A DNA stretch of 64,000 nucleotides from Desulfothermus okinawensis JCM 13304 (lineage in GTDB: Bacteria; Desulfobacterota; Desulfovibrionia; Desulfovibrionales; Desulfothermaceae), in the NCBI GenBank assembly GCA_001311565.1, contig BBBM01000006.1, forward strand, positions 1 to 64,000. The letters run 5' to 3'. Within the stretch, counting starts at the first letter, position 1, and each line of letters begins with the position of its first letter. The position numbers and the translations under genes are program-made. Under the pieces are notes generated by a model, which was not told the origin of the DNA, did not search any database, and saw nothing but the letters and a program-made list of their open reading frames with translations. Shown piece by piece: positions 1 to 64,000 of this stretch.

Positions 1-1519
1 TCTTGTTTTACTTTGCTCACTGGAAAATATAGATAAAATTTTGTCCCTTTATTTAGTTCAGTCTCAAGGTCTATAAAGCCTTTGTTTTGTTTTACTAGAC
101 TGTATACAATTGAAAGCCCCATTCCTGTTCCTTTACCTATATCTTTTGTAGTAAAAAAAAGGTTCAAATATTTTTTTCAATTATATCTTCATAAATCCCA
201 CAACCTGTGTCCTTAACTAATATTAACACATAATTTCCTGGAGGAATCTCTTCATTTAATCTTGTCATCTTTTTTTTCTGTTAAGGTCAAGTTCTTTGCC
301 TCTATTACAATGGAACCCTTGTACTGTATGGCATCCCTGGCATTTATTACAAGGTTCATTAAAATCTGTTCCAGATGGGTTATATCTACATATATCTTAT
401 TTAATTCACTTGCTATATTAATTGAAAAATCAATATCTTCAGTAATAACCCTTCTCATAATTTTATAGAAATTCTCAAGAAATCTTTCCACATCTATAAC
501 CTGTCTTTTTTCTTGGACCTCCTCTACTAAACATTAAAAGTTGATTTGTAAGCTCTGAAGCCCTTTGTAAAGTGTCTTTGATTCCTGATATATATGGCCT
601 GACTTCCTGACAGGTTAATGTTTTTTTTATCGAGCATCTCTGTATGTCCATTTAGTATAGTGATGAGATTGTTAAAATCATGGGCAACTCCAGCTGCAAT
701 TCGTCCAAGAGATTCGAACTTTTGACTCTGTAGTAATTGTTTGTTTAGGTCATCTTTTTCCTTTTCAATCTTTTTTTCTCTCACTAATATCTCTTACCAC
801 TGCCAGTATTGCAGGTTTACCATTATAGTCAATTAAATTCGTATTTGTTTCAACAGGAAAGATTGTACCATCTTTTTTTTCTATCTATGGTCTCATATAA
901 CAAATTTTTTTTTCTTTTTTTAAAAGAGAAATGATCTTTTTTTTATATTGGGTAAGTTGTCACTTCCAGATAAATCAGATAGTTTAATATTTGAAAATTC
1001 TTCTTCTGTATACCCATACAACTCAAGACATTTTTTATTATATTCTAACAGATTAAAGTCCATATCAAATATCATTATGGCGTCATTTACATTATTAAAT
1101 ATATATTCGTACTTTTTCCCTAAAAATTTCGTCTCTGTCATATCAAAACCAAATGCAACAAATACAGGTTTATGCAAAGATAAATATTGCAAATAGATCC
1201 TGATGGGGTATGTGGAACCATCCTTTCTTTTGTGGATTACTTCAAAAGATATTTCATCTCTTTCTTTATTTTTTTAATTGTCTAAAATAACTATTTACCA
1301 AATCTTTTTTTTATATCAACCACAATATCACATGGTGACATGTTTTTCATTTCATCAGATGACATACCCATATTTTTACACACACTGTCATTAACATAGA
1401 TGAATTTATATGTCTCAGGATCCAGGACATAAATTTCACTTTTTACATTTTCCACTATTGCTATAAGACGTTCGCAATCTTCCATTGGATAAAAACCATT
1501 ACTTTTTTTCTCTACTCAT
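1..1519 (-). CDS. PAS-domain sensor histidine kinase, 3' end outside window
   Basis: Two N-terminal PAS-like segments (about 1485-1291 and 1192-920) and a PAS C-terminal segment (about 890-790) are followed by a HisKA H-box (GVAHDFNNLITIL, near 690), an N-box (LEQILMNLVINARDA, near 380) and a G2 box (GKGTGMGLSIVY, near 130). No transmembrane helix is visible, so it is probably a cytosolic kinase that phosphorylates a response regulator. The start at 1519 is chosen for the GGAA just upstream and gives MSREK once an A7 run is read as A6. It follows the MCP gene by 17 bases and so is probably the last gene of the chemosensory operon. About eight A/T-run shifts break the frame. The C-terminus runs off the window; a receiver domain could follow. 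Confidence 0.8.
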
Positions 1520-1536
1520 GGTTATTTCCTTTTCTT

Positions 1537-2785
1537 TTAGAAAAGCTCAATTGCTGGACCTTCATCCACAGATGAATGTCCTGATATAGTATTTTCATGT
1601 ATCTTTCTTTCTCCTGCCATTTTATATTTTTCTTTTAAAGCATCAGAAGATGGTATATCCAGATCTATTATAGCTTTTATATCTTCTTTTTCCAAAACAG
1701 TTATAAAGGATTTAAAAAAAATTTGATAGGGTCTGAAACTCTTCTTGTATGTTCTCTATCCTCTGTCTCACAATGTCCTGAAATTGAATAGAGGCAATGA
1801 CCTCTATTACCATATCCATTGCAACTTTTGTATGTTCCTGAACAGAATTTAAAATCCTGGCTCTTATTTCTGTTGATTTTTCACTTACTTTAAATATTTC
1901 ATCTATCTCATTAATAATATTTTCATATGTACCCTCTCTTTCAAGTTCTTTGGCTACATCTAAAAGCCCCTGAAATCTTTGTTCTGTTGTTTTAACAAGA
2001 CTGGAAATCTTTTCTGTCATCTTTATGGTGGTGATTCGTGATAGTTCAGCTAATTTATGTACCTCATCTGCAACCACAGCAAACCCCCTTCCTGCTTCAC
2101 CAGCCCTGGCAGCCTCAATAGCAGCATTTAAAGATAAAAGCTTTGTTCTATCAGCGATATCCTTTACCTCTTCTATTAATCCGTCTAAAGACTTCACCTC
2201 TCCCATTATACTAACAACACCCTCTATATTTGTTTTTATATTATTCAACCCTTGGGACATTGTTGTCTTCATATCATTTAATACTTCTTCAATGGTCCTT
2301 GCCTTAGATCCTGCTTTTTCACTTACCAAATTTTCTAACTCTTTAACGCCTGATAAAACAATATCCAATATCTTATTCACAGATTCCTCTAATTCATTTA
2401 ATCTGGATACAATATCTGATGCAGTGTCTTCAGTTATTTGTATTATCTCATCATCTTGGTTAAACATTATATTTGTAATATTTATTATTTCTTGTGAAAG
2501 TCTTTTGATATACCCTTTGATATCTTTATAATTTTCTTCCAGATGTAGAATTTGATCTTTTAATCCTTTTTTTTCTTGTTTAATAATCTTTATGGTATCC
2601 TTTAATTTACTTATTTCCCCCTCTATTATCTTTAAATTATTTAATAAATTTTCTAAAAATTCATTTTTATCTATTTTATCTATATTATGGATTTCTTCGC
2701 ATAAATTTAGCGGCATATTTTTAGTATCTACTAGATTTAAATGAATGGAATTATCACTTAATAGTTTATTTAACTGTATCATCAA
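1537..2785 (-). CDS. Soluble methyl-accepting chemotaxis protein
   Basis: This is a chemoreceptor-type signalling protein of about 415 aa. The first 120 residues are predicted coiled coil with no transmembrane segment, so it is cytoplasmic. The central part carries the MCP hairpin tip ([20 protein letters not shown]), the CheA/CheW contact region. Near the C-terminus is the motif [16 protein letters not shown], typical of one class of soluble receptors. An A8/T8 run at about 1719-1726 ends the frame early; read as 7 it continues to ...EGPAIELF and a stop at 1537. It lies 14 bases after the small membrane protein gene and 17 bases before the kinase gene. No ligand-binding domain is recognised. 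Confidence 0.85.
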
Positions 2786-2798
2786 GGATTGTATGGAC

Positions 2799-3020
2799 TT
2801 ACAAATTTTTTTTATATTTTTCTTCCTCTAACTTTTCCATTTCATCTTCTTCTTTAAATTTTTTTTCCCATAAAACTAAAGGATATAAGAAATATAAAAA
2901 AATACCTATACAAGTTATATAAAAAGTATATGTGTGATAATTTACATAAACATAATACACTACTATCCCCATAATAAAAGAAACTGTACAACGCATTAAA
3001 TTTAAAAAAAATTCTTTCAT
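2799..3020 (-). CDS. Small two-helix membrane protein of unknown function
   Basis: This 73-aa protein has two hydrophobic stretches (about residues 8-26 and 30-50) and a charged, Glu/Lys-rich C-terminal tail. The start at 3020 has an AAGGAAA ribosome site. It is wedged between the CheY-like gene and the soluble MCP gene in the same direction, so it is probably co-transcribed. I do not recognise a family. A T8 run near the start is in frame as given. The gene could be spurious, but spacing and ribosome site support it. Confidence 0.5.
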
Positions 3021-3068
3021 TGGGATTTCCTTTTTTTAAATGTTTAGCCACCATAGGTATCCTCCCTA

Positions 3069-3437
3069 TTATGGCAACACCTTTTTTTACAACAGCCAGA
3101 AGGTCATTTGGCTTAACTGGTTTTACCAACCAGCCAGTTGCTCCTGCCTTTTTTGCCTCCTGTCTTTTTTCCTGTTTGGATTCTGTGGTGAGCATCAGTA
3201 TTGGCAGAAATCTAAATCCAGGTTTTTTCCTAACCTCTTTTATAAAAGTTATTCCATCCATAATAGGCATGTTTAGATCCGTGATTATAAGATCTGGCTT
3301 TTTGCCAGAGCTCAGTTTGCTCAGGGCCTCTTTCCCATTTTTTTGCCTTTTCCACTTCATAGCCAGACCTTTTTAACACCCCTTCCATGCTCATAAGTAT
3401 TGTTGCAGAATCATCAACCAAGAGAATTTTTTTTCAT
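3069..3437 (-). CDS. CheY/PilH-like single-domain response regulator
   Basis: The protein is a receiver domain of about 121 aa. After frame repair it starts MKKILLVDDS, has the phospho-acceptor region LIITDLNMPIMDG, the conserved Thr in LMLTTES and the Lys in LVKPVKP, and ends VVKKVLP, a usual PilH/CheY ending. The start at 3437 follows AAAGGAG. Three A/T-run errors (about 3427-3434, 3338-3344 and 3092-3098) create false frames; without the last correction the reading runs on into the next gene. It probably takes phosphate from the CheA encoded upstream and either drives output or acts as a phosphate sink. Confidence 0.85.
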
Positions 3438-3453
3438 GGTGAACTCCTTTGGT

Positions 3454-4231
3454 TTAAAAGGAATTATAATTATCCGTTATTTCCCGTGCCCAGAACTCTT
3501 CTATTTCCTCACATAAAAGATAATAATCCATTGCACCTGCACTTTTTGGTGCAAAGTATCTAACAGGTTTTCCTGAATTAAATGCCTCTGCCAGTCTTAT
3601 ATTGCTCCTTATACCCCTGAGTATTTTTCTAGGGCCAAACACTTTGGTTATATCCTTTATCACCTCTTTGTGCATATTATATCTTCTGTCATACATAACA
3701 GGCACAAGACCAAGTAATTTTAATTTTTTTATTGTACCTAGTTGCAATTTTATAAAATAATGAACTCATCTGTTTAACCCCAATTGCAGCAAGAAAATGG
3801 GGCAAAAATGGAATAATTATTCCCTTTGATGCGCAAAGTGCAGATATTAAAAAGATATCTAAAGTGGGTGGTGTGTCAATAATTATTCTTTGAAACTCAT
3901 TTAGTTTTATCAAGACATTATAGAGCGTTAATTCATAGAATTTCCCCTGTTTATTTATAAAATGTGTATTTGCTGGGGATATATATAGATTTTCAAAATC
4001 AGTCTCATATATGGCCTGGTAAAAATCAAAGTCCTGTTTTTCAAAAATATCATGTGCAAAATATTTTATTTTTCTAAAATCCACGCCAAGTCCATAGCCT
4101 GCATGTCCCTGGGTATCCAGATCAATTAAAAGGGTCTTATGTCCCCTTGCTGCCATCTCAGCTGCAAGGTTTACTGCTGTTGTGGTTTTACCAGTGCCTC
4201 CCTTTCTATTTGCCACAGAAATTATTAGCAT
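3454..4231 (-). CDS. ParA/MinD-family ATPase of the chemosensory locus
   Basis: The N-terminus has a deviant Walker A (KGGTGKTTTAVNLA), followed by LLIDLDTQGHAGYG and the Walker B-like IIIDTPP, defining a ParA-type ATPase of about 258 aa. An A7 run near 3724-3730 splits it; read as A6 the halves join as NKKLKLLGLVPVMYDRR. ParA homologues encoded in che clusters (ParC, PpfA) position receptor arrays in the cell, and the location between cheA and a cheY suggests the same role here. The start MLIISVANRKGG at 4231 is preferred over an upstream GTG because homologues start just before the beta strand leading to the P-loop. Confidence 0.85.
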
Positions 4232-4332
4232 ATAATGCTCTCTTTTGTGTAATAACCCCACTCATCACTGATCTTTAAAAAAATCATCTATCTCCCTTAA
4301 CTTCGCTGATTTAAGCGTAAATTTATCCTTAT

Positions 4333-4566
4333 CTATCCTGTATTGTTACTCAAATATTCCGTGATTAAATCTTTATAAAAATCGTCTCCTGGCATTGCTG
4401 AAATCTCAGGCTTAAAATACAAAATGGACTGAACAAGGGCTGTGTGCATATATTCCAGGTTTTCCAGGTTAATTTGTGGATCCTTTGTGCTTTTCAACCA
4501 CTCTACAAAACTTTCTGCCTCTTCCACAGTGCATTGATCTTCAAAAAAAAGCAACATTTCCCTCAT
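4333..4566 (-). CDS. 77-aa protein of the chemosensory operon, possibly STAS-like
   Basis: This is a short acidic protein with no frame break. It begins four bases after the cheA stop, so it is translationally close to CheA. The stretch LENLEYMHTALVQSILYF resembles the conserved strand-helix of small STAS-like proteins (a Leu-rich strand followed by HTA-LxQ), but this is weak and based on memory. The about 100 bases that follow, up to parA, contain an open stretch without a start codon. Its function is unknown; the position suggests an accessory role in array positioning or signalling. Confidence 0.55.
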   Translation of the reverse strand: MREMLLFFEDQCTVEEAESFVEWLKSTKDPQINLENLEYMHTALVQSILYFKPEISAMPGDDFYKDLITEYLSNNTG

Positions 4567-4569
4567 ACC

Positions 4570-7342
4570 TTATAGCCATCTTATAAGCTCCTTTGGATTT
4601 AATATAAGTAACACACGACCATCTCCAAGCAAAGTCGCCCCTGAATACAAGGAGTATTTTTGCATGGCGCCTTCCAGGGGCTTTAAGACAATATCAATTC
4701 CTTCATGGAATTTATCCACAATGAGACCAAATTCTGTTTTCTCCATTGTCAGGATTAAAATAGCCATTTCATCTTCATCACCAATGTTTTCCTCTAGTTC
4801 AGAATATTTTCTCCCTTGATCTGACACTTCTTCAATCCCAAGTACACTGCGCAAATTATATATTGGGATTATTCTGTTTCTCAAGACAATTACTTCTTTG
4901 TCTTTTACCTTATGGATTTCAGAAGAGGGTATCTTTACTGTTTCTGATACATTTTCAATTGGAACCCCAAAAAAATTCACCACCAACCTCTATCATTAAA
5001 ATCCTTGTAACAGCCATGGATAGAGGCAGACTCAGAGTAATTGTAGTGCCTTTTTGCGGCTCAGACCTAATCTTCACACTGCCACCAACCTCTTCCACCA
5101 TGGCACGAACAACATCCATGCCCACTCCCCTTCCTGAAACATCTGTAACCTTTTTTTGCAGTGGATAGACCTGGGGCAAATATTAGATCAAGGGCCTGTT
5201 CATTACTCAACTTGCCAAGACTTTCTTCATCAATAAGCCCTTTTTCATATGCCTTTTGCTTCACTTTCTCCACATCTATCCCCCTACCATCATCTCTCAC
5301 TTCTATTACCACCTGATCCTCTAATTGATGGGCAGCCAAAATAATATGCCCTTCCTCTTCTTTCCCACACGCCACTCTCTCATCAGGGGATTCTATGCCA
5401 TGATCAAGGCTATTTCTTATAAGATGTACCAGGGGATCTGTCATTTTCTCCAGGACATTTTTATCTGCCGTGTTTCTTCTCCTTCTATTGTAAGTTTTAC
5501 CTTTTTGTTTAAGGAACGGGATATATCCCTCACAAGCCTTGGAAATCTTTGAAACACATGGGATACAGGGATCATCCTTATCTGCATTACAATTCCTTGA
5601 ATTTCTTCGCAAATACGATTTATAGTAGCATACTGACCCTTTAGTTCCCTTCCAAGTTCCCTGCTTTTAAATTCTTCTTCAGCCCTACGAGCCAGATAGG
5701 GCAATGCATTCTTAGCAACAACAAGCTCACTCACCAGATCCATCAAAGAATCTATCTGCTCCTGATCCACTTTTAACACCTTTACTTCAGTCTTTATCTG
5801 GGGATGATGTATTCTGGAATCCTTTGATATGGGGGGGGATATTCTTGTTTGATTTTTAGTTACAGTCTCTCTTTTTTTCACATTTATTTTCTTCAGATGA
5901 AATTTCACTGGAAATATCAACCGCTTGTTCTTTAAATAAAAAATCCATCCTGGATAGTAAATTCTGTTTTGTTTCTTTTGCAAGCTCATAAGAAAAATTT
6001 TCCATGAGATTATCTATCTGCTGTAAAACAGCATGTGCCACATCTTCATATCCACAGGAAGACAATATATTTGTTAACATATTTTTTTATACTCTTAAGC
6101 TGACCTGGTTTTATTTTTTTCATCACACTCAAGTTCCAGAAGTTCTACCTGTTTTTTTATTATATCTTTCAGTACATCATCCACTGGAATCTTTTTTTAT
6201 TTCTGAAAATTCTTTTATTTTTTTCTTTGCTTTTATCTTGAGTTTCATCACAAACAATATTTTCTGCGTCCCTATCTTCAGGAACAACAAATTCATGGGA
6301 TTTAATAGATTGTATAAGAGATTTTATCCACTTAACTGGAAGGGGAGGTGATTTTGAAATACCTATCTCTAGAAAACTCAATGCAGCATATTCATAACTA
6401 GTTTCAGATATAATCTCCTTTACAACTTTAATGGCATCAAGGAGTTCATCTAACTCACCTTGTTCCACCAGCCTCATTGCATCCTCAACAAATAATTCCA
6501 GGTGTTCATTAAATACAATATCCCCACATGGACACAAAAGTGCAAATATAGTTATTGGAAATATATTTATTTCATCTAAAACATAAGCAAAATGTTCTTC
6601 TAGCTCTTCTGATGGAGCAGAGCTTATCATTGAAAACTTTAATATACATTTAAAAGGATCAAAATCTTCTCTATCTATATCAATAAGTCCACATGAAAAT
6701 CCCTGTAAAAAAAGGAGTTTTCTTTACAGTTATTACAGGATCATCCCCTGTGAAAAAACAATTTTCATTGGGTTCATAAGTTATTAAGTTCAGTTGAACA
6801 TCCCAATCTGGTGCATCCTTTATTATTGCCAGTCTATGTTTTACAGGGATATGGGTCACTGCATCTAAAATTTCCTGGGTAATCTCAGGAGCTTTAGCTC
6901 TATGTTCCAGCTCAGTATCTGCAAGCTCTTTGGATATATCAGGGGCCTTTGGTGTAATATCCTTTGATATGGCTAAAAGCCTTTGTTTTAATTTATTACT
7001 ATATTCCTCAGCATCTGGACCCAATTTTTCTTCAGACTCTAATTCGTCCATCCATATATTAATTTGATCCAGGATATCTAAAAACACATCTACCACATCA
7101 GGAGTTAGGGTAAATTCCCCATCCCTTGCCTTATCCAGGATATTTTCTGCCTCATGTACTAATTCTGTTAAAGGAGTTAATTCAAATACTCCTGAAGAAC
7201 CCTTTATTGTGTGCATTGATCTGAAAAGACTATTTAATATGTCAGGGTCATCTGGATTTTCCTCTAATTTCAAAAAATCAGAGCTCGCCTGTTGAACCAG
7301 ATCCCTTGTTTCTTCTATAAATTGTGCAAGTAAATTATCCAT
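4570..7342 (-). CDS. cheA: Chemotaxis histidine kinase CheA
   Basis: The protein has about 920 aa after joining seven or more frames. Domains in order are an HPt domain with phospho-His in RSMHTIKGSSG (about residue 44), a long middle region without a recognised fold, a dimerisation helix pair (VSELVVAKNALP), the ATPase with N-box HLIRNSLDHGIE, G1 DDGRGID and G2 GRGVGMDVV, and a C-terminal CheW-like domain ending LILNPKELIRWL. It autophosphorylates under receptor control and passes phosphate to CheY and CheB. Most breaks are A/T-run insertions; one near 5470 instead needs an extra base (ACGGCA read as ACGGGCA gives EETRADKNVLEK). CheY lies upstream and the 77-aa gene downstream. Confidence 0.93.
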
Positions 7343-7404
7343 GTATTGCCCCCTTAGAATATTGATTTGGATATTAGGTGCTGGGTTTTGGCAAAATTCA
7401 GCAT

Positions 7405-7782
7405 CTAATCCCCAATATTACCCAACAACCCCCTTACAATTGACTCCAGCACATGAGGTTTTACTGGTTTAACAAGATAATAGTTTGCACCTGACTCATA
7501 TGCCTTTATTTTATCCTTAACATCTGATTCAGTGGAAACCATTATTGCGGGTATATCAGAAATTTCTTCATTTGAACGCATTTCCTTTAAAAAGGAGTAG
7601 CCATCCATAACAGGCATGTTTATATCCACAAATACAAGGGCTACTTTTTCTTTTAAAATCTTTTCAAGGGCTTCCATTCCATTTATGGCTTCATCTGTAT
7701 CAATCCCCAGTTTTTCCAGCAAACCTTGATGATACTTTCTTACAGTGGGAGCATCGTCTACCACTAACACCTTTTTATTCAT
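7405..7782 (-). CDS. CheY-like response regulator
   Basis: This is an intact 125-aa receiver domain. It has the acidic pocket VVDDAP, the phospho-acceptor Asp in LVFVDINMPVMDG, the conserved Ser/Thr in IMVSTES and the Lys in LVKPVKP. It lies between cheR and cheA, spaced 20 and 62 bases, in the same operon. It probably receives phosphate from CheA. With the second receiver gene at 3069-3437, the locus has two stand-alone CheY proteins, as in Pil-Chp-type systems where one drives output and one resets. Confidence 0.9.
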   Translation of the reverse strand: MNKKVLVVDDAPTVRKYHQGLLEKLGIDTDEAINGMEALEKILKEKVALVFVDINMPVMDGYSFLKEMRSNEEISDIPAIMVSTESDVKDKIKAYESGANYYLVKPVKPHVLESIVRGLLGNIGD

Positions 7783-7801
7783 AAAATCCCCCTGATTAAT
7801 C

Positions 7802-8641
7802 TTAATATGGCTTTTGATAGGCTATACAATTTTGAAATTTTCGCACCTTAAACAAAGAACATATCCTGCTCATGGACTCAGAATGTCCAAGAAAGATGAA
7901 CCCCCCTGGATTTAAGCTGTCATAAAAACTGTTTGCTACTTTTGCCCTGGCCTTATCATCAAAATATATTAAAAGATTGCGACAGAATATCACATCAAAA
8001 TACCTCATCTTTTTTTGTTTCAAGCACATTGAAGACATTTACCCGCTTAAATTCTATGGCATCTCTTATATCCTCGGTTAGTTGGTATTTACCTTCACCA
8101 AGGGATTTAAAATATTTTTTTAATCAAAGTGCGTGGCAATTGTTTTATTGACCTGGTTCCATAAATCCCCTTTTTGGCTTTTTCCAGGGCATTTGTATCT
8201 ATATCTGAGGCAACTATTTCAACGTCAAATTTATCAATATCTGGCCAATATTCCAGAAGATATATGGCAATAGAATATGGTTCTTCTCCTGTGGAACAGG
8301 GAATTGACCATATTCGTATAAGATTTTCCCTTTTACTTTCACATATCTCAGGAAGCACTTCTTCAACCAAACACTTAAACTGGTATTCTTCTCTAAAAAA
8401 AATATGTCTCATTAACTGTCATGAGATTGACCAGATTCTCAAATTCCTTACCACTTCTGTCAAATCTGAGATATATAAAATAAGAACGAAAATCCTTATA
8501 ACCTGTGGCCTTGATTCGCTCTATAAGTCTCTTGTCCACAAAATATCTCTTTGAATTTCCAAAATAAATACCTGTTTTTTTGTAAAAATATTCTCTAAAT
8601 TTTTCAAAGTCGTGATCTGTTATTACAATATCATCCTGCAT
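7802..8641 (-). CDS. cheR: CheR chemoreceptor methyltransferase
   Basis: The protein has about 278 aa in three frame pieces. The N-terminal helical domain reads into MTVNETYFFREEYQF; the SAM-binding part has the motif IWSIPCSTGEEPYSIAI, followed by VEIVASDIDTNALEKA and FDVIFCRNLLIYFD, all diagnostic of CheR. It methylates glutamates on the MCPs encoded in the locus, opposing CheB. A/T runs at about 8396-8402, 8114-8121 and 8008-8014 break the frame. It is the first gene after the Rpn insertion, so its original transcript with cheB has probably been altered. Confidence 0.92.
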
Positions 8642-8654
8642 GTAGGTACTCCCT

Positions 8655-8761
8655 AACCCGGGTTGTCAAAACCTGGGTTAACTATTAGAACAATTTTAAT
8701 TTAATATTCTCTTTCTACCCCCTAGTTTAGTATTTAGTATTTTGATAAATCGGAGGGTTAA
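8655..8761. repeat. Repeat-rich left flank of the Rpn gene
   Basis: AACCCGGGTT (8655-8664) and AACCTGGGTT (8670-8679) lie five bases apart. At 8739-8761 is ATTTTGATAAAT followed by CGGAGGGTTAA. Both kinds of motif recur on the other side of the Rpn gene (9876-9887 and 9901-9921), and the second also recurs inverted at 21181-21201. The flanks may mark a mobile cassette or a dispersed intergenic repeat; which one is not decided by the sequence. Confidence 0.5.
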
Positions 8762-8801
8762 TTACATTAAAAGGGTTATTATTGTTACTTTTTATGATAA
8801 A

Positions 8802-9122
8802 TCACTTATCGCTAACCCTTAAAAATTCCTCTATCTCCTTTATATCTCTGGATTTAAGCACCAATCTGTTGAGTTTCTTTAGTGTGTCTTTGCTCTCTAT
8901 TTTATTTATCTTTTCTCTTAACCTCTTGGGCACATTGTCAAACTTTAGCTCAATACCCTCTATGATCATAGTGCGCATTGCATATATCATCCCTTCCTGA
9001 ATACCATGTTGCCTGCCTTGCTGAATCCCCTGCTGGATTCCCTGTTGTATTCCCTGCTGGATTCCCTGTTGTATTCCCTGCTGGATTCCCTGTTGTATCC
9101 ATTTTTGAGCCAATGACGGCAT
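8802..9122 (-). CDS. Predicted intragenic short product of the Rpn gene (RpnS-like)
   Basis: An in-frame ATG at 9122-9120 is preceded by AGGAGGTGA (9135-9127), a near-perfect ribosome site with five bases between it and the ATG. Translation would give a 106-aa protein starting MPSLAQKWIQQG that contains the GIQQ repeats and the C-terminal domain but not the nuclease. In E. coli, Rpn genes encode such C-terminal short proteins (RpnS) from internal starts, and these neutralise the full nuclease. The ribosome site is seen here; the antitoxin role is inferred from that family. Confidence 0.6.
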   Translation of the reverse strand: MPSLAQKWIQQGIQQGIQQGIQQGIQQGIQQGIQQGRQHGIQEGMIYAMRTMIIEGIELKFDNVPKRLREKINKIESKDTLKKLNRLVLKSRDIKEIEEFLRVSDK

Positions 9123-9840
9123 ACTATCACCTCCTATTCCTTCTAATATCTCCTCTAATTCCTCCTCTGATGCCTCACTTCCTGCTGATATATACTCTAA
9201 AACTAACATCAATCTATTCTTATCTATACTGTACACCTTCTTTAATACAGGTGTTAATGACTCCTTTAAACCTCTTATCTCATCAAATATGTGTTTCATG
9301 CATAAAAGGCCTGCGCTTAAAAACAAGTTCACTCCTATATCCAATATTTCTTTATCCTTATATAAATTGGTATCAAACAATACCACCTTAAAATCTACCA
9401 GATACTCTTTTATTTCCTCTGGTACATCAAAATAGTCTGAAAACCTGACTGGTAAATTGTATCTCTTCCTGCCATGATAAAAAAATAACTGGAATTATAG
9501 GCCTTGGCCCCTTACCCCTCTCCATATCCTTCTTCCACATCACCACAAGATAGCTCAATATCTGAATCAATACACGCCTGTCTGGATAGGACTTGTGTTC
9601 AAATACAAAATATAGCTCACCTTCTCTTTTGCCAAATTTGCATCTTACTGCTATATCCAGATAATACCTCTTATATTCCTCATCACTCTTCTCACTATCT
9701 ATTATCTCAACACTGTCTAAATTTATGTGTCTTACCAGAGATTGTGGCAAAAATTCCCTTATAAAATCCCTTACATTCCTCTTATCGCCAAATAGCTTCT
9801 TGAAAAATGTGTCATGGGGACGAGTAACCCTTATATCCAT
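8802..9840 (-). CDS. Rpn-family PD-(D/E)XK nuclease (RpnA/YhgA-like transposase-type)
   Basis: The protein has about 345 aa once one A7 run near 9480 is read as A6. The N-terminus RVTRPHDTFFKKLFGDK and the catalytic-type segment YYLDIAVRCKF...FVFEHKS (Asp, then Glu-x-Lys-like) are typical of the recombination-promoting nuclease family. The C-terminal third starts with seven GIQQ-type repeats and ends in a basic helical tail. E. coli Rpn proteins promote DNA recombination and can act in phage defence. The gene interrupts the che operon between the HEAT and cheR genes, is flanked by short repeats and shares no role with its neighbours, so acquisition by transfer is likely. Confidence 0.88.
9001..9102 (-). 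repeat. 12/24-bp tandem repeat encoding GIQQ
   Basis: The units GGAATCCAGCAG and GGAATACAACAG alternate, giving a 24-bp period, and encode a run of GIQQ tetrapeptides in the Rpn protein. As units are multiples of three, copy-number change alters linker length without breaking the frame. The low-complexity DNA also creates a spurious open frame on the opposite strand. Confidence 0.85.
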
Positions 9841-9875
9841 GTCATTTATTTCCTATCCATGCCAGTTTTTTAAGT

Positions 9876-9921
9876 ACCTGGGTTAACATATTGGTTTAGC
9901 ATTTTGATAAATCAGGGTTAA
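9876..9921. repeat. Right flank repeat of the Rpn gene
   Basis: ACCTGGGTTAAC (9876-9887) matches the end of the left repeat at 8671-8682, and ATTTTGATAAATCAGGGTTAA (split as ATTTTGATAAA plus TCAGGGTTAA, 9901-9921) matches 8739-8761 apart from a two-base gap. The element overlaps the end of the HEAT gene and supplies its last codons (NPDLSKC). Confidence 0.5.
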
Positions 9922-10548
9922 GGTCTTGCAACAGTGAATCAATAACAAATGTTATATATGGCTCATCTTTAAATTTATTTTTGATTTCTAAAAGTGTGGG
10001 TTCCATATCTGGAGTAACCACCAGTTCACTTAACGCATCTAAGGCAGTAGAAACTACATTTATATGGTTATCTTTTTTTGCAGTTTCAAGGATCCATTTT
10101 GGAACATCTTTGTGTTTTAAGGAACTCAAGATATTAAGTGCAAAATTCTTATATCTGGATCAGGATGGGTTAGAAGTTTTTCAATGTGTTTTTCCATCTG
10201 ATCTGGCATCTTTTGTAGGACTTCTATAACCCTGTTTCTTAAAGCTGCATCTTCTGATGATAAAAAGGGTATTAACTTTTCTGCAATTGGCTCACAATTT
10301 ATCTCCAGAAGTACATTTAAGATAACATCCTGTACGCTTTTATCTGTTTCCTTTTCTAATCTCTCACAAAGTGGCAAAATTGCCCTTTCACCATACTCAA
10401 GTAAGTCTCTGGCTGCCCATCTCCTTTTTATGGAATCATCATCCTGGAGTTGTTCAACCAGTGTATCAAAATTCCTCTCCTTCTTTCTTCTTTCTCTAGG
10501 TCCATCTTCTTTGGTTGGCTCTGTTTTTCTAGATTTTATAAGACCCAT
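9896..10548 (-). CDS. HEAT-repeat protein of the chemosensory operon
   Basis: The protein has about 217 aa. After a charged N-terminus come helical repeats such as RRWAARDLLEYGERAILPL and ALRNRVIEVLQKMPDQMEKH, typical HEAT/PBS-lyase repeats that act as protein scaffolds. One base is missing near 10148; adding it joins DIRILALNILSSLKHKDVPKW. The gene starts 15 bases after cheB. HEAT proteins beside cheB are known in deltaproteobacterial che clusters, but their task is not settled. The last seven residues are encoded by the flanking repeat, so the original C-terminus may have been replaced. Confidence 0.75.
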
Positions 10549-10562
10549 AATTAGCTCCTTTA

Positions 10563-11642
10563 TTAACTCCTCATATTAACTAACTTTGCCAGTTTATCAG
10601 CTATCTCATAAGAAGGGAGCACAAAATCTGCTCCATTCCTTTCTATAAGCTCCCTTGGCATTCCAAAAACAACTGCAGTCTCCTCAGACTCAGCAATGGT
10701 CTTGCCTCCCTGTCTATGCACCTCTGCCATGGTCTTTGCACCGTCATATCCCATGCCAGTTAAAAGCACTGCTATTATCTTATCAGCAGGGATTGTGTTT
10801 AGTGCAGATTCAACCATCTTATCCACTGAAGGATGCCATAAATATTTAGGGTCTTCGTCAACACTCTCAGCAATAACCCGCTTTAATCTTGTTTTTACCT
10901 CTACATCAGCATTTCCCTTTGCAATATAGATCTTCCCAGGCTCAAGGGGTATGGCTTTTTCTACATGGACCACTTCAAGTTCACATACCTTATTCAGACG
11001 TTTTGCAAATACCCTTGTAAAACTTTCAGGCATGTGTTGGGCTACAAGTATTGGCAGGGGGAAATCTCCAGGGAGGTTTGACAATATCTCTTCAAGGGTA
11101 GACGGCCCTCCTGTGGAACTTCCAATTAAAACAATGCCCTTAAACCCTGAAATGGTTCTAATTTTCTTTCTGGGCAATTTATCTGCATGTCTGACTCTTA
11201 TCTTTTCCCTTTTTAAGCGATTTCTCACTTTTAATATGGATTTTCTGGATACAACTGCCTTTATCTTTTTAATGAGCTCATCTTTGATCTGTTTTATGTT
11301 TAAAGAAACTGTTCCCCCTGGCTTTGGAATATAATCGACTGCCCCAAGTTCAAGGGCCTCAAATGTAACTAAAGCCCCTTTTTCTGTTAACGAAGACACC
11401 ATAATAACAGGTCTGGGAAACTCTGACATAATATGAGTTAAGCACGTGATGCCATCCATTACAGGCATGTTTATATCCAGGGTAACAACATCGGGATCTA
11501 TTTCCCTTATCTGCCTTAAGGCATCTTCTCCATCTCTGGCAGTATATACCTCAAACTCATGCTCCAGCATTTCTCTTAAATATTTTCTCATTAATGCAGA
11601 ATCGTCTACAACCAATACCTTAATTCTCTGTTTCATTGCCAA
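10563..11642 (-). CDS. cheB: CheB receptor methylesterase/glutamine deamidase
   Basis: This is an intact 359-aa protein. An N-terminal receiver domain (VLVVDDSALMRKYL, phospho-Asp in VVTLDINMPVMDG) is joined by a basic linker to the esterase domain with the Ser of GSSTGGPSTLEEI, the His of VAQHMPESF and the Asp of LLTGMGYDGAKTM. It removes methyl groups from MCPs when phosphorylated by CheA. It sits 16 bases after the triple-CheW gene. No internal homopolymer is long enough to disturb the frame, which fits the error pattern of the window. Confidence 0.95.
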   Translation of the reverse strand: MAMKQRIKVLVVDDSALMRKYLREMLEHEFEVYTARDGEDALRQIREIDPDVVTLDINMPVMDGITCLTHIMSEFPRPVIMVSSLTEKGALVTFEALELGAVDYIPKPGGTVSLNIKQIKDELIKKIKAVVSRKSILKVRNRLKREKIRVRHADKLPRKKIRTISGFKGIVLIGSSTGGPSTLEEILSNLPGDFPLPILVAQHMPESFTRVFAKRLNKVCELEVVHVEKAIPLEPGKIYIAKGNADVEVKTRLKRVIAESVDEDPKYLWHPSVDKMVESALNTIPADKIIAVLLTGMGYDGAKTMAEVHRQGGKTIAESEETAVVFGMPRELIERNGADFVLPSYEIADKLAKLVNMRS

Positions 11643-11657
11643 ATCTCCAGATTGTAA

Positions 11658-13247
11658 TTAGTTGTCCTCAGAAATAGAAGATATTTCTTCAAACTCTTCT
11701 TCTTTTAAGAGCTTTTCCACATTTATAATAAATATCATTCTTCCCTGTTCTTTTAAATTAATTACCCTATCTAAGACATCTGCCTGTTCCTTTGACATTT
11801 TTGGGACATTTTCCATTACTATTTTATCAACACTTAGAACTTCTGACACACTGTCCACAATAAAACCCATACTAACACCCCTGGTATTTAGCACAATAAT
11901 GCGCTGGGATTCCTTTTTTTGTTGTAGAAGGAAGACCAAGACGCTTTCTCATGTCCATAACAGGAAGTACTCTGCCCCTTAAATTAATCATTCCTTCTAT
12001 ATATTCTGGTGTCTTTGGTACTATATTTATCTCTTCTGGTACCAGAATTATCTCCTGTATATTTTCAATTAAAATACCATATTCTTCATCTTTTAGCCTA
12101 AAAACAACAAGTTGAATCTCATCCTCTTCCATGGTTTCTTGCTTTTGTTTATCCTCCATACTACTCTCCTTGTATTCCTGACTCATTGATATGGCAATTT
12201 CCATTGCAGGGTGCTTCATCATATCTTTTAAAGACAGAACACTTACAAGACGCTTTCCATTTTCCAGTCTACAAACTGCCCTGATATCCTTTTGATCTGA
12301 TGAATTTTGCAATAGATCAGGAAGTGGATCCCATTCATTTTCAGATACCTTGAAAATTTCACATACCCTATCCACCACAAGGCCTACTTCATATATATTT
12401 TCTTCATAAAAACAGGTGGCAACCAGTATTCTGCTCTGTTCAGGGTCGTGATTGGATTTAAGTCCCAACATCTTATTGAGATTCACAATGGCTAAGGTTT
12501 CGCCTCTATAATTTATTATCCCCATAAAACACTCATCTGTATCTGGGACATGGTAAATTTCATCAGGATAACGAACAATTTCTTTTATTTCAGACACCTC
12601 CAGGGCAAATTCCTGAATATCTAAATTAAAACTCACAACCTGATGGATATTTTCATCTTCATCTTCTCTATTTTGTTTTTTGCTATATAATTCCCCAGAG
12701 ACAAGATCAGCTCCAGAAGATTGTATGTTCTCATGTTCAGAATAAAATTCCCTTTTCACTATTTTTTTTCCCATCCAGAACCTGTATTAATATGGACTTA
12801 TTTTTGGGATGTCTTATAACACCTATTAAAAAATCGGCCTGGAGCTCCTGTTTATTCTTTTCTTGCTCTATATCATCTTCTTCCACCTGGATAACCCTGT
12901 CAATTTTATCCACTAAAAAAACTAATTGGTTGTCCTATATCTATAATAACCACTCTGGAGTTCTCAGTTATCTGTCTTTTTTCTAATCCCAATATTGTCC
13001 TGAGATCCAACACAGGCAAAATAGTTCCCCTTAGATTTGCAAGCCCTATTAGAGAAGGCGGAGTTAATGGTACCCTCACTGTTTCTGGCACCCAGATTAT
13101 CTCCTGAACCACATTCATATCAAAGGCAAAGCACTCTTCTCCAATATAAAAAGTAACAAATTGTCTGTTTTTCCCCTCTTCTTCACTGAGGTCTTTTTTA
13201 TCATCAGCAGGATTTGTATCTAATTTTCTGTCTTCATTTATATCCAT
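11658..13247 (-). CDS. Triple CheW-domain coupling protein
   Basis: Joining three frames gives one protein of about 530 aa with three CheW-like domains: domain 1 (about 13130-12780, ANLRGTILPVLDLRTILGL), domain 2 (about 12640-12200, IINYRGETLAIVNLNKMLGL) and domain 3 (about 12120-11690, MINLRGRVLPVMDMRKRLGL). The breaks lie at a T7 near 12914, a T8 near 12765 and an A7 near 11916. CheW domains bridge CheA and receptors; three in one chain could cross-link several receptor or kinase partners. The start at 13247 follows GGAGGG. If the shifts were real, three separate CheW-like fragments would result, two without good starts. Confidence 0.82.
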
Positions 13248-13268
13248 AATTATCCCTCCTGCTGACAA

Positions 13269-15184
13269 TTAAATGGCCATATTTTGTAACTCATCAGCTA
13301 TAGAAGCAATTTCTTCTGTAGCTGCGGCCAATTCCTCCATGCCCTGAGCCTGTTCTTTGGCAGAGTTAGCCCCCTGTTCTGTAGCAGATGCAGCCTGTTC
13401 TGCGGCAGCTGAAATTTCTTCAGCGGCCTTTCTTGCTTCAGGCAGCATCCTCATAATTTCCTTAGAGGAGTTTAATATTTCACCTACTCCTTTAACTATA
13501 TCGTCCATTTGTTTTATGGTGGTATTTACTGCCTTGATTGTTGTATCGGATTTTTTTACTTCCTCCATTCCTGAACTCACAATATCTGCAAGTTCTCTGT
13601 TCATTGTAATTATCTCTTCTTGAATATCCTTTATAATATCTTTTATATGGTCTGCATTTTCAGCTGCATCGTTTGCAAGGTTTTGAATATCGCCTGATAC
13701 CACGGCAAACCCCTTGCCAAATTCTCCAGCCCTTGCAGCCTCTATTGCTCCATTCACCGATAACATAGAGGTCTGCACTGCTACTGTGGCAATGGTGTCC
13801 ACAATTTTATCCATGTTGCGAAGATTTTTTTTCAAGTTGTCTCAAGATCTCCGCATTCTCCAGAGATTTTTTTCAGATTGTCCTCTATACCAGCAACCAT
13901 TCTCTTTACCTTTTCCACATTATCTTTGAGCCCTTGTCCAAGTGTGGTTATCTTTTCTGCTATTGCCTCAGACATCTCCATTATTTTTTGATTTGTTCCT
14001 TCCACTTCCTTTATTGAACTTGCCAGCTCTTCTGTGGCCTCTGCCTGTTGATGGGCGCCTTTTGAAATCTGATCTATTGCAGTCATAATTTGTTGGGCAG
14101 CCCTGTTACTTTCCTCAATGGTGGCAGAGAGTTCTTCTGCTGCTGCTGCAACTTCTTCTGCATCTTTTGTAATGTCTGTGCTGTTTTTTTAACTCTTCTG
14201 AGAGTTCTTCCAGCTTTTGCGTGGCCTCTTCTGTCTGTTCCATTGCAACCTTCTGCTCCTCCAGACTGGCAAGGGCCTCTTCACAAGCAGATGCCTGCTC
14301 TTCTGCCGCTGCTGCAACAGCCTCTGCCTGACTCAGGGCCTTATCTGAAATATTTGCAAGTTCATCTCCAAGATTAGCTATTTCCATAATCTCACTACAT
14401 GAGTTCTCAATCTCTTGTTTTATCTTTAAAAGCTCATTGGTTATATCTTCTGCCTGTTTTAACTCTGAATTTATCTCCTCTGCTGAACCTTTAATCCCTT
14501 TTACTAGGTTATTTATCTCTTCCTGAACCTGTTTCACCCATTTGGCTATATTACCTGCACTTTTTTTCTGTTTTCTCAGCCAGTGATCTAACAGCATCTG
14601 CAACAACAGCAAATCCCTTTCCATGTTTTCCAGCCCTTGCTGCTTCTATTGCTGCATTTAAGGCAAGAAGGTTGGTCTTATCAGCTATTTTTATTACTGC
14701 CTTGACTGTTTCATTGATCTTATCTGCCTGCTCTTCCAGGGTGGCCATTTTTTTCCACAGCCCTGCCCTGCCTTTTAGCTGATTCCCTTATCCCTTCTGC
14801 CAGTCCTTCTATCTGTATCTTTGTCTCTTCAAGAACTTTCTGGAGCTCAATCCCTATTGAATTTGCCTTTTCACCATGTTCCTTTTGAAGTCCAACAGCC
14901 TTATTGACTTCACTAAAACCTCCCAGAAGCTCCTGGGATGCTCCGCTGGCCTGTTCGGCTCCACTGGCAATTTGATCCATGGCTTTGGTTAGTTGTTCAA
15001 TGGCACTTGATGACTCAGTTACTGCACTGGCAAGTTGTGCTGTAGCAGCGGCAATCCTTTCTGCAAGTTGCTGTTGCTTTGCCAGGGTGCGTGCCCTTTT
15101 TCTTTTTGCCTCAATCTCCTTTTTGGGTAGTGGACTGGGCACATCCTTAATACCATTTGAGCTCCCTCTTTTCTTTAACGGCAT
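13269..15184 (-). CDS. Soluble chemoreceptor with two signalling tips
   Basis: The protein has about 638 aa and no transmembrane segment. Heptad-rich, Ala/Glu/Gln-rich coiled coil runs throughout. Two separate MCP tips are present: [20 protein letters not shown] (about 14670) and [20 protein letters not shown] (about 13770), each followed by the usual AVV segment. The start at 15184 has a perfect AAGGAGG. Five frame breaks were rejoined, the one near 13860 needing an added base plus a shortened A8. Adjacent methylation-like segments (AAAEEQA, ATEELAS) suggest CheR/CheB targets. A single-tip receptor is normal; two tips in one chain are unusual. Confidence 0.8.
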
Positions 15185-15359
15185 AACAACCTCCTTGGTT
15201 TGGATAATTCCCAATTGATGTATAGGTAAAATTATTGTATAACACTATAATAATGTTAAATATAATGTCAACAGAAATGGTTTTTTAGGAGGAGCAAAAA
15301 GGATTTACACAGTTTTATGATCCATACCCTACTTGAAAAATATATAGATGGGCTTGGTT

Positions 15360-15395
15360 AATATTAATGGGCCCGTGGATGGGCCCATTAATATT
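15360..15395. terminator. Perfect 15-bp hairpin between two MCP genes
   Basis: AATATTAATGGGCCC and its exact complement enclose the loop GTGGAT, directly after the stop of the Cache MCP gene (15397). It is followed by T5 on the plus strand only, so it may end transcription in that direction or stabilise the mRNA end of the minus-strand gene. Confidence 0.65.
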
Positions 15396-15396
15396 T

Positions 15397-17650
15397 TTAG
15401 CTGTTTTCAGATTTGATCTTTTCTATTAGTTGTCTTAGCTCTTCTGCCTGCTGTGCCATTTCACTTATTGCTATGGCAGATTGATCCATGCCCTCTGAAG
15501 TGGCATCGGCGAGATTTTTAATTGTCTCAATACTCCTTGTTATTTCTTCACTTGCAGCAGATTGCTCTTCAGCAGCAGTGGCAATGCTGCGAACCTGATC
15601 TGCACTACCTTGTGCTAGCTCCACAATCTCTTTTAATACCTCTCCAGATTGCTGTACCTTTTCTGTTGCAATTTTAACTGCCTCCAGGGCCTGCTGGAAA
15701 TTTTTGTTGCTGTTCTCAGTTGAGATCCTAATGTGGTTTATGTTTTCCTCTACCTCTTTTGTGGCAGCCATCGTGTTTTCAGCAAGTTTTCTTACCTCAT
15801 CAGCAACTACAGCAAACCCTCTTCCAGCCTCCCCTGCCCTTGCTGCTTCTATTGCAGCATTTAATGCAAGGAGGTTGGTCTGGTCTGCAATGTCGTTAAT
15901 TACATTTATGATTCTGCCAATTGCTTGGGCCTGATTTAAGAGCTCTTCCATATTTTTGTTAAGTTCTATACTAATCTCCTGCACCTTATTTATTTGATCC
16001 ACACTTTCCTGGACCACTGCAAAGCCTTCCTCTGCCTTGACCTTAGTGGCGTCTGAGTTTTCTGATGCCTGGGATGCATTTTTTTGCAACTTCAAGTACT
16101 GTGGCATTCATCTGTTCCATTGCTGTTGCAGCTTCTGTGATCCTTTCCTTTTGTTCTGACATGTGCTGTGATACTTCCTGTGCCTGAGCTGATAATTCTT
16201 CACTTGCAGTGGTTAGGTGTTCTACCACCTCTTCCATTATGCTTGCTGCCTGTAACATACCATTTTGCTTGGCCATTTCAGCCTCTCTTCTGGCCTTTTC
16301 TGCCTCAGACAATGCAACTTTTGCATTTTTTTTCCGCCTCCAGGGCACCTTTTTTTCTCTGATTCTGCTTCACCTATCTTTTTCTTTAACTCAGTGACCA
16401 TTGTCTCCATTGCTTGCTGAAGGATAAAAAACTCACCCTGCAATGTTTTTCCCAATCTAAAGTCAAAGGACCCCTTTGTTATTTTTTTCTGCAAAATCAA
16501 CTAAAGATAGGAGTGGATTCTTTATTGCCTTGTTAAAATAGATAAGTAGAAGGATTGAGATAATAAGTATTAGTACTACTCCAGCAATGGACCCCTTTAA
16601 AGTAGCGCTCTTTTCTGCCCCTTTAATGTGGGCTATCTGGGCTTGAGCAAGTTTTTGTATATCATCCATATATACGCCCATTCCAACAATCCAGCCCCAT
16701 GGCTTAAAGAGCTTTACATAAGATGTCTTTAACACATCTCCTGGCTCTCCTTTTTTTTGACCAGTAGTAGTCTACGAAACCAGCCCCTTTTTGTTTACAT
16801 ACCTCTATCATTTCCTGGATTAGCATCTTACCCCGTTTGTCCTTTAGGTCTCCAACGTATTTATTTACCAATTTGGGATTTGGGTGGGCCAACATATATC
16901 CCTTTAAGTCATTTATCCAGAAATAGTTTCCGTCAGGAAGGCGAATTGAAGCTATTTGCTTTAGTGCTTGGGCTTGCATCTGTTTAGTTATATCCTCTAC
17001 CCATTCCCCTGTTCCAATTATCCAGTTTAACTCTGGAATGAGCATAACATAAGATACCTTTAATTTTGCCTCCTGTTCCCCTGGTTTTGACCAGTAGTAA
17101 CTGACCATTCCTTCACCTTTTTCTTTACATACACGTACCATGTCGTTAAAGAGATAATTCCCCTTTTTGTCTTTAAAATTAGATAGGTCCTTTCCATCTA
17201 GGGCTGGTTTTATTGGGTGCATGACCATGTAGGGGTGCATGTCATTTATCCAGATATAATTCTTTCCATGGTATCTGAAATTTTTTTACCAATTCCTTTA
17301 CCTTTTCTTCAATAACAGCCCTTGGCTGTCCCTGATTTTTCTTTAAAATATAAGTTATCTGGTTTCTTACACCCTCCAAAATTAGCTTTAACTCCGCTGC
17401 CTTGGCCTTTTTGAGGCTTTCTATGTCTTGAGATTTTCTGTAATAGGTATCAATCACTGAATAGGCCACGTCTACCAAATTTTTTTAGGGATGACAACTT
17501 GTGTTGCTTTATGCTTTCTTTTGAACACTTGCTTATGGAAGTGGATACGTTGTTTAGTTCTAGATAGAAAATGGTCAAAAACATTATTCCCTGGATAATT
17601 AAAAGGGAAATAACAATCACCAAAGCCTTTTTAATTATGGAATTTTTCAT
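15397..17650 (-). CDS. Membrane chemoreceptor with a double Cache sensor
   Basis: The protein has about 750 aa. An N-terminal helix ([20 protein letters not shown]) anchors a periplasmic region with two similar Cache modules, seen as the repeated [18 protein letters not shown] / [16 protein letters not shown] and WIIGTGEW / [12 protein letters not shown] segments. A second helix ([18 protein letters not shown], about 16590-16540) leads to the cytoplasmic coiled coil with tip [20 protein letters not shown]. Cache domains bind small molecules, often carboxylates or amino acids. The start at 17650 follows GGAGGAAAGG. Several A/T-run shifts (near 17486, 17284, 16752, 16485, 16330 and 16081) were rejoined. 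Confidence 0.88.
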
Positions 17651-17804
17651 AGCCCTTTCCTCCATCTCAGTAGTTTTTATTTTTTTTATATCAAACGCTG
17701 TTCTTTTATCAATAGAGTTGCTTGATGTATCTCAAAAATATTTGCACCTCAAAATTTGAGGATTATAGCTAGTTATACAACTAAATGGATGGTATTGGTA
17801 CCCA

Positions 17805-19041
17805 TTAGCCTTTATTGGAATAGTCGTTTCCATACCTTGTATATAGGGATAGTTCATCATCTGTTAATTGATAATTTGCTGGAGATTTAATAATGTTATC
17901 TAAAGTATTTTTTTATATCTGTAAAAAAATCCCTCTTCTCCAAAAAGGTGGCTCAGATATATGTCAGGATCTGTGTTTATAATTTCTTTAAAATATGGTC
18001 CTGTTATTATTTTATCATTTGGATCCAATGACAAATCCATTTCTTTTAGATCTTTATAATGATCCGAGATTACATCTTTGATATCTGAAATAAGTCTTTT
18101 TGAAAAGAGATTTTGCCTTGTGTATATCCAGTCAATATATTTGTTAAATTCATCTATTATGTTTACAATGTATTTTAATATATCTCCATTTAATTTATTT
18201 TCTTTTATATGGATGAAATCATTAGTTGAATCCAATAAATTTAAAGTCAATTTCCCGTTTTTTTTCATTTACTTCATTTGACCAGGTGGTTTTTTTTCTT
18301 GGAATTAAAATAATATTCTCCCCTATGAGATGCTTCGTATGTCTTATCCAATTCCAATGTCTTCACCAAATTGTTTTCTATATCCTGTAATTGAAAGTAG
18401 TGTTCGTATCCTGTATTATTATTTGTTATTTTTAGATAAATATAGTCAATAAGTGAATTTGGATCACTTGGATTTAGAGACCTCTTTTTTTGTGGTATAA
18501 ATATCAGCTGTAAGACCTAGGTCCAGGCTGTTTATGACATAGGCCAATGTATCTAAAAGCCCTTTATTAGTGGATATATCAGAGTTAGATACAGAAAAAT
18601 CAATACTTATAACTTCATTGTCAATGTTTATATTAAATTTATATGTGCCATCTTCTAATATCTTATGTTCTTCAGGCCTGAGTTTTTTTACTCTCTATCA
18701 CCTCTGATGAGGCTAATCTATTTATCTTAATATAATCTATATTGTTTGTAACCTTGTCATTTAATTGGGCGTCTAATTTGGATGGGTCTGAGACCTCGAC
18801 TAAATAAATTGAGGAATTAAGCTTAAAGAATTCATATTTTTCCAGGAGTTTTTTTAAATTCTTTGGTCTTTTCCATGAGGTGAGTCAGTGCATTTTTGTT
18901 TGCCCCTGTTTTATGGATAGTAGAGTATATTTTCCTTGATAGGTTCTTTTTATAGGTGTATGAACTGGTGGGGGTGGAATTAGTGAGCTCTGCCTTTACA
19001 ATATAGTCATCTATTATTGTGTTGGTAATATTTCTGACCAT
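17805..19041 (-). CDS. FliD-like (flagellar cap-type) orphan, tentative
   Basis: Rejoining about six frames gives a protein of about 410 aa ending DELSLYTRYGNDYSNKG. The middle has IKINRLASSEVIESKKL, then DGTYKFNINIDNEVISIDF and LLDTLAYVINSLDLGLTADI, in the order seen in hook-associated FliD-like proteins (V-x-QLA, G-x-x-x-F-x-I, NAIN, A-x-I, TG). No other flagellar gene is in the window. No signal peptide or membrane helix is seen. The similarity is from memory and weak; it could also be a conserved hypothetical in chemotactic anaerobes. It is transcribed away from alr. Confidence 0.45.
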
Positions 19042-19152
19042 ATGGCTTTTTTTATTTTAAACTATTTTTTTTATAAGCCAAATATTATAATACTTGCATG
19101 AAGGTTTCAAGGGGTTAGTTTGGTTTTTGATATTTGTATAACTGGAGGCTAT

Positions 19153-20296
19153 ATGGACCCATTAGTAGTTGCACAGGTAGATTTAAGGGCCATTGCCCAT
19201 AATTTAAAACAGGTGAGGAACCTTATTCCCAAGACTACAAAAATAATGGCAGTTGTAAAGGCAAATGGCTATGGTCATGGGGCGTATGAAGTGGCTAAGG
19301 TAGCCCTTTTAGAGGGTGCATCTTCTCTTGCGGTTGCGAGGTTAGATGAGGCAATTGACCTCAGGGAAAAAGGTATTTGTGAAGATATCTTGGTATTTGG
19401 ATATATTCCAATATATGATATAGAGCTTGCCCTTAAATATAATTTAATTGCCACTATATTTGATAAAAAACAGGCAGATGAGTACAGATTAAGGTGCAGG
19501 GATTTGGGGTCTAGACTGAAGGTACACATAAAAGTAGATACTGGTATGGGGAGGGTTGGATTTGTGTTATCTGACAAAAATCATAAAAAACAGGCGATTT
19601 CAGATGTAAGAGAAGTTGTTGTTGCAGATGAATTTTCAGTTGAAGGTATATATACACACTTTGCGTGTGCAGATGAAGAGGACTTAAGTTTTTCAAAAAT
19701 TCAACTTGAGCTATTTAATGAATTAATGGAAGAAGTAAAAAAAAATGGATATAGGGGAAATTAAATTCCATGCAGCAAATAGTGCGGCAGTTATGCAACT
19801 TAAAGATGCCCACCTGGATATTGTCCGTCCAGGGATTATGCTCTATGGGCTCTATCCTTCTGATTATTTAAAAAAAAGCTCAAGTATTAAACTCATGCCA
19901 GCAATGACCTTAAAGGCCAGGATTACCCAGATAAAGGAGGTCTCAGAAGGGTTTAGGGTAAGCTATGGCTCTACCCATGTAACAAAGGGGAAATCTAGAT
20001 TGGCTACTATCCCTGTTGGATATGCAGATGGATACCCCAGGATTTTGTCAAATAAGGGATCAGTACTTATAAGTGGAAAATTGGCAAAAATAGTTGGAAG
20101 GGTGTGTATGGACCAGTTTGTTGTTGATGTGACCCATATAAACGTATCAAGGGGAGATGATGTAATCATCTTTGGTAGAGAAGGATCCTATGAACTCAGT
20201 GCAGATAAAGTAGCCAGGTGGGCAAACACCATAAATTATGAGATTGTCTCTCAAATAACCTCCAGGGTAAAAAGGGTATATGTGAAAGAGAGATAA
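19153..20296 (+). CDS. alr: Alanine racemase
   Basis: This PLP enzyme converts L- to D-alanine for peptidoglycan. The PLP lysine is in AVVKANGYGHGAYEVAK near the N-terminus; DIVRPGIMLYGLYP and AGYADGYPR in the second half, and the catalytic-type Tyr region VSYGSTHV, complete the signature. Length is about 380 aa, as usual. An A9 run at 19737-19745 splits the frame; eight A would fuse EEVKKM to DIGEIKFHAANSAAV. The start at 19153 is preceded by GGAGG; upstream in-frame codons are less likely. Since the enzyme is normally essential, the break argues for a sequence error. Confidence 0.93.
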
Positions 20297-20307
20297 AGAC
20301 CATTTTT

Positions 20308-20778
20308 TTATTTTACCTGGGAAAGAAAGTCTTTGGGAGTTAGGACATTACCAGAAAATATATGTTCAAAGTGGCGTTTGTCCCAGGTAATTATTGTGGA
20401 AATAAAAGAGAGATGTTTTTTTTGCAACTGCAATCATAAGTGCATCTCCTAATGATGTCCTTTTTTTTAAGTATCTTTAAAATTTCTCTAATTTTTATAG
20501 CTGGAAATCTGGCATCGATCTCTGGATCAGGCAAAACAGATACCTGATATCTCTCCTTAAAATAAAACCATAGCTCGTTTAATTGCCTCTCATTTAAATT
20601 AAATGACAGTATTCCACAGATCTCTAACAGGTTGATAATGGTGGTAAATCCCCTTTTCTTTTTTTGCTATATATGTAAGAAATGTTCTATTTATTTCATA
20701 ATGGATATCCCTTTTATAACGAAGATCTATGACAAATATATTGGTATCAATTAATACTAAGTCCTCTTTCGAACCCAT
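20308..20778 (-). CDS. PIN-domain (VapC-like) toxin
   Basis: The protein has about 156 aa after repair. It starts MGSKEDLVLIDTNIF, with the first PIN Asp in LIDTN; Glu occurs in the mid region (INLLEIC) and the later acidic residues in TSLGDALMIAVAKK and STIITWDKRHFEH. PIN proteins are Mg-dependent RNases. The start overlaps the end of the antitoxin gene by 22 bases, as usual for coupled pairs. A/T-run shifts near 20656-20661, 20460-20468 and 20417-20423 break the frame. It is convergent with alr. Confidence 0.8.
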
Positions 20779-21028
20779 CTTGTAGCTTCCTCCCATCCTG
20801 AGAAATAAGGCTCTGTCTTATCTAAAGCCTTTTCAATATCCCTCCACGCATCTTTAAATGGCCTGAGTGATTTAACTGTGCCTCTTCCTTCTCTGATATA
20901 GGGATTATAGCTGCAACAGGCCTGCCGCGATATGTTATGGTTAATTTTTCACCTGCTCTGATTCTTTTTATAATTTCCCCTGTCCTTTGTTTCAGTTCTT
21001 TTGCTGTAACGATATTTATAAAAACCAC
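20757..21028 (-). CDS. Phd/YefM-family antitoxin
   Basis: The protein has about 90 aa. NIVTAKELKQRTGEIIKRIR and LTITYRGRPVAAIIPI form the classic Phd/YefM DNA-binding fold; the tail (FKDAWRDIEKALDK...EEATRWVRKR) should wrap the PIN toxin. One base seems to be missing near 20872, since the given frame ends early at 20822 while the repaired one reaches 20757 and overlaps the toxin start. The start is uncertain: GTG at 21028 is used here and lies close to the GGGGG ribosome-site-like run. A doubled palindrome lies just upstream. Confidence 0.8.
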
Positions 21029-21036
21029 CCCCTTTT

Positions 21037-21069
21037 AAAGTAATTACTTTTACAAAAAGTAATTACTTT
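21037..21069. promoter_or_regulatory. Two palindromic operators upstream of the antitoxin
   Basis: The palindrome AAAGTAATTACTTT occurs twice (21037-21050 and 21056-21069), centres 19 bases apart, just upstream of the antitoxin start. Phd/YefM antitoxins bind paired short palindromes in their own promoter, so these are probably the autoregulatory operators. Confidence 0.75.
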
Positions 21070-21180
21070 AGCTTAAAATGTCAATGTTGGATTAACTGTC
21101 TGAAATGGGATATTCTAGTTGGTAGTAACTTACATGTTGCTTTACCTTCACTTTTTTTAATAAAGAAGAACAAATTTGTC

Positions 21181-21201
21181 TTAACCCAGGTTTATCAAAA
21201 T
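21181..21201 (-). repeat. Third copy of the ATTTTGATAAA repeat
   Basis: Read on the minus strand, this is ATTTTGATAAACCTGGGTTAA in two parts (ATTTTGATAAA, CCTGGGTTAA). It matches the motifs at 8739-8761 and 9901-9921. It lies upstream of folC, far from the Rpn gene, so the repeat is dispersed. Confidence 0.5.
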
Positions 21202-21247
21202 GATAACCCTAGGTTAATATGAAACAATTATTTAAGAGGATATGTCC

Positions 21248-22534
21248 ATGGAATATCGCTATAAAAAGGCACTTAAGTTTTTGTATTCCCTTCAAAAATA
21301 TGGTATAAAATTTGGTCTATCAAAAACAGAAAATCTCCTATTAAAAATGGGTAAGCCTCAAAAGGACCTAAAATTTATCCATATTGCTGGAACAAACGGA
21401 AAAGGCTCTGTTGCCACTTATTTGAATTCAATTCTCACAAAAGCAGGATATAGGGTAGGACTTTACACATCACCCCACCTGGTCTCCTTTACTGAAAGGA
21501 TGAGAATAAATTCTCAGAATATAGCAAAGGAGGATGTGGTATTTTATACAAATATAGTCAGAAAAGTTATGGATGCATCTGAACCCCCTACTTTTTTTTG
21601 AGGCAGTGACTGCATGGCGATTAAATATTTTGCAGATAAAAAGGTGGATGTTGTAATATTGGAAACTGGGATGGGTGGAAGATTAGATGCAACAAATATA
21701 GTTCAACCAATTTTGACTATTATTACAAATGTATCCTTAGAGCATCAGGAATTTCTTGGGGACACACTTGATTTAATTGCAAGGGAAAAAGGAGGTATTA
21801 TAAAGGACAAAATTCCACTTATAACAGGAGTTAAACAAGGTGAACTTATTAAAATTTTAGAAGAAATATGCGGACAAAAAAAAGGCGCCCATGTATGTCT
21901 TGAATAGGGATTTTTCATGTGTTGTTGAAAATGGAACTTATAATTACTTTGGCATAAAAAGAGACTATGAGGGAATCAAAAGTGGGCTAATAGGGAATTA
22001 TCAAAAGAACAATTTGCCCATAGCCTTAGGAAGTATAGAGATATTGAACAACATGGGATTTAATATACAGGATAGTCATGTAAGTTCAGGGATTAAAGAT
22101 GCATTTTGGCCTGGTAGGATGCACATAATTTCTAAATCTCCATCTATTTTATTAGACGGTGCCCATAATATTGCTGCAATGGAGGGATTAAAAGAGTCAA
22201 TTAAAGATATAGATTACAACAGGCTTATACTGGTTATTGGTATTATGGAAGATAAAGATACAAAGTCTATTTTAGATATAATTGTGCCAGTAGCAGATCT
22301 TACCATCTATACACGTCCTGAGTACTACAGGGCAATGGATCCATATAAGCTAAAAAAAACAATATGAAAAAAAAGCATAAATTTGAGATAATAGATGGTC
22401 TTAAAAATGCAATTTCAAGATCAAGAGAACTGGCAAATGGTGATGACCTTATATTAATTACAGGATCTCTATTCACTGTTGGAGAGGCTCTCACTGTTTT
22501 AGATTCTGATAACTATCCCAAAGAGGAAGTATGA
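21248..22534 (+). CDS. folC: Folylpolyglutamate / dihydrofolate synthase
   Basis: This enzyme adds glutamate to folates and may also make dihydrofolate from dihydropteroate. The protein has about 427 aa. FIHIAGTNGKGSVATYL is the Mur-ligase-type P-loop; LYTSPHLVSFTERMRIN and ILETGMGGRLDATNIV are FolC signatures; LLDGAHNIAAMEGL lies in the C-terminal domain. The start at 21248 has AAGAGG seven bases before it. Four A/T-run shifts (T8 at 21592, A8 at 21877, 22352 and 22367) were corrected. Neighbours do not share the pathway. Confidence 0.92.
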
Positions 22535-22551
22535 AGTAGTGGGATTTTATT

Positions 22552-24552
22552 ATGCAGAGAGAAGTACAATTTGAACAATATCTTTTGAATCAAATAGAAG
22601 ACCTAAAGAAGAGGAACGAAGAACTTGAGCTCCTCATAATGGAATATGAGAGGGCAATAGATGCGAGTTCAAGCTACAAGACATTAATGGAGGTTGCCCA
22701 GGATTTAATTGAGCTTAAAAAAAGCACAAAATGCCCTTCAAAAAGAAAGGGATTATTTTAAAAATGTGCTGGATAATTCTGCTGATGCAATTGGTATTGT
22801 AGATGCAAAAGGGAGGTTTATCAGGTGGAACAAAAGGGCTGAAGAGCTTTTTGGTTTTAGCTTTGAAGAACTTAAAGGAAAATCTGCCTTTGATTTATAT
22901 GAAGACAAAGAGCGATTAAATGAGATGCTCTCTGAGCTTAGAAAAAAATGGTTATGTTAGGGATTTTGAGATAGATGTTAGGACTAAGAGTGGCAAATTT
23001 TTGCCCATGGGAATGTCCATAAGCGTTTTAAAAGAAAAGGGAAAGGTAATTGGCAGTGTCTGTGTTGCCAGGGACCTTACCCAGATAAAACAGGCACAGA
23101 GGGAGCTTGAAAAGAGTAAAGAGGCTGCAGAGGCTGCAAGCAGGGCAAAGTCTGAATTTTTGGCCAACATATCCCATGAGATAAGAACGCCAATGAACGC
23201 AATTTTGGGGTTTGCTGAAACCCTCCTCAGTGAAACAGTGAATGAAAGGCATAGAAAATTTTTGGAAACCATACTTTCTAGTGGAAAAAAACCTCTTGGC
23301 ATTAATTGACGATATTTTGGACCTATCAAAAATAGAGGCAGGTAAGCTCAAATTACAGCCAGAGCCAATGGATATAAAAAGTGTGATCTATGAGATGCGA
23401 TCAATTTTTTTGGGATAGGGCAGAAAAAAAAAGGCCTTGAATTTAAGGTTGATATTGATACAGATGTATCAGATATATTTATTTTAGATGAAGTTAGGAT
23501 AAGACAAATACTCATGAATCTCATTAGTAATGCAATAAAATTTACAGATTCAGGGTACGTGAAGATAAAGCTCAGCCAGAAGTTTGTGAGCCCTGGCAAG
23601 GTGGAATTGATCCTTAAAGTAAAAGATACGGGCATTGGTATCCCAAAATCTCAACATCAGGTAATATTTGAAAACTTCAGACAACAGGAAAACCAGAAAA
23701 CAAAGAAATATGGGGGAACAGGACTTGGACTTGCTATTACAAAAAAAACTTGTGGAGCTTATGGGAGGGGAAATAAGGGTTGAGAGTGAAGTTGGCAAGG
23801 GAAGTGTTTTTGAGGTTCATTTGAAGGAAGTTGAAATTGGTTCTAGTACCCTGAATATGGCTCTAACAACTTGTGTAAGGACCAGTACAATGTAAAATTT
23901 GTTGGTGGTTCCATACTTGTAGTTGACGATGTGCCATATAATATTGAGGTTATAAAAAAATTTTTTTTACACGATACAGGTCTTTTAATAACAGGCACTA
24001 CAAGTCCCAGGATTGCCTATGATATGCTTAAAGATATGAATTTTGATCTGGTACTTATGGATATTAGGATGCCTGAATGGGATGGCATTTTACTTACAAA
24101 GCAATTAAGAAAGTCAGATAAATTGAAAAATATTCCAATAATAGCCGTAACTGCAATATCTATAAAGGATAAATTAGATGAGATAAATGAAGTTTTTGAT
24201 GGGTATTTATTAAAACCAATTGAAAGAGCTAAATTAATAGATGTGCTAAAAAAAATTTTTAAAGGTGCAAAATTGTGACGTAAAAAAAATTATTGTCCAG
24301 TTAAAACTACTAATATATCTGGTGATTTTATCCATGAGATAAAAAAAAAGTATTGGAGAAAAAATAAGAAATATAGACGGGGTAATAGAATTTAGCGAAG
24401 TGTATAATCTGGCAGTAAAATGGAATGAAGTTGCTGATAAATATAAATGTAAAGAGGCAAAAAAAATAGGTGATGCGCTTATAACTAGTATTAATGCATG
24501 TGATCTTTTGGCAATTAAAGGGATATTGAATAAAATTAAGAAATTTATCTAA
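22552..24552 (+). CDS. Hybrid histidine kinase (PAS-HisKA-HATPase-REC)
   Basis: The protein has about 665 aa. Order: N-terminal coiled coil, PAS ([19 protein letters not shown]), H-box ([20 protein letters not shown]), N-box ([16 protein letters not shown]), G boxes ([17 protein letters not shown]), receiver ([10 protein letters not shown], Asp in [13 protein letters not shown]) and a helical tail ending [15 protein letters not shown], as found in other hybrid kinases. It is soluble. Six or more homopolymer shifts are present; a TGA at 24276 may be another artefact, since the tail beyond it is typical for the family. The next gene encodes a REC-LuxR regulator, a likely partner. Confidence 0.85.
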
Positions 24553-24594
24553 TTATATAATTAGATATTACTTTTAATTTTAATAGTTAAATAA

Positions 24595-25474
24595 ATGTCT
24601 GATACTTCAAAATTAATTTTAATTGTTGACGACAATGTTAATAATTTGCAGGTGCTGAGCAATATCCTGCTGAGTAATGGATACAACATAGCTGTTGCAG
24701 AAAGGGGAAAAGATGTCTTGTCATTTATTCAGAAAAAGATACCCAATTTAATACTCATGGACATTGTTATGCCAGAGATGAGTGGAATTGAGGTATGTGA
24801 GATACTAAAACAAGACCATAAAACCAGAGATATTCCTATTATTTTTATAAGTGTACACAAAGATACCTTTGAAAAAAATAAAGGCCTTTAGGGCAGGAGG
24901 TGTAGATTATATTACCAAGCCTTTTCAAAAGGAGGAGGTTTTAGCAAGGGTAAATGTTCATCTAGAGCTGCAAAGGGCCAGACAAAAATTAAAGACCATA
25001 AACCAGGAGTTGGAGACAAGGATTTATGAGAGGACAAAAGAGCTTATAGATGCCAATAAAAAAATTAGAAGAAATGAATGTAGCCCTAAAGGTGCTTTTA
25101 GAAAAAAAAGGAAGAACACAAAGACGATTTTGGGAAGCAAATTGTTTTTAACGTAAGGCAAATAATTGAACCATATTTAGATAAACTTAGACAAACACCC
25201 CTTACACGGGAACAGGCGACTATATTAAAGGTAATAGAAAAAAAAATAAAAGAAGTGGTATCCCCCTATGAGAAGGGTTTAAGTCAGAGATATGGTCTTA
25301 CCCCAGCAGAAATACAGATAGTGGAACTAATTAGAGCAGGAAAACCAACCAAGGAAATAGCAGATATCTTGGGTCTGTCCAAAAGGACAGTAGACACCCA
25401 TAGACATAATATAAGAAAAAAAACTTGGAATCCTCAATAAAAACATAAACTTAGTCACCTACCTTTCCTCTTGA
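24595..25474 (+). CDS. Response regulator with LuxR-type HTH
   Basis: The protein has about 292 aa: a receiver (LILIVDDNVNN, Asp in LILMDIVMPEMSG, Lys in YITKPF), a long coiled coil (ARQKLKTINQELETRIYERT), and a LuxR/GerE HTH (LTPAEIQIVELIRAGKPTKE, LGLSKRTVDTHRHNIRKKLG). This arrangement is common in Desulfobacterota regulators paired with PAS kinases. It follows the hybrid kinase gene by 42 bases and probably forms a two-component pair with it. Shifts near 24872, 25059, 25107 and 25417 were corrected; the repaired end is ...NLVTYLSS. Confidence 0.85.
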
Positions 25475-25635
25475 AAGGGAATTTAAATAATACTTATATC
25501 GCTTACGCATTATATACAAATTTTTCCAGTATTGTGCTTGAATGGATTTTTGTTTAATCCTTGGGTTTATAATAGGAAAAAGATAATTAAAAGGTGTTTT
25601 TTTGTTTATAACCCATAACCTTATGGAGGCGTGTT

Positions 25636-26290
25636 ATGTCGGTAGATACCACTGTTGATTCCTTTAAAGGTCACAGGTTGGCAGGGTGGCTTGATTGGCT
25701 TCAGATGTTAACTGGCCTGACCCTTGTGTGTTTTTTTGTTTGCACACATGTTGTTTGTTGGCAGTGTAATTTTTGGTGCCAGGTCCCTTGACTTTGTGGC
25801 GGAGCTTTTTGAGAAGACCTATCTTGCCAGGTGGGTGGTCCTATTTTGTTTTTTTCTTTTTTTTACTTCATGGTTTCTTAGGTGCCAGGAAAATGCCCTT
25901 TAGGACAAAGGAGCAGAAGTTGATTGTGAGACATGCCAAGATGATGCGCCACAGAGACACCTGGTTTTGGGTAATTCAAGCTGTAACTGGGGCCATCTTA
26001 CTTGTTATTGCTTCCATCCACATGTGGACAATTCTCTCTGACCTTCCAATAACAGCTGCCAAGGGAGCCAGTGAATTAAAAAAATGGTCTCTGGCTTATC
26101 TTTTACCTCTTGCTTATAGCAGCTGCTGCGCTCCATGGATGTATTGGTCTCTACAGGATTGGAGTTAAGTGGGGAGTGGTTACAAGGGCAAAAAGGATTA
26201 ACGCACTGAAGTTTATATATTGTTTGATTGGAATTTATGTTGTGGTTGAGTTGTTGATTATGCTTAGATTTTATTTTTTTAAAAGTTTAA
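25636..26290 (+). CDS. frdC: Fumarate reductase dihaem cytochrome b subunit
   Basis: This membrane anchor of about 215 aa links menaquinone to the flavoprotein. Five hydrophobic helices can be followed after rejoining frames. Histidines fit for two haems lie in KGHRLAGWL, AHMLFVG, SIHMWTIL and ALHGCIGLYR, as in the Wolinella-type enzyme. Shifts occur near 25731 (T7), 25829 (a missing G), 25848-25864 (T runs) and 26112. The end is uncertain: reading T7 at 26274-26280 as T6 gives a stop at 26290; other readings run into frdA. The ribosome site GGAGG precedes ATG 25636, and TATAAT at 25568-25573 may be the -10 box. Confidence 0.82.
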
Positions 26291-26320
26291 CTAAAAAAAA
26301 GCTTAAGCGGGGTAAGAAAG

Positions 26321-28155
26321 ATGCAGACCTTTTATACAGATATGTTGTGCATAGGTGGAGGCCTTGCTGGGGAAAGGGTTGCCATTGAGGCAGCTGCAGC
26401 AGGGTTTGATTGTATAGTGCTTAGTCTGGTTCCCCCAAGGAGGTCCCATTCATGTGCTGCGCAGGGGGGGATGCAGGCAGCCCTTGGAAACTGTGCAATG
26501 GGAGAAGGGGATTCTCCAGATGTCCATTTTGAAGATACAGTGAAGGGATCAGATTGGGGATGTGACCAGGAAGTGGCCAGACTGTTTGTGGATACAGCTC
26601 CTATTGTGATGAGAGAGCTTGCTTTTTGGGGGGTTCCTTGGAACAGGGTAGTTCCAGGTCCTGCAGTCTATTTTAAAGGTGGTCAAAAATTTGAGGTCTA
26701 TGAAAAAGAAGAAAAGGCTGGGCTAATTACTGCAAGGGCCTTTGGTGGCACAGCCAAGTGGAGGACCTGCTATACTGCAGATGGAACAGGTCATTCTGTT
26801 TTATACACCATGGACTGTAAAGCAGTAGAACTTGGAGTTAATGTCCACGATAGGGTGGAGGCCTTATCCATTATACACGATGGCGAAAATTGTCTTGGAG
26901 TAGTTGCAAGGTGCCTTAGGACAGGAGAGTTGCTGGTATATTTTGCAAAGTCAGTCCTAATTGCAACAGGTGGATATGGACGCATTTATAAGCACACCAC
27001 CAATGCAGTTATAAATCAGGGAACAGGCCTGATTTTGGCTCTAGATACTGGTATTGTGCCCCTTGGGAATATGGAGGCAGTGCAATTTCATCCTACAGGG
27101 ATCGTTCCAACAGATATCTTGGTAACAGAAGGATGTAGAGGTGATGGTGGAGTGCTTTTGGATAAAAATGAATACAGGTTTATGCCAGACTATGAGCCTG
27201 AAAAGGCAGAGCTTGCATCCAGGGACGTGGTCTCAAGGCGTATGACAGAACATATTAGAAAAGGCTTTGGGGTAAAGAGTCCATATGGAGATCATCTATG
27301 GCTTGATATAAGGCACCTTGGGGAGAAACACATCACCACAAAGCTAAGGGAAGTATACGATATCTGCATGAATTTCCTTGGAATTAACCCAATACACCAA
27401 CTCATTCCTGTAAGGCCCACACAACACTACAGTATGGGTGGTGTTCGAACAAATAAAGATGGTGCTGCATATGGTCTCAAAGGCCTTTTTGCAGCAGGCG
27501 AAGCTTCGTGCTGGGACCTCCATGGGTTTAACAGGCTAGGTGGTAATTCACTGGCAGAGACAGTTGTTGCTGGAAAGATAGTGGGAGAAAAGATAGTGGA
27601 ATTCTTAAAAGGTTATGAAGTGGATATTAAGACATCATATGCAACAGCTGAAGTAAAGAAACAAAAAGAGCGCATTGAAAAGCTAAAGAGATCATCTGGT
27701 GGTGAAAATGTCTATAAATTGCGCAATGAGATGCAGGAAATTATGATGGAGAAGGTGGGAATATTCAGAAATGAAAAAGACCTGCAGGAGGCCGTTGACT
27801 CACTACAAGACTTGCTTCACAGGAGTAAAAACCTATCACTTGTATCCAGTGGAATTGGGGCAAACCCAGAACTTGCTGAGGCGCTGAGACTTCCAGGGAT
27901 GATTAAGGTTGCACTTTGTATTGCCTATGGAGCTTTGCAAAGGAAGGAGAGTAGAGGTGCCCACTATAGAGAAGACTATCCATTTAGGATGATAAAGAGT
28001 GGCTGACCAGGACCTTGGCCACCTGGAAAGAGGGTAGTGATCTACCCACTTTAGAGTATGAACCTGCTTCAAAGGTATTCCATCTACCTCCAGGTGATAG
28101 GGGTTATGGGGAAGGAAAGGTGATCTCTTCTGATGGGGATGCACCTGGCGATTAG
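26321..28155 (+). CDS. frdA: Fumarate reductase/succinate dehydrogenase flavoprotein
   Basis: The protein has about 611 aa. The FAD-binding start is MLCIGGGLAGERVAIEAAA; RRSHSCAAQGGMQAALGN holds the His for covalent FAD; further signatures are QFHPTGIVPTDILVTEGCRG and the active-site part SMGGVRTN. It reduces fumarate or oxidises succinate in a complex with FrdB and FrdC. A GG near 27992 should be GGG: the frame then runs past the apparent stop at 28006 to ...DGDAPGD and ends at 28155, just before frdB. Long, unbroken reading over 1.6 kb matches the lack of A/T runs above five. Confidence 0.95.
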
Positions 28156-28206
28156 AACTGGGCTCAGCTTGGTAATAAAAAAATCACATAAAAGAGAGAG
28201 GAGACC

Positions 28207-28974
28207 ATGAGTAGAACACTCCATTTTGAAATATTTCGTTACAACCCAATGGATCCTGATTCAAAGCCCCATATGCAGACATATTATCTAGAAGAAAAGG
28301 AAAATTTGACTCTGTTTTTGGCCTTGAATGAGATAAGGGAGACCCAGGATCCATCCCTTCAGTTTGATTTTGTCTGTAGGGCAGCAGTTTGTGGGTCATG
28401 TGCAATGGTAATAAATGGACGTCCTGGCCTTGCGTGTAAGACCAAGACAAAGGATTTACCAGACAAGATTACCCTTCATCCACTCCCAGTATTTAAGTTG
28501 ATTGGAGACCTATCTGTGGACACTGGTACGTGGTTTAGGGGTGTGGCAAAGAAGATAGAAGCCTGGGTGCATACTCAAAAGACATTTGATCCAAATGCAC
28601 TGGAAGAGAGGATGGATAATGATCTGGCTAACGAGATCTTTGAACTGGACAGGTGTATTGAATGTGGGTGTTGTATTGCAGCGTGTGGAACTGCCAGAAT
28701 GAGGGAAGATTTTCTGGGTGCTGCAACAATCAACAAAATAGCCAGGTTTTACATTGATCCAAGAGATGAGCGGACTGATGAAGAATATTTTGAAGTAATA
28801 GGAACAGATGAGGGAGTCTTTGGATGTATGGGACTTCTTGGTTGTGAAGATGTGTGTCCAAAACAGATTCCACTTCAGGATCAGCTGGGAATAATGAGGA
28901 GAAAGATGGCAATTGCATCCTTAGGTGGCAAAGTGGGAAAGCTGTTTTCAGTATTTTCCAAGAAAAAGAAATAG
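28207..28974 (+). CDS. frdB: Fumarate reductase iron-sulfur subunit
   Basis: This is an intact 255-aa protein. It carries the [2Fe-2S] motif CRAAVCGSCAMVINGRPGLAC, the [4Fe-4S] motif CIECGCCIAACG and a third cluster motif CMGLLGCEDVCPKQIP, passing electrons between the haem subunit and FAD. The order frdC-frdA-frdB and the type of sequence fit the menaquinone-linked class of epsilon- and deltaproteobacteria, which can work in both directions. GAGAGGAGACC precedes the start. Fumarase genes follow after 11 bases. Confidence 0.95.
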   Translation: MSRTLHFEIFRYNPMDPDSKPHMQTYYLEEKENLTLFLALNEIRETQDPSLQFDFVCRAAVCGSCAMVINGRPGLACKTKTKDLPDKITLHPLPVFKLIGDLSVDTGTWFRGVAKKIEAWVHTQKTFDPNALEERMDNDLANEIFELDRCIECGCCIAACGTARMREDFLGAATINKIARFYIDPRDERTDEEYFEVIGTDEGVFGCMGLLGCEDVCPKQIPLQDQLGIMRRKMAIASLGGKVGKLFSVFSKKKK

Positions 28975-28985
28975 TGGAGATAGTT

Positions 28986-29826
28986 ATGAAAGTTTTCAAT
29001 GCTAATGAGATTTATTCTAAGATGAAAGAGGTGATTTTGGATGCAGGGTGTAATCTCCCTAAGGATGTGGAAGGCGCCCTGGCTAAGGCATATAAAGAGG
29101 AGACCTCAAACTCTGCCAGAGAAATTCTATCCCAGCTTTTAGAGAATGCGAAATTGGCCAGGGAAAGTAGACTTCCCTTATGTCAGGATACTGGTGTTGG
29201 TATATTTTTTGTGGAAATAGGAGATGAGGTAAAGATAGAGGGCGAGCACATATCAGACGTATTATCAAGGGCAATGGTGGATGCATACAGGGAAGGATAC
29301 TTCAGGAAGTCTCTGTGTAATCCATTTACCAGACAGAACACAGGGGATAATACTCCGGCGATGATCCACTATGACCTGGTTAAAGGGGACAGGCTAAAGA
29401 TTCTATTTATGGCCAAAGGTGGTGGTAGTGAAAACATGTCCAGGTGTACAATGCTGGCCCCTGCTGCTGGATGGGAAGGGATAAAAGAGTTTGTGGTTAA
29501 AAGGGTGGCAGAGTCTGGTCCAAATCCATGTCCTCCAATAATAGTTGGGGTTGGGATTGGGGGAACCTTTGACTATGCCCCTATCCTGGCAAAAAAAGGC
29601 CCTATTCAGGCCAATTGGTGACAGACATCCAGATGAGGACATAGCCAGCAAGGAAGAAGAACTCTTATCTGCTATAAATGATTTAGGTATAGGTCCCATG
29701 GGTCTTGGAGGTAAGACAACTGCCCTGGCTGTAAAGATAAATGTCAAGGAGTGTCACATTGCCTCCCTGCCAGTTGCAGTAAATATACAGTGTCATTCTG
29801 CAAGGTATAAGGAGGTAATTTTTTAG
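28986..29826 (+). CDS. fumA: Fumarate hydratase class I, alpha subunit
   Basis: The protein has about 280 aa. Cysteines for the oxygen-sensitive [4Fe-4S] cluster sit in RLPLCQDTGVGIFF, ENMSRCTMLAPAAGW and NPCPPIIVGVGIGGTFD. It hydrates fumarate to malate with the beta subunit. An A7 at 29590-29596 breaks the frame; six A gives ILAKKALFRPIGDRHPDED. The stop TAG at 29824 directly abuts the beta-subunit start at 29827. Confidence 0.93.
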
Positions 29827-30365
29827 ATGAATACATATAAATTAAAGACCCCTTTAAGTGATGAAGATATTTTAAAATTAAGGACAGGGGACGTTGTTTT
29901 GATATCTGGTGTAATTTACACTGCAAGGGATGCAGCCCATAAGAGGCTCATTGAATCAATTGATAAAGGTGAGGAACTACCGTTTCCCATTAAAGGTCGG
30001 TCATTTACTATGTGGGGCCGACCCCTCCCCCCCCTGGAAGGCCAATAGGGTCAGCTGGCCCAACTACCAGTTATAGGATGGATCCATATGCTCCAACCCT
30101 ATATAAATTGGGACTAAAGGCATCCATTGGAAAGGGAAAGAGATCAGATGAGGTGAAAAAGGCCCTTCAGGAATATAAGGGAGTTTATCTTGGGGCAACA
30201 GGTGGTGCTGGTGCACTTTTGTCCCAGAGGATAAAAGAGGCAAGGGTAATTGCGCATGAGGATTTAGGTCCTGAGGCCATAAGAGAGTTGGTGGTAGAAG
30301 ATTTTCCAACCCTGGTTATAAATGATGCATATGGTGGCGAGTTATATGTAAAACCAAAAATTTGA
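29827..30365 (+). CDS. fumB: Fumarate hydratase class I, beta subunit
   Basis: The protein has about 180 aa. [20 protein letters not shown] and [19 protein letters not shown] are beta-subunit signatures, with [17 protein letters not shown] and [12 protein letters not shown] following. The two halves join if one base is added near 29998 (GGTCGG to GGTCGGG or similar), giving PIKG[13 protein letters not shown]. It completes fumarase with the alpha subunit. The exact C-terminus (KPKI) may be slightly off because of an A5 before the stop. Confidence 0.9.
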
Positions 30366-30385
30366 TTATGAGGAGCTTAATTTTC

Positions 30386-30602
30386 ATGGAGAGAAAGAAA
30401 AAAATTAATAGCAGCAATTTCAGCTGCCATATATATGTATTTAGAACAAGAGGCCATGGCTGCATCTATGATGGCACAGACCCCTGTGTCAGCTCCCAGG
30501 CAGCAGATCAACTTTCCAGTTACCAGTCCATGGTCCTTGGCTGGCAGGATGAGTATTATGGAGAGACGTTTTAATTGGCAGTATCGTTTGTGTAAATTTT
30601 AA
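30386..30602 (+). CDS. Small accessory protein of a biotin-dependent carboxylase, tentative
   Basis: Read with A6 instead of A7 near 30405, the frame from ATG 30386 gives a 72-aa protein starting MERKKKLIAAISAAIYMYLE and containing SPWSLAGRMSIMERR. The pattern (one short helix IAAISAAI, then a proline-rich linker and PWSLAGR) resembles short proteins encoded next to sodium-pump decarboxylase or carboxyltransferase genes. It lies 15 bases before the biotin carboxyltransferase gene, with GAGGAG ten bases before its start. Without the correction the product would differ completely, so confidence is moderate. Confidence 0.6.
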
Positions 30603-30617
30603 TCTAAGGAGTATGTT

Positions 30618-32626
30618 ATGGTAGAAAAGCATGGAGTACTAGAAGCAGGTACCCTGGAAGATAAAGTAGAGGTGAAGAATCCATTAAAGATCCAGGATTT
30701 GACCATGAGGGATGGACACCAGTCCCTATTTGCAACCAGGGCCTACCTGGAAGATTTACTGCCCATTGCAGAGGAAATGGACAAAGTGGGCTTTTATTCA
30801 ATGGAAGTGTGGGGCGGGGCAACATTTGATTCCTGCCACAGGTTTCTAGGAGAGGATCCATGGGAAAGACTAAGACAGTTTAAAAAAACACATAAAAAAA
30901 ATACACCCCTATCCATGCTCCTTCGTGGCCAAAATCTAGTTGGATATAGAAATTATGCAGATGACGTGGCAGAGGCATTTGTGGAGAGGTGTTGTGTCAA
31001 TGGAATTGATATATTCAGGGTCTTTGATGCATTAAATGATTTTAGAAATTTCAAAACCGCAGTAAAAGTAATTAAGGCAAATAAGAAACATTTTCAAGGG
31101 AGTATTTGCTACTCTCTAACCGAGCAAAGAATGGGTGGACCTGTATACAACCTTCAGTATTATCTGGATAAGGCCAAGGAATTGGAAGATATGGGGCTGA
31201 TACCATATGCATCAAGGATATGGCTGGTCTTATGGCCCCTTATGATGCATATGTGCTGATCAAGGCATTAAAAGAAACCGTTAAAGTCCCAATTCATCTC
31301 CACAGTCATTTCACATCGGGAATGGCTGACATGACTATGTTAAAGGCCATTGAAGCAGGGGTAGACATTATTGATACATGTCTTTCCCCATGGGCTTACA
31401 GGACATCTCATCCAGCCAGTGAGCCCATTGTTGTTGCACTCAAAGGAACAAACAGGGACACTGGCCTTGATTTAAAACAACTTATTAAATGTGCAAAACA
31501 TTTTGAACAGATAACACCTAAATACAGACATCTTTTAGATGACAGGATCTCTGTAATAGATGTGAATGTACTTCTACATCAAACACCAGGTGGTATGCTA
31601 TCAAATCTTGTAAATCAGTTAAGGGAAATGGATGCAATTGATAAATTGGAAGATGTATTTAAAGAACTACCAAGGGTAAGAAAAGAACTTGGACAGGTGC
31701 CTTTAGTTACTCCAACCTCACAGATAGTTGGAACACAAACTGTGAACAATGTTCTCTTTGATACACCTGATGAGAGATATAAGATGATAACAGCCCAGGT
31801 CAAGGATTTATGTTTTGGTCTATATGGTAAAACCCCAGCTCCAATAGACCGTGAAGTACAGAAAAAGGCACTTAAAGGGTATCCAAGGGGAGAAAAGCCA
31901 TTTACTGGTCGTCCTGCAGACATCTTAGAGCCTGAGCTTGAAAAGGCCAAAAAGGAGATTGGTGACCTTGCCAAGGATATAGATGATCTCCTCATCTATG
32001 CCTTGTATCCTGTTACTGGCAAGAAGTTTCTAAGGATTAAATATGGACTGGATGAGATGCCTGAAGAGATGAAGCCAAAGACAATGGAAGATGTAAAGAG
32101 AGAGCAGGAACTCATTGAAAAGGCCAAAAAAAGGGCTTTTAGTTGAAAAGGTAGAAAAAGAAACACCAGAGAAGAGTGCAAATGTGAGAACATTTAATGT
32201 ATTTGTGGATGATGAATATTTTAAAGTTGAAGTGGATTCTTTAGATGGCCAACCAATGATTACTCAGATGGCACCTATGCCCGGTTATGTACCACCTGCT
32301 CATCAGCCACAGCCACCAGCACCACCAACTCCTCCAAAGGCTGAAAAAGCAGCACCAGCACCTAAAAAAAGAAGAGGCAAAGGAAGAGAAAAAAACATCT
32401 GGCCCGATTTCAGGCACTCCAGTAGAGGCACCTATGCCTGGTATTATAATCAGGTTAGAAAAAAAATGTAGGTGATCAGGTAAATGAAGGGGATGTACTA
32501 CTTATTTTAGAAGCAATGAAGATGGAAAACTCTATTACATCCCCCACATCTGGAGAGGTCAAGGAGATCAGGGTAAAAGAAGGTGAAAATGTGTCCAAGG
32601 GTCAGGTCCTTGTGGTGGTTGGTTAA
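30618..32626 (+). CDS. Pyruvate/oxaloacetate carboxyltransferase with biotin domain (5S-1.3S or PycB/OadA type)
   Basis: The protein has about 669 aa. LTMRDGHQSLFATR and HLHSHFTSGMA bind the metal; the HMGL-like barrel is followed by a Pro/Ala-rich linker (residues about 560-590) and a biotinyl domain with EAMKMEN. It moves CO2 between biotin and pyruvate/oxaloacetate. A G4 near 31196 should be G5; A7 runs near 32126, 32370 and 32459 are one too long. No biotin carboxylase (AccC/PycA) gene is in the window, while a 12S-like gene is at 36851, so it may be the 5S + 1.3S part of methylmalonyl-CoA:pyruvate transcarboxylase. Alternatives are PycB or the OadA subunit of a sodium pump. Confidence 0.9.
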
Positions 32627-32660
32627 ATGCAGGATACGGAACTTTGAACATTAAAAGATG

Positions 32661-33652
<992 letters not shown>

Positions 33653-33680
33653 AATAAATATATAGTGGAATGAACAAAAG

Positions 33681-33699
33681 GGCCCATATTATATGGGCC
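33681..33699 (+). terminator. Terminator-like hairpin after mdh
   Basis: GGCCCAT and ATGGGCC pair around a short ATTAT loop, followed by TTAAAAATTTTT. It lies between mdh and the B12-binding subunit gene, so it may only partly stop transcription inside the cluster. Confidence 0.5.
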
Positions 33700-33725
33700 T
33701 TAAAAATTTTTAGTGGGGGCTTTTT

Positions 33726-34130
33726 ATGGGGGAGAAAAAAAGTTTACAGGGTGTTAATTGGTAAGCCAGGGCTCGATGGCCACGATAGGGGGGCAAAGTG
33801 TATAGCCAGGGCCTTAGGGATAGTGGATTTGAGGTAGTATATACAGGAATTAGACGGACACCTGAAGAAATAGCTATGGCAGCTATTCAGGAAGACGTGG
33901 ATGTTGTTGGACTCTCATCCTGTCAGGTGCTCATATGGAGCTTTTTTCAGAAGTAGTGGAGGCATTAAAAAAAGCATGGGGCCTCAGATATTCCAGTAAT
34001 CGGTGGTGGTATAATTCCAGAGGAAGATATTGAGGAACTGAAACAAAAGGGAATAAAGAAGGTCTTTACTCCAGGTACTCCAATGGAAGAGATAATTAAA
34101 ACTTTTAAAGAGTTGTGTGAAAATAAATGA
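33726..34130 (+). CDS. Methylmalonyl-CoA mutase B12-binding subunit
   Basis: The protein has about 135 aa and is made of a B12-binding domain: [12 protein letters not shown] holds the DxHxxG motif whose His ligates cobalt, followed by [12 protein letters not shown] and [12 protein letters not shown]. It pairs with the catalytic subunit at 35160-36804. Missing bases near 33813 and 33918 and an A7 near 33735 had to be corrected. The stop TGA overlaps the ATG of the GTPase gene (ATGA), implying coupling. Confidence 0.88.
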
Positions 34131-35043
34131 ATATAGACGAAATAATCCAAGGAATTAAAGATAGGTCGCCACGTGCCATTGCCCGTGCCATCACCATGGT
34201 GGAAAATGGAGATGTGTCTGTTGATGAGCTACTTTCTTCCCTTGACAAAGAAGCTATAGAAAACACCATGGTTTTTGGGATAACCGGTCCTCCTGGAGCT
34301 GGGAAATCTACTTTAACTGGAAAGATGGTTGGATACTGCAGAAAACTCGGGAAACGGGTAGGTGTTATAGCAGTTGACCCTTCTTCTCCAATATCAGGTG
34401 GCGCAATCCATGGGGACAGGATAAGGATGATGGAACACTCCCTTGATACAGATGTTGTGATACGGTCCATGGCTACCCGCGGAAGATTGGGGGGACTCTG
34501 TGCATCTGCTGGGGCTGTGTGTAGAATACTTGCCTCCAGTGGGTGTAATCCCATAATTATTGAGACTGTTGGAGTGGGTCAGTCAGAGATAGATATTGTG
34601 AAGATTGCAGATGTGACAGCCCTTGTGTCTGCACCAGGTCTTGGGGATGATATCCAGCCTTAAAGGCAGGACTCATGGAAGTTGCTGATGTTATGGTGGT
34701 GAACAAGGCAGATAAACCAGAGGCACAGATGCTGGCAGTTGAATTAAATGAAATTGCCAGGGAAAAGGGGACTGAAGTGATACTAACAATTGCCTCTGAA
34801 GGCAAGGGAGTGGATGAGCTGTACCATGCAATGGAAAGGATATATAGAGAGAATGAGAAAAAGGGACTCAAGCAGAGAAAGCGGATAGAATACAGGAAAA
34901 AGGAGATCACTGACTGGGTTATAGAGATGATAAGAAGAGATATAGAGAAAAAAATAGATGAAGTGGATACAGATTTAGACAAGGATCCAAGGGTGGTTGC
35001 GTCCCTTGTGTCAGCTAAAATTAAACAAATACTTCAAGGTTAA
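34127..35043 (+). CDS. meaB: MeaB/ArgK-type G-protein chaperone of methylmalonyl-CoA mutase
   Basis: The protein has about 305 aa. The P-loop is GITGPPGAGKSTLTG; VAVDPSSP-like VIAVDPSSPISGGAI, ETVGVGQSE and VVNKAD are the family signatures. It loads and protects the B12 cofactor of the mutase with GTP hydrolysis. A missing G near 34659 splits the frame; adding it gives GDDIQALKAGLMEVADV. It lies between the two mutase subunit genes, overlapping the small-subunit gene by four bases. A second homologue is at 48184-49177. Confidence 0.92.
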
Positions 35044-35159
35044 AGTGGTGTTAGGAAAATTATAAATAAATTTAAGTTCAATGCTTAACCTGATTATAAC
35101 CCATTGTAAAAATTTTGAACCTTCAACATTGAACTTTGAACATAAATAAGGGGTGGGAC

Positions 35160-36804
35160 ATGTCAAAACATCCAAAATATAAGGAATGGGAAGAAAAGGT
35201 TTTATCAAAGGTCCTTGCCAGGTTCCCTGAGAGAAAAAAAGGAATTTAAGACTGTAGGGGGACTTGAGCTTCCTCGCCTTGCCCTTCCCAGGGAAATAGA
35301 TGATGAATACTTAGAAAAACTGGGATTCCCTGGACAGTATCCGTATACCAGGGGGGTTCAGCCAACAATGTATCGGTCCAGATTATGGACCATGAGACAA
35401 TATGCAGGCTTTGCCACTGCCAAAGAGACCAATGAAAGGTACAGATATCTACTTGAGCAGGGGCAGACAGGTCTTTCTGTTGCCTTTGATCTACCCACCC
35501 AGATTGGATATGACTCTGATCATCCAATGAGCAAGGGAGAGGTTGGAAAGGTTGGAGTTGCAATAGATTCTCTGGCTGATATGGAAATTTTGTTTGATAA
35601 GATCCCTCTGGATAAGGTTTCAACTTCCATGACCATAAATTCTCCAGCCTCTGTGTTACTTGCAATGTATGTTGCAGTTGGAGAAAAACAGGGAGTTCCA
35701 AGGGAAAAGCTAAGGGGAACAATTCAAAACGACATTTTAAAGGAATATGTGGCAAGGGGTACGTATATATTTCCTCCAAGGCCATCTCTCAGGATTATTA
35801 CAAATATATTTGAATGGTGTAGTAAAAACACACCTCTTTTCAATACAATTTCAATTTCAGGATATCACATAAGGGAGGCTGGTTCAACAGCCGTGCAGGA
35901 AGTGGCATTCACCCTGGCCAATGGGTGTACATACGTTAAAACCGCCATTGATGCTGGATTAGATGTAAATGTATTTGGAAAGAGGCTTTCCTTTTTCTTT
36001 AATGCCACAACGGATTTAGTTGAAGAGGTGGCGAAATTTAGGGCAGCAAGGCGCATGTGGGCGAAGATCATGAAAGAGCGCTTTGGTGCCACAGATCCAA
36101 AGGCCTGCATGCTTAGATTCCACACTCAAACCGCAGGACATACCCTAACAGCCCAGCAAATTGACAACAATGTCGTGAGGGTAGCCCTGCAGGCCCTGGC
36201 AGCAGTGCTTGGTGGGACCCAGTCCCTACACACAAATTCAAAGGATGAGGCCCTGACCCTGCCAACAGAAGACTCTGTTAGGACTGCGCTCAGGACCCAA
36301 CAGATAATTGCCTATGAATCTGGTGTTGCAAATTCAATAGATGTTTTAGGAGGCTCATACCTGGTGGAACAATTAACAGACAAAATAGAAGAAGAGGCCT
36401 TTTCACTCATGCAGAAGATTGATGACATGGGTGGTGTTATAGCTGCAATTGAGGCTGGATTTATTCAGAGACAGATAGAGGATTCTGCATATGAATATCA
36501 AAAACAGATTGAGACCAAAGATAGGATTGTGGTTGGTGTAAATGAATTTCAGTCCAAGGAAAGTGTAAAGGTTCCAATACTCAAAATAGACAAGACAGTT
36601 GAACAAAAGCAGGTTGATAGGGTTAAAAAGGTCAGAGAACAAAGGGATAATTCAAAGGTGGAAGCCTGCTTAAAGAGATTAGAAGATGCTGCCAGGGGAG
36701 ATGAAAATCTAATGGATCCAATACTTGATGCAGTTAAAGAATATGCCACAATCGGTGAAATTTGTGGGGTTTTAAGGGAAGTCTTTGGAGAATATAGGGA
36801 TTAG
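35160..36804 (+). CDS. Methylmalonyl-CoA mutase catalytic subunit
   Basis: The protein has about 548 aa and lacks the B12 domain, which is a separate gene. Core motifs are [55 protein letters not shown] and [15 protein letters not shown]. The specificity positions are Tyr ([10 protein letters not shown], codon 35401) and Arg ([10 protein letters not shown], codon 35755), which match Tyr89 and Arg207 of the Propionibacterium enzyme that bind the free carboxylate. So it interconverts (R)-methylmalonyl-CoA and succinyl-CoA. An A7 at 35231-35237 breaks the N-terminus; six A joins it to the GTPase-proximal start at 35160. Confidence 0.94.
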
Positions 36805-36850
36805 TGAAAATAAAATATTTATTTAAAATAACTAAACAAAAGGAGTCCAT

Positions 36851-38409
36851 ATGGCCCTGACCACAGAAGAAAAGATCAAAAAAATTAAAGGAGCTTGAGA
36901 AGGAAGTTGTGAAAATGGGGGAGAGGAGGCCATAAAAAAGCATAAGGAAAAGGGGAAACTTACAGCAAGAGAGAGATTGGAACTCTTATTTGATGCTGGT
37001 ACTTTTCAGGAAGTTGATATGTTTGTTAAGCATAGATGTACGTATTTTGGCATGGAGAAGGTAAATATACCAGCAGATGGGGTGGTTACTGGTTTTGGAC
37101 TGGTAAATGGGAGACCAGTTTGTGCCTATTCCCAGGATTTTACATCTAGAGCAGGAAGTTTAGGTGAGATGCATGCCAAAAAGATCTGTAAAGTTATGGA
37201 CCTTGCAATGAAAGTGGGTGTTCCTGTTATTGGCTTTAATGATTCAGGTGGTGCAAGAATTCAGGAAGGTGTTGATGCCTTGTCTGGTTATGGCCAGATA
37301 TTTTTTTAGAAATGCCAATGCATCAGGTGTAATACCCCAGATCTCAGCAATAATGGGTACCACTGCTGGTGGAGCTGTTTATTCCCCTGCAATGACTGAT
37401 TTTATTTTTATGGTGAAAAAGACCTCTTTTATGTTCATAACAGGTCCCCAGGTGATTAAGTCTGTTACAGGTGAAGAAGTGAGTTTTGAAGACCTTGGTG
37501 GTGCAATGGTACACAATGAAAAAAAGTGGTGTTGCACATTTTGCATGTGAATCTGATGAAGATGCAATAATGAAAATTAAGAAGCTCCTATCATATTTGC
37601 CCTTAAACAATATGGAAGATCCCCCATATGAGGAGCCAACAGATGTGGTAAATAGGGAGGCACCTGAACTGGATAAAATTATACCTGACAATCCAAATCA
37701 GCCATATGATATAAAAGAGGTTATATCTGCAATTGTGGACAATGGTGAATTTTTTTGAGCCACATGAGTATTATGCCCCCAATATGGTGGTATGTTTTGC
37801 TAGGTTAAATGGACACCCAATTGGAATTATTGCAAACCAACCAAAGGTGTATGCTGGATGTTTGGATATTAATGCATCAGACAAAGCCACCAGATTTATA
37901 AGGTTTTGCGATGCCTTTAATATTCCAATGTTAACCATAGCAGATGTTCCAGGATATCTTCCTGGCACAGATCAGGAATGGGGCGGTATAATTAGACATG
38001 GAGCAAAGCTCCTCTGGTGTTATTCAGAGGCAACTGTGCCCAAGATGTTGCTTATTACAAGAAAGTCCTACGGTGGTGCATACCTTGCCATGTGTTCCAA
38101 AGACCTTGGAGCTGATTTGGTATATGCATGGCCCACGGCAGAGATTGCAGTAATGGGTGCTGCTGGTGCTGCCAATATTATATATAGAAAGGAGATTAAG
38201 GCAGCAGAAAATCCAGAGGAAAAGAGAAAGGAAAAGATTGCAGAATATGAAGAAGTGTTTGCAAATCCCTATAGGGCAGCTGAAAGGGGATATATTGATG
38301 CAGTGATTCAACCAAGACTCACAAGACCAAAACTCATTGCTGCACTGGAGCTTTTAAAGACCAAGAGAGAGGCAAGGCACCTAAGAAGCATGGCAATATA
38401 CCAATGTAA
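36851..38409 (+). CDS. Propionyl-CoA carboxylase beta / transcarboxylase 12S-type carboxyltransferase
   Basis: The protein has about 517 aa. [20 protein letters not shown] and the oxyanion segment [18 protein letters not shown] in the first half, and [20 protein letters not shown] and [15 protein letters not shown] in the second, define the acyl-CoA carboxyltransferase fold. It moves CO2 between propionyl-CoA/methylmalonyl-CoA and biotin. A5/G-run errors at 36890, 36916, 37301, 37521 and 37749 and a CC needing CCC near 38376 were corrected; the end then reads KHGNIPM, the common ending. It lies between the mutase and epimerase genes. No biotin carboxylase gene is nearby. Confidence 0.93.
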
Positions 38410-38428
38410 AATTAGAGGAGATTAAAAT

Positions 38429-38829
38429 ATGTTACAAAAGATAGACCATATAGGTATAGCTGTAAAATCCTTGGATGATGCAGTAAAGTTTTATGAAAAT
38501 GCACTTGGACTAAAATGTGAAAAAAATTGAGGAAGTTCCCACCCAAAAGGTAAAAACCGCTTTTTTTTGATATAGGAGGTGTACACTTAGAACTTTTAGA
38601 ACCAACTGCAGAAGATAGCCCCATTGCCAGGTTCTTGCAGAGAAATGGAGAAGGAGTGCACCATATTGCCTATTTTAGTGATGATATTGTGGCACAGCTA
38701 TCAAAGGCAAAGGAAGCAGGGTGTAAGCTTATTAATGAAGAACCTGTTCCTGGTGCAGGAGGAAAGAAAGTGGCATTTCTCCATCCAAAGTCAACACATG
38801 GGGTATTAACTGAGTTTTGTTCAAAGTAA
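38429..38829 (+). CDS. mce: Methylmalonyl-CoA epimerase
   Basis: The protein has about 133 aa, a glyoxalase-fold enzyme that converts the S- and R-forms of methylmalonyl-CoA. It starts with the metal His in IDHIGIAVKSLDDAV; other ligands are in HLELLEP and GVHHIAYFSDD; VAFLHPKSTHGVLTEF ends it. An A7 near 38520 and a T8 near 38563 are one too long. GAGGAG precedes the start. It links the carboxyltransferase product to the mutase. Confidence 0.93.
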
Positions 38830-38850
38830 TGTTATGATTTTATAATAAAA

Positions 38851-39309
38851 ATGAAGATTTATATGGATTGTTGCTGTTATAACAGGCCTTTTGATGACCA
38901 GAATGATCCCATTATATATCTTGAGTCAGAAGCTATAAAGGTGATCCTTTCTTTGTGCGAAAAAGGAGTTTATACCCTGGTGATTAGCGATGTTTTAATC
39001 TTTGAAGTAGAGAAGACGCCAGATATTTTGAGAAGGGAAAGGTTAAAGGCTATACTGGAAAACATAGAGAAACAAATTATAGGAGTGGATTCAACATTAG
39101 AAGAAAGGGCAAAATGTTTTGAAAAATTGGGATTAGGTGCTTTTGATGCTCTTCATCTAGCATGTGCTGAGAAAGGGGCCGATATACTTCTTACAGTGGA
39201 TAGAAAGTTTTTAAAGAAGTCATCAAACATAGCAGATTTACAGATAAAAGTTGTAAGTCCGTTAGAATGGTTGAAAGGATTGTATTATGGAAAAATTGAC
39301 CAGTTATAA
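38851..39309 (+). CDS. PIN-domain protein (VapC-like)
   Basis: This is an intact 152-aa protein. It starts MKIYMDCCCYNRPFDDQ, with the first PIN Asp in YMDCC, then FEVEKTPDIL, FDALHLACAEKGADI and LLTVDRKFLKK with the remaining acidic residues. Proteins with this start form a well-populated PIN subfamily in Desulfobacterota and cyanobacteria. The 3' end overlaps the next gene by 23 bases, so the two are a unit. It lies between the epimerase and succinyl-CoA synthetase genes and has no metabolic link to them. Confidence 0.8.
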   Translation: MKIYMDCCCYNRPFDDQNDPIIYLESEAIKVILSLCEKGVYTLVISDVLIFEVEKTPDILRRERLKAILENIEKQIIGVDSTLEERAKCFEKLGLGAFDALHLACAEKGADILLTVDRKFLKKSSNIADLQIKVVSPLEWLKGLYYGKIDQL

Positions 39310-39490
39310 GACATCCATAGAACTTCACAAAGAAGGATGTAGGATATTGGCTGAACAATTGGGAGTGGTGAATTTTATAAGATTTATTCAGGATTTTGAG
39401 AGGGGAGAAGGTGACTATACAAAAGATAGACGTGTGTGGCAGAGTAGGTATAGGGTAGAAGATATAATAAAAGAGATAAAGAAAACATAA
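39287..39490 (+). CDS. Partner of the PIN protein, putative antitoxin
   Basis: This 67-aa protein overlaps the PIN gene by 23 bases. [20 protein letters not shown] and [12 protein letters not shown] match, as I recall, a small conserved family (G-x-x-x-x-x-RFL-x-x-F-x-x-G-x-GDYT) encoded beside this kind of PIN gene. An antitoxin role is inferred from pairing; the toxin-first order is the reverse of most VapBC pairs. Confidence 0.6.
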
Positions 39491-39509
39491 CAAACCAAGG
39501 TGTATGGTC

Positions 39510-40666
39510 ATGAAAATACATGAGTATCAGGCAAAGGAAATATTTAGAAAATACAACATCCCTGTTCCCAGGGGTAGGGTTGCCCATACAAAAGAAGAAG
39601 TTATACAGGTGGCAAAGGAACTTGGGAGTCTTCCTGTTGTCATAAAGGCCCAGGTCCATGCTGGTGGGAGGGGAAAGGCAGGGGGCGTTAAGCTTGCTGG
39701 TTCCCAAGATGAAGTGGCCAGATAGCAGATTCAATGCTTGGTATGTTGCTTGTCACCCACCAGACTGGGGAAAAAGGCAAGGTAGTTAGAAAGGTGCTTG
39801 TAGAGGAAGGGCTAAATATTGATAAAGAGTACTATATGGCAGTTGTAATGGATCGCTCCACTGAAAAGGTAGTTATAATGGCAAGTGAAGCCGGGGGAAT
39901 GGATATAGAAGAAGTTGCTGAGAAGACGCCAGAGAAGATAATTAAGGTGTTTATTAATCCCCTTGTGGGGGTCATGGGACACAATTTAAGAAACATAGTT
40001 TATGGGCTTAATGTGGATAAAGAGTTGCAAAAACCCCTTATGGCAATTGCTAACTCCCTTTACAATATCTTTATTCAACTTGATTGTTCCCTTGTAGAGA
40101 TAAATCCCCTGGTGTTAACAAAAGAAGGTCAGTGGATAGCCTTGGATGCAAAGATAAATTTTGACGACAATGGACTTTTCAGGCATAAGGATATAATGGA
40201 GTTGCGAGATATTGAAGAAGAAGATCCCCTGGAGGTGGAGGCATCAAAATATGGCCTGAATTACATAAAGCTAGATGGAAATGTGGGTAATATTGTAAAT
40301 GGTGCTGGTCTTGCCATGGCAACAATGGATTTAATTAAAAGGGCTGGTGCTGAACCGGCTAATTTTTTGGATGTTGGTGGTGGAGCAAATGCTGAGATGG
40401 TAGAGAATGGATTTAAGATCCTGCTTAGTGATGAGAATGTACGTGCCATATTAATTAATATATTTGGTGGTATTTTGAGGTGTGATGTGCTTGCTGAAGG
40501 TGTTGTGGCTGCAGCCAAAAAGGTTGGGGTGCATGTGCCTGTGGTGGTTAGAATGGAAGGTACCAATGCAGAAAGGGGAAGAGAGATCTTGCTTGGTTCT
40601 GGACTTAATCTTAAGACCGCCAGGGATTTAAAAGAGGCGGCAAAGATGATTGCAGAGTTAGTATAA
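39510..40666 (+). CDS. sucC: Succinyl-CoA synthetase beta subunit
   Basis: The protein has about 386 aa with the ATP-grasp start [46 protein letters not shown] and the CoA/phosphate part [13 protein letters not shown]...[12 protein letters not shown]. It makes ATP or GTP from succinyl-CoA with SucD. One A is missing at 39724 (AGATAG for AGAATAG); with it the frame reads [15 protein letters not shown]. The start at 39510 is nine bases after AAGG; an ATG at 39504 is too close. Confidence 0.94.
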
Positions 40667-40676
40667 GGAGTAGCCT

Positions 40677-41552
40677 ATGAGTATATTTGTAAACAAAGAC
40701 ACAAGGGTGGTTGTTCAAGGTATAACTGGCAAGGAAGGTAGTTTTCACGCAAGACAGTGTATAAGTTATGGGACCAAAGTGGTGGCAGGTGTGACTCCAG
40801 GTAAGGGCGGAATGAAGATGGATGATGTGCCTGTTTTTAATACTGTTATTGAGGCAAAAGAGAAGAGTGGGGCAAATTGTTCTTTGATATTTGTTCCCCC
40901 TGCATTTGCAGCAGATGCCATTTTAGAGGCAATTGATGCTGGTATGGAAGTAATTGTAGCTATAACAGAAGGTATTCCAGCCCTGGATATGCTTAAGGTG
41001 AAAAATTATCTAAAGGGTAAAGATTGTAGATTAATTGGGCCAAATTGTCCGGGAATTATAACTCCTGGTGAGTGTAAAGTTGGCATAATGCCAGGTCATA
41101 TCCACAAACCAGGTGGTCCCATAGGGGTGGTTTCCAGATCTGGAACACTTACATATGAGGTGGTGTATCAGCTCACCCAAATGGGGATTGGCCAGACAAC
41201 CTGCCTTGGTATTGGAGGGGATCCAATAATTGGCACAAACTTTCTAGACGCATTAGCGGCTTTTGAGGAAGATGATGATACCAAAGGTGTGGTTATGGTA
41301 GGAGAGATTGGGGGAGACGCAGAAGAGAGGGCTGCAGAGTTTGTAAAGAACAATATGACTAAACCAGTTGTGGGATTTATAGCTGGTTTAACAGCACCTC
41401 CAGGCAGGAGAATGGGACACGCAGGCGCAATAATCAGCGGGAATAAGGGAACAGCAAAGGCAAAGATCGCTGCCCTAAAAGATGCGGGTATTGCTGTTTG
41501 CGAGGACCTTGGGTCCTTTGGTGAATTTGCCAAGGAGGTGTTTGGTCTATAA
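40677..41552 (+). CDS. sucD: Succinyl-CoA synthetase alpha subunit
   Basis: This is an intact 291-aa protein. [18 protein letters not shown] binds Co[21 protein letters not shown] follows; the phosphorylated His is in [19 protein letters not shown]. It forms the heterodimer with SucC, ten bases upstream. It closes the branch from methylmalonyl-CoA to succinate and conserves energy there. No A/T run exceeds five, consistent with its unbroken frame. Confidence 0.96.
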
Positions 41553-41608
41553 ATTTTGTATTAAGGTACTTTAATTGTTTTTTTGAACCTTATTTAAAGG
41601 AGGGGAAG

Positions 41609-43546
41609 ATGGGTAAGCTTTTTTTTGAGGGATTACAAAAAGATGTGGGAGTACGCAAAGAATGATCCCGAAGGATTTTGGAATGAGGCTGCTGTATGGT
41701 GTATGAACAATATTCACTGGTTTAAACCCTGGGAAAAGACCTTTGATTGGGATTATCCCACATTCAAGTGGTTTGTGGGTGGAACCACCAACATCTGTTA
41801 CAACTGTCTGGATTACAAAATCCTAAAAGGCTTGGGGATAAACCTGCCTTTATTGAGATCAGTGGTGAGAGGGGCGAAGAGAGGACATTAACCTATAGGG
41901 AAGTTTTGACGTTAGTGGAAAAGTACGCAGCTTCCCTAAGGGGTCTTGGGGTTGAAAAGGGCGATAGGGTAATGCTCTATATGCCCATGTCTGCTGATGC
42001 TGCAGCTGTTATGCTTGCCTGTGCCAGGATTGGTGCCATCCATGTTGCAGTATTTGCTGGCTTTTCCTCAAAGGCAATTGCAGATAGGATTGATTTAACA
42101 AAACCAAAGGTTGCAATTATCCAGGATATAGGCTCTAGGGCTGGGAAAATGGTGTCCCTAAAGGATATGTTTGATAAGGGCCTTGAGATGGCAGATTATA
42201 AGGTTGGTACAGTGGCGGTGTTTTCCAGGGAAGGATACAAGGTAGGTGAATATTCTGTTAACATGGAAAAGGGAAGGGATATTACCTGGGATGAGTTTTT
42301 AAACGCTGGAGAAGGGCAAGATGGTGGATATGTAGAGCTTGAAGCCAACGAACCACTGTTCATCCTCCCAACATCAGGAACCACAAAAAAACCAAAACCA
42401 ACTGTGCAGAGACATGGTGGGTATCAGATTTATATATACTGTATGGGTCAGTGGATATATGGAAGAAAACCTGAAGATATGTGGTTCTGTACATCAGACA
42501 TAGGATGGATAGTTGGACACAGCTACAATGTGTATGAGCCACTTTTAGGCGGGTGCACATCTATCCTCTATGAAGGTACTCCTAATTATCCAGAAAAGGA
42601 TATGTGGTGGGCAATTATTGAAAAACACAAGGCAACTGGATGGTGGATTTCCCCAACAGGTGCAAGGGCACTTCTCATGCTTGGAATTGAACAGGCAGAA
42701 AAACACGACCTATCTTCCTTAGAAAGGGTATTTAGTGCAGGGGAAGTTCTAAATCCACCTGTATGGGAATGGCTGCAGAAAAAGGTCTTCAAAGATAGAA
42801 TACCTGTAATCGACCATATGTGGCAAACAGAATCATCTGGACCACTATTTGCAAATCCCTATGGACTTGAGCTCTTTCCAATCAAACCAGGATCCGCAAC
42901 ATATCCTGTTCCTGGTATTGTACCAGAGGTTGTTGATGAACTAACAGGAAGGTCTCTTTTGCCTGGTGAAAAGGGAACAATGATAATTAAAAGACCTTGG
43001 CCAGGTCTAACAGCAACACTTTATGAGAATCCTGAACAATATAGGGAAGAATACTGGGAAAACACTTTGGCTACAACGGGTGCTTATTATTGTGGTGATG
43101 CAGCAACAATAGATGAAGATGGATATGTCTGGTTCTCTGGTCGTGCAGATGAGGTAATAAAGATATCAGACCATAGAATAGGAACAATAGAGGTTGAAAG
43201 CGCACTTGTAAATCATCCAGCAGTTGGTGAGGCAGCTGTAGTTGGTGTTCCCGATGAGCTAAGGGGTCAAATATGCCTTGGACTTGTGGTTCTAAAATCT
43301 GGATATGAGCCGTCAGAGGAACTGGAAAAAGAACTAATTAGTTATGTGAGAAACGCACTGGGTCCAATTGTTGTATTTAAGGGAATTGAATTTGTTGAGA
43401 TGCTTCCAAAGACAAGAAGTGGTAAGATCATGAGAAGGGTACTTAAAAAGGTGTGGAGCAATGAAGATATAGGTGATATCTCCACAATAGAAGAAGAGGC
43501 ATCTGTGGAAGAGGTAAAAGAGGCTCTGTCTAAATTAGGTAAATAA
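41609..43546 (+). CDS. Acetyl/propionyl-CoA synthetase (AMP-forming)
   Basis: The protein has about 646 aa. An ANL-family enzyme: P-loop FILPTSGTTKKPKPTVQRHG, CTSDIGWIVGHSYNVYEPLL, MWQTESSGPLF, YYCGDAATIDEDGYVWFSGR and the C-terminal catalytic Lys in LPKTRSGKIMRRVLKK. It activates a short-chain acid, probably acetate or propionate, given its place at the end of the methylmalonyl-CoA cluster. The N-terminus MGKLFLRDYKKMWEYAKNDP is rejoined by shortening a T7/T8 near 41620; a base is missing near 41842 (GGGGAT) too. GGAGGGG precedes the start; a strong terminator follows. Confidence 0.92.
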
Positions 43547-43550
43547 TGAA

Positions 43551-43581
43551 ATTTAGGGCTGGCGTTATGCCAGCCCTAAAT
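43551..43581 (+). terminator. Hairpin terminator after the methylmalonyl-CoA cluster
   Basis: ATTTAGGGCTGGC and its exact complement GCCAGCCCTAAAT enclose GTTAT, directly after the acyl-CoA synthetase stop. The stem is 13 bp. The T-run is poor, but the position supports a terminator. Confidence 0.75.
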
Positions 43582-43582
43582 G

Positions 43583-43632
43583 ACACAATTTTAATGTGCA
43601 TTGACTATTGTCAATTTATATTAAAATTGTGT
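43583..43632 (+). promoter_or_regulatory. Nested inverted repeats upstream of the thiolase operon
   Basis: Outer arms ACACAATTTTAAT (43583-43595) and ATTAAAATTGTGT (43620-43632) are perfect complements. Inside lies ATTGAC-TATT-GTCAAT (43600-43615). The right arm touches the -35 box. This is a likely operator, or cruciform-forming regulatory site, for the thiolase-mutase operon. Confidence 0.55.
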
Positions 43633-43661
43633 TGACAAAAAAAACAGATATTTGATGTAAT
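43632..43661 (+). promoter_or_regulatory. Sigma-70-type promoter for the thiolase operon
   Basis: TTGACA (43632-43637) is followed after 18 bases by TGTAAT (43656-43661), a near-consensus -35/-10 pair, about 38 bases before the thiolase start. Confidence 0.65.
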
Positions 43662-43698
43662 GTTTTATCAACTATAAAATATAAAATGGAGAACTGTA

Positions 43699-45061
43699 AT
43701 GAGCAAATTTATTCAAAGATTAGAATTAAATAGGCAAGATGTTTATAAAGATGCAAAAATAGCAGAATATGGCAAGAGGGAAGTTGATTTTAAAGGGATG
43801 GGAAAGGTCAAGAAAAAAATTGAGACATAAAGCAAGAGAGGTTGTTTGTGTTGAGGCATGCAGGACACCCTTTGGAAGATTTGGTGGAAAATTAAAACAA
43901 TATGATGCCCCTCAGTTAGGTGCATTGGCAATAAAGGAAGTTTTGAGGAGAGTATCAGAAAAGGTAAAAGCAGAAGACATTGATTATGTGGTATTGGGAC
44001 AGGTTGTTCCTGCAGGTTGTGGTCAGGTCCCTGCCAGGCAGGCAGCAATTTTAGGTGGTCTTCCTGAATATGTGCCTGCTATTTCAATAAACAAGGTCTG
44101 TTCTTCAGGGATCAAGGCAATTGATTTAGGTGTGCAGTTAATTCAAACAGGTCGTGCTGAGATAGTAATTGCTGGTGGAATGGAATCCATGTCAAATTGT
44201 CCATTTGCTCTAAGGGGTATGAGGTGGGGGCAGAGAATGGCCCTTCCAAATTCAGATGCTTTAGACCTTATGGTCTATGATGGTTTGTGGGATCCATTTT
44301 ATAATAGGCACATGGCCATTCATGGTTCTGAGACAAGTGATGAATTTGGATTTACCAGACAGGATAATGATGAGTGGGCCTATCGTTCCCAGATGACTGC
44401 AAAAAGTGCAATGGAAGAGGGTAGGCTTGATGACGAGCTGTTTGGTGTGGAAGTTAAGGTTGGAAAAAATTTAGAGGTATTTGATACAGATGAGCAGCCA
44501 AGGCCAAATACTACCCTGGAGACCCTGGCAAAGTTGCCCCCAGTATTTAACCACAAAAGCACAGTAACTGGCGAGCCTGGTTCAATTACAGCAGGTAATG
44601 CCCCTGGAATAAATGATGGGGCAGGTGTTTGTATGTTAATGAGCAGGGAGATGGCAGAAGAGCTGGGATTTAAGATACTCTTTACCATATTGGATTATGC
44701 AGAGGTTTCTCAAGCAACCAAGGACATTGCCCTTGTCCCTGGGTTGTCCATTAAAAAGGTTTTGGATCAAAATGATATGGACATTAAAGATATTGATTTA
44801 ATAGAGATAAATGAGGCCTTTGCAGCGGTCACACTTATTAGTGGAAGGAAGGTACTTGGTTTATCCAAAGAAGAGATGGACAAAAAGGTAAATGTAAATG
44901 GAGGTGCCATTGCCTACGGCCATCCAATTGGTGCAACAGGGGCAAGGATAGCCATGACCCTTGCATATGAACTTAGAAGAAGGGGAGGGGGAATTGGTGT
45001 TTGTGGTATTTGCTCTGGTCTTGCCCAGGGAGATGCAATGTTAATTAAAGTGGATGGTTAA
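43699..45061 (+). CDS. Acetyl-CoA acetyltransferase (thiolase)
   Basis: The protein has about 453 aa. Catalytic Cys in INKVCSSGIKAIDLG, NVNGGAIAYGHPIGATGARI with the His, and the second Cys in GICSGLAQGDAML mark a biosynthetic-type thiolase that joins or splits acetyl-CoA/acetoacetyl-CoA. An A7 near 43815 is one too long; repair connects an N-terminal part starting MSKFIQRLELNRQDVYK, about 44 residues longer than usual thiolases, before AREVVCVEACRTPFGRFGG. GGAGAAC precedes this start. It begins the operon with 3-hydroxybutyryl-CoA dehydrogenase and the second B12 mutase. Confidence 0.92.
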
Positions 45062-45096
45062 TTTTTGAAAATAAAATTTTTTTATGGAGGTTATTT

Positions 45097-45949
45097 ATGG
45101 ATATAAAAAAAAGTAATGGTAATTGGTGCAGGTCAAATGGGTAATGGCATAGCACAGGTAGCTGCTCAGGCTGGATATGACGTTGTTTTAAATGATATAA
45201 CAATGGAGCTAGCTGAAAAGGGACTGAATAATATAAAGAAGATTTTGAGCAAAAATGTCTCCAAGGGAAAGATAAGTGAGGAGGAAAAAGAAAGTATTTT
45301 ATCTCGTATTACCCTGTCAGATAATCTAGATCCTGCCAGGGAATGCGACCTCATTATTGAAGCAGTTGTGGAGAACATGGATATTAAAGCCAAAGTGTTT
45401 TCAGAACTAGACAAACTTGCACCATCTCATGCAATTTTGGCAACAAACACTTCTTCTTTACCAATTACCCAGATAGGTGCATGTACAAATAGGCCTGAAA
45501 AGGTAATTGGAATGCATTTTATGAATCCTGTTCCAGTTATGAAGTTGGTAGAGGTGATAAATGGATTAGAGACAGCCCCAGAAGTTACAGAGACCATTAA
45601 ACAGGTGTCTGAGAAAATGGGCAAGGTCCCAGTTGAGTGTAGAGATGTGCCTGGCTTTGTATCAAATAGGGTGCTCATGGTGATGATAAATGAGGCAATA
45701 TGGGAGCTTTATGAAGGTGTTGCAACAAAAGAGGGCATAGACAATATTATGAAATTGGGTATGAATCACCCAATGGGACCACTTGCCTTGGCTGATTTAA
45801 TTGGTCTTGATACTGTTTTGGCAATATTAAATGTACTTGTGGAAGGTTATGGGGATCCAAAATACAGGCCATGTCCCCTCTTAAAATCATATGTTGCAGC
45901 TGGTAGATTGGGTAGAAAGACTGGTAAGGGATTTTACGATTACAATTAG
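45097..45949 (+). CDS. hbd: 3-hydroxybutyryl-CoA dehydrogenase
   Basis: The protein has 284 aa. [20 protein letters not shown] binds NAD(H); the catalytic Ser-His-Glu-Asn set is in [21 protein letters not shown] and [25 protein letters not shown] and a [12 protein letters not shown] end complete the family. It interconverts acetoacetyl-CoA and (S)-3-hydroxybutyryl-CoA. An A8 at 45106-45113 near the start is one too long. GGAGG precedes it. It works with the upstream thiolase in butyryl-CoA formation or breakdown. Confidence 0.94.
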
Positions 45950-46004
45950 AAATTTTTTTGTTTTTATCTACTATTTTTTTAGATAAATTTGAGGGGTGAT
46001 CCTT

Positions 46005-47699
46005 ATGTTAAAATATTTTGCACAGGAGCTTTTAGATAAATGCTCTTCTCTGAGAAAAAAAATGGGAAGATGAAGTAAAAAAAATTAATTGAAAAAAAAG
46101 CCTGAGAGAATGCAGAGGTTTTCAACTGTTTCTGACCATGAGATAAAGAGGCTTTATACACCTGAAGATATAAAAGACTTGGACTTTGAAAAGGATATTG
46201 GTTTCCCTGGCCAGTATCCCTATACCAGGGGAATCCATCATACTGGATATAGGGGCAGGGTTTGGACCTATAGGATGTTTTCAGGACTTGGAACAGCCAA
46301 GGACACCAATGAGAGATGGCACCTCCTTTTAAAAGAAGGACAAACTGGACTCAGTACTGCCTTTGATTTCCCAACCCTTATGGGATATGATTCTGATAGT
46401 CCTAGGTCTGCTGGAGAAATAGGAAAGGTTGGTGTAGCAATTGATACTTTAGAAGATTTTTTTAGTACTGGTAGATGGTATTCCCCTAGGGGAAGTGACC
46501 ACATCTATGACCATCAATCCACCTGCCACGGTTATGTGGTCCATGTACATTGCATGTGCCAAAAAAACAGGGAGTACCCATAGAGAAAATAGGCGGTACC
46601 ATACAAAATGATATGTTAAAGGAGTTTATTGCCCAGAAGACCTTTATGCTTCCACCTGAACCATCTATGAAGCTAATTAGTGATACTGTTGAATTTGGGA
46701 CAAAGTATGTGCTAGGTGGAACACAATTTCTATCTCAGGCTATCATATTAGAGAAGCAGGTTCTACTGCTGTCCAGGAACTTGCCTTTACTTTGAGGGAT
46801 GGAATGGAATATGTGGAACATGTTATGAAGACTAAAAAGCTGGAGCCAGATGAATTTGCCCCAAGGCTTTCATTTTTCTTTAACTCCCACATAGATTTTT
46901 TTTGAAGAGATCTGCAAGATGAGGGCTGCAAGGAAGATCTGGGCACACGTTATGAGGTACAGGTATAAGGCAAAGAATCCAAGGTCCTGGTGGATGAGAT
47001 TCCATACACAGACAGCGGGATGTTCTTTAACTGCACAACAGCCATATAACAATGTTGTGAGGACGGCTGTAGAGGCCCTGGCGGCGGTACTTGGTGGGAC
47101 CCAGTCCCTACACACAAATTCTCTAGATGAGGTATATTGTTTGCCAACTGAACATGCAGTACAGATAGCCCTCAGGACCCAACAGATAATTGCTGAAGAG
47201 ACAGGTGTTGCAAATACCATTGATCCTCTGGCAGGTTCTTATTTTGTGGAAAAATTAACCAAAGAGATGGAAGAGGCTGCCTGGGAATATATTGAGAAAA
47301 TAGACAATATGGGTGGAATGCTGGCTGCTATTGACCAGGGATATCCTCAAATGGAGATTGCAAATGCAGCGTATAAGTTTCAGCAACAGGTAGAAAATGG
47401 TGAAAAGGTAATTGTTGGTGTAAATAAATATGTCACAGAGGAACTCCAAAAGATACCAATCCTGGAGATCGATGAAAGGGTTGAGAAGGAGCAACTTAAG
47501 AGATTGGAAGAAGTTAAGAGGAGAAGGGATAATAAGGCGGTGAAAAAGGCATTGGATAACTTGAGAAATGCCTGTAAAAAAAGCTGAGAATGTAATGCCT
47601 TATTGTATTGAGGCTGTGGAGGCCTTGGCTACAGAACAGGAGATATGTGACGTATACCGTGAAGTATATGGAGTGTATAGGGATCCTGGATATTTTTAA
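46005..47699 (+). CDS. icmA: Isobutyryl-CoA mutase-type catalytic subunit
   Basis: The protein has about 563 aa and belongs to the same family as the methylmalonyl-CoA mutase in this window. Family motifs are [39 protein letters not shown] and [15 protein letters not shown]. The specificity residues differ: Phe replaces Tyr (WTYRMFSG, codon 46278) and Gln replaces Arg ([10 protein letters not shown], codon 46634). Phe plus Gln is the pair known from isobutyryl-CoA mutase, which has no carboxylate to bind. The Asp typical of 2-hydroxyisobutyryl-CoA mutase is an Ala here ([10 protein letters not shown]). About six indels were corrected (46056, 46076, 46456, 46560, 46722, 46898, 47576). Confidence 0.82.
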
Positions 47700-47722
47700 A
47701 AGTTTCAAGGAGAGTAGGTAGG

Positions 47723-48137
47723 ATGGCAAAAAGAAAATTGCGTATAATGGTAGCAAAGCCAGGATTGGATGGACATGATAGGGGGGCTAGGATCCTGGCA
47801 AGGTTTTTTAGGGATTCTGGGTATGAGGTGATTTATACTGGGTGTCACCAGACGCCTGAACAGATTGTAGAAGCGGCAATTCAAGAGGATGTAGATCTAA
47901 TTGGGCTTAGCTGTTTATCAGGGGCTCATAAAAAGCTTTTTCCAGAAGTTGTTGATTTGCTTAAGGAAAAAGGAGCTGATGATATTGTTGTGATAGGTGG
48001 TGGCATTATACCTGAACAGGATTTTCAATACTTATATGATCATGGAATTAAGGCGGTTTTTACTCCAGGAACTCCACTAGAGGATATAAAAAAAGTGGAT
48101 AGATGAAAATGTAAAAGTAAAGGAAGATCTCCTGTAA
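47723..48137 (+). CDS. icmB: B12-binding small subunit of the isobutyryl-CoA mutase
   Basis: The protein has about 137 aa. [12 protein letters not shown] carries the cobalt-binding His, followed by GLSCLSGAHKKL and [15 protein letters not shown]. An A7 at 48088-48094 is one too long; the repaired end is DIKKWIDENVKVKEDLL, with a stop at 48137. It begins 23 bases after the catalytic subunit gene and resembles the first small subunit strongly, so the two probably arose by duplication. Confidence 0.85.
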
Positions 48138-48183
48138 TTTAAACGTGAAAAAGCGTGAAAATGGATAATTGGAAGGTAAATAT

Positions 48184-49177
48184 ATGGATCAGCAGAAGCT
48201 AGAGGAAATTTTAAATCGTATAAGAAAGGGGGATGTGAGGGTAGTCTCTCGGCTCATTAGAAATTTAGAGGATAGGATTCCAGAGGCCAAAGAGGTCATT
48301 AAATACATATATCCTTATACAGGTAAGGCGCGTGTAATTGGCATCACAGGGCCCCGGGAGCAGGTAAGTCTACAATTACAGATTTTTTGATAAGCTCATA
48401 CAGAAAACAAGAAAAAAAGTGTAGGGGTTTTGGCAGTTGATCCAACTTCTCCATTTACAGGTGGAGCACTTTTAGGTGATCGGGTGAGGATGCAAAATCA
48501 TGCTGGGGATAAGGGTGTATTCATCAGGAGTTTGGCTACAAGGGGAGCCTTAGGTGGTCTTTCTGCTGCAGTTGAAGATGCCATACATGTTTTAGATGTA
48601 ATGGGTAAAGACATAATAATTGTTGAAACAGTGGGAACTGGTCAGTCGGAAGTGGATATTATGAATAATGCGCATACAATATTAGTTGTTCTAACTCCAG
48701 GAATGGGGGATGATGTTCAGACAATTAAAGCTGGCATTATGGAGATAGCGGATATATTTGTAATAAACAAAGGTGATCAGCCAAATGCAAGGAAACTATA
48801 CATGGACCTTATGCGTGCCTTGGATATGATGCAGGAATTTCCAGGTGGATGGCGACCTCCCATTGTTAAGTTAGAGACCACTGCAGATCCAATAAAATAC
48901 GCAGAACAGGTGGATGTTTTAAGGGAAAAAAATAGATGAGCACTTAAAGTTTTTAGAGGACAAAGATATACTTAAGGAAAGAGAAATAAGGAAGGCCAAG
49001 GTACAGCTTTTAAATGCCCTTGAATCACAGATCCTTCTCCCAATAATAGAGACGTTGCAAAAAAATGGGAAAATGGATGATATGGTAGATAAAATAGCTA
49101 AAAAGAAGATAAGTGCATATGAATTTGCAGAAGAGATAAAAAAATGTTTTCTTAAGAGAGTAAAAATTAGAAATTAG
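48184..49177 (+). CDS. Second MeaB-type G-protein chaperone
   Basis: The protein has about 330 aa. The P-loop is broken by a missing C near 48353; with it the frame reads GITGPPGAGKSTITD. LAVDPTSPFTGGALLGDRVR, IVETVGTGQSEVDI and VINKGD follow. It probably loads and protects the cofactor of the adjacent mutase. The C-terminal part is longer than in the first copy and helical. The start at 48184 is close to GGAAGG. A/T-run shifts near 48414 and 48927 were corrected. Confidence 0.88.
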
Positions 49178-49290
49178 TATTGCATTTTTTTGTTAAACAA
49201 TGTTTATATTTAGATGACAAAGTTATAGTGTTACAGTTTGGTAAAAGTGAAATATAAAGTTTAAATTAAAAAACAAAAGGAGTGGGATGT

Positions 49291-51062
49291 ATGGCAATGC
49301 AAGACTATTACAAGAAAGTTATGGAAATTAACCAAATGGCAGACCTTGATGCAAGGGACAAGGCAGCCAAGGCATTTTTTGATGATTTAAATAAGTCCCA
49401 GCTGCCAGAATATTTTAACTGGGCTGAAGAGATCTTTGAGGGACTGCATGTAAAAGAGAGGGGAGAACAAGACGCACTCATATGGGTAAATCTAGAGACT
49501 GGTGAAGACAAGAAATTTACTTACTTAGAACTAGCTGCAAATGGTAATAAGGTGCTAAATCTTTTAAGAAAAAAACGGTGTTAATCAGGGCGACAATATG
49601 TATATGATGATCCCCATTGTCCCTGAGACCTGGTTTGCGTCCTTTGCATGTCTAAAAGGCGGACTTGTTATTGTTCCCACTGCCACTACAATGACTGCTA
49701 GGGAACTTGAATTTAGGTTTGAGACCTATCCACCGGATGTAATTGTCGCAGATGAAGCATCTGCAGCAATAATGGACGAGACATTAAAGGCAACAGGCAA
49801 GGAACCCAAAGTTAAGTTGGTAATTGGTCAAAGGGATGGATGGATCCCTTATAGTGAGGTTGAGAAGGAATCTGGTGAGGCTGAAGGCGCAAAAATAAAG
49901 AAAGATGACATCCTGTTCTGCTTCTTTACCTCAGGTACCACAGGCCTTCCAAAAAGAGTTGGACATTCAGCCACCTCATATCCTGTTGGGCATCTGTCCA
50001 CCTCAGTTATGATTGGAGTTGCACCTGGTGATATCCACCACAACTTATCTGCACCTGGATGGGCAAAATGGGCATGGAGTAGCTTTTTTTGCACCACTAA
50101 ATGTTGGTGCAACTGCAACGGGATTTTTCTTTAAGGCACTGGATGGAAACAAGTATCTTGAGGCCATTTCAAAGTACAAGGTGAATATTTTCTGCGCTCC
50201 ACCAACTGCATGGAGGATGTTTATTAATTTGGATCTAGGCAAGTTTGATTTTTCAGCGCTTAAATACTCTGTAAGTGCTGGTGAGCCTCTAAATCCTGAA
50301 GTAATAAATCAGTGGAAAAAAATACACAAATACAGAAATTAGAGACTTCTACGGCCAGACAGAATCAACTGCAATGATTGGGAATGGGCCATGGATGGAA
50401 GGCAAGATGAGATTTGGTTCTTTTGGAAGGCCATCTTATATGTATGATATTGTCTTGGTTGACGATGAGGGAAATGAAGTGACAAAGCCCAATGAAACTG
50501 GCCATATTTGCGTGAGATTGAAAAATTGGCGGGCAATTGGTTTGTTCACAGAATATATTGGCAACCCAGAGAAGATGAGGGAGGTATTTGTTGGGGATTA
50601 CTACTATACTGGTGATAGGGCATACTTTGACGAGGATAATTACTGGTGGTTTGTGGGAAGGGCTGATGATGTAATTAAGTCCTCTGACTACCGTGTTGGC
50701 CCATTTGAAGTTGAAAGTGCCTTGTTGAACATGCAGCAGTTGCCGAGGCCGCAGTGGTCGGTTCCCCAGATCCACATAGATATCAGTTGGTAAAGGCCTT
50801 TGTAATCTTAAATGAGGGTTACACTCCTTCCAAAGAACTTGCCCTTGAGCTCTTTAAACATACTATTGATGTTCTGGCCAAATTTAAGATTCCAAGAATT
50901 ATACAATTTGTAAATGAGTTGCCAAAGACCATTAGTGGTAAGATCAGAAGGATCGAACTCAGGGAACAGGAAATAAAGAAAAAGGAACAGGGGATTGAAA
51001 GGGGCGAAAACGAGTATTTCTACTGGGACTTTCCAGAGCTTAGCTCAAGAGGTAAAAAATAA
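49291..51062 (+). CDS. Acyl-CoA synthetase (medium/short-chain, AMP-forming)
   Basis: The protein has about 590 aa and is only distantly related to the acyl-CoA synthetase at 41609. CFFTSGTTGLPKRVGHSA is the P-loop; IRDFYGQTESTAMIGN, YYYTGDRAYFDEDNYWWFVG and the Lys in LPKTISGKIRRIELR complete the ANL pattern. Its likely job is to activate butyrate, isobutyrate or a similar acid for the mutase module; the exact substrate is not readable. Shifts near 49569, 50085, 50321 and a missing base pair near 50731 were corrected. GGAG lies eight bases before ATG 49291. Confidence 0.88.
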
Positions 51063-51068
51063 ATTCAT

Positions 51069-51131
51069 GGGGCATAAATTTGCCCCCTTTTTTTGTATTG
51101 TTAATTTTTTTAAAGGCATTTTGCCTTTAAA
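51069..51131 (+). terminator. Two hairpins after the acyl-CoA synthetase
   Basis: GGGGCA (51069-51074) pairs with TGCCCC (51081-51086) and is followed by a T-run, a standard terminator. A second hairpin (TTTAAAGGCA-TTT-TGCCTTTAAA, 51109-51131) lies just behind it and before the membrane protein gene. Confidence 0.75.
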
Positions 51132-51211
51132 GGGGTGTATTATACACCAATTTAAGGTAGGGGGAGATGAAAATTTTAACGATCAAAATCAAAAGGAGAG
51201 GTGTATGGCTC

Positions 51212-52416
51212 ATGGAACTCTTAAGCCAGGTGGGGGCAGCCTTAACGGGTATTATTGCTTTTATTTGTTTCTTTTTAATTGCGTGGCTTACGTGGTTTAT
51301 TTTCAGTGATCCAAGGGGAATTTTTAAATGGTTTCCCTATCCATTTGTAATGTATCTTGCCATGATGATTTTGGTGGGTCTATGGCAACACATGTTTTTA
51401 GGGGACTGGCCCTTTCAAAATTTGAAACAGCCAGTAAAAGGTATTGTAATGACCATTGCCAACATTGTGTTGGTGTGGTTTGTTATAGACATTATTTTTT
51501 TACCGGGTGCTGGGAATTGGATTTAATTTCCTGAGTTATTATAAATTAGCAGCACTGGGAAAACCTGGAAAATTGGCACAAGTGGCAGTTGTGTGTTTTG
51601 TTTTAATAGGGTTTTACACATATCCAGTTGTCACCATATTTTTTTGGAAAGTGGCCAATCCAGCCAAGTAATCTAAAACAACCAGAGGCTGGTCTTGCAG
51701 AGATTGGGTGGGCCTCACTTATTACTTTGTTCTTTTATACAATATTGATAGTGCCATTTTTTGGGCTCATCTTTAAAACTCCTGCCCTTGCCACTCCCTG
51801 GTGGACAAAAATAGCAGGGACTCCCCATGTCCACTGGGTGTTTGGATGGTGGGAATGGGCGATTATTATTTTGTTTTTGACACCTAATGTATGGCGGATG
51901 AAGCCCTGGAGTGCTATGGAAGTACCTCAGCCGTGGAAGGGATTAATATCTATGGCCCTGTCCTTTATAGGGGCTTATATTCTTGCAATCATTTGCACCA
52001 AGATTGCTTACTTATGGGTCCCTGAAGAGACATTTCACCACCTTAAAGAGGCAAAAGGGGCAGCAGAAGTAACCAGGTTCTTATGGTTGCATTCTGCAGA
52101 AATTGCAGGCTTTACCCTTATTCCATTTTTGATATGGCACCACTATTTTGATGATATGTGCCCAATGAGGGATGTGGATAGCTGGGGTGCCTTTTTCTTT
52201 AGAACCATTGGAGTTTTTGTTCTTTGCGCCATTAATTACTGGTTCTTCTATTATGCGAATTTTGGACACTGGGGCCTTGGAAATCATCATATGAGCGAGC
52301 TCTCCCACAGGTTTCCACATGGTGAATCTTTACTATGGAACTTCTGGTGGATTATTCCACTCCTCTGGAATGAGTGGTTCTTTCATAAATGGCCCTTTTA
52401 TGTGGCTGAAGAATAG
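51212..52416 (+). CDS. Trp-rich polytopic membrane protein, family not recognised
   Basis: Shortening a T7 at about 51494-51500 to T6 joins two pieces into one protein of about 400 aa with nine or ten hydrophobic helices. Related short motifs recur three times: GDWPFQNLKQPVKG, GKWPIQPSNLKQPEAG and MEVPQPWKGL, each before a helix, which suggests internal duplication. Conserved-looking His/Trp clusters (HVHWVFGWWEW, IWHHYFDD, FGHWGLGNHHMS) might bind metal or haem. The start at 51212 is the best in-frame choice but its ribosome site is distant. Co-orientation with the acyl-CoA synthetase suggests transport or electron transfer linked to acid use; this is a guess. Confidence 0.7.
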
Positions 52417-52424
52417 AAAAAAAA

Positions 52425-52447
52425 GGGGCCAAAAGGCCCCTTTTTTT
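52425..52447 (+). terminator. Bidirectional terminator after the membrane protein gene
   Basis: GGGGCC-AAAA-GGCCCC preceded by A8 and followed by T7, so it works in both directions between converging genes. Confidence 0.85.
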
Positions 52448-52494
52448 GTTTGCAAGAAATAAAACACATTGTTTCAAAATGATAGACTCGGGTT

Positions 52495-52523
52495 AAAAAA
52501 GGCCCCATGGGGGCCTTTTTTTT
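52495..52523 (-). terminator. Terminator at the end of glyS
   Basis: A6, GGCCCC, ATG, GGGGCC and T8 form a compact hairpin touching the glyS stop codon. Together with the one at 52425-52447 it separates the converging operons. Confidence 0.85.
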
Positions 52524-54623
52524 ATATCTGAAGTGCACTAAAGTCTGCAAGGGTGGAGAGTTTTTTTAGTAAGGGCGTAGAGTAGGTTTAACCTATTTTT
52601 TCTAAGCTCCTTATCTTCGCACATAACCATTACACCATCAAAGAACTCATCAACCACAGGCCTAAGATCATATAACAGCATGAAAAGTCCCGTGAAATCT
52701 TCTTTTTTTTATACAACTCTTCCCATTTTTTTATCTAGATCCATTATTGCTTTTGCAAGCTTCTTTTCTTCTTCCTCAACCATCTTTTCCACATCAAATC
52801 TATCACTTAATTTACCCTCTGAAGACAAGCCCTGTTTTCTTATTATGTTGTCGGCCCTCTTAAATGTGAGTACAGCGCTTTCAAAGCCATCTTGCTCACT
52901 AAACTCTTTTAGACCTTCCACTCTCTTTAACACAAGGTATATATTGTCTATATCAGCTCCCAATGCAGCATCTACTATTTTTGTTTCAAAACCAAGGGAA
53001 GTCAAATAACCTTTTAGTCTTGCAGCCACAAATTCTTTTAGCTTTGCTAAGGTTGTTTCCTTTGGATTCTTCCACTCAATATTCCCATATGTGTCAAAAA
53101 CATAAGAAAAGGTATCAAAGAGGGAGAAATCAAACCCTTTGTCCAGAATTATTCTAATTATAGCAAGTACTTGTCTCCTCATGCCATGTGGATCCTGGGC
53201 ACCTGTGGGGATCATATCCAGTCCAAAGCAACCAATTATATTATCCATTTTATCAGCAAGGGAGAGTATTGCCCCTCCTGTAGTCTTTGGCAGAGGACTG
53301 TCAACACCAGTTGGCAGGTAGTGTTCGTATATGGCATCACTCACAATCTGGTCTTCACCTTTTCTTTTTGCATAAATTCCTCCCATTATCCCCTGGAGGT
53401 CATCAAATTCTCCCACCATCTCAGAAACCAGATCCACTTTGGAAAGCTGTGCTGCCCTTTTTAAGGATTTTTTTGATTGTTGGGGCAAGTCTTTCTGCTA
53501 GATATTCACAGATTTTGTCAAGTCTATTTGCCTTGTCACCCATGGAACCAAGTGGGCCTAGAAACACCACCCGGTTTAATTCCTCTCTCCAATCATGCAA
53601 GGATGCCTTATTGTCCACATTCCAGAAAAACATGGCATCTTCTAACCTTGCACGAAGGACCCTTTCCCATCCCTTTTTAACCAGTGACATATCACTGGGC
53701 TTTATATTTAAGGTACACAAAAAAATATGGTAGGAGGTTGCCATTTTCATCTTCAATCCCAAAGGATTTTTGGTGTGTCTTTATACTGGTTAAAAGCACC
53801 TCTTTGGGCAGTTCAAGAAATTTAGAGTTAAATTCTCCAATGAGCGGTAAGGGATATTCAACAAGACCTATGACTTCTTCTAAGAGTTCTTCATCCCATA
53901 TAACTTTTCCCCCACGCCTTTTTGCCTCTTCTTCTCCCACTTCCCTTACAATAGATAGCCTTTTTTTTGGGGATCTAAAATAACCTTTCCCCTGTGTTCT
54001 AATATGTTAAAATACTCATCACAAGATCCTATCTCAAAGGGACCCTTTCCCATGACCCTGTGTCCATAGGTCTTATTAGATGCAGAAATTGATGCGATTT
54101 CAAAATCAATAACCTCTGTATCAAAAAGGGCAAGTATCCATCTAATTGGCCTTCCAAACAAAAATCCAGAATCTTCCCACTTCATCCTCTTTGGGAAGTG
54201 GAGCTTTGTGATGATATCTTTTAAGATTTCAGGGAGAATGTCTTTTGTATAGGCTCCTCCTATTTCTTTTTTTTGTGGCAATATACACTCCTTTTGGCGT
54301 CTCTTCTTCAAAGAGGTCTTCTATTGAAACACCTTGTGATTTGGCAAAGCCAATTCCTGCCTTTGTGTAGTTTCCATCTTTGTCCTTTGCAATATTTACT
54401 GGTGGTCCAACTATTTTTTTTTGTCTCTTTTTTTTTGTACCTCACTTATTTCTTCCACATATGCAACTATCCTTCTTGGAGTAGCGTAGGTGTTTACCTT
54501 TTTAAAGTTAACCTGTGCATTTATTAGCTCATTTTCAAAAATCTCTTTTAGTTGAGTGATGATGCCAGGCAAAAATCTGGATGGCATCTCCTCTGTTCCT
54601 ATTTCCAATAAAAATTTTCCCAT
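52522..54623 (-). CDS. glyS: Glycyl-tRNA synthetase beta subunit
   Basis: The protein has about 700 aa, the usual length. It starts [20 protein letters not shown] and contains [50 protein letters not shown] and [14 protein letters not shown], then [15 protein letters not shown] near the anticodon-binding part. It charges tRNA-Gly as an alpha2beta2 enzyme with GlyQ. Seven or more A/T-run shifts (for example near 52706, 53467, 53719, 53963, 54275, 54422 and 54434) were rejoined. The enzyme is essential, so these are unlikely to be real. It is separated from glyQ by the TRAP genes. Confidence 0.95.
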
Positions 54624-54662
54624 TTTTTTCCCTCTCTTTATTTTATCTCAAAAGGTTATATT

Positions 54663-55964
54663 TTATTTTACCATATCAGGCAAAAATAGACTTATTTTTG
54701 GAAATGCTATTATTATCCCTGTGCCTACAATTAAAGCCAACAAAAAGGTATAATTCCAGCAAATACTTCTTCTAATTTAATGTGAGGAGATAGACCTTTT
54801 ACAATATAGGCGTTTACCCCAACTGGTGGAGTTATTATACCCATTTGGGTGATGAGTACAATAATTACTCCAAACCATATGGGATCATATCCCAGGTTTA
54901 TAATTATTGGAAAAAATATTGGAATAGTAAGGGTAACCAGGGCAAGTGCATCGATAAAACACCCTGCAACAAGGTATATCAAGCATATCATACTCACAAT
55001 TCCCCATGCAGGTAGATTAAGGGAATTTACAAAATTCGCCATTTCCATTGATATTCTGGATAAAGCGAGAAAGTGGCCAAATATTGTTGCACCAGCAACT
55101 AGCATGATCACCATACAGGAGACATTTAGGGTATCATTTACGGCCTTTACAAAGTTTTTCCATGAGAGTTTTTTTCTGTATAACCACGATAACTAAAAGT
55201 AAAAATGATCCCACAGCCCCAGCCCTGGTTGGTGTGAAGAGTCCAAAAAAACATCCCTCCCATAACTAGGGAAAATATAAGCATGGTTTCCCAAACATCT
55301 TTTATTGATTTTATTTTTTCTTTTATGGGAAATTTTTCTCCCCTGGGGGATTGGGAAGGGGATAGGATGGAGTAAAAGTAGATGGCAATGCAAAATAGAA
55401 TAGTTATCAAAATTGCTGGAATAATGCCTGCCAGAAATAATTTTCCTATGGATACCTGGGTGAGAATGCCATATATAATAAACACCACACTTGGCGGCAT
55501 CAAGATCCCAAGCCCTGAGCCAGCGGCAACTGAACCTGCAGAGATTTTGTTTCCATATCCGTAACGCTTCATCTCTGGGATTGCAATGGACAATGGTTGC
55601 AGCAGTAGCAGTGGTAGATCCACAAACCGCCCCAAATGCAGTGCATGCAACAATAGTGCCCATGGCAAGTCCACCCCTTACACCGCTTGTTAGTTTATAT
55701 GCCATGTCATATAATCTCTGACTAACACCAGCATAAAAGGCAATAAATCCCATAAAGATGAAAAGTGGAACAAGGGCAAGTCCATATGAAGAGAATACCC
55801 CGTAAAGGTCCCGTGATAAGAGGTTTAATGCTGCTGCAGGTGAAGTTAATATACCGTAACCTACAACCCCTACTAAGGCAAGGGCATATGCAACTGGGAT
55901 CTGAAGAAAAAAAAAGTATGAGAAGGATGATGATTCCTAAAATGCCACATGTCACAAAGTCCAT
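54663..55964 (-). CDS. dctM: TRAP transporter large permease (DctM type)
   Basis: The protein has about 433 aa with about 12 hydrophobic helices. GLAMGTIVACTAFGAVCGST, GSGLGILMPPSVVFIIYG and IGMITPPVGVNAY-like MGIITPPVGVNAYIVKG are DctM signatures. It is the main sodium-driven channel for an organic acid. Shifts near 55909, 55591, 55252, 55170 and a missing base near 54745 were corrected. Its ATG overlaps the dctQ stop, so the two are coupled. Confidence 0.9.
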
Positions 55965-56453
55965 TATTTTTTCCTCAAACTGGTGTGGATTTCAACTCCG
56001 ATTTCACTTAATATTACCAAAAATAATACTCCGCACCCAAGGGATACCCCATACAACAACAGGTACTTTGGAATCTGGAGGGTGGAAGTGACTTCTCCTG
56101 CTACCTTTAAGTCCTTTGCATAGTTAAAGCACTCTATTGTAGCGGACAAAAATAAGATTCCACTGAGTATAGATACAAATATGTCATCAAATTTTTTTAA
56201 AACCAGGTCCCATTCGTCTATACAGGATATCAATCCCAATGTGTGCCTTGTTTTTGTGGGCAATTGGGAGTACAAAGGCAATAGTAATAGATGCAAGCAC
56301 ACTCACCAGCTCTTCTACTCCCAATATTGGATGCCCAAAAAAATTTCCAATAACATCTGCGCAGGTTATAGACATAATAAATACCAGTAAGACTCCTGCA
56401 ACTATTCTGAGAAAAGAAGATATTTTGTCCACAAAAGTTATAAACTTGTTCAT
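55964..56453 (-). CDS. dctQ: TRAP transporter small permease (DctQ type)
   Basis: The protein has about 163 aa with four predicted helices, including FLRIVAGVLLVFIMSITCADV and LVSVLASITIAFVLPIAHKN. The HKNKAHIGIDIL segment is typical of DctQ. A run near 56190-56196 (T7) is one too long; six joins GPGFKK to FDDIFVSILSG. It couples the permease with the binding protein. It lies 51 bases after dctP. Confidence 0.88.
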
Positions 56454-56504
56454 CCTCTGATTAATCCATATACTTAGACTTAAATTGTCCCTTTTTGTAT
56501 TGTT

Positions 56505-57507
56505 TTAATGCCTTTTTTTTAAATATTCAATTACCTTGTCTCCAGGTAACCCTTTTTTTCTTGGTCATATTAATATATGTATCAAATACCCCTTTGACCC
56601 TTCTAGCCCATCTGTCTGCTTCTTGTTCTCCTATTCCAATAATCGTATTTCCATGGGCAAGGGTATATCTTATTCCCTCAAAGTCACTATTATCCCATGC
56701 CTTTCCATGTTTTTTTCGCCCACTTAATGTCTATTTGGTCAATTATCTTTTTGTATTTATCAGGGAGTGAGTTCCATTTTTTCTTGTTCATAACAACGAA
56801 AAATCCAACAGAATATGCAATCTTATAATTGGCTATAGTATATTTTGTAACCTCTGCCATTTTCCAGCCTTTGTTAGTCTCTATGGGATATGTTGCTCCT
56901 TCAACTACCCCTTTTTGGAGTGCCTGATACACCTCAGGCATTGGCATGGCAACTGGAATTGCCCCAAGTGCCTTTAAAGTGTCTGCAACTGAACCTGGAC
57001 ACCTGATCTTTAGGCCTTTTAGGTCCTTTAATTTGTATACTGGCTTTTTTTTGAGGTGGATAAAACCAGGGCCATGTGCATGGAGGTATAAGACCTTTAC
57101 CTGGGACAGTTCCTTTGGTTTAAATTTTGTGTAGACTTCATTGATTATGGCAGTTGCAAATTCTCCGCTGGGGTTTCCAAATGGTAGATTTATAAAATCC
57201 ATCAGAGGAAACCTGCCTCTGGTATATAAAAGACAGGACATACCTATGTCAGACATTCCAGATATGACCCCATCATAACATTGGGCTGCCTTGGTTAGAG
57301 TCTGGCCTGGATAAAAATATATTTTAACATTACCATGGGTCCTTTTTTTCCACCTCCTTGCACCACGCCTCGGCCAATTTGCTTTGGATGTGAGTTGGAG
57401 GGAAAAAGCTGCTATAGGTAAATTGAAATTTTTTTTGGCAAAAACATGTGCAGAAAAAAAAACAAAAAATAATACTTAATGAAATTATAGACACTTTTTT
57501 TAACCAT
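56505..57507 (-). CDS. dctP: TRAP transporter solute-binding protein (DctP type)
   Basis: The protein has about 332 aa. Residues 1-28 form a signal peptide (Lys-rich start, hydrophobic core, AHVFA cleavage site). The mature part has QSKLAEAWCKEVEKRT, YFYPGQTLTKAAQCYDGV, and the binding-site Arg in LKGLKIRCPGSVADTLKALG. It captures an organic acid, perhaps a C4-dicarboxylate or another carboxylate, in the periplasm. The start at 57507 follows AGGGGG. Frames near 56711, 57041, 57349 and 57440 were corrected. Confidence 0.9.
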
Positions 57508-57563
57508 TTATAAATTCCCCCTTATTTAAGGTTTAACCAATTTTTATTTCTTTGAATTTTGAG

Positions 57564-58436
57564 CTAGTTATCTAACAATGGATAGCCCATCTCTTCCCTT
57601 TGTTTTGCATAGAGCCTGGCTACGCTAGATGCAAGGTGTCTTACCCTGGCAATGTAGGCAGTCCTCTCAGTAATTGATATGGCTCCCCTTGCATCTAAGA
57701 GGTTAAACACATGGGAACACTTGAGACAAAAGTCATAGGCAGGCCATGGGAGATTTTCTCCACAAAGCCTTTTGCACTCTGCTTCAAATAGGTCAAAACA
57801 TGTGAACAACATTTCAGTAGATGAGTGTTCAAAATTGTATTTAGAGTGTTCATATTCTCCCTGGTGGTGGACATGTCCATAGGTCACATTTTCATTCCAT
57901 TCTAAATCATACACAGATTCCTTTTCCTGTAGATACATTGAGATGCGCTCAAGTCCATATGTGATTTCAAGACTTACAGGAGTCAGGTCAATTCCACCTA
58001 TTTGTTGGAAATAGGTAAATTGTGTTATCTCCATGCCATCTAACCAAACTTCCCATCCAAGTCCCCATGCACCAAGTGTAGGAGATTCCCAGTCGTCCTC
58101 TACAAAACGAATGTCATGTTCCTTTGGGTCAATTCCCAGGGCATAAAGACTTTCAAGGTAGATATCCTGGGAATTTTCAGGAGCTGGTTTTAAGATTACC
58201 TGGTATTGGTAATAGTGTTGGAGTCTATTTGGGTTTTCCCCATATCTCCCGTCTGTGGGTCTTCTTGATGGTTGAACATATGCGGTGTTCCATGGTTCAG
58301 GCCCAATGACCCTGAGTGCTGTAGCTGGATGAAATGTCCCTGCTCCAACTTCCACGTCATATGGCTGATGGATTACACAACCATAGTCAGACCAAAATTT
58401 GTGTAGTCTCATAATTACTTCTTGGAAACGAAGCAT
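57564..58436 (-). CDS. glyQ: Glycyl-tRNA synthetase alpha subunit
   Basis: This is an intact 290-aa protein, with the class II catalytic core: [40 protein letters not shown] and [20 protein letters not shown]. It works with GlyS. It has no A/T run over five and no shift. Unlike in most bacteria, glyS does not follow directly; the three TRAP genes lie between. Confidence 0.97.
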
Positions 58437-58457
58437 AATAAACTCCCTTTATTAAAT

Positions 58458-59219
58458 TTATGTGTGGATAAATTTTCCCCTTTGCCAGGTTATGTTCAAG
58501 TGTGTTTTTATAAAATTCCAAACCCCTTGGGCTACGATGTTCTCATCTTTTTTTAGAGATTTTCCTATCCATTAAGTCTTTTAGTCTAGAATTAAATACT
58601 CCGTATAAAAGTTTATAACCCTCTTTGTTTAAAGGCAAATAACCATTTTTATTGGTTGTACATTTTGTACAAAAACAGTGTCCCTTTTTTGGAGAGAAAA
58701 AAAATTTCTGGCTCATCTCTTAACAGCTTCCACATCTATTGCAACTCACAAGTTGGGGACTATATCCCAACACAGAGGCAATTTGTGCCCTGAAAAAGAT
58801 AGGGATATTTGTAGATGAAAAAAAATCACGGCTGTTTAATTCATTAAGTAGCTCCAAAAAAAGTTTCATACACCATTTTTGAGAAGGAATTTCCCAAAAT
58901 CACAGCCTCTAAAAATTTTTGACAATTAACAGCAATTCCATAGCGTATTTTATCCCTATGGATCCTGGGAAATCTGTCTATCAATATTCCCTCTTCAAGG
59001 TAAAAATAATTCCCATGTCTGGGGGATTTCCACTTAAATACCACGTGTGACAACTCTTCAAAACAACCTGAAAATCGTCTCCTGCTCTTAAGCCCTCCAA
59101 AGGCAAAAGATGATACTACACCATAAGATGGAGTGAGAAATTTTACAATGAGATCATTATCTCTATAAGGCCTAACCCTTAGGACTATAACGTGCTCAAA
59201 AAAATTCCCTATTAGTCAT
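58458..59219 (-). CDS. recO: DNA repair protein RecO
   Basis: The protein has about 254 aa. The OB-fold N-terminus reads EHVIVLRVRPYRDNDLIVKF, followed by VVSSFAFGGLKSRRRFSG; the zinc-binding part is CNRCGSC...HCFCTKC. RecO helps load RecA at gaps with RecR. An A7 near 59200, A/T runs near 58856, 58826, 58692, 58550 and a missing T near 58725 were corrected. The start overlaps the stop of the rodZ-like gene by eight bases; glyQ follows 21 bases after its stop in the reverse order typical of deltaproteobacteria (recO-glyQ). Confidence 0.82.
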
Positions 59220-60150
59220 GGATGGGAAAATTCAAGGTCTTAACCTGTCCAGACTTGCCATTTGTATCCACCTTTTTCCCATCATAGAATATGTCTATGC
59301 CACCTAGGTTTCCAACCTTTAACTTAAGATTTTGCTTGAACTTAAACTCAATTTCATCTCCCTTGGAGAGCAGTTTCTGTTTAGTGGAATTACCATCTAT
59401 CCAACCCATAACCCAGCAATTATCCTTTGCGGAAATCTCTACAATGTGAAAATCATTTTGAGCAGGTTTCTCTTTAATATTATTTTCCAATACCTTTGTT
59501 TCTGGAGAGTTATTCTGGTCTATTTTAGTAGATATTGTCTTGTTTGTAAAAGCTAGATTCGGACCTGTATTAGACCTTGTATCATTAATGGAGTCCATAT
59601 TGATGTTAGTTTGATTTGTACTGTTTAACTCATTCTCTAGCCCGTTAGTATTGTTTTGTAATGCGTTTATTTTTTTTGTTTCTGTTTCATTATTAACTGA
59701 GACTTCATTTTTTGTTTTCATGGTGGTATGTTTAACTGTGTTTTTATTTGAAATTTGACTTCTGGAATTTGAACTTTCAATCTTAAAATATATAATACAA
59801 ATAATAATAAATAAACTAAAACAAATTACCAGTATCCATATCCATTTTTTTATATTTTATTCCATTAAATTCTTCCAGGGAATCTATTTTTTTTATGTTT
59901 TGATTGCTGTGATACATGATGTGACTCATATATCTCAAGAAATTCTTTAGGGTCTATACCCAGGAATTCAGCATAGTTTTTTTATAAAAGCCCTGGTATA
60001 AACAGGGTGAGGCAAGGTTTCAAAATCTCCCCTTTCCAGTGCATCGATGTTCATGATGCTTATTTTAGTAGCCCTATACACATCTTCCTGAGAATAACCC
60101 CTTTTTTCTCTTTCTGCCTTTAAAATAAGACCTATATCTTTGAGGTCCAT
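59212..60150 (-). CDS. RodZ-like HTH-transmembrane protein
   Basis: The protein has about 312 aa. An N-terminal HTH (IGLILKAEREKRGYSQEDVY and IDALERGDFETLPHPVYTRA) is followed by a basic linker, one membrane helix (WIWILVICFSLFIIICIIYF), an Asn/Thr-rich linker and a C-terminal beta domain (DNCWVMGWIDGNSTKQKLL), which is the RodZ layout. RodZ links MreB to the cell envelope. An A/T run near 59979-59985 and others near 59857 and 59890 were corrected. It starts 25 bases after the surA-like gene. Confidence 0.8.
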
Positions 60151-60174
60151 TCTTTACTCCTGTATTATATAAAA

Positions 60175-61062
60175 TTACATCCTTATCTCTATTACGGCCT
60201 TTGATCTTAGCTTTGAAATATACTCTATGTATCTTTTTTTTAACTTCTCTGAGTATATCTTATTCTTTATCTTTTGTGCGATTTTAGTATCCGTCAAAGG
60301 ATTTACTATTTTTTTTGTCTTTTACATAAATCCTGAAATATTTTGAATTTACCGAAAAAAATAGGGCTAAGTTGTCCCTTTTTTTACACCTTGTATGGCT
60401 TGTTTCCAATTTTCTTGTAGCCCATTTACATCCACTTCTCCAAGATCAATGGTTTTCACCCCAGGTGGAGTATTAAATTTACCTTTACCTTGTAATGTGA
60501 TATCTTTAAGCAAGTCTTTGTCTTCACTTTGAAAAAGTATTAAATTTGCAGTCTCTCTTTGTTTCAATTTCATATTGTGTTCTTCAAGGTATTTTTTTAT
60601 ATCTTCTTCAGTGACAACTACTTTACTCCTTACCATATATGAAATTAACTTGTTTATCTTTATATTGTCTTCAATGCTCTTTTTTACTTCTTCTAGTTTT
60701 AATCCCTGCTTTTTTTAATTCCTCTTTAAATTCTTGCTCTGTGAGCTCGCTGGATTTTATCATTTGTTCTAGCTGATTCTCAACTTCATATTTTGATACC
60801 TTTATACCAAGCCTATCTGCTTCTTCTTTAAAGAGTATTTTATTTACCATCTCAGACAAAAATTGTTTTACCAACTCCTTGTTGTTTAAGCTTATATTCA
60901 TTCCCTGGGATAGGCTTGCCTTTTTTTATTTCTTTTTTTTAAGTCATATAGGGTTATTACTTCTCCATTAACAATGGCCACTATCTTGTCTAAAATTTTT
61001 GCCTGTGCACAGGTTAAAAAATGAGAAAAAAAATAAAAAAATAATAAAATATTACGCAGCAT
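60175..61062 (-). CDS. SurA-type periplasmic chaperone lacking a clear PPIase domain
   Basis: The protein has about 295 aa. Residues 1-22 form a signal peptide (hydrophobic core, cleavage near TCAQA). KILDKIVAIVNGEVITLYDL is the SurA N-terminal signature; EMVNKILFKEEADRLGIKVS and VVVTEEDIKKYLEEHNMKLK follow. The rest, ending SKLRSKAVIEIRM, does not show a parvulin domain with its usual His/Cys residues. It helps outer-membrane proteins fold. Shifts near 60938, 60948, 60712, 60380, 60313 were corrected. The start overlaps the mfd stop by 11 bases. Confidence 0.78.
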
Positions 61063-64000
61063 ATTCCATCTCCTTGGTAAAAAGTGTACATATTTCATCG
61101 TACCAGTATTGGACTCCTTTTGCAAAATCTTCCCCTGGTAAGTTTAGTTCCAGCTTTTTAGGGTTTATCAGTCGAAGATTTTTTTTATGTCTTTCTATCC
61201 ACATGAGCATTTTTTTCTGGCTCAATTCCAATTGAACTATTTTCCCATGAAATTATTATCTTATTTTTGTAAAAATCTGCGCGATCAGCCATGAGTTTAG
61301 CCAGTATTGATTTGAGTTCAAGTATTGATATTAGGTTTTCCACCTCCAGTGGGACCATGCCAAATCTGTCCCTTAATTCTTCTTTTATAAATTCAAAATC
61401 TTCTCTTTGTTTACATGATGAGAGGACCTTGTAGAATTGGAGCCTTTCATCGCTGTCCTGGATGTAGTTTGATGGTATATTTGCCTCAACAAAGATATTT
61501 AGTTGTGGATCAATTTCCTCTTCCTGGATTTCTTCGCCCTTTAGCCTCTTTATCTCCTTTTCCAACATCTCAAGATACAGGTCAAGTCCTACCTTTGCTA
61601 TGTTTCCAGTTTGTGCTTCACCAAGAAGATTGCCTGCACCCCTTAATTTCAAATCCGCCATTGCGACCTTAAACCTGCACCTAGGTAATCCAGCTCTAAG
61701 ATGGTCCTAAGGCGTTTTATAACGGGTTTTGATAGGTGTTTTATAGAATCCACCACGAAATATGCATATGCCTGGACAGATGATCTACCAACCCTTCCTC
61801 TTAGCTGATAGAGTTGACCAAGACCGAATAGTTGCGGCGTGTCCACAATCAAGGTGTTTGCCCGTGGAAAATCAAGCCCTGCTTCTATTATGGCGGTGCA
61901 TATTAAAATTTGTATGTCACCCAGGAGAAAATTATGTAAGGTCTCTTCTAGTCTTCTCTCAGACATCTGTCCATGGGCAATTTCAACATTTGCATGGGGA
62001 ACAAGAGACTTAACATATTCCTTTATCCTGGCCAGTCCCTTTACCCTGTTATATACCCAGAATATTTGTCCACCTCTATCCAGCTCCCTGTTTAGAATTT
62101 CCTTTAGCTTTGATTTCTCCCTTTCTATTATAGAAGTTTTTACTGGCTTTCTATCTACTGGTGGTGTTTCTATAACACTGAGGTCCCTGATTCCAGTTAA
62201 GGAGAGTTGTAATGTCCTTGGGATGGGGGTTGCGGTCATGGTTAGAACATCTATGCTTTTTCTAATCTGTTTTAGCTTTTCTTTTTGCCTGACTCCAAAT
62301 CTCTGTTCTTCGTCTAAAATCAGCAGTCCAAGTCTTGGAATTTCAATATCATTTGAAAGCAGCCTGTGGGTTCCTATTATAATATCAACTTCACCTTTTT
62401 TTTAGGGAATCAACTATGAGCTTTTGTTTATTTTTAGGTACAAACCTGCTCAGCATGGCCACATTTACCCCAAAATCTTCCATCCTTGTCTTGAAATTTC
62501 TATAGTGCTGCTCCGCAAGTACAGTGGTGGGGCAGAGTAAGGCTACCTGTCTTCCTGCACAAACTGCCCTATAGGCAGCCCTCATGGCAATTTCTGTTTT
62601 ACCAAATCCCACATCCCCACATATTAACCTGTCCATTGGCTCATCTTTTTCCATGTCTTTTAATACATCTAAGATGGCCTTTTCTTGGTCTGGGGTTTCC
62701 TCAAAGGGGAAAGTGGCTTCAAATTCCCTGAAATCTTCATCCAGGGATGGATATTTAAATCCTTTTACCACCTTCCTGTATGCATACATCTTTACAATAT
62801 CTTGTGCGATTTCTTCAATTGCCTTTTTTTACCCTTGCCCTGGTCTTTGCCCAGGTGGTAGATCCAAGCCTATCCAGGGTGGGGACTATTCCGTCTGGTC
62901 CTTTATACTTCTGGATCAGGTTAAGTTTATCTACAGGGACATAGAGTTTGTTGTTATCTGCATATAATATCTCTAGATAATCGTTTCCAATGTCATTTAT
63001 CTGAAGTCTGGTAAGACCCAAAAATTGACCTATACCATAATCCCTGTGGACCAGAAAATCTCCTGGCTTGATCTCATCTACATCTGATATACCCTTAAAT
63101 TTTTTTTTGTATCCTGGAAAGCGAAGTCCTTGGTTTGGCAGGAAGAAAAATAGATTCAGATAAAAACATAAGGTGGTTCCATTCAAGGGACACACCGATG
63201 TTAAGGGGAGATATTGTTAAGAAAATACCCTTTTTGTCTGAATCAAATCCGTCATTGACCTCTAGGTTAATTCCATGAGCAACTGTCCTTTCTTTTAAGA
63301 TGGTAAAAAAATTTATTTTTTTGATTTATTGTTTCTAAAGGTAAGCACCACCTGGTTTTTTTTGTCTTTGACCACTCCTGCAAGGTTGATATAAGTGTTG
63401 AAATAGGACGCTTTTTTTTCTTCTGGACGCCAGAATAGGTCTGAAAATGAAAAGTATTTTTGTTCAGGGAGTTGTACAGTAGAATATTCTTTGCCACTTA
63501 GGGAATCAAATATTATCTTTTGTTTGTTTACCCACAGACCCTTGGCCTGGGATGCGGTGTTAAATACTTTGTCATAAGGAATTTTAATCCCTTTATTTTC
63601 TCTTTGTTTATCTAAAAAGTTCTTCCATGAAAGTTCACAATCATCTAATGTCCTCCTGAGCATTTCAGGCTCCACTAGAAAATATATGGTGTTTTCTATT
63701 AGATACTCGTTAATAGAAGTGGATCCTTTGTAAAATATTCCTGGGAGTATTGAGTTTTCTTCAAGATAAGTTGGATCCTCAAATAGGGAAATAGCTTGTT
63801 TATTGAGGAGACCAGTTTTCCAAAAGTAATGCCACAACTCTTTGGCATCTTTGACTAATGTATCTTTGAAAATAGCTGGGGTTACAGGCAAGATTACCAC
63901 ATGGTCCAATGTGTCTTTTGATCGTTGTGACATGGGATCAAAGGTGCGGATACCTTCGATTAGGTCCCCAAAGAGATCAATCCGAATAGGGGAATGGTAT
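61052..64000 (-). CDS. mfd: Transcription-repair coupling factor Mfd, N-terminus outside window
   Basis: About 980 of the usual 1150 residues are present. The RNAP-interacting domain reads PGDFLVHRDYGIGQFLGLTR; the helicase has the P-loop ICGDVGFGKTEIAMRAAYRA, LLCPTTVLAEQHYRNF, DEEQRFG, TMTATPIPRTLQLSL and LYQLRGRVGRS; the C-terminal TRCF domain contains PSNYIQDSDERLQFYKVLSS. Mfd removes stalled RNA polymerase and recruits UvrA. Shifts near 63306, 63416, 63100, 62820, 62396, 61211, 61180 and a missing base near 61672 were corrected. The stop lies inside the start of the surA-like gene. Confidence 0.95.

Follow-up and report, generated by a model that had tools for sequence, protein, structure and literature searches.

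Evidence for a conserved internal translation start and a candidate built-in inhibitor in an rpn nuclease gene of Desulfothermus okinawensis

The rpn gene at positions 8802-9840 of the DNA analyzed here (Desulfothermus okinawensis JCM 13304, contig BBBM01000006.1, positions 1 to 64,000; this whole 64,000-nucleotide stretch is termed the window) raises the question of whether one gene encodes both a nuclease and, from a second start within it, an inhibitor of that nuclease. A 'gene within a gene' toxin-antitoxin system of this kind, RpnL/RpnS, has already been published for E. coli (Zhong et al. 2023, PNAS 120:e2307382120; preprint PMC10327210). The features of the locus are as follows.

9427-9840, minus strand: N-terminal PD-(D/E)XK nuclease part of Rpn, 137 aa in frame (PF04754, E=1.7e-24)
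9479-9485, no strand assigned: A-run (T-run on the coding strand) that breaks the nuclease frame, where a single PF04754 match passes from one frame into another
8802-9386, minus strand: remaining Rpn frame, comprising the end of the Transposase_31 domain and the C-terminal domain (PF04754 continuation)
9127-9135, minus strand: internal Shine-Dalgarno (SD) sequence AGGAGGTGA, the strongest before any ATG of the window and conserved beyond synonymous expectation
8802-9122, minus strand: internal ORF, candidate RpnS inhibitor, 106 aa, starting at ATG 9122-9120, with a predicted helix at residues 4-61 and three short helices (pLDDT 84)
9019-9098, minus strand: tetrapeptide (IQQG) repeat tract with a perfect 24-bp unit, common to RpnL and RpnS

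Inspection of the sequence revealed that the internal SD (minus strand, 9135-9127) is followed by an ATG at 9122-9120 in the same frame as the ORF 8802-9386; the minus-strand site reads GAAGGAATAGGAGGTGATAGT, then ATG, then CCGTCA. This ATG opens a frame of 106 aa plus stop (9122-8802) that begins at the boundary between the nuclease and C-terminal domains, and in silico folding predicted the local mRNA around it to be unstructured. A preliminary description had called the site one of the best ribosome sites in the window, and this was borne out by the duplex energy with the anti-SD (-14.5 kcal/mol), which ranked ATG 9122 first among the 2,415 ATGs on both strands. A plain count of the AGGAGG-N4-9-ATG pattern was rejected as evidence for the start, as six occurrences were found in the window against 4.6 expected; a count at chance level cannot settle the matter, and the motif by itself is no proof. 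Promoter-like sites were at shuffle level, and no internal promoter could be shown. The evidence that decides the case for the proposed internal start is comparative and does not lie in the motif count of the window.

For this comparison, rpn genes were gathered both from relatives at the order level and from the genome collection, their proteins were aligned, and the best SD-preceded start within 5 codons of the column of the window ATG was scored. The synonymous null was obtained by shuffling codons within each gene (500 shuffles). We found a start at the boundary column in 75 homologues (67 ATG and 8 GTG), nearly all of which kept an SD before it; in the eight GTG genes, GTG usually accounted for a minority of the valine codons (about 17-35%; 4/6 in one short fragment). 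The mean SD energy of the 75 homologues was -12.0 kcal/mol as compared with -7.9 kcal/mol for the synonymous shuffles, with 0/500 shuffles reaching the real mean, and 33 representatives below 60% identity gave -11.7 against -7.7 kcal/mol (0/500). An energy of -8 or lower was found in 92% of the homologues but in only 51% on average, and 64% at maximum, of the shuffles, while the other in-frame ATGs of the same genes had a mean of -2.4 and reached -8 in 3% of cases. Weak internal sites were present in a few members, such as L053 and L081 (about -5). In members from the wider phylum whose strongest start lay elsewhere, the boundary SD-ATG was mostly kept where inspected (L133, L135, L151, L147 and L144), and the exceptions were fragments or very divergent members. 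Homologues in which the SD and ATG had been lost while the coding sequence was kept were sought among the 75, and the site survived this comparison. The preliminary description had placed an SD and in-frame ATG at the domain boundary, just before the repeats; sequence, frame and conservation agree on this, and the observation of the internal start was confirmed.

An SD-like sequence at this position might nevertheless be a by-product of coding the conserved Gly/Glu residues of the boundary, with no internal initiation. GGAGGT encodes Gly-Gly, the synonymous null is in itself already fairly strong, and the simple AGGAGG pattern occurs at the chance level given above. Against this, the real SDs exceed their synonymous versions in strength by about 4 kcal/mol, with none of the 500 shuffles reaching the real mean, and the column of the Met retains ATG or GTG. 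Moreover, the residues before the Met vary (IGGD, NKEG, KKEA, REEA and QKED) while the nucleotide SD is maintained, its bases falling in different codon phases through GG, KEG, KEA or EEA. As judged from these alignments, selection at the protein level cannot explain an SD that is kept across codon phases and residues. Members from E. coli and C. difficile have also been shown experimentally to initiate internally at this place (PMC10327210), and we consider the by-product explanation highly improbable.

The nuclease half of the gene required a more cautious reading. The frame 9840-9427 matched the Transposase_31/YhgA-like family PF04754 with 87 bits, over the curated cut-off of 21, and the second part of the domain matched with 42 bits in another frame. 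The catalytic-type residues H-D, D62 and E-H-K are intact in the 9427-9840 frame, at columns conserved in 26 aligned homologues, and correspond to D11, D63 and E82/Q84 of RpnA, on which activity depends in E. coli, D11, D63 and E82 being reported there as required (PMC5350276). The full-length nuclease is divided in the assembly into two frames (9840-9427 and the frame ending at 8802) in place of an uninterrupted one, with the break within the A-run 9479-9485, downstream of the catalytic motif. This break had been overlooked when the locus was first described as one Rpn gene, and of the earlier claim that one gene encodes nuclease and inhibitor, the internal start stands, whereas the nuclease frame is broken as assembled and the small protein alone is an intact frame of the window gene.

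The break could mean that the gene is a true pseudogene or switched off, with the inhibitor left as an orphan antitoxin, and stand-alone RpnS genes are indeed known beside rpn genes in E. coli (PMC10327210). However, the catalytic residues are intact, and the neighboring genes are damaged as well: cheR and a HEAT-repeat gene lie in pieces in the window (7802-8641; 9896-10548) whose junctions mostly lie close to runs of 7-8 A or T, the HEAT-repeat break being an exception with just a short run nearby. In a genus relative (G001, locus L113), both genes are uninterrupted, with 213 aa for the HEAT-repeat gene and 279 aa for cheR, and the completeness of the present genome is 43.8% compared with 84-95% in genus relatives. 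Because the neighbors also break, mostly at homopolymers, and because the completeness is so low, we judged the rpn break to be most likely technical; it is probably an assembly error, and a genuine pseudogene appears unlikely. The seven-base homopolymer at the break might alternatively act in phase variation, or as a site of slippage, switching the full-length nuclease on and off against constant production of the inhibitor. The run lacks conservation, though, the corresponding codons of the intact paralogue L001 having just four T, and it is an ordinary one among the 208 A/T runs of seven or more in the window; we give this explanation slightly less credence still than the coding by-product. 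Whether the break is an error also bears on the function of the window copy, and ORF-based readings of the window should allow for homopolymer indels. The second rpn copy of the same genome (C63, L001 1465-2457) is intact, with 330 aa, and has aggaggtaagaagATG at the homologous place, which is the same internal start. In further searches of the locus, PADLOC returned just a weak 'putative invertase' match and Rfam returned zero matches; FliH and Yae1 family matches were rejected, as they reflected repeat composition alone and were below the curated cut-offs.

The two starts also differed in strength. The internal SD was stronger than the best primary SD in 56 of the 56 genes with a placeable primary start (mean -11.1 versus -2.4), and the primary site of the window gene scored -4.2, where the long ORFs of the window average -5.6. 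More inhibitor than nuclease is therefore predicted, and from these site strengths the inhibitor should be made in excess, in agreement with the higher RpnS levels in E. coli (PMC10327210).

The repeat tract consists of 3.0 copies of the 24-bp unit (100% match) and encodes seven IQQG units followed by RQHG and IQEG. Counted along the internal ORF, it starts at residue 9, which falls in the range of 8-20 reported for RpnS (PMC10327210). The suggestion that the tract can change length held up, since relatives that are 94-96% identical (L048/L068/L069 and L090/L091) have C-terminal parts whose lengths are 4 or 8 residues apart; among relatives, some C-terminal length differences are not multiples of four. 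Over this part of the protein, the two rpn copies of the genome share 42% identity, and their alignment has a gap of 16 residues within the repeats. In a monomer model, the 106-aa product was predicted to form one long repeat-bearing helix (residues 4-61) and then three short helices (pLDDT 84). The full-length model of L001 revealed a nuclease part in alpha-beta-beta-beta-alpha-beta order, as expected of PD-(D/E)XK enzymes, then a break at residues 237-239 and a long helix, and the internal start of this protein falls on Met 242, just past the predicted break. A sequence search of the small protein against solved PDB structures gave zero matches, and so none to RpnA_S (PDB 7TH0). Foldseek searches of the PDB gave no confident match for the small-protein model, 7TH0 included, or for the full-length model.

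Comparison with E. coli RpnL/RpnS revealed in both cases a PF04754 PD-(D/E)XK nuclease whose domain boundary carries an internal SD and ATG, four-residue repeats starting 8-20 residues past the internal Met in a first helix (predicted for the window gene), and length changes in four-residue steps among close relatives. Some differences were present: the window C-terminal domain has diverged too far to match RpnA_S by sequence, its repeats are of the IQQG type, its active site reads E-H-K where RpnA has E-x-Q, its nuclease frame is broken in the assembly, and the window gene is known from sequence alone. In C. difficile, RpnS has been shown to be made from an internal start and is abolished by mutating the SD and start (PMC10327210), although that organism belongs to another phylum and the same restriction to sequence applies to the window gene. 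Stand-alone RpnS proteins with DUF4351 (PF14261) are a further relative, as this profile matched 11 of 27 aligned RpnS domains (window and relatives; E<=0.01); the window domain itself fell below a match to it and is embedded, not a separate gene. In Type I-D Cas10d/Cas11d, as cited in PMC10327210, the C-terminal part of a defense-system gene is also translated internally, but by that account the small product is a Cascade complex subunit and not an inhibitor.

Taken together, we assign a probability of roughly 85% to the window locus being an rpn gene of the RpnL/RpnS type, with its inhibitor made from the internal start; for the window gene, this reading of the start is supported, with the caveat of the broken nuclease frame. 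On a single mRNA, a weak ribosome start at 9840 would give the full-length PD-(D/E)XK nuclease, and the strong start at ATG 9122 would give the C-terminal domain alone. Using its first helix, which bears the repeats, the small protein would pair with the identical segment of the full-length protein and thereby hold the nuclease inactive, and the repeat number would set the specificity of pairing, as it does in E. coli RpnC (PMC10327210). The start, its conservation, the synonymous constraint, the inverted site strengths, the boundary position and the four-residue steps in this proposal are read from the sequences. That the repeat helix mediates binding to the full-length protein, and that DNA cleavage is blocked, is inferred from E. 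coli and C. difficile, and production of the small protein, inhibition and phage defense by the window gene may be expected by analogy with E. coli. Phage defense has been shown for a plasmid-borne rpn, according to PMC10327210 and to PNAS 120:e2307382120 as cited in PMC12707154.

The window C-terminal domain additionally retrieved two other nuclease-like families, groups B and C. In group B, the '..PWKEALE..' family (L012, L037 and L160-L171), GAGGAGG or a close variant preceded EE..MPYVTSVERIG in 12 of 12 genes, with a mean SD energy of -12.0 versus -7.1 for synonymous shuffles. Group C, the 'MHYDIASK' family (L008, L016 and L172-L199), lacks a Pfam nuclease match and has RRRDIMIESAAYEIIK in 27 of 28 genes; its internal SD, composed mostly of the arginine codons AGA-AGG-AGG, precedes RRRD(I/L)M and a tetrapeptide-repeat C-terminus, with a mean of -10.8 against -5.4 for the shuffles. 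PF04754 was matched by 0 of 19 members in group C and by 2 of 11 in group B, both below cut-off. Whole-length profiles of the two groups matched Rpn with 99.5-99.6% probability, driven by the common C-terminus, while the N-terminal domains alone aligned their D...E core positions with those of Rpn at a probability of 59% for group C and 11% for group B. A search of viral contigs with a group B protein found zero relatives. Published rpn work surveyed the group COG5464 (PMC10327210), which may include these families; what is new here, as far as sequence comparison goes, is a conserved internal SD-ATG in two families that have a repeat C-terminus and lie below the Pfam threshold for Rpn. The repeat C-terminus with its own SD and start might be a portable built-in inhibitor module on at least three divergent nuclease-like families, so that intragenic antitoxins would reach beyond annotated Rpn and a weak outer with a strong inner start would be a general design; we regard the chances for and against this as about even.

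With regard to the genomic setting, the HEAT-repeat gene directly adjoins cheR in G001, with about 28 nt between the frames, which corresponds to an empty site. Because these two genes are adjacent there, the window rpn gene is read as an insertion in a chemotaxis cluster. Such an insertion agrees with the mobility already known for these genes. An imperfect 22-nt direct repeat, TTTAGYATTTTGATAAATC, flanks rpn at 8733-8754 and 9895-9916, with three further loose copies in the genome (five in total) and zero in the reversed control. It was considered as a mobile-element end and rejected, as the five loose copies do not make a clear element. By eye, the intact rpn of L001 lies between genes for a caspase-like peptidase and a formylglycine-generating-enzyme-like protein (L001 1-1430 and 2600-3520), and this neighborhood is possibly a conflict or defense setting. 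Two order-level relatives (G024 and G036) contained about 25 rpn matches per genome, some of them close together, and these paralogues would be useful for studying the divergence of repeat number.

These results provide quantitative evolutionary support for an in-gene Rpn inhibitor in a phylum for which we found no experiments. Since the inner start is consistently the stronger one, the inhibitor should be in excess. The two nuclease-like families outside annotated Rpn are places in which to test the same arrangement, and annotators gain from the pattern a simple rule by which hidden antitoxins can be found. Provided that the internal starts are functional, the built-in inhibitor would be a module common to divergent nucleases.

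Follow-up and report, generated by a model that had tools for sequence, protein, structure and literature searches.

The window analysed here, a stretch of 64,000 nucleotides of the Desulfothermus okinawensis JCM 13304 genome (contig BBBM01000006.1), carries the gene of a ten-helix membrane protein downstream of genes for acyl-CoA synthetases, a thiolase, a 3-hydroxybutyryl-CoA dehydrogenase and a B12-dependent mutase (Table 1). The initial annotation had described a Trp- and His-rich membrane protein at 51212-52416. The protein was borne out at about 51,205-52,416 of the + strand, its 403-aa orthologue containing 31 W and 14 H; the window copy, however, is spread over more than one reading frame (open pieces at 51,212-51,526, approximately 51,516-51,640, and 51,628-52,416), and the gene start is better placed at 51,205 than at 51,212. 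The intact orthologue was found in one genome of the same genus (Desulfohalobiaceae MAG T11, where L002 and L086 denote one contig), and two of the three other genomes of the genus that were searched returned no match, indicating a patchy distribution of the gene.

Table 1. Positions of the membrane protein gene, its repeat units, neighbouring genes and terminator-like sites in the window.
Feature	Position	Strand	Basis
Second AMP-binding acyl-CoA synthetase, open frame	41747..43546	+	Sequence cluster
Thiolase	43769..45061	+	Thiolase_N/C found on relative L094:11209-12696
3-hydroxybutyryl-CoA dehydrogenase	45116..45949	+	Sequence cluster; its class has 3HCDH domains in neighbour scan
B12-dependent acyl-CoA mutase large subunit, frame-broken	46003..47699	+	Homologue in orthologous locus
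Mutase B12-binding small subunit	47723..48106	+	Sequence
MeaB-type GTPase, open piece of frame-broken gene	48430..48939	+	Sequence
AMP-forming acyl-CoA synthetase (AMP ligase), frame-broken	49282..51062	+	Best NCBIfam match of orthologue is MbcS, below cut-off
Terminator-like hairpin (51,069-51,086) and T run, in gap between AMP ligase and membrane gene	51069..51095	+	Structure scan and folding
Ten-helix membrane protein gene	51205..52416	+	Orthologue L002/L086 (one contig), 85% identity over the long open piece
Repeat unit 1: W-GQPLTG, helices 1-2, DWPF	51226..51420	+	Orthologue residues 8-72, mapped within 2 bases
Repeat unit 2: LKQPxKG, helices 3-4, KWPV	51421..51672	+	Orthologue residues 73-156
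Repeat unit 3: LKQPEAG, helices 5-6 with HVHWVFGWWEW, KPW	51673..51921	+	Orthologue residues 157-239
Repeat unit 4: QPWKG, helices 7-8 with H296xxE299 and WHHYFDD	51922..52176	+	Orthologue residues 240-324
Repeat unit 5: degenerate DSWGA, helices 9-10, HKWPF	52177..52413	+	Orthologue residues 325-403
Terminator-like hairpin 3' of membrane gene	52418..52447		Scan listed - strand; folded on + strand

Alignment to the orthologue revealed four single-base frame differences in the window gene, which cancel, so that the two genes are equal in length. Next to it, the genes for the mutase and the AMP ligase are likewise frame-broken relative to the orthologous locus, mostly through extra bases in homopolymer runs (between 46003 and 51062, single-base changes that are mostly surplus bases in A or T runs), and 41,873-43,546 aligns to the same locus without a single indel. 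The window genome is 43.76% complete, compared with 95% for the sister genome. Given that the neighbours are also broken, mostly in homopolymers, and that the window genome is so incomplete, an assembly error is the likelier cause of the frame breaks than a pseudogene, and the breaks look like systematic homopolymer error of this assembly.

The earlier claim that the gene ends the operon held in part: a terminator-like site follows it, but another lies between it and the AMP ligase. The membrane gene may accordingly have its own transcription, apart from the AMP ligase, and the 3' hairpin may serve either strand. A hairpin resembling the upstream one occurs at the corresponding place in the orthologous locus. 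Two strong hairpins were detected in the gap as a whole (51060-51160, z -4.18), the second without a T run, making an attenuator possible. Beyond the gene, on the - strand (54731-57256), frame-broken open pieces look by eye like those of a TRAP-type transporter, with its binding protein and two membrane components. The mutase of the orthologous locus (L086:4757-6445, corresponding to window 46003-47699) reads TGY and PSMK where that at L107 reads TMY and PSLR, places that we take to be specificity sites for methylmalonyl- versus isobutyryl-CoA; judging by these residues, the window mutase may act on an unusual substrate.

The initial annotation recognised no known family in the membrane protein, a view borne out for Pfam, NCBIfam, PHROGs and PDB sequences. 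No curated Pfam or NCBIfam cut-off was reached by the protein or its relatives, and single-sequence searches found no match to either among PDB sequences and no relatives among PHROGs, viral contigs or plasmids. Sub-cut-off Pfam lines (GPDPase_memb, VIT1, DUF6097, DUF1761, Ureide_permease and Abhydrolase_9_N) were rejected as noise, because all were below cut-off and mutually discordant. Profile comparison with two E. coli membrane proteins gave no significant match either, with E 0.83 for the short-chain fatty acid transporter AtoE (hhalign, 118-row family profile against the single AtoE sequence) and E 0.26 and 0.31 for the Escherichia coli protein YhiM.

Scanning a genome collection of 84,980 species yielded 89 loci of the window type, of which 80 were kept; their titles all name Desulfobacterota-type organisms, 'Deltaproteobacteria', 'Proteobacteria', 'Myxococcota' or unassigned MAGs, and cultured carriers include Desulfobulbus elongatus, Desulfacinum hydrothermale, Desulfocicer vacuolatum and Desulfoprunum benzoelyticum. 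The family is a large one in its phylum: a profile search detected relatives in 76 of 297 sampled genomes of the class and in 34 of 395 of the phylum. Identity over the full length was about 25% between the window type and relatives outside it. The window-type alignment holds 75 proteins from the 80 loci (31 clusters at 80% identity), with L160, L161, L164 and L165 (partial or broken) and L126 (unknown bases) left out, and a wide profile of 118 rows combines these 75 with 43 others. In a tree of 25 of the 75 window-type rows (every third) and all 43 others, the window subfamily formed a single clade, separated from the rest by a branch supported at 100/100. Neither the family nor its five-repeat plan or short-chain-acid operon setting appears to be described in the literature and libraries searched, which is not proof that they are unpublished.

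Hydropathy and two AlphaFold2 models (pLDDT 87.3 and 81.9; pTM 0.86 and 0.79, for the first and second model, respectively) agree on ten membrane helices, close to the number initially suggested. The NLKQP/QPWKG motifs ahead of helices and the HxH/HH pairs (HVH and HH) were confirmed as well; instead of three related motifs, the protein has five tandem two-helix units that follow the plan [QPxxG - helix - loop - helix - WPF] five times. With the window-type profile, 5 of the 10 unit pairs outscored every one of 200 controls with shuffled columns, and with the wide profile all 10 pairs were in register and above the 95% level, 5 of them exceeding the maximum of 300 shuffled controls. Since shuffled columns do not preserve hydrophobic periodicity, the register is the stronger argument for the repeat; an off-register comparison again picked up the in-register motif and is not an independent control.

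Conservation alternates along the protein. Mean entropy in window-type proteins was 0.31, 0.73, 0.33, 0.65 and 0.14 for helices 2, 4, 6, 8 and 10, as opposed to 1.01, 0.85, 0.99, 1.43 and 1.11 for helices 1, 3, 5, 7 and 9, such that every even helix is more conserved than any odd helix. The wide family likewise has lower entropy in even than in odd helices, save that helix 3 (1.53) is marginally below helix 4 (1.55). Such a pattern is what an arrangement of five helices inside and five outside would produce. Five histidines are invariant in the 75 window-type proteins (H63, H208, H296, H312 and H313, orthologue numbering) and three more are at least 90% conserved (H210, H362 and H394), whereas H296 is the sole invariant histidine of the wide alignment, in which R333 is nearly invariant. 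H296xxE299 in helix 8 is the only histidine motif retained throughout the wide family. Under the positive-inside rule, charge is near balance between the two sides in the window type and more positive on the WPF side in other subfamilies, and we tentatively assign the WPF side to the cytoplasm.

In structural comparison, Foldseek found no PDB match at E 0.001 for either model (best E 0.17 and 0.14) and no match in BFVD. The top VIA-align result for the first model was 8QKD (Z 8.4, rmsd 6.2, 232 residues; next row Z 4.7), a Z of about 8 being of a size that can reflect the common arrangement of helical proteins. For the second model 8QKD was not listed, perhaps being absent from the 1000 chains compared, so nothing is settled by this. 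Rows for GPCR, MATE and other proteins reached a Z of only about 3 to 5 and were disregarded. The 8QKD structure, sc-CC-5, is a designed single-chain barrel with five inner helices; it is soluble, unlike the membrane proteins of the family. Each model has short strands at its two termini (in the first, residues 6-8 and 399-401), which may pair and so shut a putative ring.

Tandem two-helix units around a central path are also the architecture of the mitochondrial carrier family, which has three units as against five here; solved mitochondrial carriers were presumably among the PDB sequences searched without a match. Another parallel in plan is YhiM (DUF2776, PF10951), which, like the family, has ten predicted membrane domains and five tandem two-helix units. 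The units are evident by sequence (L206:2842-3894), with unit scores of 29 to 83, of which 7 out of 10 exceed the highest control score (46). PMC6604978 reports involvement of YhiM in GABA export, and PMC11005409 links it to copper and gives ten predicted membrane domains. According to PMC11288890, the paper on 8QKD, the AlphaFold model of YhiM has five central helices and is the natural model most like designed single-chain barrels. The suggested YhiM substrate has four carbons. No significant profile match joins YhiM to the family (unit profiles gave E 0.18) and the motifs differ; PF10951, which YhiM itself matches at 1.1e-158, was not matched up to E 1 by the L002 protein and three distant relatives. 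On this sequence evidence, YhiM is of the same plan and not of the same family. It is conceivable, although we hold the idea only tentatively, that the family forms a natural single-chain membrane barrel of five hairpins in a closed ring, its conserved inner helices providing the path for a C3-C5 fatty acid; YhiM would then share this plan while being unrelated or only very remotely related.

The genomic company of the gene is that of short-chain-acid degradation. In the 62 window-type loci at least 9 kb long (all such loci among the 80, with near copies kept), an activating enzyme was encoded within 10 kb of the gene in 42/62, compared with 1/20 control stretches, all drawn at regular intervals, and not at random, from only two genomes. 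An AMP ligase was present in 22/62 loci (controls 1/20), a type I CoA-transferase in 13/62 (0/20) and a type III CoA-transferase in 12/62 (0/20). Genes for B12 mutase (29/62 versus 0/20), acyl-CoA dehydrogenase (24/62 versus 3/20), thiolase (21/62 versus 1/20), 3-hydroxybutyryl-CoA dehydrogenase (12/62 versus 1/20) and crotonase (17/62 versus 2/20) were nearby as well. Overall, any pathway class was found in 49/62 loci versus 4/20 controls and at least three classes in 23/62 versus 1/20; no class was nearby in 13/62 loci, among them that of the cultured Desulforhopalus singaporensis (L101). AtoC-like sigma-54 regulator genes (10/62 versus 2/20) were not used as evidence.

The association extends to gene order. 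Where 1.5 kb was available on each side (61 loci), the activating enzyme was the next same-strand gene, at less than 500 bp, in 25/61 loci and divergent within 1 kb in 6/61; counted by 80%-identity clusters, it was a same-strand neighbour in 11 of the 28 testable clusters and divergent in 3 more. Four loci (L120, L132, L150 and L165) share the order membrane gene, CoA-transferase A and B, acyl-CoA dehydrogenase, thiolase, 3-hydroxybutyryl-CoA dehydrogenase and crotonase, which resembles atoD-A-E-B of E. coli. In Syntrophaceae-type loci the membrane gene stands first in a butyrate beta-oxidation operon, and Desulfobulbus-type loci run thiolase, membrane gene, acyl-CoA dehydrogenase, then CoA-transferase. 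A Pfam scan of 93 of the 105 nearest proteins from 21 dereplicated loci (proteins longer than about 700 aa dropped) had AMP-binding (9), CoA_trans (7), thiolase (5), mutase (4) and acyl-CoA dehydrogenase (4) near the top of its list, and the 25 most frequent families included none of transporters. Relatives of E. coli AtoE were near the family in 0/62 loci, and the E. coli AtoD and AtoA references likewise matched in 0/62, which indicates that the CoA-transferases near the family belong to another type I branch. As a separate observation, the butyrate-type operons of one lineage contain a creatinase/M24 peptidase-like gene whose role is not evident (L094:13509-14849, L117:13592-14797, L130, L135, L138 and L145), and a few of these, such as L135, also contain a DUF6125-type gene.

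Other subfamilies (L166-L185 and L082-L085) keep different company, their operon encoding a metallo-beta-lactamase and a CobW/G3E GTPase instead. This conserved cassette comprises the ten-helix protein, a Tat-type metallo-beta-lactamase, the CobW/G3E GTPase, which has a long additional N-terminal part, and, in part of the loci, a GntR-like regulator (the Tat and GntR labels being read by eye). At L082, a gene that reads by eye like 3-hydroxybutyrate dehydrogenase adjoins the cassette. A short-chain-acid carrier does not by itself explain this company; in these subfamilies a carrier could serve an acid freed by the hydrolase, and a metal-related role is also possible.

On balance, we consider it most likely, with moderate confidence, that the protein belongs to a new family of importers for C3-C5 short-chain monocarboxylic acids (propionate, butyrate, isobutyrate). 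Three unrelated activating enzymes (AMP ligase, type I and type III CoA-transferase) replace one another while the membrane gene stays, which points to a step before activation, that is, entry of the acid. The place of the gene beside CoA-transferase and thiolase is that of AtoE in the E. coli ato operon, where CoA-transferase, AtoE and thiolase are consecutive (atoD-A-E-B), although no sequence relation between the two proteins was found. The short-chain-acid carrier proposed as one option in the initial annotation gains support from the conserved context and the AtoE-like operon place, from which we infer transport itself. Also in favour of an importer are the absence of AtoE relatives and of transporter families from the commonest neighbours, the five units in register, the conserved even helices and the five-unit plan of YhiM. 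Against it count the 13/62 loci with no pathway class nearby, the different company of the other subfamilies and the patchy occurrence of the gene within its genus. In the proposed mechanism, a C3-C5 acid would enter through the ten-helix inner-membrane protein, the neighbouring AMP ligase or CoA-transferase would make its CoA thioester, and the thioesters would pass to the B12 mutase and the beta-oxidation enzymes. The five conserved helices would line a central path that carries the acid, probably inwards, with H296xxE299 in helix 8 and R333 in helix 9 as candidates for proton coupling or carboxylate binding.

A protein that exported the acetate of beta-oxidation with protons, exchanged acetate for the incoming acid or moved something else of the same pathway should have these same gene neighbours, and YhiM, the only protein of the same plan found with a transport report, is implicated in export. 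However, the adjacent same-strand gene activates the incoming acid in the 25/61 loci described above, and many acetate-making pathways presumably operate without this gene, and we regard this alternative as a whole as unlikely. A role in metal-ion handling, or as a membrane metalloprotein with the conserved His/Asp clusters as ligands of Zn, Cu or Fe, would fit the five invariant window-type histidines, the metallo-beta-lactamase and CobW/G3E GTPase (a metallochaperone family) adjoining other subfamilies, and the copper link of YhiM in PMC11005409. Yet the wider family keeps H296 alone invariant and no metal genes are among the commonest window-type neighbours, and this role appears somewhat less likely still.

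The initial annotation also raised a membrane electron-transfer partner of the butyryl-CoA module. Taken as a protein with a haem or quinone site that serves the acyl-CoA dehydrogenase, this idea was not supported. Abundant Trp and His and the nearby acyl-CoA dehydrogenase genes in 24/62 loci are in its favour, but ETF and ETF-oxidoreductase genes, gauged with E. coli references only, were not enriched (FixA 2/62 versus 1/20, FixB 1/62 versus 0/20, FixC 0/62 versus 0/20), and no sequence likeness to a solved cytochrome or quinone enzyme was found. A conserved histidine pair is absent across the family, a single family-wide invariant histidine (H296) being too few for a conserved bis-His haem, and we consider electron transfer improbable. 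Least probable of all is a sensor or scaffold for the acyl-CoA enzymes that moves no cargo. Such a protein would suit a conserved partner whose activity has so far been deduced from its setting, but it is at odds with ten membrane helices, the lack of a soluble domain besides loops, and the strong conservation of the even helices within the protein.

In anoxic sediments and digesters, sulfate reducers and syntrophs that oxidise propionate and butyrate provide a main route for carbon. How the acids enter the organisms that oxidise them is a question to which the literature searched, including passages of PMC5017805, gave no answer, and the importer reading makes the membrane gene a direct candidate for this entry that is present in cultured species. 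If the barrel proposal is true as well, the family would be one of transporters with a fold unlike that of solved transporters, and would represent a main entry of propionate, butyrate and isobutyrate in Desulfobacterota. A five-hairpin membrane protein of this kind would also tie a natural fold to the designed five-helix barrels.
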